The notes: generated by a model from the sequence alone, not told the origin. DNA of 59,504 nucleotides from Ignavibacteriota bacterium (GCA_016218065.1 JACRFA010000195.1:1-59504); one strand, 5' to 3'; counted from the stretch's first letter, positions 1 through 59,504 are shown. Translations and numbers: made by a program.

Positions 1-2490
1 CGTTGGCGGTGTAGTGTAACTGGCGTTTGTCGCACCAGTAACATTGCTACTGTTCTTCTGCCATTGATATGACAGAGGAGTGCTGCCCGATGCTGTTACA
101 TTGAACGTGGCCGTTTGACCCGTTGAGGCTGTCTGGTTTGACGGATGCTGCGTGATTGATGGAGGACTAGTGACTGTAAATGTTTTGTAACCAGACCTTC
201 CGCCCCCCGGCCCTGCATTCGTAACAGAAAAACTACGGTCCCCTATGGTTGCAGAGCTGGATATTACGAGGCCAGCTGTTAGTTGTGTCGAGCTATTTAC
301 CGTTACGGGGTTAACACTAATTCCACTAACGGGATCTACTTGCGTAACTCCAGAAATAAATCCGGTTCCTGTGAAAGTCACATTGAGGCCAAATCCTCTC
401 TCGCCAGAGTTCGGAAAAATGCCTGTAAGTGTCGGAAGTGGATTGTTCACTGTAAAGGGTCTAGTGCTCGAAGTACCTCCCCCGGGTCCAGCATTCGTTA
501 CCGAGAAGTTCCTATCTCCAGTGGCGGCAGAAGACGCAATAGTGAGATTCGCCGTTAGCTGTGTCGAACTGTTTACTGTCGTCGAATTCACTGTAATCCC
601 AGTCCCGACATTCACGCTGGATACAACGTCGAGGAAGTTTGATCCCGTGAACACCACATTCAGTGTTTGGAGTCTGTTTCCGCCTGTCGGCAAGATGCTT
701 GTGAGTATTGGGCTGGGGTTATTTGCGGTGCCTGTTAGTGACACTGCAATAGGGCTCGATGTATTCGACGCATTATGTGGAATGTTGAGTGTTGCTGACT
801 TGGAACCACCTGATATAGGGCTAAACCGAACTGTGAAGGTTCGAGATTGACCTGGTGGAACGTAGAGGTTGCTTCCACCAACGAGGCTAAACTCACTGGC
901 GTTGGTCCCCAAAATTGTGGCAGTACCTGCCTGCAGGTTTAGACCGTTCGATGATGTACTCGTGTTGCTAACGGTGAGTTGTAGGTCAACCGTTCCACCA
1001 ACAGTCCTACTGCCAAAAGCAATGGGGCTGGGTGAGACTGATATTCTTGGGCTCGGGCCTGTGCTTGGGCCGCTTGTATTCAACCAGTAAGCGAGATTAT
1101 TGCTGTTGAAAGATTGATCAAAAGCTCCCCATACATTTTGGTAAGCAGTAATAGCACATTCATTGGTTGAGTTACCACAGGTTCCGAAAAGTTGACCCAC
1201 AATTTGGGAGTTGGCGTTAGTGAGCACCCCTCCCGAGCTTCCATTTTGAGTTGGGCCTTGAACAACATCCGTAAAGTGAAATTTCGATAGAGATACACAT
1301 AACGAAATTAAAGGCTGGTTCTTTGTAACCCTAGAGTATTTTTGTGAGTATTCCAAAGGATGATGAACAGAATGTAATGTTGTGCCATTAGAGACAAGTG
1401 ATGTAGTCCATCCCAAGTAAAGCCTGGACCCGCCAGGATTTTGCTGTAACAATGCGAGCGTGAAGTCTGTCACGCTGTTCGTGGCAATCAAGGTCGCCCC
1501 CAAGGCTTGAGGCAAACCAGAAAGGGAAGGAACGCTCCCATCACAAGTGGACGTTCTGTAATCAAAGTACGCATTGACAGTAGCAGCAACTGCGGCGGCA
1601 GAAAAACAGTGGTTTGCTGTCAAAAAAAATGGTTGGAAGTCAACAGATCTTACATCATTTACGAGTCCACCGGAACAGGCATAAACGTGACCACCATCCA
1701 TAAAGTTGTAATACGCAACCGCCCTCTTCAGATTCGTGATTCCCGAAAACCCATTTGCATACGCACAACTGACATCCTCAAAACATCCTGGCCCGTGAGG
1801 TGCTGCCTTCGGAGCATAGGACTCATTTTGAATATGAGCGATTTCGGGAATGACCAGGCTTAGCACTCCTATTGAATCCATGGCGAACTTGGGTATCTGC
1901 ACCTCAATGTACACATCGTGTGAGAAGATCGTGTTTGTCCAGAACCCATCGGGCGTGACCTGAGCAGACATATAAGGGCCATAAGTCTCACCCCGACCGT
2001 TGTAAACATAAATCAAACATCCTGCAGGGAGATAGCCAATTAAATGCACCCTTACTGCATTTGCCTCAGTTGATTGGATGTGTGTGGTCCAAACGGCCGT
2101 GCTATCCGAGGATAGCAACAGATTTCCGCCGCCGATGGTGTACCCGCTGTTGTTCAGGAACCGAGATTCCATATTGCCGATCCCCACAGGTTCAAAGATC
2201 TTCCGAACAACTCCGATAATAGGTGGGTCTACTTTTTGATTAATCTTTCCCCGTTCGATTTGAGAAAGAGCCGGTAGGATGTGATTTTCATTGAATGTCA
2301 ATTTGCCAACAAGTCGATAGACATTCTGCTGCCTGGCCGATTCATCTTGGATGGGGTTATTAGCCGTCTCGGGAAACGCCTCAAAGACTGTCTGTGAATA
2401 TGTTATCGAAGACTGCATTAGCACGATTGTGATCAAACAGCTCAAACCCAAAATCAAAGGTCGGGTCGAAATGCCCTTAGGCAGATTCAT
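1..2490 (-). CDS. Secreted trypsin-like (lysyl-endopeptidase-like) serine protease with HYDIN/ASPM-like, IPT/TIG-like and Ig-like C-terminal domains; truncated by window edge
   Basis: Hand translation from ATG at 2490 stays open for 830 codons to base 1 (absent from the ORF track because no stop lies in the window). Motifs FFLTANHC (His), TDFTLALL (Asp), TQNGSSGGVL (Ser). Two tandem units '..PxLTxIxPxxGxR..LNVxFTGxxF..VNSSTQLTAxL..SSAxxGDRxFSVTNAGPGGG..', then 'PPSITQHPSNQTASTGQTATFNVTASGSTPLSYQWQK'. Confidence 0.85.
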   Translation of the reverse strand, partial: MNLPKGISTRPLILGLSCLITIVLMQSSITYSQTVFEAFPETANNPIQDESARQQNVYRLVGKLTFNENHILPALSQIERGKINQKVDPPIIGVVRKIFEPVGIGNMESRFLNNSGYTIGGGNLLLSSDSTAVWTTHIQSTEANAVRVHLIGYLPAGCLIYVYNGRGETYGPYMSAQVTPDGFWTNTIFSHDVYIEVQIPKFAMDSIGVLSLVIPEIAHIQNESYAPKAAPHGPGCFEDVSCAYANGFSGITNLKRAVAYYNFMDGGHVYACSGGLVNDVRSVDFQPFFLTANHCFSAAAVAATVNAYFDYRTSTCDGSVPSLSGLPQALGATLIATNSVTDFTLALLQQNPGGSRLYLGWTTSLVSNGTTLHSVHHPLEYSQKYSRVTKNQPLISLCVSLSKFHFTDVVQGPTQNGSSGGVLTNANSQIVGQLFGTCGNSTNECAITAYQNVWGAFDQSFNSNNLAYWLNTSGPSTGPSPRISVSPSPIAFGSRTVGGTVDLQLTVSNTSTSSNGLNLQAGTATILGTNASEFSLVGGSNLYVPPGQSRTFTVRFSPISGGSKSATLNIPHNASNTSSPIAVSLTGTANNPSPILTSILPTGGNRLQTLNVVFTGSNFLDVVSSVNVGTGITVNSTTVNSSTQLTANLTIASSAATGDRNFSVTNAGPGGGTSSTRPFTVNNPLPTLTGIFPNSGERGFGLNVTFTGTGFISGVTQVDPVSGISVNPVTVNSSTQLTAGLVISSSATIGDRSFSVTNAGPGGGRSGYKTFTVTSPPSITQHPSNQTASTGQTATFNVTASGSTPLSYQWQKNSSNVTGATNASYTTPPT

Positions 2491-2757
2491 GGTGGCTCCT
2501 TGTGTTCGCAGGTAGCTATAATTATCAGCTTGAATTTGAAATTGAACGGGTTGGAAGAACAGATTTGTGAACGGCTACAATCTATTCTCGTTGCAGTCAT
2601 CCTCATCTGCTGAAAACTTCTCAAAACAATTCCGCCCTACTTCTCAGTAAGGCGGGCAGGGTGAGAATCCCGACAACATCTTGGATATTCCACCGACTTC
2701 TGACATCTTTTGACTCATTGACTCTCATCGCGCCGAATGCTACCTTTGTGAGGAAAC

Positions 2758-3018
2758 TTGGAGAAAACAATGTCAGTAGTTGAACAAGAACAACTGCTCT
2801 CGCGCATAACGACGAACCCGGATATCATTGTGGGAAAGCCAACGGTTCGTGGGATGCGAATCACCGTGGAGCAGATCGTAAACGCGGTGGCAGCCGGAGT
2901 TACAACAGCGGAACTCTTGGAGGATTACCCGGAACTTGAAGAGCCGGACATTCGCGCCTGCCTGTTCTATGCCGCCCGATCAGTTTCAGCGGAACGGGTT
3001 TACAGAATAGCAGAGTGA
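2758..3018 (+). CDS. DUF433 domain-containing putative antitoxin
   Basis: 'ITTNPDIIVGKPTVRGMRITVEQIVNAVAAGVTTAELLEDYPELEEPDIRACLFYAA' is typical DUF433; adjacent to a PIN-like toxin. Confidence 0.9.
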   Translation: MEKTMSVVEQEQLLSRITTNPDIIVGKPTVRGMRITVEQIVNAVAAGVTTAELLEDYPELEEPDIRACLFYAARSVSAERVYRIAE

Positions 3019-3021
3019 CGA

Positions 3022-3375
3022 ATGGCGTCGCCAAAATTTCTGTTTGAGGTTGGCGTTGGAAAAAAGGGGGAGGAAGCTGTTGCAGAGCTTGGCTTTGACG
3101 TAAAAAGCCTGCGGGCGATTGATGTGAGGCTTCCCGATTACACCATCCTTGAGATCGCAAGGGACGAAGAACGTGTAGTGGTCACGATGGATAAGGACTT
3201 TGGTGAGTTAGTCTACCGCAGCGGCGGGAGCCACAGGGGGGTATTGTTGCTGCGAATGGAAGACGCTAATGGAGAGACTAAAGCTCAGGCACTCCGTTCC
3301 ATTGTTCTCGCCCACGCAAGCGAATTGGTCGGGCACTTCTGCGTCTACCAAAATGGGGTCTTGAGAATTCGATAA
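3022..3375 (+). CDS. DUF5615 family PIN-like putative toxin
   Basis: 'LRAIDVRLPDYTILEIARDEERVVVTMDKDFGELVYRSGGSHRGVLLLRM' DUF5615/PIN-like core; 3 nt after the antitoxin gene. Confidence 0.88.
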   Translation: MASPKFLFEVGVGKKGEEAVAELGFDVKSLRAIDVRLPDYTILEIARDEERVVVTMDKDFGELVYRSGGSHRGVLLLRMEDANGETKAQALRSIVLAHASELVGHFCVYQNGVLRIR

Positions 3376-3422
3376 GGTTTCCTCACAGATCAATGCTCGA
3401 CCAACGTTCAATTGACAATTGG

Positions 3423-5885
3423 TCATTGACCGTTGACCATTGACAATTGGTTTCTGGGAGTGATTCGCACCACTTCCCTCCTCCACTCCTTTCCATCCCA
3501 GTACCGAACCCCGTCTTTCAGATTCTTGAGATACGCGGCATCGACTCTTCCTTTCACCTTGCCTTGCTCGACAAGCTGCGTGTGAAGGCGATCCGTTTCG
3601 TTGTTTGACTTTACTTCGCGCATACTCATGTCGCGGTGCAGGATATAATCGAATGCAATCAGAATCGGAGAGTCCGCCAGCCTTGATTTTGATGTGAAAT
3701 GCAGAGCATCAGACTCAATGTGCCTCATTGAGACTATGCTTGGATTCGTTTTCAACGCAGTATCCATGTCCGAATGGGGGAATCCGACATAATACAATTC
3801 CGCTGTCGAGGGCGGCATGACAAATCCGGGCGCAGTGGTGCTGCGCGTTTCCCCGACAACTTTCGTCGGGTCAAGAACCGCGAGCGCAGCAAACTCATGA
3901 TGAGTCGTATCGTCCACATCGTTGATTCCAACAAGGACAATCTCGGTCTTCCCATCATTCTCTAAGTCGAGAGCGTACATTCCATATATCTGACCGAAAT
4001 GCCAATACTTGCCGATGATGTTCGCGTTTGCATCCAAACGCAGTATCACGTTGGGCGACCGGTGGAAACTATTTCCCGAAATCCAAATCTCCTTCTTGCC
4101 GCTCATCGCGCCATCGCGCACGAGAATTGGTCCGAGACCAATGCGAGGCGAGTATTCTCTTTGCAAATACTGGAAAGACTCGCTAAACTCCCGCTCGAAT
4201 TTCAGGTTTTTCCACGCGTCATATATGCTGAGCGTGAGTCGATCTGAGTGCTCCGCACCAATTGGGAGTGTAGTAAGTACTTCGTTGTAACCGTCGCCGT
4301 CCAGGTCTGCGACCGCCGTTTGCGGCGTAGTTCCGGCTTCATAATCGATGAGCGCCTGGGTAACAAACGCGCTTGGCAGTTCCCACAACTTGCGGTGGTT
4401 TGATGTTCTGATTTCAATTGCCCGGCTTGAGGGATTGTAGAGATGGTAGGAAGGATTGCTTTCCTCGTCTCTTCGAACGAATCGCGCATTGATGCTCACC
4501 GGGTACTTCCGCCACTCCTTTCCATCCCAATAACGAACTCCGTTTTTCAAATTCTCACGATACGCGGCGTCGAGTTTTCCGGAGAGTTTCCCCTCATTCA
4601 CCAATAACCGATGAACTGCGTCAGTCCCATTGGCGGATTTGACTTCGACCACGCGGAGATCGCGCGAGAAAATGTATTCAAAACTCACCGGCAGGTTCTC
4701 ATATACGGCTCCCTCAACCCAACATGAAAAGAGCCTTGCTCCGACGTTGGTGATTCCTTTCACGGTTTCATGAACGTCAAGAGTGACACTGATGGATGAA
4801 ACCGGCAAACCAACATAAGACAACTCAGCCTGCGACTCGGGCATCGCGAATCCTGGCGTTGTGCTCGACATTCCACGCCCAACTATTTTCGAGGGATCGA
4901 GAATTGCAAACGCCGGGAATTCTCCTCTTACGGAATCGAGAGCTTCGTTCTGCCCAGAAAAAACAAGCTCCGGTTTGCCATCGTCATTGAGGTCAACGAG
5001 TCTCATTCCGGCAATCATCCCGAAATGCCAATACTCTCCCACGATTTCCAGCTTGCGGTTGAGGCGAGTGATCACGCCAGGCGACCGACCGCCGCCCCAT
5101 GCAACTATGAGCGAAGGATTGGTTCGATTTGAGCTATCGATAACGAACAAAGTCGCGCTCCAGCGATCGGAATATGTTCGTTGAAGGTAGTGAATCTCGC
5201 CGGCGAATGAATACTTTTGTTTTATGTTGCCACTTGCATCAAAGACTCTGAAGGGATGATCCATTCTACTTTGGTCTTCAGGGATGGCTCTGGTTGACAA
5301 AACATCATTCTTACCATCACCATCAAGATCGTACACCGCGATCTCTTGACGCAATCCCAGCGCGTAGTCGCCTTTGATTCGCTCCACACTTTCAGAAGGA
5401 AAGCTCCAGAGCTTCTCATATTTCCGATTAAGAATCTCAATTCTCTTTTCAGGAACATTGTAATTGATGAGATGAGGGTTATTATCCTCCTTGAAGAACG
5501 TGGTGGTCGTACTAAACAACATCGCCAATCCCGCCAGTGCAGCAAACGTTCCTCCGCCGCTCATCACCGGATGTCGACGCACGAAGTACTGGAAGCGCTG
5601 GAGACGCGTCACGGGACGCAGAGGAACCGCCGGCAAGTCGGGCTCGCGCGGCTTGGGGACGCGCCGTTGAATTTCCATGAGTGCTTGGCTCTGCGATTCC
5701 GCCGCCGTCGGGTATTCTGCAAGCTCAGCATTCACTTCTTTGTAGAACGCGGACATGCGCTCGACGGTCTCGCGGCAACCGAAGCATTGCACGAGGTGGC
5801 TTTCAATCCCCTGTCTTCGTTCGGCTACCTTTGCCGACCCAAGAACGTAGAGCTCAAGCGTATGTTCGTCGATGTGGTTCATCAT
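3423..5885 (-). CDS. ZAS-type (zinc finger) anti-sigma-like N-terminus, TM helix and duplicated FG-GAP/VCBS-like repeat region
   Basis: N-terminal HLVQCFGC (H-x3-C-x2-C), hydrophobic segment, 'DLDGDGKNDVL'/'DLDGDGYNEVL'/'DLNDDGKPELV'/'DLENDGKTEIV' repeats; two ~300 aa halves each ending LKxGVRYWDGKEWR. Confidence 0.75.
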   Translation of the reverse strand: MMNHIDEHTLELYVLGSAKVAERRQGIESHLVQCFGCRETVERMSAFYKEVNAELAEYPTAAESQSQALMEIQRRVPKPREPDLPAVPLRPVTRLQRFQYFVRRHPVMSGGGTFAALAGLAMLFSTTTTFFKEDNNPHLINYNVPEKRIEILNRKYEKLWSFPSESVERIKGDYALGLRQEIAVYDLDGDGKNDVLSTRAIPEDQSRMDHPFRVFDASGNIKQKYSFAGEIHYLQRTYSDRWSATLFVIDSSNRTNPSLIVAWGGGRSPGVITRLNRKLEIVGEYWHFGMIAGMRLVDLNDDGKPELVFSGQNEALDSVRGEFPAFAILDPSKIVGRGMSSTTPGFAMPESQAELSYVGLPVSSISVTLDVHETVKGITNVGARLFSCWVEGAVYENLPVSFEYIFSRDLRVVEVKSANGTDAVHRLLVNEGKLSGKLDAAYRENLKNGVRYWDGKEWRKYPVSINARFVRRDEESNPSYHLYNPSSRAIEIRTSNHRKLWELPSAFVTQALIDYEAGTTPQTAVADLDGDGYNEVLTTLPIGAEHSDRLTLSIYDAWKNLKFEREFSESFQYLQREYSPRIGLGPILVRDGAMSGKKEIWISGNSFHRSPNVILRLDANANIIGKYWHFGQIYGMYALDLENDGKTEIVLVGINDVDDTTHHEFAALAVLDPTKVVGETRSTTAPGFVMPPSTAELYYVGFPHSDMDTALKTNPSIVSMRHIESDALHFTSKSRLADSPILIAFDYILHRDMSMREVKSNNETDRLHTQLVEQGKVKGRVDAAYLKNLKDGVRYWDGKEWRREVVRITPRNQLSMVNGQ

Positions 5886-5933
5886 ATTCTACTCTTGTGG
5901 CAAAGAACAGTATTTGCCGAAAATCATCCCTCC

Positions 5934-6968
5934 CTAGTCTTTAAGATCCTTTTCTATGCATTCGTACACAAATCGCGTCACGTACTCCAATTTCGCTTTG
6001 TGTGTCGCGCGGTATTCCCTTTCCGTAAGCTCCGGCAAACGCTTGCCGAGCAGCGAAAATAGCGATGTGCCCTCTCCGTCTTGCTCAACAACTCTTGCGA
6101 TGAGAAATTCTTCCACCGTCATCAGATAGTGCGTGAGCACGGCATCTGAGAGCTTCCCCTTCTGAACGTATGACATGGTAAACTTCGTTCGAGCAGTGTT
6201 GCACGCGCTGCGAATCGTTTGCAGTGCATCTCCTTCATCAATCGCCCTCATGAACCCATCCGAAGAATCGCCTGCGGGCAATTGTTTTCCCGTGACACTC
6301 TTTATGACGGACGCGAGCACGAACAACGGAAACATTCGGCTGCGGTCTGTTTGCCGGCGAACGACGAGCGAGAGTTTTGCCAGCAGCTGGGGGATGTTCG
6401 TAACGTCGAGTATGTGTTCGAAGCAGAGTTGCTCGATTTCATCTGCACTGAACTTCGGATTTTCTTCAAGCGGATCGCAATCAACCGGACACAAAAACAC
6501 TTCACCGAATCTCTCGATCTCGGTGAAATGCTTCATCGCGCGGAGCGAGATTTTGATATTGCGTACGATGCGCGCAAGAACTGTATCGCTTTCGCCCACC
6601 ATCGCGAAGAGCCGGTTGTTCACTTTGGAGAAGATGAGGCGACGCAGGTAGGCCACGAGTTCCACGTTGTCGGCTGTGCGGACTTCATAGCCGGCGAAAT
6701 ATGTGTGCAACTCAATGAGGCGGCCGTTCTCGTCTTTCCGAAACAGCTCTGCGAGGCAATCATAGGCGAGGTCGGAGCGGCTCATGTCATGAAATTCCAT
6801 GAGATGCCACGCGGCGCGCCTGGATCGGAGATAGGATTCGGCGAACGTATGTGAAACCGCGATCAACGAGTTCAACTGGCGAGACGATGCTGTCCCTTCG
6901 ATGACGGCGAGGATCGTTTCCCTTAGTTGCAGCTCGTCATTTGTGTTCTCAGGCAAGTATTCGGGCAT
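5934..6968 (-). CDS. Hypothetical protein, candidate divergent sigma-like regulator paired with the downstream anti-sigma-like gene
   Basis: Helical, charged ORF (start chosen at MPEYLPEN; ORF extends to 7031) immediately upstream of a ZAS-type gene in sigma/anti-sigma order; family not recognised. Confidence 0.5.
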   Translation of the reverse strand: MPEYLPENTNDELQLRETILAVIEGTASSRQLNSLIAVSHTFAESYLRSRRAAWHLMEFHDMSRSDLAYDCLAELFRKDENGRLIELHTYFAGYEVRTADNVELVAYLRRLIFSKVNNRLFAMVGESDTVLARIVRNIKISLRAMKHFTEIERFGEVFLCPVDCDPLEENPKFSADEIEQLCFEHILDVTNIPQLLAKLSLVVRRQTDRSRMFPLFVLASVIKSVTGKQLPAGDSSDGFMRAIDEGDALQTIRSACNTARTKFTMSYVQKGKLSDAVLTHYLMTVEEFLIARVVEQDGEGTSLFSLLGKRLPELTEREYRATHKAKLEYVTRFVYECIEKDLKD

Positions 6969-7074
6969 AGAACCGGGTGAGAAGAGTATGACGTGCACAT
7001 GTAGAATAGGAAGAGAATGGGAGAGAATCAACCAGAAGTAAGTAGAGATTCCCCATCGGAAACTGCATAAACAT

Positions 7075-7330
7075 TGTCATTCTGAGCCTCGCATCTCAGA
7101 GGCGCCGTGCCTGCCGGCAGGCAGGAAGAATCCACGAACCCGTTCTGGATTCTCCCAAAGGGATGCCTGCGAAGCGGCATTCACTTCGCTTCGCTGAGTT
7201 TACCCTGAGCGAAGTCGAAGGGTTCAGAATGATAAATGGGAGCGCACGTCATTGCCTTAAATAGCCAAGCTCTCTTTCCGGCGTGGTCATTGAACTCAGA
7301 ATGACAATCAAAAAACTATCAACATGTTTT
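7075..7330. repeat. Composite of dispersed intergenic repeats (TGCCTGCCGGCAGGCA palindrome, 'gaatccag..cccaaagggatgcc' unit, 'ttcgctgagtttaccctgagcgaagtcgaaggg' unit)
   Basis: Perfect palindrome at 7108-7123; reverse-complement similarity to 54880-54957. Confidence 0.7.
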
Positions 7331-7465
7331 CTCGGCGTTTTCGGGAATCTCTATAAAGTAAGACGAAGGACGGAGGGCTAAGGTCGGAGGATCCTTCGCT
7401 GCCATTGCGCAACTGTCTGCGCGTCAACTTCCCATGATGTTATCCTCTACTTCACATTCACGTTG

Positions 7466-8383
7466 TTACAATTTCCTTCCGCCATATTTCGCGTCAATCT
7501 CATCCACGATTTGTGCGACGGTGGATTTCCCTTCGGCAATTTTCGTTTGCGCGAACGACTTCACTTCGATTGCTCCCCGCGGGTGTTTGCACGTGCAGTC
7601 TTTCAGCTCATCCATCCCGCACTGACCGCATGGGCAGCGGAAGTGAGAGAAAATTTTCTCGGCGTCGGCACGTGTTGCGATCTTGTTGTCATCGGTTTTC
7701 TTCGCCGATAAGGTAGAGAAAATCGGTTGGCTTTCCGTCGCGGTCGTCGAGTTGAGCTTTGCCTTGACCACACTCGTCGAATCGTACTTCGCAGCAAACT
7801 CCGGTTTCAGCCAGCCATACGTTTTCATAACGGCAGCGATGACTTGGTCGGGCGATTGTCCCGTCTGCAAGTAATTGCGGATGAACTGACGCTCCTCAGC
7901 GGCTTTGTCGCACGTGCATGTGTCGAGCGGCTTCTCGCCGCAGGTGCCGCATGAGCAAATGAATTTTGAAGCGACGTCAAGTACCTTCCCCTCCAACGTT
8001 GCATCATTGGTCTTTGTCTCGACGAACGGGGGCGGCGGGGCGGGTGGCTGCTCTTTCCGCCACTCCATGATGGCGATGAACCCAATGACTCCGGTAATCA
8101 AGACGACTGAGACGGTAGCCGGCGCCCATTTGAATCGCGCAGTCTTATGTTTTCCGTTTGTTCTCTTTGGCGATTGATGCTTCTGATGGTGATGGCGTCG
8201 CAGCTCGGCGCCGCACGCGCTGCAATTTTTCTCATTCTCCGGATTCTTGGCGGCGCAGATCGGGCACTTCAATAACCGTGGGGCGGATGATGGCTCCTCG
8301 AGATTCGCTCCGCAGTGCGCACAGAACAACGCGCCGCCAGAGTTCTCCGTCTTGCATTCAATACATTTCATAGTCTTCTTCAC
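7466..8383 (-). CDS. Zinc-ribbon membrane protein with two CcmH/NrfF-like Cys-rich modules
   Basis: N-terminal 'CIECKTENSGGALFCAHCG' and 'CPICAAKNPENEKNCSACG'; TM; 'FICSCGTCGEKPLDTCTC..FIRNYLQTGQSPDQVIAAVMKTYG' and 'FRCPCGQCGMDELKDCTC..FAQTKIAEGKSTVAQIVDEIDAKYG'. Confidence 0.7.
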   Translation of the reverse strand: MKKTMKCIECKTENSGGALFCAHCGANLEEPSSAPRLLKCPICAAKNPENEKNCSACGAELRRHHHQKHQSPKRTNGKHKTARFKWAPATVSVVLITGVIGFIAIMEWRKEQPPAPPPPFVETKTNDATLEGKVLDVASKFICSCGTCGEKPLDTCTCDKAAEERQFIRNYLQTGQSPDQVIAAVMKTYGWLKPEFAAKYDSTSVVKAKLNSTTATESQPIFSTLSAKKTDDNKIATRADAEKIFSHFRCPCGQCGMDELKDCTCKHPRGAIEVKSFAQTKIAEGKSTVAQIVDEIDAKYGGRKL

Positions 8384-8445
8384 TCTCAGATTTAGGAACA
8401 GAAATATCTGAAATTCTCAGGAGTTGGAATTCTCGGGAGTCAGCG

Positions 8446-8811
8446 TCAGTTGACCTTCTCCGCCTTCACGCCATACTCAACATATCCGAAAAGAATTTTC
8501 ACGAGCGCGTGCGTTTCGTCCGCAATCTTGACGACTTGCACTTTGCCGATTTCATGTTTGAGATTGATCGGACCACCGCCGCCGCCACCGTGACCGCCAT
8601 GTCCACCGTGTCCGCTGCCGCTGCTTGCCGGCGCTTGCTGCAAGCGATACAGCACGAAAACATCCCCGACATTTGGCGCGCTGTCTTTCGAGAACGTGAG
8701 GAATGTTTCTTTCGGCAGCCCATCAACAACACGGATGCTGTAGGATGGCGAGCCGCAGCCCACAAGCAGAAGAGGGAATGTGAGCAGAGCAATGAGCATG
8801 ACCTTCTTCAT
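8446..8811 (-). CDS. Small lipoprotein with Gly/His-rich linker (GSGHGGHGGHGGGGGG)
   Basis: Lipobox LLLVGC; low-complexity GHG linker. Confidence 0.7.
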   Translation of the reverse strand: MKKVMLIALLTFPLLLVGCGSPSYSIRVVDGLPKETFLTFSKDSAPNVGDVFVLYRLQQAPASSGSGHGGHGGHGGGGGGPINLKHEIGKVQVVKIADETHALVKILFGYVEYGVKAEKVN

Positions 8812-8850
8812 CGGTTCCTTTTCCTTTCGGATGATTGTAGAAATAATGGT

Positions 8851-9078
8851 TCAGCAACACGCTTCGCCCTGTTGCTTGGGCGGACACTGTACTGACCCGT
8901 AACTGCAGAAGACGCAACAGTCGCCTTGCTTCGGACGCAGCATCTTCTTGCAGTGTTCGCACTCGTAGAAGAATTGACATGCATCTGTCGGCATGGTTTC
9001 GGTCTTGCGATGTCCACAGCTTGGGCAGGTGATTGTTGAACGAAGCTCGACCTCCTTGCTATCGCCTTCCATAATCAC
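8851..9078 (-). CDS. GDCCVxC domain-containing small protein
   Basis: 'CPSCGHRKTETMPTDACQFFYECEHCKKMLRPKQGDCCVFCSYGSVQCPPKQ'. Confidence 0.85.
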   Translation of the reverse strand: MIMEGDSKEVELRSTITCPSCGHRKTETMPTDACQFFYECEHCKKMLRPKQGDCCVFCSYGSVQCPPKQQGEACC

Positions 9079-9698
9079 CTCGCCAGCATAAGCGCCATCA
9101 TCGCGCCCATCACCACTGCGCCGATGACTACGTATGTCGTCGTGCTGCTCATCCCCATCATGCCGCCCCCCTGCTCATGCGATGACGCTGCGAGCGTTCG
9201 CTTTGCTTCTATGACGAATTCCGGGTCGAACTTCCGGTCTCCGATTGCGGCGATGTGAAACATCAGCGTATGCTCACCCGGCTGTGAGGAGCCGTAGGGG
9301 ATGGAGTACACGCCCGGCGTGCTTTCTCTTACATCTTGGTCAATGTTCACATCGTGGTCGCGTTCCGGTGGACCGCCACTCGTTGCTCCTGAATGATCGT
9401 GCGAAGAATTTTGCGTAGCCACGTGCGCGTACTGCGCGTGGAAATAGACTTTTGCCCCGGGCACCGGCTGCAAGGTTCTTGCATCCACTAACCTCAACCT
9501 CATGACAACATCCTTGTCTGTTTGCAGCGGCGGGAATGTCGCTACCGCTTTGACATTGTCGAGGATGACTTCTTTTTCCAGTACCGATTCGGTTGCGGCG
9601 CTATGCGAAGCACTTGCATGGTCGCCGTGTCCCATCATCCCCATGTGCATGCAGGATGAGAATACGAGGGAAGAAAGCAGAAGAATGAGTGTTTTCAT
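9075..9698 (-). CDS. Met/His-rich lipoprotein with Ig/YtkA-like domain and C-terminal TM
   Basis: 'SSCMHMGMMGHGDHASASHS' N-terminus, beta-rich middle, C-terminal hydrophobic helix. Confidence 0.6.
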   Translation of the reverse strand: MKTLILLLSSLVFSSCMHMGMMGHGDHASASHSAATESVLEKEVILDNVKAVATFPPLQTDKDVVMRLRLVDARTLQPVPGAKVYFHAQYAHVATQNSSHDHSGATSGGPPERDHDVNIDQDVRESTPGVYSIPYGSSQPGEHTLMFHIAAIGDRKFDPEFVIEAKRTLAASSHEQGGGMMGMSSTTTYVVIGAVVMGAMMALMLAR

Positions 9699-9722
9699 TT
9701 TTGTAGCTCCTTAATGAGTTTG

Positions 9723-10760
9723 TTATTTCAATCCCTCCATATCCAAAGTCTTTCCCTCTTCCACAATCATCTGCAACGGGTGAGAGACTTTGCGGCGCGC
9801 CATCAACCACATGACGAGCGTGACCGCAATGGATGTTGCCATCAACACAAGCAACAAGAGTTTCATCGTGCTCAACGCTTCTGTTGCTTCCGCTTCCCGC
9901 TCTGCCCAAAAATCATTTGCTCGCTGTTCGAGCGTCGTGAGCATTTGCATGCTTTTCAGAGAGAGCTTATCCAACTTTGACATGACGTCTGCGTGCGACA
10001 ATGAAAGATGAGCGACTCGCGCTGCATCGTTCTTCTTTCCGGCGTCGGCAAGTCCGGTGAGAGCCGTAACCATGTCTTCGATGACCGACCGAAAGTCGTG
10101 TTCCACCACACGGAGTGAATCCAGGACTGCTTGCTCATAGAGATGAGAGTTTATCAGCACGCGCTCTGCCTGCGCAAGTCTCTTCTGGGCGCGTGCGGAT
10201 TGGTCGAGAGCAGACTGCGTATCGCCGCGATGCAGGCGCTCTGCGGCGAGGAGCTGATCGAGATGCGCTTTTTCAATTTGATGCGTTGCATCCGTTATCA
10301 ACCAGACGTTTCTGTTTGCCTCTTCCGCGGTTTGCTGGATCGTTTCAAGGCGTCCGTGCAAGATGAGGGCGATGGAAAGAATGCTGAGTACTACCATTGC
10401 AAACGTGAGCGTCAGTCGTTTGCTGAAGTGGGCAAAGATGTTGGTGATGAGCTGCTTGAGGCGCGATTCTTCCAACTCATCCAGCCGCGTCGTCATCGGC
10501 AGCAATTGCAGCCGCTGCGGATCGTGGTTGCTGACGACAATGTCGTGATCGGGCGGTGAGCCGCCGGTTGAGCCGAGACGATGCACGATGCTTTTCACGG
10601 CTCGGACCATTCTCTCTTCGCACAACAGTTCAATGCGAGAGATCTGTGATAACGGTTTGAAATGTTCCGTCACGATGATTTCGCCAATGCCCGCTGCCTG
10701 CAGTTCCTCCACAAGCCAGTGGACTCGCATTGTGTTAACGTACGCCGTCACTTTTTTCAT
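9723..10760 (-). CDS. P-II-like (GlnB-fold, short T-loop) domain fused to a two-TM sensory domain with a HAMP-like stub
   Basis: 'MKKVTAYVNTMRVHWLVEELQAAGIGEIIVTEHFKPLSQISRIELLCEERMVRAVKSIVHRLGSTGGSPPDHDIVVSN' then TM1, ~170 aa helical region, TM2, 'RRKVSHPLQMIVEEGKTLDMEGLK*'. Confidence 0.65.
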   Translation of the reverse strand: MKKVTAYVNTMRVHWLVEELQAAGIGEIIVTEHFKPLSQISRIELLCEERMVRAVKSIVHRLGSTGGSPPDHDIVVSNHDPQRLQLLPMTTRLDELEESRLKQLITNIFAHFSKRLTLTFAMVVLSILSIALILHGRLETIQQTAEEANRNVWLITDATHQIEKAHLDQLLAAERLHRGDTQSALDQSARAQKRLAQAERVLINSHLYEQAVLDSLRVVEHDFRSVIEDMVTALTGLADAGKKNDAARVAHLSLSHADVMSKLDKLSLKSMQMLTTLEQRANDFWAEREAEATEALSTMKLLLLVLMATSIAVTLVMWLMARRKVSHPLQMIVEEGKTLDMEGLK

Positions 10761-10787
10761 TTGGTTCCTCACACATCGCATATTGAT

Positions 10788-10992
10788 GAGATGGGCGTCC
10801 GCGCCAACGGTCCCTGTGTACCGTGACGCCCATCTCTGCGCGCCCCTGCGTCGCTATTGTCACATCGCATATCTTCTGCCGCGGGCGGGTGCCGACCTGC
10901 TCGCCTTCGGCGAGGTCTGCAGACCAAAGGGCGCCGGCAGGTTTTCCCACCTCAGCACCCGCCCGAAGTAGGGACACGACTCCGTCGTGTCC
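10788..10992. repeat. Cluster of three inverted repeats in an intergenic region
   Basis: GAGATGGGCGTC (10788-10799)/GACGCCCATCTC (10825-10836); CGGGCGGGTGC (10882-10892)/GCACCCGCCCG (10955-10965); GGACACGAC (10972-10980)/GTCGTGTCC (10984-10992). Confidence 0.8.
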
Positions 10993-10999
10993 TGCTTGC

Positions 11000-11584
11000 T
11001 CAGTGATGCCCGTTATGTCCCAACCCGCCGCCCGTCGTATCGAGCGTTGAAAAATGGAATGCCATTTCATCGCCGCCGAACGATGTGCCGTGACCACCCA
11101 TGCCTCCGTTCATGCCTTCCATGCGGTCACGCATCATCCGCATCATCTCGCTTCCTATATGCATCATATATTGCATACGCGGCGTCATCATCGAATCGGG
11201 TCTGAATGTACACTGCGCATCGGAACTCCAGACGAATCGTCCACGCGTTGCATGCCGTTGCATGATGTGGTTCATGTTCATCGAATCCATCATCGCTGCT
11301 GTCATCATACCATGTCCCATTGTATCGCTAACGGGACAGAGTGAATCTGCCATATCGCGTTGACTGATGAGATGGAAACTGCGCTCGACGACCGCTCGAT
11401 CCACGGGCTTCGCGAACGTGAGCGTTACAGCGGCATCCAGACGGACGTTTGCTTGTCCATCGGCTGGACTTGTTGTGAAGTTTGGCATCGGCAGGGTTTC
11501 GGTCATTGGTGATGAGGAATCTTTCGTACATCCTGCAAGAGCGATTGCCGCGAGCGTGAGTACTGCTATGAATGTGATTTTCAT
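11000..11584 (-). CDS. Lipoprotein with SbsA-type Ig-like domain and Met/His-rich region
   Basis: Lipobox ALAGC; 'SPADGQANVRLDAAVTLTFAKPVDRAVVERSF'; 'MNMNHIMQRH', 'MMTPRMQYMMHIGSEMMRMMRDRMEGMNGGMGGHG'. Confidence 0.65.
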   Translation of the reverse strand: MKITFIAVLTLAAIALAGCTKDSSSPMTETLPMPNFTTSPADGQANVRLDAAVTLTFAKPVDRAVVERSFHLISQRDMADSLCPVSDTMGHGMMTAAMMDSMNMNHIMQRHATRGRFVWSSDAQCTFRPDSMMTPRMQYMMHIGSEMMRMMRDRMEGMNGGMGGHGTSFGGDEMAFHFSTLDTTGGGLGHNGHH

Positions 11585-11585
11585 G

Positions 11586-11816
11586 TTATTCTCCTTGTTG
11601 AGAGTTGTGGTTGGATTTTCTGAGTAACTGTGTCCTCAGTGGCTTTGTCATATTTGCGAGCGTGCCCCTGCTATCGTGCAGAAACAGTTTCGGGTCTCTG
11701 TCAAACAGCCTCTTGCAGCCGGGGGCGCAGAAGAAATAGGTTGCACCGTTAAACGTGCTGATAGCTGCCGCGGAGCGCTCTTCGATGTTCATTCCGCACA
11801 CGGGGTCTTTCACCAT
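11586..11816 (-). CDS. YHS domain protein
   Basis: 'MVKDPVCGMNIEERSAAAISTFNGATYFFCAPGCKRLFDRDPKLFL'; in frame with ORF 11586..12023, internal ATG at 11816 preceded by a purine-rich gaggagaag. Confidence 0.85.
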   Translation of the reverse strand: MVKDPVCGMNIEERSAAAISTFNGATYFFCAPGCKRLFDRDPKLFLHDSRGTLANMTKPLRTQLLRKSNHNSQQGE

Positions 11817-12180
11817 GGTTGTTCTTCTCCTCTTCTTCGATAGTGAATTTGAATACTTGAGGTGCGAAGTCTTCATCACACGACACCCCTGCAACAACGT
11901 ACTCCACGCTGTCGCCTTCAAGGAAGGGACCCAAGTGAGCAAGCCATAAATTTTGGCAGAGCGAGAGGTCGTGCACTTCCTCTGAAGGAATTCCTTTGGG
12001 ACAGAATGCCGGAACGCTCCCACTCTCCATCTTTCCGTTCCTGTGCGTGACCTTCCAATCCACCATCACGTGATGCCACAGTCCGATAGGATAGGAAGCA
12101 ACCCACACTTCTACACGCTCTCCTTCGAGCACTCGGTGCGGGAGCCGCGGCGCGTCTTCTGTGTTATGCCAGAGTCTCAT
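11749..12180 (-). CDS. Hypothetical protein overlapping the YHS gene by 68 nt
   Basis: 'MRLWHNTEDAPRLPHRVLEGERVEVWVASYPIGLWHHVMVDWKVTHRNG..'; start at the ATG at 12180. Confidence 0.5.
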   Translation of the reverse strand: MRLWHNTEDAPRLPHRVLEGERVEVWVASYPIGLWHHVMVDWKVTHRNGKMESGSVPAFCPKGIPSEEVHDLSLCQNLWLAHLGPFLEGDSVEYVVAGVSCDEDFAPQVFKFTIEEEEKNNHGERPRVRNEHRRALRGSYQHV

Positions 12181-12212
12181 AGTTGAACTCTCCTTCACTA
12201 GGGAATGCAAAC

Positions 12213-13481
12213 TCATTTTAGGAGGACCATCCGTTTCACTGCCGAGAACGATTCCGCTTGAAGTCGGTAGAAATACACGCCACCGGCAAGCGTCGCGGTT
12301 TGTGTGCTTGCACGATCTGCGTTCCACACAACCGTGTGTGCGCCTGCGCCTTGCTCACCATTCACCAGCGTTGCCACTTGTTGCCCGATGAGGTTGTACA
12401 CCTTCAGCGTTACGAACCCTTGCCAGGGAAGCGTGTAAGTAATCTGCGTGCTGGGATTGAACGGGTTCGGATAATTCTGTCCCAACGCGTATGTCGCCGG
12501 ACCAACGTCAGTTATGGTGCTGACTGATGTGACGCTGCCAAACCGGAAATCAGCGAAGATGGGAATGTGGTCCGCGGCGTAGTGCAGCGCATTGGCAACA
12601 CTATCCGGTACAGCGGCGTTGGGCAGACGATTGATGGAATCGTTGTAATGGTTCCCATCATTTCCGTATGCCGTGTACGATGACGGCATCAAGTTGTCGT
12701 CAAGCGCGTAGGATGGAAGAATCATATCAAAGCGGTCATCCATGCCGCCCGTTGAGCCGCCGCCGAACGACCGGACGCGAGGCGATTGCGTGTGAATGAA
12801 ACGAAAGTTGTAGTTGTTCCACACACCGACTGCATTCAACGGATCGCGCACGCGACCGTTGTTGTTCGTTTCATCCGCCAAAAGTTTCTGAAAGGCAGGC
12901 TCGTCGCTGCGATAGATGTTGTAATCGCCGACGATGATGAACTGCGAGCCGGCGGGAAGTGCGTTCAGATAGTTTCTGAGCGTCGTCGCTTCGGCAAGGC
13001 GCTGCTGTTCGTACGTGGTTCCGCTGCTTGCTTTCAGATGAAGAGAATAGATGCGTAGCGTGTCGCGTGTTCCCGTGATGTGAACGACGTACTCGGAGAT
13101 GTGTCGCGGAGAGTTTTGGATATACGATGTACTCACGAGCGACACTTTATCGGGATTGAAGAACAATCCGTTGTCCGTATCCGGTCCATCATGAAACGGA
13201 ACATTCGTGTAGCGAGCCGGCTGGTACGCATTCATGACATTGGCGAGAAATATGTCCATGCCGGACTGGCTTGTCACTTCCTGTACAACAAGTATATCGG
13301 GCTTCATGGATTGCACGACCATGCGGAAATAGGGAACCCGCGCCGCCACGTCGCTTCCCGGAAAATTGAGCAAGTTGTATGACGCAATCCTCAGCGTGTC
13401 ACCGGAACCGGCGAGCGCAGAGAATACAATAAGACTTTGACCCAACGCCACTATCGCCATCGCTTTCTTGAGAGCGTTCAT
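12213..13481 (-). CDS. Endonuclease/exonuclease/phosphatase family protein with type-A (T9SS-like) C-terminal sorting domain
   Basis: 'LRIASYNLLNFPG', 'DILVVQEVTSQ', 'IIVGDYNIYRSDEPA', 'DHIPIFADF'; C-terminus 'LGQNYPNPFNPSTQITYTLP..VYFYRLQAESFSAVKRMVLLK'. Confidence 0.85.
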   Translation of the reverse strand: MNALKKAMAIVALGQSLIVFSALAGSGDTLRIASYNLLNFPGSDVAARVPYFRMVVQSMKPDILVVQEVTSQSGMDIFLANVMNAYQPARYTNVPFHDGPDTDNGLFFNPDKVSLVSTSYIQNSPRHISEYVVHITGTRDTLRIYSLHLKASSGTTYEQQRLAEATTLRNYLNALPAGSQFIIVGDYNIYRSDEPAFQKLLADETNNNGRVRDPLNAVGVWNNYNFRFIHTQSPRVRSFGGGSTGGMDDRFDMILPSYALDDNLMPSSYTAYGNDGNHYNDSINRLPNAAVPDSVANALHYAADHIPIFADFRFGSVTSVSTITDVGPATYALGQNYPNPFNPSTQITYTLPWQGFVTLKVYNLIGQQVATLVNGEQGAGAHTVVWNADRASTQTATLAGGVYFYRLQAESFSAVKRMVLLK

Positions 13482-13510
13482 TGCTCTGGTCTCCTTTGGT
13501 GGATTCAATT

Positions 13511-14185
13511 TCATTTCACGTCATACTTAAAACTCGCCGTGCGAGTCTTCTCCTTGCTGCTCACCCATACATCGAGCGTGTATGCGCCTTTTTCATCGAG
13601 CGTCAGACTGCCGCCGAAATGGTCCTTCATACTTTTCAGTTCGACTGCCGATGATTTGTCCGAGGGAGAAGTCACCGCAATCTTGACTTCCGCGTTCTCG
13701 ACCACGCTCTTCGTTTCTTCATCCGTTGCCATGACCATTACGTGATGCGTCCCCGCCATCATTTCCTTCATCATGTCAGGATTCATTCCTTCCTTCCCTT
13801 CTTTCTTTCCGTGCATCTTGCCATGATCCATCCCTTTCATCTCACTCCCCATGTGGTCTTTCATCATCTTCTTGTGCTCGTCTTGTGTCATCAGCCAGAC
13901 TTGGATGTTCACGCCTTCAACGGATTTCTCGAATGTCGGTTTGCCCATCATGGAAGCAGGGGACATTTCTTGTTTCGCTGTCTTCTTTACCAATTTCATC
14001 CCGCATTTCGGACATTTGCCCGGCTTGTCGGATACGACTTCGGGGTGCATGGGACAGGTATATACTTCTTTTGATTCTTGTTGCATCTTCTTGGTCTGCG
14101 CATCGTGATGCTGATGGTCTTGGGCAATGGCATACGATGCAGAGAGCAACGCAAGACTGATTACGAGTACGAACGGGGTTTTCAT
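13511..14185 (-). CDS. Heavy-metal-binding-domain secreted protein
   Basis: Signal peptide MKTPFVLVISLALLSASYAIAQ; 'VYTCPMHPEVVSDKPGKCPKCGMKLV'; Met/His-rich middle. Confidence 0.8.
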   Translation of the reverse strand: MKTPFVLVISLALLSASYAIAQDHQHHDAQTKKMQQESKEVYTCPMHPEVVSDKPGKCPKCGMKLVKKTAKQEMSPASMMGKPTFEKSVEGVNIQVWLMTQDEHKKMMKDHMGSEMKGMDHGKMHGKKEGKEGMNPDMMKEMMAGTHHVMVMATDEETKSVVENAEVKIAVTSPSDKSSAVELKSMKDHFGGSLTLDEKGAYTLDVWVSSKEKTRTASFKYDVK

Positions 14186-14314
14186 TGTGTGTTTCCTTTC
14201 TTGGTTTGTAGTTGATGATTTTTGATAAACCCTCACCCTATGGTCCCTCTCCCGTAGGAGATGGACTTTATAGATATCTGCCCACGACTGATGGGGGATG
14301 AGGTCTGTTCTGAA

Positions 14315-17300
14315 CTATTGTTGAACACTCTGTTGTTCTTTTCTGAACTGACGACTTTTCCACAGGAGATAGATTGCCGGATAGACCGCCAACTCCATGA
14401 TTGCCGACGTGACCACGCCACCGACCATCGGCGCTGCAATGCGCTTCATGACATCGGAGCCGGTGCCCGCGCTCCACATAATCGGCAGCAGACCCATGAT
14501 GATTGTCGCGACCGTCATGACTTTGGGGCGAATGCGTTTCACCGCGCCGTGATAGATTGCGTCTTTCAGGTCGTCAACATTTCTCATCATTCCTTTCTTC
14601 TTCCAGTCCTCGTACGCGATGTCAAGGTAGAGCAACATCACGACCCCGGTTTCAGCGTCGAGCCCGGCAAGTGCGATGATGCCGACCCAGACCGCGATAC
14701 TCGTATTGTAACCGAGAATCCAGATAAACCAGAAGGCGCCGACGAGCGAGAATGGAACGGCGAGAAAAACAATTGCCGTCTTCGTCAACGACTTCGTGTT
14801 GATGTAAATAATCAGGAAGATGATGAAGATGGTTGCCGGAATAACATAGAGCAGGCGTTGCTGCGCGCGCTGCATGTATTCATACTGACCGCTCCAGACG
14901 ATGCTGTAGCCTGCCGGAAGCTTTACCCTTTCCGCAACAGCCTTCTTCGCCATCGCAACGTAGGTGCCAAGGTCGATATCCTGAATGTCAACGTATATCC
15001 ACGCGTTGGGTCGCGTATCTTCGGAACGGACAACCATCGGACCGCTGCGAAGCTTCAGCGTCGCGAGCTGCGAAAGGGGAACTTGCTGACCCGTAGGAGT
15101 TGGAATCAAAACTCGATTCATCGCTTCAGGATTATCGCGAAGCTCGCGCGGGTAGCGAAGGTTCACCGGATAGCGTTCAAGTCCTTCGACCGTTGTCGTG
15201 ATGGTCATTCCCCCGATAGCGGTTTCGATAACCTTCTGTACATCTTCAACGGTCAATCCGTAGCGGGCGGCTTCCTTGCGATTGATATCCCAGTCTGCAT
15301 AGTTGCCTGTTGCAGCACGCTCAGCAAACGCGCTACGCGTGCCGGGAACGGTTTTCACAACATCTTCAATCTGCTTTCCGATTTCCTGAAGAGTCTGCAA
15401 ATTCGCACCTGCGACTTTGATGCCGACCGGCGTACGAATGCCGGTACTGAGCATATCGATGCGTGTCTTGACGGGCATCGTCCATGCGTTCGTCACCCCG
15501 GGAAACTTCATGGCAGCATCCATTTCTTTCACAAGCGTTTCGGGATTCATTCCCGGACGCCATTCTTCTTCCGGCTTCAACGTAATAATAGTCTCCACCA
15601 TATCGAGACCTGCCGGATCGGTCGCGGATTCTGTGCGGCCAATCTTTCCAAACACGTGGTGCACTTCGGGAAATGTCTTCAGAACTTTGTCCATCTGCTG
15701 CAGCAATTCCTTCGACTTCGTGATGGAAATGCCCGGCAGCGTTGTGGGCATGTAGAGTATGTCGCCTTCGTACATGGGCGGCATGAACTCCGAACCGAGT
15801 TGCGAATATGGAATAACTGTCAAGACGATGATTACAACTGCGGTCCCCACGACAATCTTCTTGTACTTCAAAACAACGTGCATCAACGGATGGTACATCC
15901 GGATGAGCAGCCTGTTGACCGGATTTTTTTCTTCGGGTCTGATTTTGCCGCGAATAAGATATCCCATCAGCACCGGAACGATGGTGATTGCGAGAATCGC
16001 CGCGGCAGCCATGGAATACGTTTTGGTAAACGCCAGCGGCTTGAAGAGCCGACCTTCCTGCGCTTCGAGAGTGAAGACCGGGACGAACGAAAGCGTAATA
16101 ACCAATAGCGAATAGAAGAGTGATGGACCAACTTCTTTCGCCGCTTCGGTCACGACCGTCCAATGCGGACGCTTCTCGGCTTCCGGCAATGTCGCTTCAT
16201 GTTCGATATGCTTGTGTGCATTCTCAATCATGATAATCGCAGCGTCCACCATTGCACCGATAGCGATAGCAATGCCGCTGAGCGACATAATGTTGGCGTT
16301 GATGCCTTGGAGCCGCATGATGATGAAGGCAATCAGGATTGCGACGGGAAGTGTGAAGATTGCGACGAACGCGCTTCGGAAATGGAGTAGGAACAGAATG
16401 CTGACGAGCGCAACGATGATACTTTCTTCGACCAACTTTTCCTTTAGCGTTTCGATTGCGCGCTCGATTAAGCCGGAACGGTCATACGCGGTGGTGATTT
16501 TCACATCCTCGGGCAAACCCGCACGCGCTTCTGCCAGTTTTGCCTTCACGTTCTTGATGACCTCGAGGGCATTCTGACCATACCGCATGATAACGATACC
16601 GCCAACCGCCTCGCCTTCACCGTTCGCTTCGCCAAGTCCGCGGCGCATTTCCGGGCCGAGCGTGACATCGGCGAGGTCGCGCACATAGACCGGCGTGCCA
16701 GTCGCCTTGTTGACCATGACCGGGATGTTCTTGATGTCGTCAATCGAGGTAATGTAGCCGCGACCGCGAACCATAAACTCCTTCTCACCCATTTCGATAA
16801 CTTCGCCGCCGACATCGTTGTTGCTCTTCTTGATTGCCATTTCGATTTCTGAAATGGAAAGGTTGAAGGCGAGTATCTTCGCCGGGTCAACAGTGACTTG
16901 ATACTGCTTCACGTAGCCGCCAAGCGTTGCAACTTCGGCAACGCCATCGACCGACGCGAGCTGGTATTTCAGATACCAATCTTGAATCGAGCGAAGCTGA
17001 CTCAGGTCTCGTTTATCCGAACTCAGTGTATATTCAAACACCCATCCGACGCCGGTTGCATCGGGTCCCAACTGTGCAACGATGTTTTTGGGAAGACGCG
17101 TTTGCGCGTAGTTCAAATACTCAAGCACACGGCTTCGCGCCCAATACAAATCCGTTCCATCTTCAAAGATGATGTAGATGAGCGAATAGCCGAAGAACGA
17201 ATACCCGCGCACGACCTTCGAGAAAGGGACAGAGACCAACTGCGTCGTCAGCGGATAGGTGATTTGGTCTTCGACGGTGCGCGGTGATTGTCCCGGAAAC

Positions 17301-17455
17301 TTTGTATAAACAATTACCTGCACATCGCTCAAGTCGGGGATTGCGTCCACCGGCGTTGTAGAGAATGCCCAGATGCCGCCGCCGATCGCGAACAGCGTCA
17401 TGAGAATCACCATGAACTTGTTGTTGACCGACCACTCAATGATTTTTCCTAACAT
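14315..17455 (-). CDS. cusA: CusA-type heavy metal efflux RND transporter
   Basis: 1046 aa; 'TPVDAIPDLSDVQVIVYTKFPGQSPRTVEDQITYPLTT', 'GPDATGVGWVFEYTL'. Confidence 0.93.
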   Translation of the reverse strand: MLGKIIEWSVNNKFMVILMTLFAIGGGIWAFSTTPVDAIPDLSDVQVIVYTKFPGQSPRTVEDQITYPLTTQLVSVPFSKVVRGYSFFGYSLIYIIFEDGTDLYWARSRVLEYLNYAQTRLPKNIVAQLGPDATGVGWVFEYTLSSDKRDLSQLRSIQDWYLKYQLASVDGVAEVATLGGYVKQYQVTVDPAKILAFNLSISEIEMAIKKSNNDVGGEVIEMGEKEFMVRGRGYITSIDDIKNIPVMVNKATGTPVYVRDLADVTLGPEMRRGLGEANGEGEAVGGIVIMRYGQNALEVIKNVKAKLAEARAGLPEDVKITTAYDRSGLIERAIETLKEKLVEESIIVALVSILFLLHFRSAFVAIFTLPVAILIAFIIMRLQGINANIMSLSGIAIAIGAMVDAAIIMIENAHKHIEHEATLPEAEKRPHWTVVTEAAKEVGPSLFYSLLVITLSFVPVFTLEAQEGRLFKPLAFTKTYSMAAAAILAITIVPVLMGYLIRGKIRPEEKNPVNRLLIRMYHPLMHVVLKYKKIVVGTAVVIIVLTVIPYSQLGSEFMPPMYEGDILYMPTTLPGISITKSKELLQQMDKVLKTFPEVHHVFGKIGRTESATDPAGLDMVETIITLKPEEEWRPGMNPETLVKEMDAAMKFPGVTNAWTMPVKTRIDMLSTGIRTPVGIKVAGANLQTLQEIGKQIEDVVKTVPGTRSAFAERAATGNYADWDINRKEAARYGLTVEDVQKVIETAIGGMTITTTVEGLERYPVNLRYPRELRDNPEAMNRVLIPTPTGQQVPLSQLATLKLRSGPMVVRSEDTRPNAWIYVDIQDIDLGTYVAMAKKAVAERVKLPAGYSIVWSGQYEYMQRAQQRLLYVIPATIFIIFLIIYINTKSLTKTAIVFLAVPFSLVGAFWFIWILGYNTSIAVWVGIIALAGLDAETGVVMLLYLDIAYEDWKKKGMMRNVDDLKDAIYHGAVKRIRPKVMTVATIIMGLLPIMWSAGTGSDVMKRIAAPMVGGVVTSAIMELAVYPAIYLLWKSRQFRKEQQSVQQ

Positions 17456-17464
17456 GTCATCACC

Positions 17465-18868
17465 TTACTTTGAGTGGTTTTTGTGTAGAGGCGCCGATTC
17501 ATTCTTCTCCGCGGGCTTCTCTTCCTTATCTTGGGGCATGTCCATCCCTTCCATTGAGTCGAGCTTCTTCTCGTTGGGGGAACTTTGTTTCATGCCTTGC
17601 CTACCGGCAGGCAGGCTTGCAGAATCCATTGGCAATTCGCCGTTCGGCGACATCGTTTGCAACGCGGATTTCAGGTTGCTTTCCGAGTCGAGCAGGAATT
17701 GAGATGACACAACAATTTTTTCGCCTTCCTGCACGCCATCCACCACTTGATAGTAACCATCAGCAAGAACGCCGAGCTTCACGTCGCGAGACTCGAACCG
17801 TCCATCGCCGCGTGAAAGCACAACAACATTGCGCTCGCCTGAATGAATGACCGCCTGTTCAGGCACTGCTACCGCGGTAATAGTCACGGGTGATTGAAGC
17901 TCGACTGTTGCAAACATCTCCGGCTTGAGCGCGAAGTTCGGATTCGGAATCTCAACCCGCACTCGCACCGTGCGTGTGTCGGGATTCAAATACGGGTAGA
18001 TGTACGACACTCGACCCGCAATGACTTTTCCCGGTATGTATGCAAGCGTCACGGCCGCGCGCTGACCGACTTTGATGAACGGCACTTCGTATTCATACAC
18101 TTCAGCATTCACCCACACCGTCGAGAGGTCGGCAATCTTGTACAGATTTGTGCCCGCCATGATGTTGCCGCCTTGCAGCACATTCTTCTCCACGATAACG
18201 CCAGTCGCAGGGGCAACAAGAGCCATCGTCTTTTCGGGCTGCCGCGTCGCTTCCAACCGTTGAATTTGTTCGTGCGAAATATCCCAGTACATCAACTTGC
18301 GATGCGCGCGCCGGTACAATTCCTGTTCGCCGGTTTGGGTCGAGTCTGCATTCTTGTACTTCAAAGCGATGATGTATTCTTCCTCGGCGCTCACAAGCTC
18401 AGGACTGTAAATCTCAAGGAGTCGGTCACCTTTTCGGACGAACTTGCCCGTGTAGTCGGCATAGAGTTTATCAATCCAGCCGGAGATTTTTGTGTTCACG
18501 TAGAAGAGCTTCCGCTCGTCATAATCCACCTTGCCCACAGTGCGAATAGTCTTCGAGAGGTTTCGTCGCTGTGCAGTTTCGTATCGCACGCCGATGTTCT
18601 GAACGGTCGTCGGGTCGATCTTTATTCCGCCACCTTCCTCACCTTCATACACTGGAACCATATCCATTCCCATTGGTGACTTGCCCGGTTTATCCGACCG
18701 CATCGTCGGGTCCATCGGGTCGCGGTAGTACAGAATCCGCTTTCCTTGTGCTGTCGAAGTTCCTTCACTCGATGGCTCTTTTGTTGAGAAGAAGATGAAA
18801 TACACTCCCACCACAACGAGAACGAGGAGAACAATTCCTACAAGTATGCTTATCTGATTCTTATTCAT
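17465..18868 (-). CDS. cusB: CusB-type RND periplasmic adaptor with heavy-metal-binding domain
   Basis: 'YYRDPMDPTMRSDKPGKSPMGMDMVPVYEGE'; HlyD/MFP core; contains an 'SLPAGRQG' palindrome-derived insert. Confidence 0.88.
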   Translation of the reverse strand: MNKNQISILVGIVLLVLVVVGVYFIFFSTKEPSSEGTSTAQGKRILYYRDPMDPTMRSDKPGKSPMGMDMVPVYEGEEGGGIKIDPTTVQNIGVRYETAQRRNLSKTIRTVGKVDYDERKLFYVNTKISGWIDKLYADYTGKFVRKGDRLLEIYSPELVSAEEEYIIALKYKNADSTQTGEQELYRRAHRKLMYWDISHEQIQRLEATRQPEKTMALVAPATGVIVEKNVLQGGNIMAGTNLYKIADLSTVWVNAEVYEYEVPFIKVGQRAAVTLAYIPGKVIAGRVSYIYPYLNPDTRTVRVRVEIPNPNFALKPEMFATVELQSPVTITAVAVPEQAVIHSGERNVVVLSRGDGRFESRDVKLGVLADGYYQVVDGVQEGEKIVVSSQFLLDSESNLKSALQTMSPNGELPMDSASLPAGRQGMKQSSPNEKKLDSMEGMDMPQDKEEKPAEKNESAPLHKNHSK

Positions 18869-18888
18869 TTCTGTTCGTCCTTTCGACA

Positions 18889-20229
18889 TTATCGTAGGTC
18901 GCTGCCAACGGCGCGTTCCAGTGAGGCGAGATTGCTAAAGTACTCGCCGACCACCATGTAATACTCCATCTTGAACATTTGCACGAGCCGGTAGGTATCG
19001 AGCAGCGAAAGGAAATCCGCTTTGTCTGTTTGATACGAAGCGAGTGTTGATTGAAGCGATTGTTCAGCCTGCGGCAGAATGGTTTTTTCGTATCGGTCGA
19101 TCTGCTGCCAACGGGATTGCACTTTTGCAAACGCATCACGCACTTCTGCCTTCACCATGTTCTGCATATCGGCGAGCGACTGTTCGCTTGAACGGACGTT
19201 CAACTCGCTTTCTTCCACTTTACCCGAATACTTGCCGATGCCCCACGGCGCTAGTGGTATGTTAATGCCGACCATTGCAGCCCACTGGTCAGTGCCTTCC
19301 TTCATGTCTTTATACATCCCTCGCACCATCAGCTCGGGGAAGCGCATTCGCTTCGCAACCGCAACCTCAGCGTTGTTCATTTCGATTTCATATTTCATTG
19401 CGCGAAGTTCCGGGCGATCATTAAGCGAGCGATCAAACAGCTCATCCTGTATGCCGGTGAATTGTTGCGGCTGCTTCTCCGCGACCTTCCCGATTGTTGT
19501 GTTCGCGGGCGAAGAGCGAAGCGCGTTCATCATCGCCTCGGAGGCGACGATCTCTTGCTGAAGCGTTGCCCGCTCGTTCTGGAGTTTTGCCAGCTCGACC
19601 TGAACTTTGAGCACGTCACCTTGCGATGTGAGACCAACGCTGTACTTTGCCCGCGCCGATTCGACGATTTGTTTGAGAAGGCGCTGGTTCTCTTCGTTGA
19701 CACCGAGCCGTCGTTGCGCCGAATAGAGCATCGCATAGGCTCGCTTCGCGTCTGCAATGAGACTCCGCTCGACGGCTGCCGCAGTCTGCTCTGTCATGCG
19801 GACGTTTGCTTCCGCCACATCGCCCATCAGGGCCTTCTGTCCGAACACCGGAATCGTTTGTTGAATCGAGTAGTCTGTCTCCATGCCGTCACGAAAAGGA
19901 TTCGCCGATGTTACGGGCGTTGCAAAGAACTCAACAGCAGCTTGCGGGTCTTCCCACGCCGTTGCTTGCCGCACGCGAGCTTCGGAGCTTTGCACACGTG
20001 TTTTGTATGCCTGAAGCTTCGGGTTTCTCTGCAGGACTTCAGTCACAAATGCTTCAAGCGCAAGTGTTGCCTCTGCCGTTGAAGTGTCCTCTACGAGGTC
20101 GTAGACCTGCAGGACGCTTGGCAGTGTTGATGCGATTGGTTGAGAGGACTTCGTATTCCTTTGTGCCATCGCGATGGATTGTGTGAAGATGAAAAAAGCA
20201 ATCAAGAACTTTGTCGTGTGCTTCAGCAT
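18889..20229 (-). CDS. TolC family outer membrane protein
   Basis: 446 aa with signal peptide and TolC-type heptad pattern; operonic with cusBA. Confidence 0.88.
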   Translation of the reverse strand: MLKHTTKFLIAFFIFTQSIAMAQRNTKSSQPIASTLPSVLQVYDLVEDTSTAEATLALEAFVTEVLQRNPKLQAYKTRVQSSEARVRQATAWEDPQAAVEFFATPVTSANPFRDGMETDYSIQQTIPVFGQKALMGDVAEANVRMTEQTAAAVERSLIADAKRAYAMLYSAQRRLGVNEENQRLLKQIVESARAKYSVGLTSQGDVLKVQVELAKLQNERATLQQEIVASEAMMNALRSSPANTTIGKVAEKQPQQFTGIQDELFDRSLNDRPELRAMKYEIEMNNAEVAVAKRMRFPELMVRGMYKDMKEGTDQWAAMVGINIPLAPWGIGKYSGKVEESELNVRSSEQSLADMQNMVKAEVRDAFAKVQSRWQQIDRYEKTILPQAEQSLQSTLASYQTDKADFLSLLDTYRLVQMFKMEYYMVVGEYFSNLASLERAVGSDLR

Positions 20230-20376
20230 GAGCTGACACTCCTTTTAGCATTGATGAAAAACTTGGAAACAATGGGATGCTGCTATTCTTCTCTCACGCA
20301 AGCAACGAGAGAATAGCAAAATAGCCTTGAGTACATTTCACGTAACGGAACAGGTTACCCGCGACGTGTGTACGCC

Positions 20377-20395
20377 TCCGAAGGAGTCCTTCGGA
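20377..20395. repeat. Perfect hairpin TCCGAAGGA-g-TCCTTCGGA
   Basis: 9-bp arms, 1-nt loop, between two genes. Confidence 0.8.
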
Positions 20396-20414
20396 CAAGG
20401 CTACAAGGAGAATT

Positions 20415-20846
20415 TTAGATTAGGAATGTTTCGTTGAGGACGTACTTCTCCACAGAAGGTGGAGAGACGCTTTCAGTAAAGGAGTAGGAAAACCACGAGG
20501 TGGTGTTAACAGGTTCGGGCGAAACAAACGAGGACGCAAGCACAGCGAGAACTGCTACATTCTGCGTCTTGTCGTTTTTCTCAAGCAACGTCTGAATTGC
20601 AGCAAGCCCGCCGACAATCGCGTTGATGTGGCAGTCGTCGAGGTTCTTAAAGGACACACCGGTGATCGGTTCTGACTGGGGTTCGTTCGGACAGCCATGA
20701 TGATCGCTTGCACCGGAAGTATCGCAGCACTCCGCCGCTTCCATCGTGCAGATATGAACGATCATTGTGAATCCTGAGCTTGCGAGCAAGAACAGGAATG
20801 CCAAGACCCTTCCTACGTACACGATATTTTTGGTGAAGAGCTTCAT
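20415..20846 (-). CDS. HYC_CC_PP-like small Cys/His-rich protein
   Basis: 'MIVHICTMEAAECCDTSGASDHHGCPNEPQ..DDCHI' pattern (HxC..CC..HHxC..C). Confidence 0.5.
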   Translation of the reverse strand: MKLFTKNIVYVGRVLAFLFLLASSGFTMIVHICTMEAAECCDTSGASDHHGCPNEPQSEPITGVSFKNLDDCHINAIVGGLAAIQTLLEKNDKTQNVAVLAVLASSFVSPEPVNTTSWFSYSFTESVSPPSVEKYVLNETFLI

Positions 20847-21158
20847 CTACTGATGAAAACTGCGACGAATGTTAATCCGGCGACTAGGCTGTTAGCCGAA
20901 GCCGGTTTTCGATTTCATTGCTGAGAAGTACAACAAAGATGCCAATCAGAAACATCAAACCAACTCTGTTTTCGCAGAGAGGCTCAAATGGCTTCTCAAA
21001 TCTGGGAATTTGCCCGATTCGAGTTCTCATTGTTGAAGCGCCCCCAACATCCACATGCCTTCCCGATTCCCTAAAAACAACTACAACATAACTGCGGTAG
21101 TTCCGGATTGTGTTACACATAACAGAAATTGTTTTACAGGATTCCATTTCCCCAACGA

Positions 21159-22931
21159 TCACTTGAGCACCAAGAGTTTCCTGTTCAACGAGAGACTCCC
21201 TGCTGTCAACTCGTAGCTGTACATTCCTGATGCAAGCGCCGACGCATTGAACACTTCATCGTAGCTTCCTGCCGGACGCACTTCGTTGACAAGCGTCGTC
21301 ACTTCGCGTCCGAGCAGGTCATGCACCTTCAATGTCACGAACCCGGTTTCCGGAATTTGAAATCGTATCGTTGTCGTTGGATTGAATGGATTCGGATAGT
21401 TCTGGTGCAACTGAAATCCTGATGGTGCGCCCTCATTCGCATTCCCCACTTCCGTCAAACCGCTCACTCTGAAGTTCATCATCATCCCGTCGTCTTCATG
21501 TTCAAGATTGTGGCAATGGAGAAGATAGATGCCATTGTAGTCTTGAAATTTAACGAGGGTTCGAATCGTCTCGGATGGATTCACCAGCACAGTATCCTTC
21601 CATCCTTTGTCTGAAGGAGGAAGATTTGTATTACCATTACGCGAGTACACTTGGAAAAGGAGTCCATGAATGTGCATCGGATGGAACTCGTCTGTGCCAT
21701 TGACGATGCGCCACTCTTCCAGTTGGTTGCCCGGAACTTCTTCATCGATGCGGTTAAGCTCAAACGAGCGATTGTTGATTTTGTGCATCGCGCCGCCGCT
21801 CATACTCATTGTCAGGATGAATGTTCTTGTCCGCGTAACATCCGATGGATTGTAGTATGAAATTGACGGAAGACTTGCCGGGACAACTCCTCCGGAGTTT
21901 TGATTTCCCGTGATATCGAAGCGAAGGATATTCAACTCCAACCCTTGCGTGCCGCCGCCCTCCGTGAACGGCAGCGACTTCAGAACAACATTCTGACCAA
22001 GAGTGTACGAAGAGAAGTCCATGAGAATATCAACACGCTCACCAGGCGAGAGGAGGAACGATGTTGTCGACACGGCTTGGTCTTTCAACCCCCCATCCGT
22101 TGCGACAATGTGAAACGCATGATTGTCCGCAAAGGCGATTTTGTACACTCTTGCGTTCGAGCCGTTCACGAGTCTGAATCGGTAGAGTGTTCTTGATACT
22201 TCGAAGTATGGATCCGGCGTTCCGTTGACAAGAACCAGGTCGCCGAGATAGCCGTTCATCACATCTATCATCGTGGGCGAATAGGTGAACTGCGGTTGAG
22301 ACGCGCTTCTTCTATCCTGAATCACTAGCGGAATATCGAAATCTCCGCGCGGGAGGCCGAGCGGAATCTCGTTGTCATCATCTATAATGAAAAGCCCGGC
22401 AAACCCTTTGTACACCTGTTCTGCCGTGAGCATGTGTGCGTGAGCGTGGTAAAAGTACGTTCCTGCGCGCTGTACAATCGGGAACGAGTAAGTGAACGAG
22501 CCGCCGGGAACAATCGGATCCTTCGGATGTCCATCCATTGTCGCGGGCGCAATCAGTCCGTGCCAGTGAACCGTTGCATCCTCGGAAAGTTGATTCACAA
22601 CATTTGCCGAGAATACCGAGCCGCGTTGCACTCTGACAGTCGGACACGGATAGGAACCGTTGATGGCTGTAACTTGTGTGGTTGTCCCGGGCCAAACAAC
22701 AACGTTACGCGATGCGAGCGTCATCGTTCCGCCGTTGTTGAAGACCGGAGGAAATCGTAACGGGTTGCCGGTAAGCTCTGTGAGAAATCCGGACTTGAGT
22801 GCGAATGTTTTCGCACGACTCATCTGAATACCCAACGAAGCTGCCGCCCCGAGCTTGAGCGACTGGAGAAGCATCGATCTTCTATTCATTCGTTCCCGTA
22901 GTATTTGGTGAATGTCGAGCGACTTCAACAA
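21159..22931 (-). CDS. Multicopper oxidase with type-A C-terminal sorting domain
   Basis: 'TVHWHG', 'FYHAHAHM', 'FHPMHIHG', 'LLHCHNLEHEDDGMM' copper motifs; 'LHQNYPNPFNPTTTIRFQIP..LNRKLLVLK' tail. Confidence 0.93.
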   Translation of the reverse strand: MLKSLDIHQILRERMNRRSMLLQSLKLGAAASLGIQMSRAKTFALKSGFLTELTGNPLRFPPVFNNGGTMTLASRNVVVWPGTTTQVTAINGSYPCPTVRVQRGSVFSANVVNQLSEDATVHWHGLIAPATMDGHPKDPIVPGGSFTYSFPIVQRAGTYFYHAHAHMLTAEQVYKGFAGLFIIDDDNEIPLGLPRGDFDIPLVIQDRRSASQPQFTYSPTMIDVMNGYLGDLVLVNGTPDPYFEVSRTLYRFRLVNGSNARVYKIAFADNHAFHIVATDGGLKDQAVSTTSFLLSPGERVDILMDFSSYTLGQNVVLKSLPFTEGGGTQGLELNILRFDITGNQNSGGVVPASLPSISYYNPSDVTRTRTFILTMSMSGGAMHKINNRSFELNRIDEEVPGNQLEEWRIVNGTDEFHPMHIHGLLFQVYSRNGNTNLPPSDKGWKDTVLVNPSETIRTLVKFQDYNGIYLLHCHNLEHEDDGMMMNFRVSGLTEVGNANEGAPSGFQLHQNYPNPFNPTTTIRFQIPETGFVTLKVHDLLGREVTTLVNEVRPAGSYDEVFNASALASGMYSYELTAGSLSLNRKLLVLK

Positions 22932-23059
22932 CTCGTTGTTATGTTAACCCGATGACATGGCTGCGAGAGGAGCTGGGATTTCACTCGTTAAGCGCACTGC
23001 AATAAACAGAATCCCGGAGGAACGTGCAACAATAAGGAAATTGGAAACGCGGTTGCTTG

Positions 23060-25150
23060 TTACTCAAATCCACCGGCCTGCATTTTCAGAAACCTCGCGT
23101 TAATTGCCACCACGATGGTGCTCACCGCCATCAGCACAGCACCGAGCGCGGGACTGAGGAGAATACCGAAGCTATAGAGCACACCGGCGGCGAGCGGCAT
23201 CGCGACCGCGTTGTAGCCGGTTGCCCACGCAAGGTTCTGCACCATCTTTCGATATGTTGCTTTCGCAAGCATGATCATTGCGACAACATCTTGAGGATTG
23301 CTTTTGACGAGAACAATATCCGCTGTCTCGGCAGCCACATCCGTTCCCGCGCCGATAGCAATCCCCACATCCGCCTGCGCCAAGGCTGGCGCGTCGTTGA
23401 TGCCATCGCCCGTCATTGCAACAATGAGTCCTCGCGCCTGCACTTCCTTGACCTTCGCCGCTTTTTGGTCGGGAAGAACCTCCGCGAAGAATTCATCCAA
23501 ACCGAGTTCGTCCGAAACCCATTTCGCAACCTTCGTATTGTCGCCTGTCAGCATCATCGTTTGAACGCCCATGTTTTTGAGTTCGGCGATTGTGTTCTTC
23601 GATTCCGGGCGAATGATATCGGCGAGCGCAATGGCGCCGGAGACTTTTCCATCAATCAGTACAAAGATAACAGTCTTTCCCTGCTCACTGAGTTTTTCAA
23701 TGCCACCGACCTCGAAAGGAATTTTGCTCTCGCGCAGGAATCCCGGACTTACCACTTTCACTTCTTTTCCATTCACGTTCCCCTCAGCGCCTTTTCCGGG
23801 AATTGCCTTGAAATTCTCAACGGGCATCATGTCACTCGCCGATCGGACAATGGCCTGTGCAATCGGATGCTCGGAATTCGCTTCGACCGAGCCCGCATAC
23901 CGAAGAAGTTCCTTCTCGTCAAGCTTATCGAACGTCAGAGTGTCCGTCACACCAAACTTGCCTTCGGTCAGCGTACCCGTCTTGTCGAAGATGACGGCTT
24001 GAATGTTCCGTGCGATTTCAAATGCGGCACGATTACGAATCAACAGTCCCTGTTTCGCAGAGAGCGCTGTCGAGACGGCGACCACCAGAGGAATCGCGAG
24101 TCCGAGCGCGTGCGGACATGCAATGACCATGACTGTTACCGTCCGCTCCAGTGCAAACACGAAGTCGCGATTCATAATGGTGAGCCAAACAACCAGTGTG
24201 AGTGCGCCACCTGCCAGCGCGATGATCGTGAGCCACAGCGCTGCGCGGTTTGCGAGATCTTGAGTTTTCGATTTGCTTTCCTGCGCTTCCTTCACGAGAT
24301 CGATCACTTGCGAGAGGAACGATTCCTTTCCTGTGCGCTTGACCTCGACAGTAAGCGAACCTTCGCCGTTGATCGCTCCGCCAATGACCTTCGCACCAGG
24401 TTTCTTGTGTACAGGATTCGACTCTCCGGTCAGCATTGCCTCGTTGACGGATGATTCACCGCCGACAATATCGCCGTCTGCGGGAATTTTCTCTCCTGGC
24501 TTCACGAGCACACGATCGCCTGCTGCAAGCTCGCTGAGCGGGATGTCCTGCACATTTCCATCTGGCAGGATCCTGTGCGCATCGGAAGGCATGAGCTTCG
24601 CGAGTTCTTCAAGCGCTCGCGACGCTCCGAGAACCGATTTCATTTCAATCCAATGACCGAGCAGCATGATGTCGATTAGCGTCGCAGTCTCCCAGAAGAA
24701 CACTTCTCCTTTCAATCCAAACACAACGACGGAGCTATACACGTACGCCGTGGAAATGGCGACGGCGATAAGCGTCATCATACCGGGAGTGCGGGCTTTC
24801 ATCTCATCGAGGAAACCTTTCAAGAAGGGATATCCACCGTAGAAGAATATCAGAGTGGAGAAGGCAAAGAGCAGATACTCATCACCGGTGAAGCGGAGTG
24901 CATTGCCGAGACCTGCCCAATGTTGCAGCATGGGAGAGAGAAGAAGGATAGGAATGGTGATGATGAGCGATAGCCAGAATCGTTTTCTGAAACCCTCCAC
25001 CGAATGCCCTTCGTGGGAACCATGATGTCCTTCGTGATGCGCGCCGTGCGCGTCGGGTTTCGTTGGTTGATGGTGGTGCTGATGACTCGTGCCGGACTCC
25101 TTCATCTCGTGCGAGTCGTCAGCAGAATGTTGGTGATTCTCCATGTGCAA
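23060..25150 (-). CDS. copB: CopB-type (CPH) heavy metal translocating P-type ATPase
   Basis: 'VIACPHALGLAIPLV', 'VIFDKTGTLTEGKFG', 'MLTGDNTKVA', 'MTGDGINDAPALAQADVGIAIG'; His-rich N-terminus. Confidence 0.92.
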   Translation of the reverse strand: MHMENHQHSADDSHEMKESGTSHQHHHQPTKPDAHGAHHEGHHGSHEGHSVEGFRKRFWLSLIITIPILLLSPMLQHWAGLGNALRFTGDEYLLFAFSTLIFFYGGYPFLKGFLDEMKARTPGMMTLIAVAISTAYVYSSVVVFGLKGEVFFWETATLIDIMLLGHWIEMKSVLGASRALEELAKLMPSDAHRILPDGNVQDIPLSELAAGDRVLVKPGEKIPADGDIVGGESSVNEAMLTGESNPVHKKPGAKVIGGAINGEGSLTVEVKRTGKESFLSQVIDLVKEAQESKSKTQDLANRAALWLTIIALAGGALTLVVWLTIMNRDFVFALERTVTVMVIACPHALGLAIPLVVAVSTALSAKQGLLIRNRAAFEIARNIQAVIFDKTGTLTEGKFGVTDTLTFDKLDEKELLRYAGSVEANSEHPIAQAIVRSASDMMPVENFKAIPGKGAEGNVNGKEVKVVSPGFLRESKIPFEVGGIEKLSEQGKTVIFVLIDGKVSGAIALADIIRPESKNTIAELKNMGVQTMMLTGDNTKVAKWVSDELGLDEFFAEVLPDQKAAKVKEVQARGLIVAMTGDGINDAPALAQADVGIAIGAGTDVAAETADIVLVKSNPQDVVAMIMLAKATYRKMVQNLAWATGYNAVAMPLAAGVLYSFGILLSPALGAVLMAVSTIVVAINARFLKMQAGGFE

Positions 25151-25195
25151 TTCCTTGGAAAAGAAATGCCTGTTTAGTTCGGTTCGTTGAGCGAC

Positions 25196-25276
25196 TTATT
25201 TCTTGAGCAGCTTCACGATGACGAGAATAAGAAAAACTATCAACAGAATTCCAACGATTGACCAAATCCACATCAT
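25196..25276 (-). CDS. 26-aa single-TM peptide
   Basis: ATG at 25276, stop 25196-25198: MMWIWSIVGILLIVFLILVIVKLLKK; below the ORF-track length cutoff. Confidence 0.5.
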   Translation of the reverse strand: MMWIWSIVGILLIVFLILVIVKLLKK

Positions 25277-25280
25277 GCCA

Positions 25281-25373
25281 TCAATAGTTCCCCCTACTTT
25301 TCCAGAAGGAGAGCACCGTCATGACCACTAATTTCTTGTAGTGGTCAGTATGCGCATTTGCTTGGTGTTCCAT
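25281..25373 (-). pseudogene. 30-aa ORF, possible truncated remnant of a DUF305-like small membrane protein
   Basis: MEHQANAHTDHYKKLVVMTVLSFWKSRGNY*; His-rich N-terminus plus HYKKL..M.VLSF resembles the start of such proteins. Confidence 0.3.
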
Positions 25374-25416
25374 AATAAAATTCCTTTAGGTTTTGGATTT
25401 TGTTCGCAGTCCCCGG

Positions 25417-26457
25417 CTACATCTTTATTGCCATGCCATTCGGTTTGGCGCCGACAGTTACGTCTTTCACCTTTGCATGTGTCGCAGTGTTGATGACCGA
25501 GACCGTGCCCGCCATTTGGTTCGTAACGTAGGCAGTGGAATCGTTGCGCGAAAAAGCAATCGCGTGAGCGCCTGCGCCCGTCGAAATATTTCCCATGTTC
25601 ATCCACTGGTTATTCATCCGTTGGAAGTACACAACGCGTCCGCTTGTATCGCTCACCCACAATTCGTTCAGTTGTGCGTTGTACGCTGCATAGCCGGGAG
25701 TGAAGCCAAGGGGCACAGTCTCTTCCACAGCCATCGTTGCAACATCAATCACGCTGATGCTTTGTCCCTCTTCATTGTCAACGTACATTTTGTTATTCGC
25801 TCCAGTCCACGCGCCCACCGGATTCATGCCGACTGAAACGGTCATCATAACCGTTTTGTTCGCAGGATCAATGATGGTCACCGTGTTCGACATTCCATTT
25901 GCGACAAACGCCATCGAGCCGTCAGAGGAAAAGGTCACCTCTTGCGGCATCTGACCGACCATGATGGTATCCTTCGGAGTGAACGTAGTTGCATCGAACA
26001 CGAGAACGCTTCCCATGCTGTCCATTTGCGACGTCCAGATTTCATTGCCGTTCGGGGAGAAGACTGCATTGTGGTTCATGACCGGCAAATCGAGCGAGCG
26101 AATCACCGCGCCGGTTGTGGCATCGAGAACAACAATTTTGCCAGGCATCCCCATCATGCCGCCGTGTCCGCCGCTAAAATCCATTCCCGGAACAGCGATA
26201 GCAATGCGGTTCTTGTTGCCGTTGATATTCACATGATGCGCCCACGATACGCCGCTCAGCGGAATGGTTCGCTTCACTTCGTTCGTGGCAATGTCAATCA
26301 CCGAAATGGAATTCCCACCGCCGTTCACGACATAGATCGCGTTGTACGTAATATCAGTTGATCCCGTGGTTGTCGCTTCGTTTTTGCATCCCGACGCTAA
26401 CGAAAGAACTGCGGCAATCGCAATGGCTCCAATCTGTCTTGTTGAGAGTAGTTTCAT
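25417..26457 (-). CDS. YncE/YVTN-type beta-propeller lipoprotein
   Basis: 'YVVNGGGNSISVIDIATNEVKRTIPLSG', 'FVANGMSNTVTIIDPANKTVMMTVSVG', 'YVTNQMAGTVSVINTATHAKVKDVTVGAKPNGMAI'; lipobox LASGC. Confidence 0.85.
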   Translation of the reverse strand: MKLLSTRQIGAIAIAAVLSLASGCKNEATTTGSTDITYNAIYVVNGGGNSISVIDIATNEVKRTIPLSGVSWAHHVNINGNKNRIAIAVPGMDFSGGHGGMMGMPGKIVVLDATTGAVIRSLDLPVMNHNAVFSPNGNEIWTSQMDSMGSVLVFDATTFTPKDTIMVGQMPQEVTFSSDGSMAFVANGMSNTVTIIDPANKTVMMTVSVGMNPVGAWTGANNKMYVDNEEGQSISVIDVATMAVEETVPLGFTPGYAAYNAQLNELWVSDTSGRVVYFQRMNNQWMNMGNISTGAGAHAIAFSRNDSTAYVTNQMAGTVSVINTATHAKVKDVTVGAKPNGMAIKM

Positions 26458-26698
26458 TGGTTTGCTCCTTTCTGATTGATGGTTCGATTCTCAATAGTAC
26501 TTGTTGAGATAACACCATGCATTTGTTGTTCTGTTCCTGGAAAACTTCGCTATGCTAAGAGAAAAAGCGAAACCACTGACTACACAAAATTCGGAGATTG
26601 ATTTATGGTCTGTTCTCTTGTTCATCCGTGTTCATCTGTGCAATCTGTGGTTCTCGACCGCGATTCATTTGGACGCGATACCAAAGGATGCAGCGCGA

Positions 26699-27163
26699 TT
26701 ATTTCATGTCGTGATGCTCATCCTTTTCGTCGTGATGTTTCTCTTGCATCTCATCATGATGCACGGCTTTGGTATAGACGAAGCGCCCCGTCTCGTTCTT
26801 TCCACGTAGTTTCACTGTTGCTACCGCGGTGAACTTCTCTGCCTTGGTAAAGTCGCCGCTCGCTTTTAGAAAATCGCCCGACGGAGAAAGCTTCATCGTC
26901 TTTTTCTCTTTTCCCATCAACACAACAATATCTCCCGAGACATCTTTCACGGAAAGCGCTTTCTCTTTTGCATCGAGCACATACAGATTCAGTTCCTTTT
27001 CTTTGACGACAAGCTCGAAATGGTAGTCCTTACCGACCGTAACCACGAGACCACCGTGCGGTGCTTTGTGATGGTGTTCCTTTTCTTGCGCAGAAAGTCG
27101 TCCCGTCAATCCGACGGTGAGCAACCCTGCTGCGAGTGTCGCGATAAATGCAATGCGTTTCAT
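26699..27163 (-). CDS. Secreted His-rich protein of the metal island
   Basis: Signal peptide; 'KEHHHKAPHGG', C-terminal 'VHHDEMQEKHHDEKDEHHDMK'. Confidence 0.65.
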   Translation of the reverse strand: MKRIAFIATLAAGLLTVGLTGRLSAQEKEHHHKAPHGGLVVTVGKDYHFELVVKEKELNLYVLDAKEKALSVKDVSGDIVVLMGKEKKTMKLSPSGDFLKASGDFTKAEKFTAVATVKLRGKNETGRFVYTKAVHHDEMQEKHHDEKDEHHDMK

Positions 27164-27230
27164 GACTTCTCCTTTGTTGTTTGTGAATGATATGTTCGAC
27201 TAATTATCGTGTACGGTTTTGCATAATTGT

Positions 27231-27316
27231 ATGTCACCCTTTCAGGGCTTGTAGAACTTGCCTGTTTGGTTACCGAGGGCGGTGCCCTCGGCTACAGTAT
27301 TTGTCCCTTTCAGGGA
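27231..27316. repeat. Dispersed intergenic repeat, copy A
   Basis: 'atgtcaccctttcagggcttg..ttaCCGAGGGCggtGCCCTCGGctacagtatttGTCCCtttcaGGGAC'; matches copy B at 32.5 kb. Confidence 0.8.
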
Positions 27317-27387
27317 CACAGTTTCTTGTCTGTGATGAAACATGCGCGAGAACTCTTCCTCGAAGGGATGTGCGTGGCTTCTACGGG

Positions 27388-30300
27388 TCATACGTTTGCC
27401 CTGTGTCCATGTGCATCGGTCGGGTGTTCGCCTTCGGCAGCAAACGCGTTCTCTTCATGCGCCTTCAGGAATTTCTCGACCGCCGGGCGACCGAATTTCC
27501 AAAACACCGCAGGCGTGACAGCCATATCAAGCAGCGTTGAGCTGAGAAGCCCGCCAAGAATAACAACCGCAACCGGATAGAGAATTTCTTTTCCCGGTTG
27601 TCCTGCCGCGAGTACGAGTGGAATCAATGCCAAGCCTGCCGTTAGTGCAGTCATCAACACGGGCACAAGCCGCTCAAGCGAACCGCGCACAATCATCTTC
27701 TTGTCGAAGTGCTCGCCTTCATGCTCCACAAGATGGATGTAATGCGAGATCATCATGATGCCGTTGCGCGACGCGATGCCCGTGAGTGTAATGAACCCGA
27801 CGAGCGTTGCAATCGACATGACCCCGCCGGTCAGATAGACCGCCGCGACGCTGCCAATGAGCGCGAGGGGAATGTTGAGAAGAATCTGAATAACGACGCG
27901 GGCGGATTTGAAGTGCGTGTAGAGAACGAGAAACATTGCAGCAAGCGAGAACAAGCTGAGTATCCCAATCAGGCGCGTCGCTTCCTGCTGGCTTTCAAAT
28001 TGTCCGCCATACGTGATGAAGCTTCCTTGTCCGAGTTTTACATTCTGCGCAACACGATTTTGGATCTCCGCGACAACAGTTCCCAAATCGCGATCCGACA
28101 CGTTGCTCGATATGACGATGCGCCGCTGCACATTCTCGTGGTTAATGAGATTGGGACCTTTGTCGTCGATGACGTCGGCAACTGCACTCAACGGAATCTT
28201 CGCTCCGGTCGGGGCGTCGAGCAACGCAAGCTTCAGCACTTCCGGTTTCGCGCGGTACGCGTCGTCATACCGGACCACCATATCGAACGTGCGCTGCTCT
28301 TCAAGGACTTGTCCGACCACTTTGCCGTTGAACGCGGTCTCAAGAGCTTCGGCAATCTCGCCTACTTTGAAGCCGTACCGCAACGCTTCCTCTCGCTTAA
28401 TCTTGATGCGCATTTGCGGGATGAGCACTTGCTTCTCGATCTGCAAATCCACAACTCCCTTCACTTGCTCCATTTGCGCTCGCACTTCTTCCGCCTTTTT
28501 CCGGAGTTCATCGAGGTCGGCGCCAAAAATCTTGACCGCAATCTGTGCGCGCACACCGGAGAGCAAATGGTCGATGCGATGTGAAATGGGCTGACCAATA
28601 TTCAGAACCACTCCGGGGATTTGCCCTAACTGCTTGCGCACATCATTGAGAATTTCTTCCCGCGACCGATCCGACTCTCGCAATTCAACATCAATCTCCG
28701 AGTAGTGAACACCTTCGGCGTGCTCATCTAACTCTGCGCGACCCGTTCGCCGACCCGTGATGAGAACTTCCGGCACGTTGCGAATCAACGTTTCTGCAAC
28801 TATCCCGATCCGATTCGACTCTGCCAGCGACGTGCCGGGTACGGAAACAACATTGACCGTGAGCGACCCTTCGTTGAACGGCGGAAGGAATTCCGTTCCT
28901 AAGAATGGAACGGCGAGGAGCGCTGCAACGAACAACCCGCCTGCAGCAGTCATGACTTTGTTCGGGTGTTCCAAAGTCCAATGCAGCAGGCGTGTGTCTT
29001 GTTTCTTCAGCCAACGGACGAGAAATCCGTCTTCCTTGTGCGTCAAGACTTTTGCTTTGGGGAGAAGGTACGAGCAAAGCGCCGGCGTTACTGTCAACGA
29101 AACCAGGAGCGATGCTGCAATGGAGATAATATACGCGATGCCGAGAGGAGCGAAGATTTTTCCTTCGACGCCGCTGAGAGAGAAAAGCGGAATGAAAACG
29201 AGAATGACGATGATTGTCGCAAAGACAATGGAATTTCGTACTTCGCTCGACGCGCTGTAGATGACCTGAAGAGTCGGTTTGGGATGCGCGCTACTCCGAT
29301 TTTCTTTCAACCGACGAAAAACATTCTCCACATCCACAATCGCATCATCCACAAGCTCGCCGATGGCGACAGCCAAGCCGCCAAGTGTCATGGTGTTGAT
29401 CGTGATGTCGAACCATTTGAAAACGAACGCGGTAATGATAAGCGAAAGAGGAATCGCCGTGAGCGTGATAGCCGTCGTTCTGAAGTTGAGGAGGAACAGG
29501 AACAACACAATCGCCACCAGAATCGCGCCGTCGCGCAATGCCTCTTCGACGTTGCCAATGGCGGCTTCGATAAAGTTCTTTTGCTTGAAGATGTTCGTCT
29601 GAATCTTCACGTCGGGCGGAAGAGACGGCTGAATTTCCTTTAGCGCCTTTTCAATTTGTTCCGTCAACTGAACCGTGTTGGCATTCGGCTGCTTCTCTAT
29701 TCCGAGAATCACCGCGGGCTTGGCATCCATGCCGCCGTCGCCGCGCTTGATGGGCGGACCGAGTCGGACTGTTCCTATCTGTTTCAGCAGAATGGGTGTG
29801 CCGTTGCGATACGAGACAACCGCGTTTCCAATGTCATCGATGTTCACCGTGCGACCGATGTTGCGAATCAAGTACTCCTGATTTTGAGAGAAGGTAAAAC
29901 CTCCCGTGGTGTTCAGGTTGGATTGCGCCATAGCCTCTTCGACTTCACGCTGCGAAACGTTGTATCCCTGCATTTTCAGAGGATCGAGCAGCACCTGATA
30001 CTGCTTCACTTCGCCGCCAATGGGGATGACTTGCGCGACGCCCGGTATCGTCAACAGTCGCTGACGCACGACCCAATCTGCCAGCGTGCGAAGTTCCATC
30101 GGCGATGTGGAGTCGGCTGCCATTCCAATGAGCATAATCTGTCCCATGATCGAGGAGATCGGACCCATTACCGGTATAACGCCGGGCGGAAGCTTTGCAG
30201 AAGCGAGCTGCAACTTCTCGTTCACGATTTGGCGATCGATGAAGATGTCCGTTCCCCAATCGAACTCAACGAACACAATCGAAAGACCCGCGCTGGAAAA

Positions 30301-30552
30301 CGAACGCACACGCTGTACACCCGCGGCGCCGTTCATGACGGTTTCCAACGGCAACGTGACGAGCGCTTCCACTTCTTCCGGCGCAAGTCCGCCTGCTTCG
30401 GTGAGAATCGTAACGGTCGGCTTGTTCAAATCCGGAAGCACGTCAACGGGAAGTTTCAACACAACCATCACGCCGTACACCAGCGCCAGCGCCGCGCCCG
30501 CAACCACCATCATCCGGTTCTTGAGACTGAATTGAATAATCTTGTTGAGCAT
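27388..30552 (-). CDS. CusA/CzcA family heavy metal efflux RND transporter (second, divergent paralogue)
   Basis: 1054 aa; 'LPVDVLPDLNKPTVTILTEAGGLAPEEVEALVTLPLET', RND permease topology. Confidence 0.92.
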   Translation of the reverse strand: MLNKIIQFSLKNRMMVVAGAALALVYGVMVVLKLPVDVLPDLNKPTVTILTEAGGLAPEEVEALVTLPLETVMNGAAGVQRVRSFSSAGLSIVFVEFDWGTDIFIDRQIVNEKLQLASAKLPPGVIPVMGPISSIMGQIMLIGMAADSTSPMELRTLADWVVRQRLLTIPGVAQVIPIGGEVKQYQVLLDPLKMQGYNVSQREVEEAMAQSNLNTTGGFTFSQNQEYLIRNIGRTVNIDDIGNAVVSYRNGTPILLKQIGTVRLGPPIKRGDGGMDAKPAVILGIEKQPNANTVQLTEQIEKALKEIQPSLPPDVKIQTNIFKQKNFIEAAIGNVEEALRDGAILVAIVLFLFLLNFRTTAITLTAIPLSLIITAFVFKWFDITINTMTLGGLAVAIGELVDDAIVDVENVFRRLKENRSSAHPKPTLQVIYSASSEVRNSIVFATIIVILVFIPLFSLSGVEGKIFAPLGIAYIISIAASLLVSLTVTPALCSYLLPKAKVLTHKEDGFLVRWLKKQDTRLLHWTLEHPNKVMTAAGGLFVAALLAVPFLGTEFLPPFNEGSLTVNVVSVPGTSLAESNRIGIVAETLIRNVPEVLITGRRTGRAELDEHAEGVHYSEIDVELRESDRSREEILNDVRKQLGQIPGVVLNIGQPISHRIDHLLSGVRAQIAVKIFGADLDELRKKAEEVRAQMEQVKGVVDLQIEKQVLIPQMRIKIKREEALRYGFKVGEIAEALETAFNGKVVGQVLEEQRTFDMVVRYDDAYRAKPEVLKLALLDAPTGAKIPLSAVADVIDDKGPNLINHENVQRRIVISSNVSDRDLGTVVAEIQNRVAQNVKLGQGSFITYGGQFESQQEATRLIGILSLFSLAAMFLVLYTHFKSARVVIQILLNIPLALIGSVAAVYLTGGVMSIATLVGFITLTGIASRNGIMMISHYIHLVEHEGEHFDKKMIVRGSLERLVPVLMTALTAGLALIPLVLAAGQPGKEILYPVAVVILGGLLSSTLLDMAVTPAVFWKFGRPAVEKFLKAHEENAFAAEGEHPTDAHGHRANV

Positions 30553-30574
30553 ACTCGAATTCTTCCGCGACGAA

Positions 30575-31735
30575 TTATTGGATGGATGATTTTAGTTGAT
30601 AATTCCCGACCGTTACAACGCGGTCGCCATCGTTCACGCCCGATTTGACTTGCACGTAGCTGCCATCTTTCGTTCCGACAACGACATCGCGTGCAACGAA
30701 CTGTTCGGGCGCAACGTGAATAAAGACAATGCTCTTCCCACGCACATCAACAACGGCATCGGCGGGAATTGCCAACGCTTCAAACGGCGTACCGATGCTG
30801 ACGCCAACTTCCGCCAGCATCCCCACCTTCAGCTTGCTCTGCGGATTGTTGACTTGATAGATTGCCTTCACCGTCCTCGTTGCCTCATCGATGGTACTTC
30901 CCATCGAAAAGAGCTTTGCGCGAAACAGATCGTCGGGATACGTTTGCGTTGAGACGTACGCGTCCTTTGTTCTTTCGATCTTCCCGAGATCGATTTCATA
31001 GATTTGTCCTTCAACCCACAGCGTTGAGGAGTTCACGATTGTAAAGAGACGCTTGTTGACCTCCACCTGCTCGCCGATAGCGATCTCGGCATCAGCAACA
31101 ACGCCCGTGATGGGAGACTTCACATAAAATCTGTTCGAGCCTTCTTTATAATTTCCCGCGAGCGCCTTGTCGTAAAACTCCTTCTGCTTCTTGGCGGATT
31201 CAAACCGAATCTCCGCTTGCTGTACTTCCTTCTGTGCGACAACGCCTTCGAGTTGCTTCAAGCGCTCGAGGTCTTTTGATGCTTGATTGAATTCCGCATC
31301 TGCTTTGAATCGTTCTGTCACGAGCTGCGATTGCTCCGGCGACGCAAGCGCTTGTTGCAGCACCGCAAGGATCTGTCCCTGCGTCACCCGTGTGCCGATG
31401 GTGGGAATTCTGTAACCATCGGCGACAACGCGTCCCGATATTGGCGGAAACACCTCCGCCTTCCCCAGCGTTGGCGCAACAATTTTGCCAAGCAGGTTGA
31501 GACGTGGATTGATGGTTCGTTTCTTTGCCACATCCGTCAGAACGCCCAGCAGGAATTGCGCTTGCTTGGTCATAGCAATCGTGTCGCCACGCCCGGTGGT
31601 TTGCGTTGCGACCGCGCCGTGGTCTTCACCTTCGTGTGCGAAGATGAATGTGTAGAACATAAAGATCGAGATGACGCCGAGAGCTGCTAATGCCACTCGT
31701 ATGAGTGTTGATGTTTTGAGAGTGATGGTATTCAT
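30575..31735 (-). CDS. Efflux RND transporter periplasmic adaptor subunit
   Basis: 386 aa HlyD/MFP pattern ('VFPPISGRVVADGYRIPTIGTRVTQGQILAVLQQ'). Confidence 0.88.
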   Translation of the reverse strand: MNTITLKTSTLIRVALAALGVISIFMFYTFIFAHEGEDHGAVATQTTGRGDTIAMTKQAQFLLGVLTDVAKKRTINPRLNLLGKIVAPTLGKAEVFPPISGRVVADGYRIPTIGTRVTQGQILAVLQQALASPEQSQLVTERFKADAEFNQASKDLERLKQLEGVVAQKEVQQAEIRFESAKKQKEFYDKALAGNYKEGSNRFYVKSPITGVVADAEIAIGEQVEVNKRLFTIVNSSTLWVEGQIYEIDLGKIERTKDAYVSTQTYPDDLFRAKLFSMGSTIDEATRTVKAIYQVNNPQSKLKVGMLAEVGVSIGTPFEALAIPADAVVDVRGKSIVFIHVAPEQFVARDVVVGTKDGSYVQVKSGVNDGDRVVTVGNYQLKSSIQ

Positions 31736-32388
31736 GCTGACCTCCTTAACATTCTGCCGGTTGATTCGAGATGTTGATGCGATGCTGCATGGGGTTGCCT
31801 CATTGCGCGCCGTTTCGCAATTCGATACACAGCATAACCGAATCCCGCCAGCAACAGCAGCATTCCAACGAAGAGCAGAAGCATGCCTCCGAGACCCAGA
31901 CCTTCATTCTCTGCATGCTCGGCGGGTTCGCTGCCCGGCAACGCCTTCCCAGCTTGAATGCCGCTGAGCGGAATGAGGTCAACGATATCTTTTGTCGTGA
32001 TTGTGAGAAGTACGTCGTGCGGCATGGTGTCCGGCAACGTCACTTCCGCATGATACACTCCGGCGAGATCCGTCTTGCCAACTTGCGGCGTCACGCCTTC
32101 AAGCCCCTTCAGCTCAAACGCAATCTCCGCATCTTTGATAGGCTTGTTCGTTGCATAGTCGGAGAGATAGATCAAGAGTTTGAGTTCTTCGCCCGGCTCC
32201 GTCGGCGGATATTTGATGACGACTTCAAAATTCTCCGTGACAGCCGCGAGCGTGAGCACTCCCTCCCCGGTGCCTGACTGGGGCGCGGGCTTTTGCGCCG
32301 CATCGCCATGCTCTTCGCCTTCGTGGGCAAAGAGGTTTTGCGACATCAGCAATGTTACAGCTACGAGTATGAGCCGAGTGAATTTCAT
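31732..32388 (-). CDS. Secreted beta-sandwich protein with C-terminal TM, accessory to RND operon
   Basis: Signal peptide 'FAHEGEEHGDAAQK', Ig/YtkA-like region 'ELKLLIYLSDYATNKPIKDAEIAFEL', TM near C-terminus; 4-nt overlap with adaptor gene. Confidence 0.6.
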   Translation of the reverse strand: MKFTRLILVAVTLLMSQNLFAHEGEEHGDAAQKPAPQSGTGEGVLTLAAVTENFEVVIKYPPTEPGEELKLLIYLSDYATNKPIKDAEIAFELKGLEGVTPQVGKTDLAGVYHAEVTLPDTMPHDVLLTITTKDIVDLIPLSGIQAGKALPGSEPAEHAENEGLGLGGMLLLFVGMLLLLAGFGYAVYRIAKRRAMRQPHAASHQHLESTGRMLRRSA

Positions 32389-32454
32389 TGAGATTGTCCT
32401 TTTGTGATTCTGTAATCGGTGCTACGCACGGCTGACGTTTTCTCGAATTATGAA

Positions 32455-32665
32455 ACCCCTTCAGGGTTTGTATGTCTTTGGTTCATTTGGTAACCGAGGG
32501 CTTCGCCCTCGGCTATAGTATTTGTCCCCTTTGGGGACGGCTATTGCGCATGCGGACGCTGAAAGCGTCACATATTATAGGTCGGGGCAACGCCCCGACA
32601 TAAATACAAACAAGTGAATCGAAACCCTGAAAGCCTGCCTGCCGGCAGGCAGGGGTGACATCCCA
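32455..32665. repeat. Dispersed intergenic repeat, copy B, with inserted palindrome and extra hairpins
   Basis: CCGAGGGC (32494-32501) ttc GCCCTCGG (32505-32512); gtccccttTGGGGAC; GTCGGGGCaacGCCCCGAC; palindrome TGCCTGCCGGCAGGCA at 32636-32651. Confidence 0.8.
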
Positions 32666-32694
32666 TCTTGCGTAGCGTGAGTTATGTAATTGAA

Positions 32695-33996
32695 TCATGG
32701 CAGCTTTCCTCCTACTGCGCGCTCAAGCTCCGCGCGAGCGGCAGTATATTCCAACAGCGCGTCAACATACGCCAGCCTTGTGCGGAAAATGCGATCCTTC
32801 TGCACCAGCAGCGCGCTGAGATCAATTTGTCCGCCTTGATATCCCTTCGTCAGCAGTGCGACGTTGACATCGAGTCGTGGATTGATCCCTTGATAGAGAG
32901 CGATAGATTGGCGAGCGGACTGATAACGATTGAACGCGGAGTACAACTCAGCGGCAATCGTGTTTCGTTTTGACACGAGCGCTTCATTCGCAATTCTGTT
33001 CTCGACTTGAGCTTGTTGAATGTCGGCTTGGTTCGATCCAAACAGAAACGGAATCACAATCGGCACGGACACGCCGATGCGGAAGTTCAGCAATTTATCT
33101 GTGTCGTCGAGACGGTCAATTCCATTGACAACAGATGGGTTGCCCGTGAAATTACTTCTATCAAAGGCGCTTGTTTCTTTCTCCAGCACGATCGAGAATT
33201 TTGGGGTTGGAATGAGATTCATCCACGAGAGCGTTGTGTTCGTGCCGGTCGCCGATTCTTCGAGCTGATGCGCTTTCAGATCACTCCGCTGCTCAAGCGC
33301 TACTGTGGTCAATTGCTGAAGCGTGTATTCCTGAAACGGCTGTGTTGTATCGAGCACTGCTTCTGTTGATGAGTCCGCGTTCCGACCGAGAAGGCGGTTG
33401 AACTCCGCCCTCGCGCTTTTGAGCTGTGACTCCACGCCGTATTGATCTGCAATGGATCTGTCACGCTCAACGAGAATGAGATTGTAGTCCAATTGCGAGA
33501 TGTCGCCGGCGTTAAATCTGCGTTCCGCGCCCTCTGCGAGTTGTCGGTTCAGTTCAACAATTGCGTTGCCAATCGCAACTCCTTCCTGCGCAGCAAAGAG
33601 CTGTGCGAAGCTCGTCTTCACTTCTGCAACAAAATCGTTTTCAAACGCATTGATCTCCGCGTCGGTTCTATCAACCCGGTCGCTCCAAATACTTCGCCGC
33701 AGGAATTGCTGACCGAGAATTTCTACTTCCTGCGACAGTGAGAATGATTGTCCTCCCTCGCCTTGATTGGCATAGCGGCGATCCGAGCGGGACTCATACT
33801 CGAATTCCGGATTCGAGAGGAAGAAACTGCCGAAGCGTTTTTGATCTGCTTCAGCGAGACCAATCGAATACTTCTTCGCCTTCAGATCAGGATTGTTCTG
33901 TCGCGCTTCATCAATCGCTTTCGACAGCGTCAAGCGTTCCTGCGCTAGCAGGCATGGGGTGGACATGAAAAGAAAGATGAACAACAGCCTCCGCAT
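32695..33996 (-). CDS. TolC family outer membrane protein (CzcC-like)
   Basis: 433 aa, signal peptide, TolC-like repeats; operon with 31732-27388 genes. Confidence 0.87.
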   Translation of the reverse strand: MRRLLFIFLFMSTPCLLAQERLTLSKAIDEARQNNPDLKAKKYSIGLAEADQKRFGSFFLSNPEFEYESRSDRRYANQGEGGQSFSLSQEVEILGQQFLRRSIWSDRVDRTDAEINAFENDFVAEVKTSFAQLFAAQEGVAIGNAIVELNRQLAEGAERRFNAGDISQLDYNLILVERDRSIADQYGVESQLKSARAEFNRLLGRNADSSTEAVLDTTQPFQEYTLQQLTTVALEQRSDLKAHQLEESATGTNTTLSWMNLIPTPKFSIVLEKETSAFDRSNFTGNPSVVNGIDRLDDTDKLLNFRIGVSVPIVIPFLFGSNQADIQQAQVENRIANEALVSKRNTIAAELYSAFNRYQSARQSIALYQGINPRLDVNVALLTKGYQGGQIDLSALLVQKDRIFRTRLAYVDALLEYTAARAELERAVGGKLP

Positions 33997-34136
33997 TGAA
34001 ACTCCTCAATCAGGTGATGATTTCAAGTAAATGCGTTCAATAAATAGAATGCGCGCAACTGATCTTTCAGAAACAGATCACAAAACGAGCACAGAATGAA
34101 AAAGGAAGCTTGTCAACGACAAGCGAAGAAAGGATG

Positions 34137-34538
34137 CTAAATGAGTAAACTGCAGAAGAGGACACACTTATCCCCCGCGGGAATTGCGTCCGACCTTTGG
34201 AATTGCGGAGATGGAGTAGATGAAACAATCGGTGCAGCGAATTCAAGCCTGCTTGGCAAAATGGCTGCGATGGAGCAGGCAAGAGCAGAAATCCCGTCAA
34301 CACGACTTGACACACTGAAACTATCGTCTGAGAGGAGACGAACAAAATGTACTTCGTGATAGGTTGAGGGATTGTGCTTGCCCGACTGCGCGGCGTCGTG
34401 CGAGTGTGAATGGACTTGGCCGATTGGTTGCAGCTCTCTCTGATGAATGTGGTGAACAGGCAGCGTGAACCCCGTAAGGGCGACCGCCAAGAGAATGCTG
34501 AGCGGTGTGAACAAGCGATGGTGACGGAGTTTTTCCAT
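34137..34538 (-). CDS. Small His-rich secreted protein upstream of second RND operon
   Basis: N-terminal TM/signal; 'VHHIHQRELQPIGQVHSHSHD'. Confidence 0.5.
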   Translation of the reverse strand: MEKLRHHRLFTPLSILLAVALTGFTLPVHHIHQRELQPIGQVHSHSHDAAQSGKHNPSTYHEVHFVRLLSDDSFSVSSRVDGISALACSIAAILPSRLEFAAPIVSSTPSPQFQRSDAIPAGDKCVLFCSLLI

Positions 34539-34705
34539 GAAGAACCGTTGTTTTCTGTGACTGAAATATTAACGCGTGAGATGCGAAACAAGTTCCTCGG
34601 GTGACCTCCGACAATGATCATCTCTGTAGATATTTTGTTAAGTTGGCTTGATTCAGCGCCTGACATTTTCTTTGCCCAACCGTAGCGAGAGCGACCTTGC
34701 GCCTT

Positions 34706-35272
34706 ATGCACGAAGACGACTTCATAGAGCGAATCAATGCTGGTGATTCGCGGGCTTTCAAGCAATTGTTCGATGCGAACGTGTCATTGGTGTACAATGT
34801 CTGCTTGCGCATGCTCAACAACCGACAGGACGCGGAAGATGTAACACAGGAGGTCTTCTTCGAAGCCTACAAAGCCATCAAGCAATTCCGATTCGAGTCG
34901 AAGCTCTCTACATGGCTGTACCGCATTGCGGTGAACCGCTCATTGAACCACCGGCGCAGCAAGAAACTCCAGCGATGGCTTGCTCTTGATTTCGACGCAC
35001 ACGAAGAAACGGTTGTGAACTACTCAGGCTCGAAAGAAGATGGCGCTGATGTTGCGATGGAAAAAAAGGACGCCGAGCGCATCGTTCTGGATGCAATCAA
35101 TTCACTTCCCGACCAGCAGCGAATCGCTATCTTGCTGCATCGATACGAGGAATTGTCGTATGAGGAAATCGCCAAAATCATGGGAGGCACAGTTGCTTCC
35201 GTCGAGTCCCGTTTACACAGGGCCAAACAGACTCTGGCCAAGAAGCTTCTTCCGCTCAGAAAAGAACTTTAG
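34706..35272 (+). CDS. ECF-type RNA polymerase sigma factor
   Basis: 'FKQLFDANVSLVYNVCLRMLNNRQDAEDVTQEVFFEAYKAIKQFRFESKLSTWLYRIAVNRSLNHRR' and 'LPDQQRIAILLHRYEELSYEEIAKIMGGTVASVESRLHRAKQTLAKKL'. Confidence 0.95.
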   Translation: MHEDDFIERINAGDSRAFKQLFDANVSLVYNVCLRMLNNRQDAEDVTQEVFFEAYKAIKQFRFESKLSTWLYRIAVNRSLNHRRSKKLQRWLALDFDAHEETVVNYSGSKEDGADVAMEKKDAERIVLDAINSLPDQQRIAILLHRYEELSYEEIAKIMGGTVASVESRLHRAKQTLAKKLLPLRKEL

Positions 35273-35429
35273 GAACGTGGACGAGAAGCAGGTTGTGCAA
35301 GATTTCGATACCGTATTTGCGACAAAATCGTAGGTGAATTTTTGGGATGCTACTTTTCGTCAACGTCCCTAGCATCACCGCAAGCTTTCGGGACAAGGCG
35401 TGTCTAATGTGTTAGAAAGGTGAACTGCA

Positions 35430-35906
35430 ATGACGCACATGCAAATTCAAGAGAGACTGTTGCTCTATCTTGACAACGAGTTGTCGGATCGGGAAATGAA
35501 GGAACTCCGGGAACATCTTTCCACGTGTTCTTCTTGCGCCGAACGACGGGATGCTCTTGGGTCTCTCTGGCAGTCGGAAAGCAGGTCGGAGAAGATGGCG
35601 CCATCTCCGTTTCTCTGGATGAAGGTTCAAGCGCGTATCCAGGAATTTGAGCACACTCTGCCATTTGTCTGGCTACTAAGAAAACTTCTGCAGGGAGTTT
35701 TGGTTCGCCCGCTGCCTGCTCTTGCCATTCTTGCCGCAATGGCAATAGGCTTCTATCTTGGTTCGCCGCACGAAGCCCGGGAACCTGTCCAGTCGATAAG
35801 TCAGATGCGCGACGCCGCAGATGAACTTGGCCTTGATCAATTCGATGTAATCCCCCCCGACGCGCTCGGCAGTACCCTGGTCAACATCTCAAACAAACAG
35901 AAGTGA
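35430..35906 (+). CDS. Anti-sigma factor (ZAS-type)
   Basis: 'LREHLSTCSSCAERRDALGSLW' H-x3-C-x2-C; single TM; follows ECF sigma. Confidence 0.85.
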   Translation: MTHMQIQERLLLYLDNELSDREMKELREHLSTCSSCAERRDALGSLWQSESRSEKMAPSPFLWMKVQARIQEFEHTLPFVWLLRKLLQGVLVRPLPALAILAAMAIGFYLGSPHEAREPVQSISQMRDAADELGLDQFDVIPPDALGSTLVNISNKQK

Positions 35907-35915
35907 GGGATCGAC

Positions 35916-36395
35916 ATGAAGAAGATCGTTTTCACAGCGGCCATTATCCTGACAGTTATCAATCTCGTCGCTCTCAGCACGTTGCTGTATAATCGTTGGA
36001 GTGGCGCGCAACCGACTTCTCGCTCCGATCGCCGGGACCAACGGTTCGAACACATGAAGCAAGAGCTTGCGCTCTCTGCAGACCAGGCCGCACGACTCGA
36101 CATGTCTCGTGCGACTTTTCATGCGGAGCTTGACTCGCTTTCCACGCAACTCGTTGCTGTGCGGAAACAGTTGGCACAAGCGCTTTTCGAAGAAAAACTG
36201 GACACAGTTCTCGTCAACCGCCGTTTGGACAATATTAGTCAGCTTCAGTCAGATGCGCAAAGAAAAGTGATCTCCCATCTCCTCTCCGTCAAGAGAATGC
36301 TCACCCCTGAGCAACAGAAGAAATTCCATGCAATCGTCGTGCAGCGGTTTTCTTCGGCGAACGATCAGCCCATGCCCGATCGTCCTTTGCATTGA
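35916..36395 (+). CDS. CnrX/Spy-like periplasmic heavy-metal sensor
   Basis: N-terminal TM, helical 'MKQELALSADQAARLDMSRATFHAELDSLS...SVKRMLTPEQQKKFHAIVVQRF'. Confidence 0.75.
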   Translation: MKKIVFTAAIILTVINLVALSTLLYNRWSGAQPTSRSDRRDQRFEHMKQELALSADQAARLDMSRATFHAELDSLSTQLVAVRKQLAQALFEEKLDTVLVNRRLDNISQLQSDAQRKVISHLLSVKRMLTPEQQKKFHAIVVQRFSSANDQPMPDRPLH

Positions 36396-36554
36396 GATAC
36401 TATTCTTGATATTGAGAGAAGCGGAGTAGTCATTCTGTAACGCCAGCCTGTCGGGGGTCTGCAACTCTGCAAGACGCTATTCTCATTTTCTTCCCTTCTG
36501 TCTTTTCGCTTACCGAAGGTTTTCTTCGCCGCGTGTGTCTAAGTTATTGGAAAA

Positions 36555-37649
36555 ATGAATAGGAATGATCGCATGAAAAAGAAATGGTTCGTCGCTATCG
36601 CTGTCTTGATAGTGATTGTCGCAGGAGGCGTCATAGCAACCACAGTTCTGCGCAGCAATACGGTGAATTCCAATGTGCTTGAGATTGCGCGTGTTGTCAG
36701 GCGCGACATTGGCTCGACCGTTTTGGCAACAGGCATCATCAAGCCGATGGTCGGCGCGGAAGTCAAGGTAGGATCCCGTATTTCGGGCGTCGTCAAGCGA
36801 CTGCGCGCAAATATCGGAGATCATGTGAAGGCAGGACAGCTCATTGCAGAGTTGGACGATGCCGAGCTTCGTGCACGACTCAATCAGAATTTCGCGGCGC
36901 TAGCGAAAGCACAAGCCGACCTTGAATTTGCACGAAGCACTTTTGAACGAACGACGACGTTGCGGCGCAAAGAACTCGTTTCCGAACAGGAATCTGACCA
37001 GGCGGAAACTTCAGTCAAAGTAGCCGAAGCGCAACTCAAACAAGCGGACGCCAATCTCGAGTACGCAAGAGTTCAACTGAGCTACACACGAATTTACAGC
37101 CCTACATCGGGAGTGATTGCTTCGGTGTCAACGCAAGAAGGTGAAGCAGTGTCGGCAAGCCTGGCCTCCCCCACCTTCGTCAGCATCATTGATCTGCATC
37201 GTCTTGAAGTGCAAGCGTATGTGGACGAAACGGACGTCGGGAAAGTTCAGATTCGCCAGAACGTGACGTTCACCGTTGATACGTATCCCGATACAGACTT
37301 CAAGGGTGTCGTCACCGCCATTTATCCGAAGGCAGTCATACAAGACAACGTCGTGAACTACATTGTGACTGTAGCAATCAGCGACTCTGAGGGAAAGACA
37401 CTGCGGCCGGAGATGACAACAAATATGACTATCTCCCTCGAGACGCGGAAGAATGTCTTGTCGGCGCCGACAAGCGCCATCACGCGCGAACGAGGCGAGC
37501 GTTACGTGACGGTGCTTGAAGGAGAAAACAAGATTCAACGCAAAGTGAAGACCGGATGGAAAGACAACGGCATCACAGAAATCATCAGCGGACTGAATGA
37601 AGGAGAACAGATTCTCGTCCCATTAACGAATCAGGAGAACAATCCATGA
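36555..37649 (+). CDS. MacA-like efflux periplasmic adaptor
   Basis: '[40 protein letters not shown]'; followed by ABC ATPase. Confidence 0.9.
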
Positions 37650-38398
37650 ACAACAATGTGATTCAAGGAACGAACCTCGCAAAGATCTACAACAAAGGAG
37701 GCGGAGGCGAAGTGGGTGCAGTGCAAAATGTCTCCGTGGAAATTCGCCGAGGCGAATATGCGGCAATTATGGGAGCGTCGGGTTCAGGCAAATCAACTCT
37801 CATGAACATCCTTGGTTGTCTCGACAAGCCGACAAGTGGTTCGCTGAAACTGGACGGTATCGAGGTAAGCACGCTCACCGACGAAGAGCTTGCAAGGGTA
37901 CGAAATAAGAAAATCGGTTTTGTGTTTCAGTCGTTCAATTTGCTCGCGCGGACCAATGCGCTCGAGAATGTCGAGCTGCCGCTCATCTACTCCGACAAAA
38001 CTGACATTTCGCGGCTGGCCCGTCACGCTCTGGAATCTGTGGGATTGGCGGACCGCGTACATCATAATCCGAGCGAACTCTCCGGCGGACAGCAACAACG
38101 CGTGGCGATTGCCCGCGCGCTGGTCACCGATCCGGAGATCATCTTTGCCGACGAGCCAACAGGAAACCTCGACAGCAAATCAAGCCTTGAGATCATGGCG
38201 CTCTTCCAACAATTGAATGAAAAAGGGAGAACAATCGTACTGGTGACGCATGAACCCGACATCGCCCAACACGCACGCCGTATCATTCAGATTGCAGATG
38301 GAAGAATCGTCAGCGATGAAGTAAATCCAAACCCGCGAGTCGCCGAGCAAGAGATGAGCGCACTCCTCCCGAAGGAGGTCGCCCATGAAAACCGGTAG
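37646..38398 (+). CDS. MacB/LolD-type ABC transporter ATP-binding protein
   Basis: Walker A 'GASGSGKST', '[15 protein letters not shown]', '[12 protein letters not shown]'. Confidence 0.95.
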
Positions 38399-39599
38399 AG
38401 TACTGAAGGTTGCATTCAAAGGTCTGGGAAAAAACAAGCTTCGCACTTTCCTCATGATGATCGGAATCGTCATTGGCATCACTGCGCTGACGCTGATTGT
38501 TTCGGCTGGACTGGGCGCTCAGAATCGCGTCATGGAACGCGTGAAGAAGTTCGGGCTTGAAAGCATGATGGTGTTTGCCGGCGCCGGACGCGAGGTGGGA
38601 CAGCCAACGAGTGGACAACCCGCCACAACGCTGAGTCTTGAAGATGCCACAATGCTAAAACAGGAAATCAAGACTGTCGCCGACGTTGCACCCTTCGGCC
38701 GTAAAGGTCAATCAGAAGTAAAGTTTCAAGAGAAGTCCACCACAACAACCGTCTTCGGCGTTACGCCGTCATGGGCGCCAGTATGGGATTGGGATGCAGC
38801 AGAGGGCGACTTCATCACTGATGAAGACATGTCGAATCTCGCGCGTATCTGTGTTATCGGACCCACGGTGCAGAAAGAATTATTTGGAACGGCAAATCCC
38901 ATTGGCGAGCAATTGCGCATTGGGTCCGTTCAATTCGAAATACGAGGAGTCATGCAGGCGAAGGGGACAAGTCCGGCCGGCGGCGACATGGACGATCGCA
39001 TTTACATTCCACTCACCACATTCATGAGGCGCGTGGCAAATGTCGATTATATATCGGCAATTAAGATTCGACTGAACACATCAAAGGACATGGCGAAAAC
39101 CGCTGCGGACATCAACGCACTACTGCGTGAACGTCACAAACTCGCGGTCGGGACGCCGGATGACTTCACTATTACGACGCCAACGGAAGTCACGAAGATG
39201 GCGGAGAAAGTGGCGGGGACGTTCAACATCTTTCTTGTGCTTGTTGCAGTTATCTCACTCATCGCAGGCGGTGTCGTCGTGGCAAATATCATGCTTATCT
39301 CTGTGAATGAGCGACGGAAGGAAATTGGCTTGCGCAAAGCCGTGGGCGCACGGCGCAAGGATATCATCCGACAATTTCTGTACGAGGCAACTGCCGTCAC
39401 GTTGACCGGCGGTGTGATCGGGATTGTGTTGGGCGCAATCGGCGCGAAGATTCTCGAAGCGTTCACACAAATGCCAATGGCAGTCTCATGGGAAAGCGTT
39501 GCTCTGGGAGTTGTATTCTCAACTCTTGTCGGCATACTGGCGGGATTGCAGCCGGCGAAGAAGGCGGCTGCGTTGCAGCCTATCGAAGCCCTGCGGTGA
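38385..39599 (+). CDS. MacB-like ABC transporter permease (FtsX superfamily)
   Basis: '[29 protein letters not shown]', '[29 protein letters not shown]'. Confidence 0.92.
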
Positions 39600-39677
39600 G
39601 TTCTTGCTCGAAGGGAAGCATCGGAACGGTCGTTAAGAATCATCGTTGAGTGAATTGGAGAGAAGGTCGGTGGACAG

Positions 39678-40901
39678 TTGAATATTGCTCGAAGCATTCG
39701 CATCTCACGGAAACAACTTGCAGCGCACAAGTTGAGGACAGCGCTTGCGTTGACGGGGATTGTCATCGGCGTCTCCGCTGTCATCATCATGGTTGCCATT
39801 GGGAACGGCGCTCAGCAGGAAGTGCTGTCGAAGATTGAGGCAATGGGAACGGATCTTCTGATTGTCAACGCCGGCCAGGTACAGAAGAGCGCCGGACGAC
39901 AACAAATCCGGGGAACGGTCACGACGCTTGCGCTTGCAGATGTGGAGGCCATCGCCCGCGAGTGCTCAGCCGTGAAGGTCGCTGCCCCAGTGCAGAGCAA
40001 AAAGATTCAGGTGAAGTACGGCAACCTCAGCACGAACACTACTGTGGTCGGTACAACGACAGAGTTTCAGGAGGTGAGGAATTTTCGGATCGCCGCAGGT
40101 GCATTCTTCACCGATGACGAGAATCTCGCGTCACGTCGTGCAGCGGTACTCGGACAGTCTGTTGTGAATAATTTGTTCGAAGGACGAAACCCCATCGGCG
40201 AGACCATTCGCGTTGGCAGAGTGCCCTTTGAGATAATTGGCGTCATGGAATCGAAAGGCGTGGACCTTAACGGCGCCGATCAGGATGACCAGATCTTCAT
40301 CCCCATCCGGACGGCGCTCCGCCGCGTTTTCAATGTTTCATACATCGGCGCGATCAACATCAGGGCAACGAACACGCAGGCGATGAGACAAGCCGTCGCG
40401 CAAGTCTCAGAGTTGCTGCGAGACCGTCACCGTTTGAACAAACAGCAGAAGCCGGATGATTTCACAATCCAAAATCAAGCCGATCTTCTTGTAGCGCAGC
40501 GGGAGACGACAAACACGTTTACGATGTTGATTGGAAGCATTGCAAGTATCTCGCTCCTCGTCGGAGGTATCGGCATCCTTGCGATCATGCTGATTGCCAT
40601 TCGCGAGAGAACGAACGAGATCGGCTTGCGTATGGCCGTCGGCGCAAGTCGTAAGGATATTATGACGCAGTTCGTAATTGAAGCTTCCATCCTTGGCGTC
40701 GGCGGCGGGCTGGTCGGAATCTTTCTCGGAGTCCTTGGGGCAGTCGTTGTACGTTTCGGAACTTCGTGGGCAGTAACTATTTCTCCGAACTCTGTTGCGC
40801 TCGCATTCGGGTTCTCGTTGCTGGTGGGATTATTCTTTGGTGTGTATCCGGCCCGGAGAGCCTCACTTCTTGATCCTATCGAAGCATTACGAAGTGAATA
40901 G
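39678..40901 (+). CDS. MacB-like ABC transporter permease, paralogue (TTG start)
   Basis: 'KLRTALALTGIVIGVSAVIIMVAIGNGAQQEVLSKIEAMGTDLL', 'IRERTNEIGLRMAVGASRKDIMTQFVIEA'. Confidence 0.92.
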   Translation: MNIARSIRISRKQLAAHKLRTALALTGIVIGVSAVIIMVAIGNGAQQEVLSKIEAMGTDLLIVNAGQVQKSAGRQQIRGTVTTLALADVEAIARECSAVKVAAPVQSKKIQVKYGNLSTNTTVVGTTTEFQEVRNFRIAAGAFFTDDENLASRRAAVLGQSVVNNLFEGRNPIGETIRVGRVPFEIIGVMESKGVDLNGADQDDQIFIPIRTALRRVFNVSYIGAINIRATNTQAMRQAVAQVSELLRDRHRLNKQQKPDDFTIQNQADLLVAQRETTNTFTMLIGSIASISLLVGGIGILAIMLIAIRERTNEIGLRMAVGASRKDIMTQFVIEASILGVGGGLVGIFLGVLGAVVVRFGTSWAVTISPNSVALAFGFSLLVGLFFGVYPARRASLLDPIEALRSE

Positions 40902-40990
40902 CAAAGAAGGGATTCGAATGAAGTGAATGTCTTTGTGTATGATGTAGAAAGAAGCTTGTCTTGTCAGCTGCCGGGCAAGCTCGGCTGAGT

Positions 40991-41857
40991 TCACTCGCGA
41001 AGTTGGTCAGTGTCTCGTTGCGGCAATCGATCGACGGCAACTAAAATGCCGTGCAACAATGCTTCAGGGCGCGGTGGGCAACCCGGAATGTACACATCAA
41101 CAGGAACAACGGTGTCAACGCCGCCGCATGAAGCGTAGCTGCTGCCAAAAACTCCGCCTCCAATGGCGCACGCTCCCACAGCAACAACGAGCATTGGCTT
41201 CGGCGTTGCTTCGTATGTTTGTCGCAGTGCAAGCTCCATATTGCGAGTAACGGGTCCGGTCACCACAAGCATGTCTGCGTGGCGCGGAGAGGCAACGAAG
41301 TGGACGCCGAAACGTTCGATGTCATAGATCGGATTATTCAAGGCGGTAATCTCCACTTCGCAGCCATTGCAAGAACCAGCGTCCACCTCTCTGATATGGA
41401 GTGAGCGCCCGAACAGCCGTCGAATCTTTTCTTTCAGCTTCGCTCCGATTTCGTCGAGGGTTTCATTGTCGGAAGGCGTATGAGAAATCATCCCGGAAAC
41501 CTCGAACGTTCCCTTCTCATCGAGCTTGTATCGCGCACGAGTGAGCAATGCGGATTTATCCGTCGTCGCGAGTTGAAACTCCTTTGTCATACGAATCCCA
41601 TCAGGACATGCTGCCTCACATTCACCACAGAAAATGCAGTGTCCCAAGTCGAGCGAGAGCGTCCTTTCAGTGTGAGATACAACCGCGAGCGTGATTGCAT
41701 CGGTGGGGCATGCATCTGCGCAGGCGTCGCATCCGGTGCATCGCGCAAAGTCGATCTCCGGCTTCCCTCGAAATCCTTCAGCAGGTTCAGTCACGACTGC
41801 GGGGAAGGAGTTCGTGACAACGCCGGTTCGTATCGATTGTCTAAGAATCTTGAACAT
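40991..41857 (-). CDS. Ferredoxin-NuoB-like fusion subunit of Hyf/Ehr-type complex
   Basis: Two 4Fe-4S motifs 'CTGCDACADACPTDA','CIFCGECEAACPDGI' then 'EVDAGSCNGCEVEITAL..GACAIGGGVFGSSYASCGGVDTVVPVDVYIPGCPPRPEALLHGI'. Confidence 0.9.
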   Translation of the reverse strand: MFKILRQSIRTGVVTNSFPAVVTEPAEGFRGKPEIDFARCTGCDACADACPTDAITLAVVSHTERTLSLDLGHCIFCGECEAACPDGIRMTKEFQLATTDKSALLTRARYKLDEKGTFEVSGMISHTPSDNETLDEIGAKLKEKIRRLFGRSLHIREVDAGSCNGCEVEITALNNPIYDIERFGVHFVASPRHADMLVVTGPVTRNMELALRQTYEATPKPMLVVAVGACAIGGGVFGSSYASCGGVDTVVPVDVYIPGCPPRPEALLHGILVAVDRLPQRDTDQLRE

Positions 41858-41865
41858 GATGTGTT

Positions 41866-43452
41866 CTATCGATCATTCCCGGAATACGACAGATTGAAGC
41901 TCTTATTGATCACCGGAAAATCCGGTACAATGTTATTCAGCACGGCGACCTTCAATGCGCGCCAGTTGTGGAATGAAGGATCGGTGATCTTCCAACGATA
42001 AATCTTTCCGTGTTCGTCCAGCATAATCCAGTGAACGATTTCTCCGCGCCAACCCTCAACGTAGCCGAGCGCGTGTCCGCTGGCTTCACGATATTCCGAT
42101 GTCGCCGCAATTGATCCGTGATCGTATTGGCGGTGAAGCTGCTCAAGGATGTTGAATGATTCGCGAACTTCATCTATGCGAACATTCATGCGTGCAAGTA
42201 CGTCACCCTCTTCGTGCTGCGCCACCTTGAATTGAAGATGAGGATATGAGCAATGGGGATGATCCTGTCGGAAGTCCCTGGCGATGCCCGACGCTCTTCC
42301 GGCAATGCCTACGATACCGAGACGGTACGCATCCTTGTGCGAAAGAACTCCTGTTGTCTCGAGCCGATCGATCGCGGTAGAAGCCGACATTGCGAGGTCA
42401 ATGAAGCTATTAAACTCCACTCGCCCCGTTGCGAGTTCGGCATGCAGCGCGTTCCATTGCGACTTGTTCGGATAACGACGCAATCCTCCAATCGCAGCCA
42501 TCCCCCGCAACAATCTGCTGCCGGTGAGCATCTCATTCAACTGCATGAATCGCTCTTTCAATTGAAACGCCATTGCTGCACCGACAGAGAATCCCACGTC
42601 AAGAAAGATCGATCCAATATCACTGACATGGTTGTAGAGACGTTCAAGCTCAAGGAGCGTCGTTCGGAGAACAAGCGCACGCGCGGAAATCTCTCGTGCA
42701 CATATTCTTTCTATAGCATGACAGAACGCGAGCGCATGTGCAAAAGTAGAATCACCCGAAATGCGTTCTGCAAGCCACAGCGCCCGCTGCGGAGTCAGCC
42801 CTTCGGCAATCTTCTCCGTCCCCTTGTGTGTGTAGAACAACTGCGCGTCGAGATTGATGATCGGCTCACCGGCGACACTGAACCGGAAATGCCCCGGCTC
42901 GATGATACCCGCATGCACCGGACCGACAGGAATCTCGAACACACCTTCTCCTTCCACATGCCGGAAGTCAAACGTTCCCTTCACACGAGGAATAGTCTGC
43001 CGCGGATTAAATTCCTTCGCCATGGGATACACTTCTTCGGGCCAATCAGGATGGACAGCAAGCTTGCGGATGTTCGGAAATGCAATGATGCCAAACCAAT
43101 CTTTCATTTCCCTCTCAAACCAATCAGCCGCTTCGATCGATGAGCTGATGGAAGGAACCTCGCGATGCTGAGCATCCACCGAGACGCGGAGAATAATAAA
43201 GAGATCGTCAGCGGGCAACGAGAAGATATAGTATAACGAGAAGAGACCACGAATGGATTGCTCGTCATTCGCGATGATTGTTACGAACTGCCCCCTAAGT
43301 GATTTTGTAAGAAGAGAACAGACGTCGGGCAATTTCGACAGGGCTTTGGGCTTCAACGCAAGATAAAGTTCGTTGGGCGCGGCTGATAACTCCTCGGTGA
43401 GGATCTCTCCTAATGCGTTGCGAAGCAGATGTATGTATTCTTGCTTTTTCAC
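41866..43452 (-). CDS. NuoC/NuoD-like (HyfG/HycE-like) large subunit lacking NiFe cysteine ligands
   Basis: Position equivalent to RVCGxCGFAH reads ERISGDSTFAH; C-terminus 'SFNLSYSGNDR' lacks DPCxxC. Confidence 0.88.
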   Translation of the reverse strand: MKKQEYIHLLRNALGEILTEELSAAPNELYLALKPKALSKLPDVCSLLTKSLRGQFVTIIANDEQSIRGLFSLYYIFSLPADDLFIILRVSVDAQHREVPSISSSIEAADWFEREMKDWFGIIAFPNIRKLAVHPDWPEEVYPMAKEFNPRQTIPRVKGTFDFRHVEGEGVFEIPVGPVHAGIIEPGHFRFSVAGEPIINLDAQLFYTHKGTEKIAEGLTPQRALWLAERISGDSTFAHALAFCHAIERICAREISARALVLRTTLLELERLYNHVSDIGSIFLDVGFSVGAAMAFQLKERFMQLNEMLTGSRLLRGMAAIGGLRRYPNKSQWNALHAELATGRVEFNSFIDLAMSASTAIDRLETTGVLSHKDAYRLGIVGIAGRASGIARDFRQDHPHCSYPHLQFKVAQHEEGDVLARMNVRIDEVRESFNILEQLHRQYDHGSIAATSEYREASGHALGYVEGWRGEIVHWIMLDEHGKIYRWKITDPSFHNWRALKVAVLNNIVPDFPVINKSFNLSYSGNDR

Positions 43453-43455
43453 TCC

Positions 43456-44928
43456 CTACCCTTGCACAATGGCAACCGCCTGACGAATGAAGTTCGAAAG
43501 AAACGAAGGGATCGCTATCCCTAACAAAAACAAAATTGCCACGAGAGCGCCGATCAGAATGAGCGAGAAGGCGTCTCCATCCCCTTCATCGATACGGCGA
43601 TGCGGCTCGCCGAAGACCATCTGCGTTGCATAATAGATAAAGCCAACGAAGATTGTCGCGACCACCCCGATGAACACAAGACTTGGGAAAATGTTTCCGG
43701 CGGCAAACCCGGCAGTCACGATCGTAAACTCACTCACGAACACACCAAACGGGGGCCAGCCCGTAATGGCGAACACGCCAACAATGAGCAGAGTTGCGCT
43801 CACGGGAATGACCTTGATTGCTCCGCTCACGCGTCGCATGATTTTCGAATCGTACGCGAGCCGAACGTTTCCCAGCGTCAGAAACAGGACGAGCTTTGCG
43901 AGCGCGTTGTTCAGGATGTGAAGCAGCGCGCCGAAGTAAGCAAGCGGGGTTCCCAGCCCAAACGCGAACACGATGATTCCGACATGTTCAACGCTCGAGT
44001 ACGCAAGCAGCCGTTTGAAATCCCGCTGAACAAGAATGAACGGAACCGCGATGACCATCGACAAAAGCCCGAAGATGACAAACAATGTCGGCGCGAAGCC
44101 CACCGCCACTGCCTTGTTCACGAGAATGTAAAAGCGCAGCAACGAATAGAGAGCAACATTCACCAAACCTGCCGCCATGAGGGCGCTAATCGGCGCCGGG
44201 GCTTCGCCGTATGCATCGGGCTTCCATGTGTGCATCGGGGCGAGACCCGCCTTCGTGCCAAAGCCAACGAGCGCAAAGACGAACGCGAGCTTCAGTATGT
44301 CGGGGTTGAGCTGGTTCGCGACCGCAATGAGCGATGTCCAATTCAGCGCGGTACTTTGTGAAGAGACCACGTGCAACGCTGAGAAGTACGTGAGGATGAT
44401 GCCGAACAACGCAAGACCAATTCCCACCGAACAGATAATCACGTACTTCCATGCCGCTTCGATTGAGCTTTCTCTCTCATAGTATGCAACGAGAAACGCC
44501 GTTGCAAGCGTTGTGGACTCGCTCCCAATCCATAAGAATCCAAGATTGTTCGAGATGAGAACCAACAACATCGTGAAGAGAAAAATGTTGAGCAGCATAT
44601 AATACAGTCGCAGCATTTTCGCATCGACTTTGCGGTTCACAATCTGACGGCGGAGATAGCCGATGGAATAAACTGAAACGACAAATGCACTGCCAGTCAC
44701 GATCAGCATGATGTACGCTGAGAGTGCGTCGAGGAAGAACCAGCCCTTCGGCGTGATGAGGGAAGTGCCGCGCAGAACCGCTGCGGAAAGCAAGAGTGCG
44801 CCAACAAATGTCAACGCTGTGCTGAAAAGTGTTATCGCTTCAAGCAGCGTCCGCCGTTTGAGGAATGCGCAGAGAATTCCTGATAAGAGCGGAAGACCAA
44901 GCAGAAGGGAAAAGTACAGAGTGCTCAA
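43456..44928 (-). CDS. Proton-translocating NADH-quinone oxidoreductase/Mrp-like antiporter subunit (HyfF-like)
   Basis: 490 aa polytopic; 'FGTKAGLAPMHTWKPDAYGEAPAPISALMAAGLVNVALYSLLRF'. Confidence 0.9.
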   Translation of the reverse strand: MSTLYFSLLLGLPLLSGILCAFLKRRTLLEAITLFSTALTFVGALLLSAAVLRGTSLITPKGWFFLDALSAYIMLIVTGSAFVVSVYSIGYLRRQIVNRKVDAKMLRLYYMLLNIFLFTMLLVLISNNLGFLWIGSESTTLATAFLVAYYERESSIEAAWKYVIICSVGIGLALFGIILTYFSALHVVSSQSTALNWTSLIAVANQLNPDILKLAFVFALVGFGTKAGLAPMHTWKPDAYGEAPAPISALMAAGLVNVALYSLLRFYILVNKAVAVGFAPTLFVIFGLLSMVIAVPFILVQRDFKRLLAYSSVEHVGIIVFAFGLGTPLAYFGALLHILNNALAKLVLFLTLGNVRLAYDSKIMRRVSGAIKVIPVSATLLIVGVFAITGWPPFGVFVSEFTIVTAGFAAGNIFPSLVFIGVVATIFVGFIYYATQMVFGEPHRRIDEGDGDAFSLILIGALVAILFLLGIAIPSFLSNFIRQAVAIVQG

Positions 44929-45596
44929 TCCTTCAACCTCCTCAGTGTGTCCACGCTGACCGTGTCGAAGGTTTCGTTGATGCGGAAAACAAAGACGCCC
45001 AGAATGAGCGCCGCTACGAGGATGTCAAAGAATATCCCGATCTCCACAATGAGCGGCATGCCGTACGTGATCGAAAGTCCGGAGAGAAACAGCCCGTTCT
45101 CCAACGTCAGGAGTCCGACGATCTGACTCACCGCCTGTTTGCGCGCGAGCATGATGAACAGCCCGATCATCATCATGGCGATGGACTCTGGCAATACCTT
45201 CGAGACGGGAAGCGCGTGCATCACTTGCGCATCGATAATCGGCTTGCCCACGGAGTCGGCGAGAATGACGAGCAGACCGCACACAAGCAGCGATGTGGTG
45301 ATGTTGAGATTGAATTCGATCTCTTTGTGTACTTTGATGCGGTCGATGATCTTGTTCAACACATACGGAATCGCGATTGCCTTCACGCCAATCGTCAGTA
45401 CTGCGGCAACGAGAATGTGAAACTCTCCGAACCCGGTGGCGACGACGACGGCAACCAATCCGAGCAGGAATGACTGCACACTGAATAATCGGACATAGAA
45501 CAGCAAGCTGCGACTGGAGACAATAAGGAACGCGGTCACCAAGATCGCCACGGCGAGAATTTCTAAACTGAGGTTGATGGATTGCGCATCGAACAT
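44925..45596 (-). CDS. HyfE/NuoK-like membrane subunit
   Basis: 223 aa polytopic, 'QIVGLLTLENGLFLSGLSITYGMPLIVEIGIFFDILVAALILGVFVFRI'. Confidence 0.87.
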   Translation of the reverse strand: MFDAQSINLSLEILAVAILVTAFLIVSSRSLLFYVRLFSVQSFLLGLVAVVVATGFGEFHILVAAVLTIGVKAIAIPYVLNKIIDRIKVHKEIEFNLNITTSLLVCGLLVILADSVGKPIIDAQVMHALPVSKVLPESIAMMMIGLFIMLARKQAVSQIVGLLTLENGLFLSGLSITYGMPLIVEIGIFFDILVAALILGVFVFRINETFDTVSVDTLRRLKD

Positions 45597-45601
45597 GGCG
45601 A

Positions 45602-46558
45602 CTACGATCCGATGATGAAGTAAAGAATTAGCGCGAGCAACGAAAGAACGAACGCCACCATCAGAAGCTCAGGCACACGGAATAATCTGAGCTTCGCATT
45701 GCTCGATTCAACAAGAGCGACGAGTATCGCAAGGATGCTGACCTTGACAATGAACGCACCCAATCCGATCGCCAGCGCCACGAATGAAAACGAGGTCGCT
45801 ATCCCCAGCGGCATGAACATGTTTGCTATCAACGCCATGAACACGAACAGCTTCATTTGCGATGCCCACTCGATGCAGGCGAGGTAGCGACCGGAGTATT
45901 CCAGAATCATCGCTTCATGGATCATCGTCAGTTCGAGATGCGTTGCCGGATTGTCCACCGGAATCCGTCCGGTCTCAGCAATCGTGACAATGAAGAGTCC
46001 GACGAACGCGAGTAAGTGGGAAGGATGAATGATGGAAACCGGCGTGAACGAAAGGCGGCTGACGATGATACTCAGATCTGTTGAGCCAGCCGTGACGGCA
46101 ACGGTAAACACCGCCAGCATCATCGCCGGTTCGATAATGGAGGCGAGGGACATTTCGCGACTCGATCCAAGTCCGCCGAATGCAGTGCCGGTATCCAATC
46201 CCGCGAGCGCCACGAAGAACCTCCCGACTGCGAACAAATAAATCACGGTAATGATATCACCGATCCAGTGGAATGGAACTGGAGTAGCAATCGTCGGGAC
46301 GAGCAACGCGATTGCAAGCGTGGAGCCGAACACAATGTACGGCGTGAAGCGAAATATCCACGACGCGGTCGAGGGGAGAACCACTTCCTTCTTGAAGAGT
46401 TTTGTCAGATCGTAATACGGCTGTACGACACTCGCACCGCGCCGGTTCTGCAACCGAGCTTTCGTCTTGCGAATGATGCCGGTCGCCAATGGCGCGAGAA
46501 GAAGAACCACGAGAAGTTGCAGGATCGAGACGACGGCTGTGTACACAAACTCGCTCAT
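45602..46558 (-). CDS. NuoH/HycD-like membrane subunit
   Basis: 318 aa; 'GIIRKTKARLQNRRGASVVQPYYDLTKLFKKE', 'ETGRIPVDNPATHLELTMIHEAMILEYSGR'. Confidence 0.92.
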   Translation of the reverse strand: MSEFVYTAVVSILQLLVVLLLAPLATGIIRKTKARLQNRRGASVVQPYYDLTKLFKKEVVLPSTASWIFRFTPYIVFGSTLAIALLVPTIATPVPFHWIGDIITVIYLFAVGRFFVALAGLDTGTAFGGLGSSREMSLASIIEPAMMLAVFTVAVTAGSTDLSIIVSRLSFTPVSIIHPSHLLAFVGLFIVTIAETGRIPVDNPATHLELTMIHEAMILEYSGRYLACIEWASQMKLFVFMALIANMFMPLGIATSFSFVALAIGLGAFIVKVSILAILVALVESSNAKLRLFRVPELLMVAFVLSLLALILYFIIGS

Positions 46559-48645
46559 CGGGCAAACATCAAAAGTAAGATCAACGCGATGAACATATAC
46601 AAGAGATATGACTGAAGATGACCTGTCTGAATCCGGCGAATGAATTTTGCCGCAGCGACCACACCGCTGCGCATCGGCTCGTAGAAATATTTCTCAAAAA
46701 CGGATTCCGTCTCCAACTCATACCGAAGTTGCTGTTTGAAGAACGGTGAAGCCGCCTCCGAGATTTCGATCTCATGCGTTGCATGAAAGATGTTTGAGAA
46801 GATCATGCGAATCGGCTTGCTGAAGCCCGTGGCAGTGTACTGCATACGCGGCTCAACTTTCTCCAACCCGCAAGCCCACACCATAGCAGCTCGTTTCTGC
46901 AATTTCCCTCCGAGGAGCAAACCGAGAACAAGCGGCAGTACAGTCAACGCAACAAGAAAGATCACCAAAGTCAGCGGAGAAACGCCGCCCGCACCGCTTT
47001 GCGGAATTGTCAGGCTCCCCAAGTTCAGAACTTCAAGCGCCGATGCGCTCCCGCCAAGAAGGAATGTCGTGACCGGTGTAAGGATGGAAATCATCGAACC
47101 GGGAAAAACACCGAGGAGGATGCAAGCGAAGGCAAGCACTCCCATGGGAACGAGCATGGACCGCGGCGGCTCATGTGCGTGCTCTGCGTGCGACGACCGC
47201 GGCAAGCCAAGAAACGTGATGCCGAATGCTTTCACGAAACATGCCGCTGCGAGCGCGCCTGTCAGCGCAAGCAGCGCGACGGCAATCGGAATCGCGACAC
47301 GAACGCTCAGATCGGAAATATTGAAGCCCAGCAGCAAGGCTTGGAACGTTAGCCACTCACTCACAAATCCATTGAGCGGCGGAAGAGCAGAAATCGCCAG
47401 TGCGCCAATGAGAAAGAATGCCGACGTCCATGGAAGCTTCTTTACGAGTCCGCCCAGCTCCTCGATATTCCGCGTGTGCGTTGCAGAGACGACGGAACCG
47501 GCGCCGAGAAAAAGCAATCCTTTGAACATCGCATGGTTCAACACGTGATACAGTCCGGCAATCAAGGCTACTGTTGCGAGCGGCATATTTCCATACGACA
47601 TGAATATCATTGCTGCCCCGACGCCCATCAAAATGATGCCGATGTTCTCGATGCTGTGAAACGCGAGCAGGCGTTTGAGGTCGTGCTCCATCAATGCATA
47701 CAGAACACCAAGAACAGCAGAGGCAACTGCGACTGCAAGAACTACTATCCCCCACCACGCCGGACCCGGTGCAAGGAAGTCAAAGTACACTCGTACCATT
47801 CCATAAATGCCAGTCTTGATCATAACGCCGGACATCAACGCCGAGACATTGCTTGGCGCCGCAGGGTGAGCCTCAGGGAGCCAAATGTGAAAGGGAACGA
47901 CGCCGGACTTTATTCCAAATCCGATGAGAGCGCAGAAAAAGATCAGTGTCTTGATGGATGATGGGAGTTGCGCGCTTGAATTCCGGAACGACTGAAAGTC
48001 AAAAGAGTGAGCGGTTCCCGCGAGGAGAAGAAACATCACAATCAAAAACGCAGTCCCGATATGCGTCATGACGATGTACAAGATCGCAGCCTTGCGCGAT
48101 GCGCGCTGTTCGTGTTCGTAGTTGATGAGAAAGAATGTCGTGAGCGACATCAGCTCCCACACGATCAGAAAGAGAACCGCATTCCCCGCAATGACAACAA
48201 TCGACATGGAGAGGAGAAACAGATTGTAGAGGACGACCAAGAGACTGAGATTCTTTCGTCCGGCGTACTCTCCGCTGTACCCGAATGAGTACACGGACAC
48301 GACGGCTCCCAGCAAAGAGATCACGCCCAGAAAAAACGCCGCCAGCGGATCCACATTTATTGAGAGAGAACCAAATGGAAGCGTCTGTTGCAAGTCCAGA
48401 TGCAAGGCGCTGCCGGTCGTGAGAACAGACATCGAAAGGAAGAGGCCGGACAACGAAGCCAACAACGCGGCGCCAAACCCGAAATACCTGACGAACAGGA
48501 AAGACTGTTGCGAGGTGTTGCCTTCAGATGTATTGGTTCTTGAGAAAGGTTTACGATCTCGTAACGGTGCGATTAGAATTGCGAGAACATACCCTCCGAC
48601 CAACAGATGGAATGCCATGAACTGGAGGGATGGCAAATCAAGCAT
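46555..48645 (-). CDS. HyfB/NuoL-like proton-translocating subunit
   Basis: 696 aa; 'IGFGIKSGVVPFHIWLPEAHPAAPSNVSALMSGVMIKTGIYGMVRV'. Confidence 0.92.
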   Translation of the reverse strand: MLDLPSLQFMAFHLLVGGYVLAILIAPLRDRKPFSRTNTSEGNTSQQSFLFVRYFGFGAALLASLSGLFLSMSVLTTGSALHLDLQQTLPFGSLSINVDPLAAFFLGVISLLGAVVSVYSFGYSGEYAGRKNLSLLVVLYNLFLLSMSIVVIAGNAVLFLIVWELMSLTTFFLINYEHEQRASRKAAILYIVMTHIGTAFLIVMFLLLAGTAHSFDFQSFRNSSAQLPSSIKTLIFFCALIGFGIKSGVVPFHIWLPEAHPAAPSNVSALMSGVMIKTGIYGMVRVYFDFLAPGPAWWGIVVLAVAVASAVLGVLYALMEHDLKRLLAFHSIENIGIILMGVGAAMIFMSYGNMPLATVALIAGLYHVLNHAMFKGLLFLGAGSVVSATHTRNIEELGGLVKKLPWTSAFFLIGALAISALPPLNGFVSEWLTFQALLLGFNISDLSVRVAIPIAVALLALTGALAAACFVKAFGITFLGLPRSSHAEHAHEPPRSMLVPMGVLAFACILLGVFPGSMISILTPVTTFLLGGSASALEVLNLGSLTIPQSGAGGVSPLTLVIFLVALTVLPLVLGLLLGGKLQKRAAMVWACGLEKVEPRMQYTATGFSKPIRMIFSNIFHATHEIEISEAASPFFKQQLRYELETESVFEKYFYEPMRSGVVAAAKFIRRIQTGHLQSYLLYMFIALILLLMFAR

Positions 48646-48732
48646 GCAAGACTCATAATTTTCACAATCAATATACGTCGCCGGGCAAGAACTATCAAAT
48701 CATTCCATTCATAGAACCATCGCTTGACTTCA

Positions 48733-51168
48733 TCAGAACCTGTAACCGACTCCACCGCTGATGCTCCAGTACTTTGGCCGCTCAAAGCTCGTGCGATAGT
48801 TGCCGTCGATTCCTGAGACTTGAGTGACCGGGTACATGAAGAGACCGCCAAAGTCGAGAAAGAGTGAATAGGTGAAAGGGATTTCGATTCCGGCTGCGAT
48901 GTGCGCGCCCAAGACGAGACTACCCTTGACGCTGGTCCAGCGCGCCTCAACGTTGAGCGCCGCAATACCGGCGCCGACATAGTACGTCCAATCTTTCAAC
49001 CCAAAATGAATCGGGAAATTCCAACGGACGAGCGCAGTGAAGTAACGTCCGATGACGTCGTACGTCACGCCGCCGGCTGTGTCGCGCTTGCCGAAGTTGT
49101 AGAGCGCCGAGATTTCATATTGTCGTGGAGAGTCAAGAAAGATCATTGATGCCTCCACGCCGACCTGATGATCGTTGCCCAGATAGAGCTTTCCTGACCC
49201 GAAGGTGAAACCCATTGCCGACGCACGCACGCGAACAGCGTGGTTGTACGGCTGAAACTCAATGACCTGAGCCTGCTGTTCTTGCAGCGAATCGGACGCG
49301 GCCACGCCGGATGACCACTGCCGCAGCATGCGTGAAGTGAGCGATCGAAATGTGTCGTTGAGATTATCGATGTGCGTGATGTCGGCTTCATCGGCAATCG
49401 TCGAATCAAAAGGATTCGACAAATGGTAGAGCGCCGAGTGCAGTCGTCGTGTACTGCCAAAGTCATCAAGCCAGAGCACCCACGCGAACTGAACATCCAG
49501 ATCCCTTTGCAAAGAATCAGAAGAGCAACAACGCTCACACGTCGCGTAGTAATCAAGTCTGTCTTCGAGAGGAATCACCAGCAGCTTTTTGTTGAGACTA
49601 AGACGCTTTGCCAGCGAGCGGGCAAGTCCGAGAGATACATTTGTGTTTTCCTGCGAGCGTGGGAACGGCGGAGCGGCGATAACCGCAACAGTCGCAGGTC
49701 GGTCTGGAATTCTGATCCGCCTGCTCGAAGAATCTGAAGGGAAAGTGGCGCCGGCCCCCAGCTTGGATGAATCTTCTTCAATGCAATCGATCAATCGGTC
49801 GACAAGCATGTTCATTCCTACGAAGTCTTGCCTGAAGCTGTCTGCAAAAACTTGTTGAAGAGATCCTGTCTCAGCATCGACCACATGCACCGACATCTGA
49901 AACAGGCGTTGAGGTCGTTCGAGTTTGATCATCCAGAGGAACTGAGTATTGAGTCCCCTTGCCATTACCACTGGCTCTGTTTCATGCTCGACGTATTCCT
50001 CAACGAGTCTGGCATTCGTTGAAACAGCGATGTTCATCCGTGGATGATGAGCGAGAATGTCCTTCAGTCGTCGCGTCGTGACAGTGACAATTTCCAGCGA
50101 CAACGATTTGTTTTCGGCGGTTGGCGGGAACGGAGGAAGCGCCGCGACAGAAATTCGCGTTGGCGGGACTTTTTTCTTGACCGCGTCATTCAGCTCAATC
50201 GCGTTGCGCATGTCGTCGCCAAGCGCAATGAGCGCATCGTACAGTCTTCGACCGCCGAGTGAATCCACAAAAAGCGACTTACTGAGAATCGAATGCCCGG
50301 ACTCGACATCGACATGCGACGCCTCGATACTCATCGTCCCCTTTTGCGCAAAGTAGCTTCCGCCAATCACGTATTTGGCGCCTTCACGCAGGCCAAGCTC
50401 AGGGAGTGTCCAGCCGCGAAATCGATTTGCTGCGCCTCTGCCTGCGGCAGACACGTAGGCTGAATCCGACATGATAACGCGGATGCGCGGTGAAACGCTC
50501 AAACGGTTTCTAAGCATCGATGCAATCATTCCTCCGAGCTTCTCGAACGCAGGATCGTCTCCATAGCTGAGAAACGGAGCGATGAGTACGCGGAGACTTG
50601 AATCGTATTTCGCTTCGATCTGTGAAACGATGTCCGCCGCAAGATAGTCTGCTAATCGTCGTTCCATCGCGGCGGCTGCGTCATACGTAGCTTCGACGTG
50701 GATGCGCTGGTCGAGCATGACCGTATCCCTTCTGCCTTTGGAATTCTTCTGAAGCGTGGCGATTCGCGCATAGAGGACGGCGTTAGCAATCACGATACGG
50801 TCGAGGTTGGTGAGCGTCACAATCAAGTAGAAGTGGTTTGTATCCGGCAACCCGGCTAGCGAGGTCCCCAGCGCGAAGAGTTTCTTCTGTGCAAGCTCGC
50901 GTGTCCGCGGTAATGCGTGAAGAAAGGACTCGCTTGCTTCGACAGCAACAAGGTCGAGAGTATTCGAAGCCTCCAGATGTCTCACGAGATCATCGCGAAA
51001 ATCGACAAAAGCATTCCTCCCGATGATGAGTTGGCCGGACTCATCCATGAACTCCATCCAACCGACAACAATGCTCTTTCCGTTTTGAGCATTGCTCATT
51101 CCCCCCGAGAGGAAGAGAAGTAAAAATGCAAGCACACGATTGTAGGATGCTATCGTTCTGATCTGCAT
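48733..51168 (-). CDS. Hypothetical secreted protein with tandem TolB/CsgG-like nucleotide-fold segments and C-terminal outer-membrane beta-barrel-like region
   Basis: Signal peptide; repeated 'RVLIAPFLSYGDDPAFEKLGGMIASMLRNRLS', 'ISVAALPPFPPTAENKSLSLEIVTVTTRRL', 'AVIAAPPFPRSQENTNVSLGLARSLAKRL'; last ~170 aa alternating beta pattern ending YRF. Confidence 0.55.
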   Translation of the reverse strand: MQIRTIASYNRVLAFLLLFLSGGMSNAQNGKSIVVGWMEFMDESGQLIIGRNAFVDFRDDLVRHLEASNTLDLVAVEASESFLHALPRTRELAQKKLFALGTSLAGLPDTNHFYLIVTLTNLDRIVIANAVLYARIATLQKNSKGRRDTVMLDQRIHVEATYDAAAAMERRLADYLAADIVSQIEAKYDSSLRVLIAPFLSYGDDPAFEKLGGMIASMLRNRLSVSPRIRVIMSDSAYVSAAGRGAANRFRGWTLPELGLREGAKYVIGGSYFAQKGTMSIEASHVDVESGHSILSKSLFVDSLGGRRLYDALIALGDDMRNAIELNDAVKKKVPPTRISVAALPPFPPTAENKSLSLEIVTVTTRRLKDILAHHPRMNIAVSTNARLVEEYVEHETEPVVMARGLNTQFLWMIKLERPQRLFQMSVHVVDAETGSLQQVFADSFRQDFVGMNMLVDRLIDCIEEDSSKLGAGATFPSDSSSRRIRIPDRPATVAVIAAPPFPRSQENTNVSLGLARSLAKRLSLNKKLLVIPLEDRLDYYATCERCCSSDSLQRDLDVQFAWVLWLDDFGSTRRLHSALYHLSNPFDSTIADEADITHIDNLNDTFRSLTSRMLRQWSSGVAASDSLQEQQAQVIEFQPYNHAVRVRASAMGFTFGSGKLYLGNDHQVGVEASMIFLDSPRQYEISALYNFGKRDTAGGVTYDVIGRYFTALVRWNFPIHFGLKDWTYYVGAGIAALNVEARWTSVKGSLVLGAHIAAGIEIPFTYSLFLDFGGLFMYPVTQVSGIDGNYRTSFERPKYWSISGGVGYRF

Positions 51169-51206
51169 GGTTCACCGTCAGGTTAGTCGTGAGAGATCAG
51201 TTTTTT

Positions 51207-52349
51207 TCAGTGCGCAACGCACGCGACGGGTACAGACACTGTCCCGTCGGTGTCAAACGCAATCGGGTGTTCCTTCGAACACGTCAAGCCGTAGCCTGAT
51301 TCAGTCTTGAATCGCAGCGAGACAACAATCTTGTATTCACCTTCGGGCAACCTGACTATCAGGTCACTCGCATTCCAGTGCAACGGCGAAGCGACATCCT
51401 GCCCATTGCGATCGACCAATCGGATGGATTGCTTGACAAGTCGGGCGTGTGCGTGCAGCGGGTTAGGAGTAAGTGTGAGCCGGATTCTTTTCGTAACGAC
51501 AACCGGAATCTTCGTCAGCGTTGCGATGACCGGGCCAGGCAAATGGACATACATCACGACCGGATGAAATCCCGCCTTGCTGATCGAGAGCCGAACGCTA
51601 TCTCCCTGTTTTCCTTTCACATTACCGAAACGAAACTCCCCAAGTTGTGAGACCGCGGTAACGTCTCCGCGTTCTCCGAGACTGACGAGGGCGTCGTCCA
51701 CGAACATTCCCTTCGCGTCTTGAATGCGTCCTAGAAGCTCCTGAGTCGCCGGAATCGGGACGGGGGATGGCGGCCAATAGATGTATGCGATAACCGCGAT
51801 AATGCTGGCGGCAAGCAACGGCCACAAAACGCTACGTCTTCGTCGGGGAAGCCATCCCTGTTTTTCAAATTCCTGGCGTGCATCAGCAACTGCTCGAACG
51901 CTTTTCCCTTCGTCGTCCTGCAATGCACTCAACGTCTCGATGACCGCTGCTTGGCGCGAGCCATCCGCCGGCGAACTGATTTCCGCAAGTCGTTCAACAA
52001 TTCTCGCCACTGCATCGTTGGGGTCATTGAATGCGATTCCCTGCTTTGCGCGAAGAATCAGTGGCAGCGGCGTGTCATCGAGTAGCACAGGCATGATCGG
52101 CTTCTTCAGAGCGATGCACGTCGTCCATTCCAACTCTATCGGTTCGGAGATCGATGCCGCCTTTGACCAGAGAAGCAACACACAATCGTTCTCGGCAATC
52201 CCTTCCCCGATCGCTCTTGGCCATGCTTCGCCGGGCAGAATGCTCTCGCCGTCGCGCCAGACGAGCACGCCTTTCTCTTTTAGTTGCGCGACAATGAGCG
52301 TCGCTGTCGCGGTGTCGTGATGTGAGTAGCTGATGAAAACCGTTGGCAT
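51207..52349 (-). CDS. TIR domain - TM - carboxypeptidase-regulatory-like domain protein
   Basis: 'MPTVFISYSHHDTATATLIVAQLKEKGVLVWRDGESILPGEAWPRAIGEGIAENDCVLLLWSKAASISEPIELEWTTCIALKKPIMPVLLDD'; TM 'VLWPLLAASIIAVIAYIYW'; beta-rich tail. Confidence 0.85.
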   Translation of the reverse strand: MPTVFISYSHHDTATATLIVAQLKEKGVLVWRDGESILPGEAWPRAIGEGIAENDCVLLLWSKAASISEPIELEWTTCIALKKPIMPVLLDDTPLPLILRAKQGIAFNDPNDAVARIVERLAEISSPADGSRQAAVIETLSALQDDEGKSVRAVADARQEFEKQGWLPRRRRSVLWPLLAASIIAVIAYIYWPPSPVPIPATQELLGRIQDAKGMFVDDALVSLGERGDVTAVSQLGEFRFGNVKGKQGDSVRLSISKAGFHPVVMYVHLPGPVIATLTKIPVVVTKRIRLTLTPNPLHAHARLVKQSIRLVDRNGQDVASPLHWNASDLIVRLPEGEYKIVVSLRFKTESGYGLTCSKEHPIAFDTDGTVSVPVACVAH

Positions 52350-52620
52350 GATGGCTCCACGTTGTGGTTCATGTTCGGCATTCAGGCGAACGTCAGGTTG
52401 CACGATCAAAGAACAATTCGTGATGCGAGAGTGATGGTACGTGTCGAGCGAAGGATGCTGGTCGTCAGGTAACTATCGTGGAAGGTTATCGGCGGCCTGC
52501 CCGAGCGAGTGTTTGTGAACGGGCTGCGCAAATATACAAAGGAATTGGCGGCAGTGTCAATCTCCGGTACGAACAAAATGCAACAAGTTTTTCGCGGGCT
52601 GGCGAATCCTGTAAGAAAAT

Positions 52621-53226
<606 letters not shown>

Positions 53227-53538
53227 ACCTTCATAGTATTGTCTGTAACGGCAAGCCGCAGAACGCAGCAACTTGGTTCAGGATTTCAATCTTTCATTCG
53301 CCCGATCTCTGGTACAGACAATCCACGACAGATCTTTCGAGCAAGCTGATCGGACGATTGCAGTGAATTCGTTTCGCATACCAATTCCTCCAGAATTCTC
53401 TGTGGCAATGTAGCAAGAGTGACATTGAGAGACAAGCCGCCGACAAACTACGGCTCTTCCTTATGCTCAAATGCGTTCTACGGCGACGTGTGGCTTCTGG
53501 CTGTGCGGGCGCATCCCTCCTCTTTATTATAGATAAGA

Positions 53539-54888
53539 ATGTCACTTTCCATTTCTGAGAAATCAGCCTCTTTCAATAAGAAAACCTCTTCAATTAAGAC
53601 TTCAAAGTCCGATGTTTGCTGGAACAATATTTGCCGCTTTCTTGAACGGAGCCGCGCCGCCGCGCAAAGCCTCAGTCACGCACAATCAAAACTACGTCGG
53701 AACAACTTCAGAGCAGTCATGACCGCATCGCAACCCATCAGTGAAGACACACTCATCCGCGTCCTCGATAGTCTGAATATCGGGCTTGTCTTTATTGACG
53801 CGCAGAATCGCATCGCGTTCGTCAACAAATCTGCCGAGCAGATCCGTAACATGAAGCGTGAGGATCGGATCGGAAGCTCGATACTCGAGTGTCATCGCGG
53901 TGCGATGCACGCCCGGGTTCTCAATGTGATCGACGATTTCCGGAAAGGCACCGACGGCCCGCGTCATCGCGTGGTGCGCTCCAACGGCAGAACGTTTGAC
54001 AACTCCTACAACGTTGTCGTCGATGAATCGGGGGACTACAAAGGCATCGCCCTCGTCAGTCAGGACGTGACGGAAAAACTGATGCTCGAACAACAGCTCA
54101 AGAAAACCAACGAAGAACTCGAGCGGAAGGTCGCTGAGCGCACAGCGCAAATCGAAGCAACGTATCGCGAGCTGCAACATGCACAAGAACAACTGATGCA
54201 CACGGAGAAGATGGCGTCCATCGGAAGGTTCGTCTCCGGCGTGGCACACGAGATCAATAATCCGCTCGATGGCATTCAGAGCTGCATTCGTCTTGTGCTG
54301 AGTGAACTCGACAACAAAGCTCAAGCGGAGAACTATCTGACTCTGGGTTTGGAGGGATTATACAAAATCGAGCTGCTCGTCAAGCGCCTCCTCGATTACG
54401 CCCGGCCGCACGTTTATGAGCGGACGCCGCTGAACATTGAGACGCTGCTCGACAATGTACTCGCGTTCGCACAATTCAGACTCAATGGAACGCCCATTCG
54501 CGTCGAACGAAAGTCTTGCGACGCCCTGCCAGCGGTCGATGCAGACGAACACTATTTGCAGCAGGTGTTTCTCAACATCATTCTCAATGCGTTCGATGCC
54601 ATGAAGACCGGCGGCACGCTGACAATTTCAACTTGTCAACAAGGCGACGGCCGCGTAGCAATTGAAATCACCGACACAGGATGTGGAATTCCGAAAGACG
54701 CGTTGCACAAAATCTTCGATCCCTTCTTCACGACAAAATCGCATGAGTCGGGAACAGGGCTTGGACTTTATCTCAGTTACAACGTCGTGAACAATCATGG
54801 CGGCGACATCGAAGTGCGGAGCGAGGAGGGCGTCGGAACAACGTTTGTCGTCTTGTTGCCCGCCGCTCTCAGTGCAGGGACGAAGTGA
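53539..54888 (+). CDS. PAS domain-containing sensor histidine kinase (start could be 53719)
   Basis: 'GLVFIDAQNRIAFVNKSAEQI', H-box 'SGVAHEINNPLDGIQ', 'FLNIILNAFDAM', 'DTGCGIPKDALHKIFDPFFTTKSHESGTGLGL'. Confidence 0.95.
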   Translation: MSLSISEKSASFNKKTSSIKTSKSDVCWNNICRFLERSRAAAQSLSHAQSKLRRNNFRAVMTASQPISEDTLIRVLDSLNIGLVFIDAQNRIAFVNKSAEQIRNMKREDRIGSSILECHRGAMHARVLNVIDDFRKGTDGPRHRVVRSNGRTFDNSYNVVVDESGDYKGIALVSQDVTEKLMLEQQLKKTNEELERKVAERTAQIEATYRELQHAQEQLMHTEKMASIGRFVSGVAHEINNPLDGIQSCIRLVLSELDNKAQAENYLTLGLEGLYKIELLVKRLLDYARPHVYERTPLNIETLLDNVLAFAQFRLNGTPIRVERKSCDALPAVDADEHYLQQVFLNIILNAFDAMKTGGTLTISTCQQGDGRVAIEITDTGCGIPKDALHKIFDPFFTTKSHESGTGLGLYLSYNVVNNHGGDIEVRSEEGVGTTFVVLLPAALSAGTK

Positions 54889-54957
54889 ATGCCGCTTCGC
54901 CGGCATCCCTTTGGGCGAATCCAGCATCTTCCTGCCCGCCCTGCCTGCCGGCAGGCA
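54886..54957. repeat. Second copy of the composite repeat of 7.1 kb incl. TGCCTGCCGGCAGGCA (54942-54957)
   Basis: 'tgaatgccgcttcgccggcatccctttgggcgaatccag..tcttcctgcc..tgcctgccggcaggca' matches the reverse complement of ~7108-7173. Confidence 0.8.
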
Positions 54958-55015
54958 GCAAACCGGCAACTCTTGAAAGCGAGCCTCAGAATACAAGTTA
55001 GTAGCAGTAGCTAGT

Positions 55016-56359
55016 ATGCGAATCGTTGTTGTTGAAGATGAGAAGTTGAAACGCCTGACGTTAGTCGAGGCGTTGACCAAAGCAGGGTATCGCGTCGAGG
55101 GATTCGAATCGCCGCGCCTTGCCTTGCAAGAGATCGAGCAACGCGGCGCCGACGTCGTTGTGACAGACATCCGGCTGCCGCAAATTGACGGCCTTCAGGT
55201 CCTTGAGCGCGTTCGCGCGCTTTCTCCAAAAACTGCCGTCATCGTGATGACCGCGTATGGCACCATCGAGTCGGCAGTTGAGGCGATGAAGCTTGGCGCG
55301 CACGACTACGTGCTCAAGCCCTTCCCTGCAGACAGGCTGCTGCTGATTCTGAACAAGCTTCGTCATGTGCGCGAGCTGGAGGATGAGAATGCCGCGCTGA
55401 AGCAGCGGCTCGCCGATCGCTATTCGTTCCACAACCTCGTCGGTCGGTCGAAGGTCATGCAGGATTTGTATTCGCAGATTGAGATGATCGCGCGAACCGA
55501 CACGACCGTGCTCATCGAAGGCGAAAGCGGCACCGGCAAGGAACTCGTGGCAAACGCAATTCACTACAACAGTCCCCGCGCTAATCTTCCCTTTGTGAAG
55601 CTGAGCTGTGCAGTCTTGAACGAATCCATTCTGGAAAGCGAATTGTTCGGGCATGAGAAGGGTGCATTCACGGGCGCGATTCGTGAGAAGAAAGGGAGAT
55701 TCGAGCTGGCACACAGCGGCACGCTCTTTCTCGACGATGTGGATGACATTCCGCTCGCGTCACAGGTCAAGCTGCTGCGCGTGTTGCAGGAAAAAGAGTT
55801 CGAACGTGTCGGGGGCGACAAGCCCATTCATGTCGAAGTCCGGTTGATCTGCGCGACGAAAGTCGATCTCTGGAAGAAAGTCGAGGCCGGTTTGTTTCGC
55901 GAAGATCTTTTCTATCGGATGAAGGTCATTCCGCTCAAGCTTGCTCCGCTGCGCGAGCGTCGTGAAGACATCCCGCTGCTGATCGAACACTTCCTGACAA
56001 AAGTTGGCCGACCAACGCTGAAGTTCACAACATCGGCCATCGAGACGCTCACACAACTCTATTGGCCCGGCAATGTCCGCCAACTCGAAAACATCGTGCA
56101 ACGACTCGCCGCGCTCGCCGTCGGCGACACGGTAACAGAAGAGATGCTGCCCCGCGACATCATGACTGCAAAGCCGGCGCTCATGCAATTCAAAGACAAG
56201 ACTTCCGTCCCCATCGAATCGATGATCGATGAACTCGAAGTGCAGGCGCTGCAGTGGGCGCTCGAAAAATCCGCAGGCAATCAAACCGAAGCTGCCGCGT
56301 TGCTGTGTATGAAGCGAACGACTTTGCGCGACAAGTTGAAGAAGCACGGAATGATGTAG
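55016..56359 (+). CDS. Sigma-54-dependent (NtrC-family) response regulator
   Basis: Receiver 'VVTDIRLPQIDGLQVLERV..VMTAYGTIESAVEAMKLGAHDYVLKPF'; 'GESGTGKELVANAIHYNSPR', 'ESELFGHEKGAFTGA'; C-terminal Fis-type HTH. Confidence 0.96.
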   Translation: MRIVVVEDEKLKRLTLVEALTKAGYRVEGFESPRLALQEIEQRGADVVVTDIRLPQIDGLQVLERVRALSPKTAVIVMTAYGTIESAVEAMKLGAHDYVLKPFPADRLLLILNKLRHVRELEDENAALKQRLADRYSFHNLVGRSKVMQDLYSQIEMIARTDTTVLIEGESGTGKELVANAIHYNSPRANLPFVKLSCAVLNESILESELFGHEKGAFTGAIREKKGRFELAHSGTLFLDDVDDIPLASQVKLLRVLQEKEFERVGGDKPIHVEVRLICATKVDLWKKVEAGLFREDLFYRMKVIPLKLAPLRERREDIPLLIEHFLTKVGRPTLKFTTSAIETLTQLYWPGNVRQLENIVQRLAALAVGDTVTEEMLPRDIMTAKPALMQFKDKTSVPIESMIDELEVQALQWALEKSAGNQTEAAALLCMKRTTLRDKLKKHGMM

Positions 56360-56602
56360 GGATTGGATCATTGCCGCGTCCTCAACTTCAACCTTCGACC
56401 GGATATTATTGCCGAGTCGGGCGACCGCCTGCCTGCCGGCAGCCCCAAAAACAAATTCTGATATCTGTTCAACTGTCAGTTGTGAACAATTGACGACGGA
56501 AACTCGTCTCGCTGACGGGTTCACGTCATCGAATTTACCCCATCACTACAAAGAACCTCGCAATGAAGCTGTGAATCTCGCCGCTCTCTCGATGAACCAT
56601 GC

Positions 56603-56617
56603 TGGCATTGTACTTGC
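56603..56617 (+). promoter_or_regulatory. Candidate sigma-54 (-24/-12) promoter
   Basis: TGGCATTGTACTTGC: GG and GC elements at the canonical spacing of TGGCAYR-N4-TTGCW; ~70 nt upstream of porin ATG; downstream of an NtrC-type regulator gene. Confidence 0.65.
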
Positions 56618-56687
56618 GCTTCAAGTAGAGCCTGACAATACCTCCTGCGTTCAATCAAATCCAAACCAACACTGAAAGGAATCATCG

Positions 56688-58247
56688 ATGACTAATTTGC
56701 TGCGCACCATCTCGTTCGGCGTCGCGCTCTTCCTGATCATGGCGATCGCCCCGGCTGCGGCTCAAGAGCAAGCAAAGCCGGATACGTAGAAACAAGAGCA
56801 GCCCAAACCTGTAACGCCAACACCGGAACCGCCGAAAGTCGGATTCAAATTCGGCGGCGTCTTCAACGCATGGGGATTGTGGCAACGCGACTTCCGGCTG
56901 GGCGCGATCGACTATCGCGATCAGTATCTCGTGCAGATGTTCCGTCTGAATTTCACATTCAACTACGGCGACAACGTCAAAGCTATCACGCGCTTCGATC
57001 TCGGACAGGGATGGTGGGGAGTCGATAATCAACAACCGACCTATGTCGGAAGCGGCAGCGGAACGTTCGACAACAAAGACTCGAAGTTCTTCCTCCATGT
57101 CGATCAAGCGTACTTGTGGTTCAATGTCGCCGATTGGTCAACCGCATTCAGCATTGGTCGGTTTCAGTGGGCAGTCGGCAATCGGTTGGTGCTCGACAAC
57201 AATTACGATGGCGTCGCGGCAGATTTCAATATCGCTACTGGCGCATTGAAACTGGGATGGTCGCGTGTGTCCGAAGGCCTTGATGGACTTTCCGATCTGG
57301 AACGAACCGGCGCAGATCAGCGCGGCAACTTTGATGGCGGCGACGCAGATTTGTTCCTCGCGAGCTACTCGCTTCCCATCGACAAAACGAAACTGGAACT
57401 CTACGGCATGTACTATCTCGATGGTTCGACCGCTGACACGAACGCATACCTCATCGATGGCTTGTTCTACAACCGTCCGCGATTCACGCCGCAAGTCACG
57501 TCGCTTGGCATCGTTGGTCTGTCGGGCAATTCGAAGGTCAGCGACTTCACGCTCACATACGAGGGCAACGTTCTGTTTGGCAAGGATGATATTGCGAACA
57601 CGACCTTCGCGGGACATCTGAACACATCGGCAGGAACTGCGAAGAACGATCCTCTGAAGTATGACAAGAACAATGGCAAGCTCTTCGGCTACAACGCGTA
57701 TCTCAAAGTCGATTATGCCGTCGCTCCCGCGTTCACTCTTGGTTTTGTGGGAGGGATGGGTTCGGGCGACGCCGATCCGACATCGGGCAAAGGCAACGTC
57801 AACAAGCTGCGCACCGCGGGATTTTTCTACATCACCGAAGTATGGGAAGATTCCATCATGCCGGATGAAGAGGGCATTACGCCGCAGGGACTTGGCGCGC
57901 CGAACATCCGCGGGTATCGCGAACTTGAGAACACGACGATCTTCCAATTGAACGGAACGTACGCCGCGACCAACCGGCTGAAGCTGTTTGCATCGGTCAA
58001 CTACATCCGCGCAACGAAGCCGGTGTTTGCATGGACTGCGGCGGGACCGAATCTTGCTCTGAGCGCGAAAGACCTTGGCTTCGAAGTTGACGCCAAAGCG
58101 GATTACAAAATCATGGATAATCTCACGGCAACATTGCGCGGCGGCGTGTTCACGCCGGGCAAAGCTGCGAAGTATCTCATCAACGGATCAGACAAATGGG
58201 ATCGGACTGCCTACGAAATGCGCAGTGAGATCACGTTCACATTCTAA
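56688..58247 (+). pseudogene. Outer-membrane porin-like protein with in-frame TAG (56787-56789) just after the signal peptide
   Basis: MTNLLRTISFGVALFLIMAIAPAAAQEQAKPDT*KQEQPKPVTPTPEPPKVGFKFGGVFNAWGLWQRDFRLG...; both sides share one frame to the stop at 58247; barrel-like repeats, C-terminal F. Confidence 0.75.
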
Positions 58248-58261
58248 CAAAGGACAATCGT

Positions 58262-58642
58262 ATGAACAGATTGCTCATCATGTTACTCGCGGCTGTTCTG
58301 TTGTGCAGTGTTGAGATGGTTGCACAACAGAAAGGCAAGCGACATCCGGCCACTGAGCCGGGACAAACATGCGTCGAGTGTCATGAGGCGCTCACGCCGG
58401 AGGTTGTGACAGGGTACGAGAAGAGTCTTCACGGCGTGAACACCGTGCCGTGCATTGTGTGCCACGGCGCGACGGATGCAACGTTCGTTGCAAAGCCGCG
58501 CAAAGATCGCTGCCTGGGCTGCCATGAGTCGATGATGATCTCGGTCGCGAAGGCATTTCCCAAGAAGAACAAAGAGTGCGTAGAGTGTCACGTGATGCAT
58601 GAACTCAGCCCTCACAAGAAATTCGGAGGAACACAACAATGA
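58262..58642 (+). CDS. Secreted tetraheme c-type cytochrome
   Basis: Signal peptide and four CxxCH motifs: CVECH, CIVCH, CLGCH, CVECH. Confidence 0.9.
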   Translation: MNRLLIMLLAAVLLCSVEMVAQQKGKRHPATEPGQTCVECHEALTPEVVTGYEKSLHGVNTVPCIVCHGATDATFVAKPRKDRCLGCHESMMISVAKAFPKKNKECVECHVMHELSPHKKFGGTQQ

Positions 58643-59504
58643 ACGTATCACGACGAGAATTCATCAAGACGTCTGCCGCGGCATCGGCTGCTGCAGCGAT
58701 CGGCCTTGAGCTTCTCACTTCCGAGAAGACACAGGCTCAAACGCCGTCCGGTCACGCAGAAAAATGGGTAAAGAGCGTGTGTCGCTATTGCGGCACGGGC
58801 TGCGGCTTGTACGTTGGCGTCAAGGGAAACAAAGTTGTCGCGGTCAAGGGCGACAAGGAGAATCACAACAAAGGCTTCCTCTGTGCGAAGGGGTACTTCC
58901 TTCCCGCCATCGTCTCTGCGAAGACGCGCCTATTGAGTCCTATGATCAAGAAGGATGGCAAATTCGTTCGCGCAACGTGGGACGAGGCGATGGGGCTTGT
59001 CGCGTCAAAATTCAAAGAGACGATTGAGAAACACGGCCCGGACGCAGTTGGTTACTACGGTTCCGGCCAAGCGCTCACTGAAGAAAGCTATCTCGCGAAC
59101 AAGCTGTTCAAGGCAGGCATCCGAACGAACAACATGGACGGCAATCCGCGGCTCTGCATGGCAAGCGCAGTCGGCGGGTACATGACAACCTACGGCAAAG
59201 ATGAGCCAATGGGTTGCTATGAAGACATCGACCACGCCGACGTGTTTTTCCTGATCGGCTCCAATACCGCGGAAGCGCATCCGATCATCTATCAGCGCAT
59301 TGTGCAGCGAAAGACGGCGAAGAAAGATGTGAAGGTGATTGTGGTTGATCCGCGCAAGACTGCAACAGCGCGCATCGCCGATCTGCATCTCTCGTTCACG
59401 CCCGGCACTGATCTCGCGATTCTCAACGCGATGGCGCACGTGATTGTGAAAGAAGGTCTGGTGGATGACGCGTTCATCAGAGCGCATCTTGCCTTCATGC
59501 AGAA
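58639..59504 (+). CDS. napA: NapA-type periplasmic molybdopterin nitrate reductase catalytic subunit (truncated by window edge)
   Basis: MNVSRREFIKTSAAASAAAA Tat signal; 'CRYCGTGCGLYV..GFLCAKGYF' 4Fe-4S; 'NPRLCMASAVGGYMTTYGKDEPMGCYEDIDHADVFFLIGSNTAEAHPI'; ATGA overlap with preceding gene; not in ORF track. Confidence 0.85.
   Translation, partial: MNVSRREFIKTSAAASAAAAIGLELLTSEKTQAQTPSGHAEKWVKSVCRYCGTGCGLYVGVKGNKVVAVKGDKENHNKGFLCAKGYFLPAIVSAKTRLLSPMIKKDGKFVRATWDEAMGLVASKFKETIEKHGPDAVGYYGSGQALTEESYLANKLFKAGIRTNNMDGNPRLCMASAVGGYMTTYGKDEPMGCYEDIDHADVFFLIGSNTAEAHPIIYQRIVQRKTAKKDVKVIVVDPRKTATARIADLHLSFTPGTDLAILNAMAHVIVKEGLVDDAFIRAHLAFMQ

Follow-up and report, generated by a model that had tools for sequence, protein, structure and literature searches.

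Ehr complexes, the closest described systems to the locus analysed here, combine a subunit set like that of group-4 hydrogenases with the absence of NiFe ligands, and they are suspected of ion translocation (PMC6349859, PMC10284858, PMC12342949, PMC7304191), while several published surveys leave their function open. The [NiFe] hydrogenases of group 4 carry four Ni/Fe-binding cysteines in the large subunit; in the formate hydrogenlyase (FHL) of Escherichia coli, the loop glutamate E193 of HycE trades protons with a NiFe cysteine (PMC9474812). Pyrococcus MBS is a complex I relative that has lost NiFe ligands yet reduces another substrate, and its proximal-cluster loop has been described (PMC7684303). 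DAB/MpsAB systems are an earlier example of a NuoL-like subunit that works without redox chemistry, as in DAB2, where such a redox-free subunit drives CO2 hydration (PMC13144422).

The DNA analysed, hereafter the window, is a stretch of 59,504 nucleotides from an Ignavibacteriota bacterium (GCA_016218065.1, JACRFA010000195.1:1-59504). It holds a six-gene operon on the minus strand (40991-48645), encoding HyfB, C, E, F and G and a HyfH-HyfI fusion, with all six ORFs intact and adjacent ORFs overlapping or standing a few bases apart (Table 1). The gene order, B-C-E-F-G-(H-I), agrees with the B-C-E-F-G-I of the preliminary description, made from the sequence alone, and family scans bear out its four membrane subunits and its NuoCD-like large subunit. 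The hyfF-like gene starts with TTG, preceded by a GAGGAGG site. The operon is surrounded by a MacAB-type efflux operon (named from sequence), a TIR-domain protein, a sigma-54 two-component pair and an 811-aa protein matching no Pfam family; no redox partner or maturation gene was seen near it, and no Rfam RNA reached threshold in the window.

Table 1. Coordinates of the operon genes and of their sites of interest, counted from the first letter of the window
Feature	Coordinates	Strand	Basis or comparison
Putative sigma-70-like promoter TTGATA-17-TATATT	48670..48698	-	10/12 consensus matches only; 25-53 bases before hyfB
hyfB-like, NuoL/M-type antiporter-like subunit, 696 aa	46555..48645	-	NF005086 (hydrogenase 4 subunit B) above cut-off; PF00361
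hyfC-like, NuoH-type anchor, 318 aa	45602..46558	-	PF00146; alignment to 7z0s_D
hyfE-like (NuoK-like), 223 aa	44925..45596	-	PF00420 and NF008556 (hydrogenase 4 membrane subunit), both under cut-off
hyfF-like, second antiporter-like subunit, 490 aa	43456..44928	-	NF005044 family
hyfG-like large subunit (NuoC-NuoD type), 528 aa, without [NiFe] ligands	41866..43452	-	PF00346 and PF00329
E185, beta1-beta2 loop glutamate (HycE E193 equivalent), kept without NiFe site	42898..42900	-	87/87 homologues
Ghost N-terminal site RISGDSTFAH, HyfG residues 230-239	42736..42765	-	RVCGICGFAH in E. coli HycE (7z0s_E)
Ghost C-terminal site SFNLSYSGNDR, HyfG residues 518-528	41869..41901	-	SLDPCYSCTDR in E. coli HycE (7z0s_E)
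hyfH-hyfI fusion: 2x[4Fe-4S] ferredoxin domain and NuoB-like subunit, 288 aa	40991..41857	-	family scans
Eight ferredoxin-type Cys: C40, C43, C46, C84 (N6a-like); C50, C74, C77, C80 (N6b-like)	41606..41740	-	
Proximal-cluster Cys C163, C166, C230, C260	41078..41371	-	loop length equals MbhJ, unlike MBS

As in Ehr complexes, a group-4-type large subunit without the CxxC NiFe motifs is encoded with a small subunit and with antiporter-like, NuoH-like and HyfE-like subunits, while the fused HyfH-HyfI and the HyfBCEFGI order are features that differ. The complex very probably belongs to the published Ehr type, as a new member and not a new kind; named Ehr large subunits come from Geobacter (GSU0739-45), Methylacidiphilum, Nitrospira moscoviensis and A. 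ferrooxidans (hyfBCEFGI). It resembles E. coli FHL and hydrogenase-4 (Hyc, Hyf) in fold, subunit types, E-channel and the glutamate of HyfB TM12, and an AlphaFold2 model of HyfG (pTM 0.91) has HycE (7z0s_E) as its nearest solved structure, with a TM score of 0.93. In contrast to these enzymes, it lacks the [NiFe] cysteines, the canopy Asp and the C-terminal tail, and its operon has no HyfA/HycB, HyfD, formate dehydrogenase or maturation genes alongside.

When HyfG is aligned with 7z0s_E, none of the four [NiFe] cysteines remains (CGIC to SGDS and CYSC to SYSG), and both replacements stand at the residues where they had been described. The protein ends at the C-terminal ghost site, so that the 32-residue tail of E. 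coli HycE/HyfG, removed in maturation, is missing and nothing cleavable is left, although this is a weak test, given that cysteine-bearing relatives from Planctomycetes also have no tail. Conservation was counted over 87 Cys-less sequences from several phyla. E185 and H239 are each present in 87 of 87, D234 in 86 and S232 in 80, while R469 is found in 86 of 86 and S522 and G525 in 84 of 84; the canopy Asp is replaced mostly by Asn (79/84). A Nitrospirota relative (L083) carries NKSFNLSYSG as well. Since the ghost residues are near-invariant in these homologues, the site is, as judged by conservation, maintained and is neither decayed nor a sequence error.

A scan of a genome collection gave 80 relatives, from Ignavibacteria, Verrucomicrobiota, Acidobacteriota, Omnitrophota, Planctomycetota and Nitrospirota. 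Planctomycete/Brocadia Hyf-like complexes (L027, L031, L036, L039, L042, L043, L054, L080, L082, L084) form the cysteine-bearing set, with large subunits 43-45% identical to that of the window, the same gene order, an IxEP loop and a KSF.L.YS.TD C-terminus, but they keep all four cysteines in RICGVCAASH and ELCYSCTDL, and an extra gap or gene often stands before HyfI. A supported branch separates Cys-less from cysteine-bearing large subunits (97/92, or 99/96 without the long rows, in trees of 57 and 51 sequences), in an unrooted tree where the long rows L164 and L165 may be misplaced. The Cys-less proteins all fall on one side of this branch, and therefore one change of the NiFe ligands is enough. 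They thus lie apart from bona fide hydrogenases, a placement that leaves the earlier reading standing and, with the conserved ligand loss, upholds the name Ehr-like.

Other members of the complex I superfamily fit less well. MBS keeps two of the four NiFe cysteines and has a proximal-cluster loop shorter by three residues, with a non-Cys Fe site, while the window copy has neither the cysteines nor the short loop, its HyfI motif GSCNGCE aligning ungapped to MbhJ; an MBS-type sulfur reductase was rejected on both counts. Complex I shares homologues of NuoB, C, D, H, K and L/M/N and has likewise lost the redox-site cysteines, but the operon has no NADH module and its proximal cluster is of the hydrogenase CxxC type. 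The quinone-site residues H38 and Y87 (Nqo4 numbering) correspond to I184 and G233 in HyfG, and a quinone reductase was also rejected.

The electron wire is complete in the window, where the HyfH-HyfI fusion holds all 12 FeS-ligand cysteines, in agreement with the ferredoxin-NuoB fusion proposed earlier. The N6a-like and N6b-like clusters are named after complex I, where we take the distal cluster to be bound by the first three cysteines of motif 1 and the last of motif 2. The nearest relatives also keep all 12 ligands, as do nearly all other Ignavibacteria-type copies, Omnitrophota and three of the four fluoride-linked loci described below, and because the window and its nearest relatives are complete, the wire is in these copies, to judge from its ligands, still under selection. 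Elsewhere it has been cut. All sampled Verrucomicrobiota and Acidobacteriota lack the distal cluster, its four ligands being replaced there by W-A-A-S/D. It is also missing in L149-L151, Allomeiothermus silvanus and Mycobacterium branderi, and half of it (two of four ligands) is gone in L133, which is closely related to the window copy. All four proximal-cluster cysteines are lost in A. silvanus (TDES), which has two near-identical operon copies, both on the same plasmid, and in M. branderi (NDDA). Proteobacterial and Rhodococcus copies have no ferredoxin domain, and no CxxCxxCxxxC motif occurs within ~10 kb of them, so a separate ferredoxin gene rescuing these copies was rejected. A wire-less operon is also carried by Rhizobium johnstonii 3841, on plasmid pRL11 (RL_RS31230-31255). 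In four Acidobacterial loci, a motif pair lies in a gene outside the operon. On the HyfG tree, parsimony requires six state changes for the distal cluster (four without the long rows) and two for the proximal cluster, both of the latter losses being single species on long branches. The cysteine-bearing relatives keep every FeS cluster.

In the membrane arm, the residues kept are E164, K246, K277, H367, H371, K375 and E430 in HyfB, the E-channel residues Y107, R113, E135, E143 and E195 in HyfC, and E137, K226, H337, K345 and E400 in HyfF, which, like E. coli HyfF, has Asn in place of the TM8 Lys (Asn257). They are retained in nearly all copies, including that of A. silvanus, where HyfB is shorter but the pump residues are intact despite the loss of the proximal cluster (EKKHHKE in HyfB, YREEE in HyfC and EKNHKE in HyfF), while in M. 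branderi the E-channel is partly changed. These residues speak for the proposal of an ion-pumping complex, and ion translocation is likely to have been retained. The repeated loss of the electron wire while proton-channel residues mostly stay would be a candidate new observation at the family level. Because relatives have cut the wire several times independently and yet keep the operon, the conserved function may do without a redox partner.

Our main reading, to which we give a probability of roughly 0.48, is that of an Ehr-type complex, descended from a [NiFe] hydrogenase and shaped like Hyf/FHL, that has abandoned H2 chemistry and whose conserved job would be the translocation of H+ (or Na+/H+) for pH and anion homeostasis, with redox drive optional. 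Besides the conserved residues and the losses of the wire, the fluoride-linked loci and the SulP, PtsN-like IIA or ArsR genes next to many other copies, described below, speak for it. The former active-site pocket (E185 loop, D234, H239, R469 and S522) would undergo protonation and shape changes, which would pass through the HyfC glutamate channel to the antiporter-like HyfB and HyfF. In lineages with an intact wire, including that of the window, reduced ferredoxin may drive the complex via N6a, N6b and the proximal cluster to an acceptor, while in wire-less lineages an ion gradient would have to drive it. That redox drive is optional across the family, combined with a role in pH and anion homeostasis, is a proposition with about even odds. 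The map of kept and lost redox centres makes the choice testable. Should the wire-less members prove functional, some of the complex I superfamily would be operating without electrons, and this would bear on the coupling of electron transfer to ion pumping and on the origin of complex I from hydrogenases.

The main and serious rival for the window copy is a ferredoxin-driven redox pump similar to MBS or complex I, in which electrons would flow from ferredoxin through three [4Fe-4S] clusters to a small-molecule acceptor in the ghost pocket, the energy being used to pump ions. It holds this position because the window copy keeps the full FeS wire; the many other copies with 12 ligands, the retention of E185 and R469, and the precedent of MBS are also in its favor. 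The pocket itself agrees less well with this explanation, with the quinone residues and the MBS-type loop both absent and the canopy Asp mostly Asn, and the loss of the wire in at least four lineages argues against flow from ferredoxin to the pocket as the shared family function, so that we regard such a pump as possible but doubtful. We find it improbable that the complex is an inorganic-carbon or anion uptake machine, in which the proton-motive force would act through the antiporter-like subunits to drive CO2 hydration, as in DAB/MpsAB, or the complex would work with a SulP transporter. Besides the DAB2 precedent, the case for it comes from SulP genes, which adjoin the operon in about ten loci. 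SulP lies within it in three Ignavibacteria-type loci, there fused to a PtsN-like IIA domain; it precedes hyfB in several Acidobacteria as well as in one Opitutaceae locus, and it follows HyfI in two loci. The Ignavibacteria-type SulP matches BicA best, and in two relatives SulP-IIA lies beside a putative acyl-CoA carboxylase gene (read from sequence). However, most loci have no SulP, the SulP-IIA of the window's genome sits away from the operon, and the Acidobacterial SulP scores higher with DauA than with BicA. SulP-IIA is also present in many genomes without the complex, there beside an mnmA-like gene, which weakens SulP as an obligate partner. The operon has a far larger subunit set than DAB/MpsAB, with no DabA or MpsB among its proteins in family scans, and no carbonic anhydrase was seen in a non-systematic look at the neighbours.

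There are two further rivals. That it is a bona fide [NiFe] hydrogenase, its ligand loss being a sequencing or assembly error, has a negligible probability: architecture and fold equal those of FHL and hypD is present in the genome, but identical substitutions recur in 87 sequences, the cleavable tail is missing, and the Cys-less proteins branch apart. The preliminary description had also reported no hydrogenase maturation genes, which holds for the window; this absence is uninformative because the genome carries hypD elsewhere and also encodes four [NiFe] large subunits of the cysteine type (as well as two NuoD proteins of complex I), and for the same reason a hydrogenase with missing maturation was rejected. 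A decaying or marginal relic, without selected function, is most improbable. Its patchy distribution would suit this explanation, since among 80 genomes in the window's order only 12 have a close copy and the two sampled congeners have none, for which reason the operon is accessory in this order, but none of the six ORFs is broken, and the residues of both pocket and pump stay near-invariant from phylum to phylum.

A link with fluoride points to a candidate physiological condition for assays. Formate hydrogen lyase was listed among the genes associated with the crcB motif by Weinberg et al. (PMC2864571), and a 2024 review interprets this member of the fluoride regulon as fermentation, while linking fluoride stress with acidification and with Na+/H+ antiport (PMC11139923). 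Four plasmid loci, in M. branderi, Caballeronia sp. SBC1, Burkholderia multivorans and B. cenocepacia, carry a fluoride riboswitch (41-56 bits, gathering 34) 110-360 bases before the operon or, in Mycobacterium, before one small upstream gene. Their operons have the order C-E-F-G-I-B, with no NiFe cysteine in the large subunit at any of the four, a sample that was found with Cys-less queries and says nothing on generality. These NiFe-less subunits suggest rereading the formate hydrogen lyase of the fluoride regulon, and a bolder proposal, which we hold only tentatively and consider somewhat unlikely, is that the complexes form a branch of the complex I superfamily with a non-redox conserved function, as translocators of H+ or other ions gated by the ghost pocket and serving pH and toxic-anion (including fluoride) homeostasis; the riboswitch-linked formate hydrogenlyase would then be, at least partly, a non-hydrogenase complex and not a fermentation enzyme. 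The riboswitch was found only at these four loci (L164, L165, L170 and L171) and not in the window, its genome, its clade or 93 other loci; riboswitch control of the window operon was rejected, and the fluoride link is, on this distribution, lineage-specific because the window's clade and genome have none. The fluoride islands variously hold crcB, CLC, pyrophosphatase, enolase, DUF190 and phosphatases. Among the other neighbours of the operon, a gene for a PtsN-like IIA protein adjoins it in several Verrucomicrobiota and in L135, L149-L152 and L154, and an ArsR regulator does so in many Acidobacteriota, some Omnitrophota and A. silvanus.

Several Verrucomicrobia operons carry an additional hyfF-like gene (for example at loci L011, L013, L019, L020 and L026), perhaps encoding a third pump subunit, and the hyfB-like gene is duplicated in tandem in some operons (L047, L060, L062, L079, L136).

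Features near or outside the Ehr-like operons (L numbers, compared loci, with positions within the locus; NiFe-less, large subunit lacking the four [NiFe]-binding cysteines)
Feature	Position	Strand	Remark
Fluoride riboswitch	L164:3863-3933		5' of NiFe-less 'formate hydrogenlyase-like' operon
Fluoride riboswitch	L165:3600-3673		same
Fluoride riboswitch	L170:2971-3041		same
Fluoride riboswitch	L171:2858-2928		same
SulP-STAS-PtsN(IIA) fusion transporter	G000:C277 (L097:5470-7641); also L142, L146
HTH + PTS EIIA_2 fusion protein	L150:2317-3135		immediately 5' of Ehr-like operon
TIR_2-domain protein	window 51207-52409	minus	C-terminal region of no assigned role
811-aa protein	window 48733-51168		near TIR_2-domain protein

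The riboswitches and their operons lie within fluoride-resistance islands of Caballeronia, Mycobacterium and Burkholderia plasmids, and one of these large subunits is annotated as a nickel-dependent hydrogenase. The HTH-EIIA_2 fusion is possibly a phospho-regulated transcription factor. The SulP fusion adjoins an mnmA-like gene in relatives and, in two of them, also a putative acyl-CoA carboxylase gene, judging by its sequence. The 811-aa protein matched no Pfam family.

In Allomeiothermus silvanus, a cluster-stripped operon, lacking the cysteines of the distal and proximal FeS clusters, is present twice on plasmid pMESIL01 (L159, L163); the two copies are nearly identical, and each has an ArsR regulator 5' of it.
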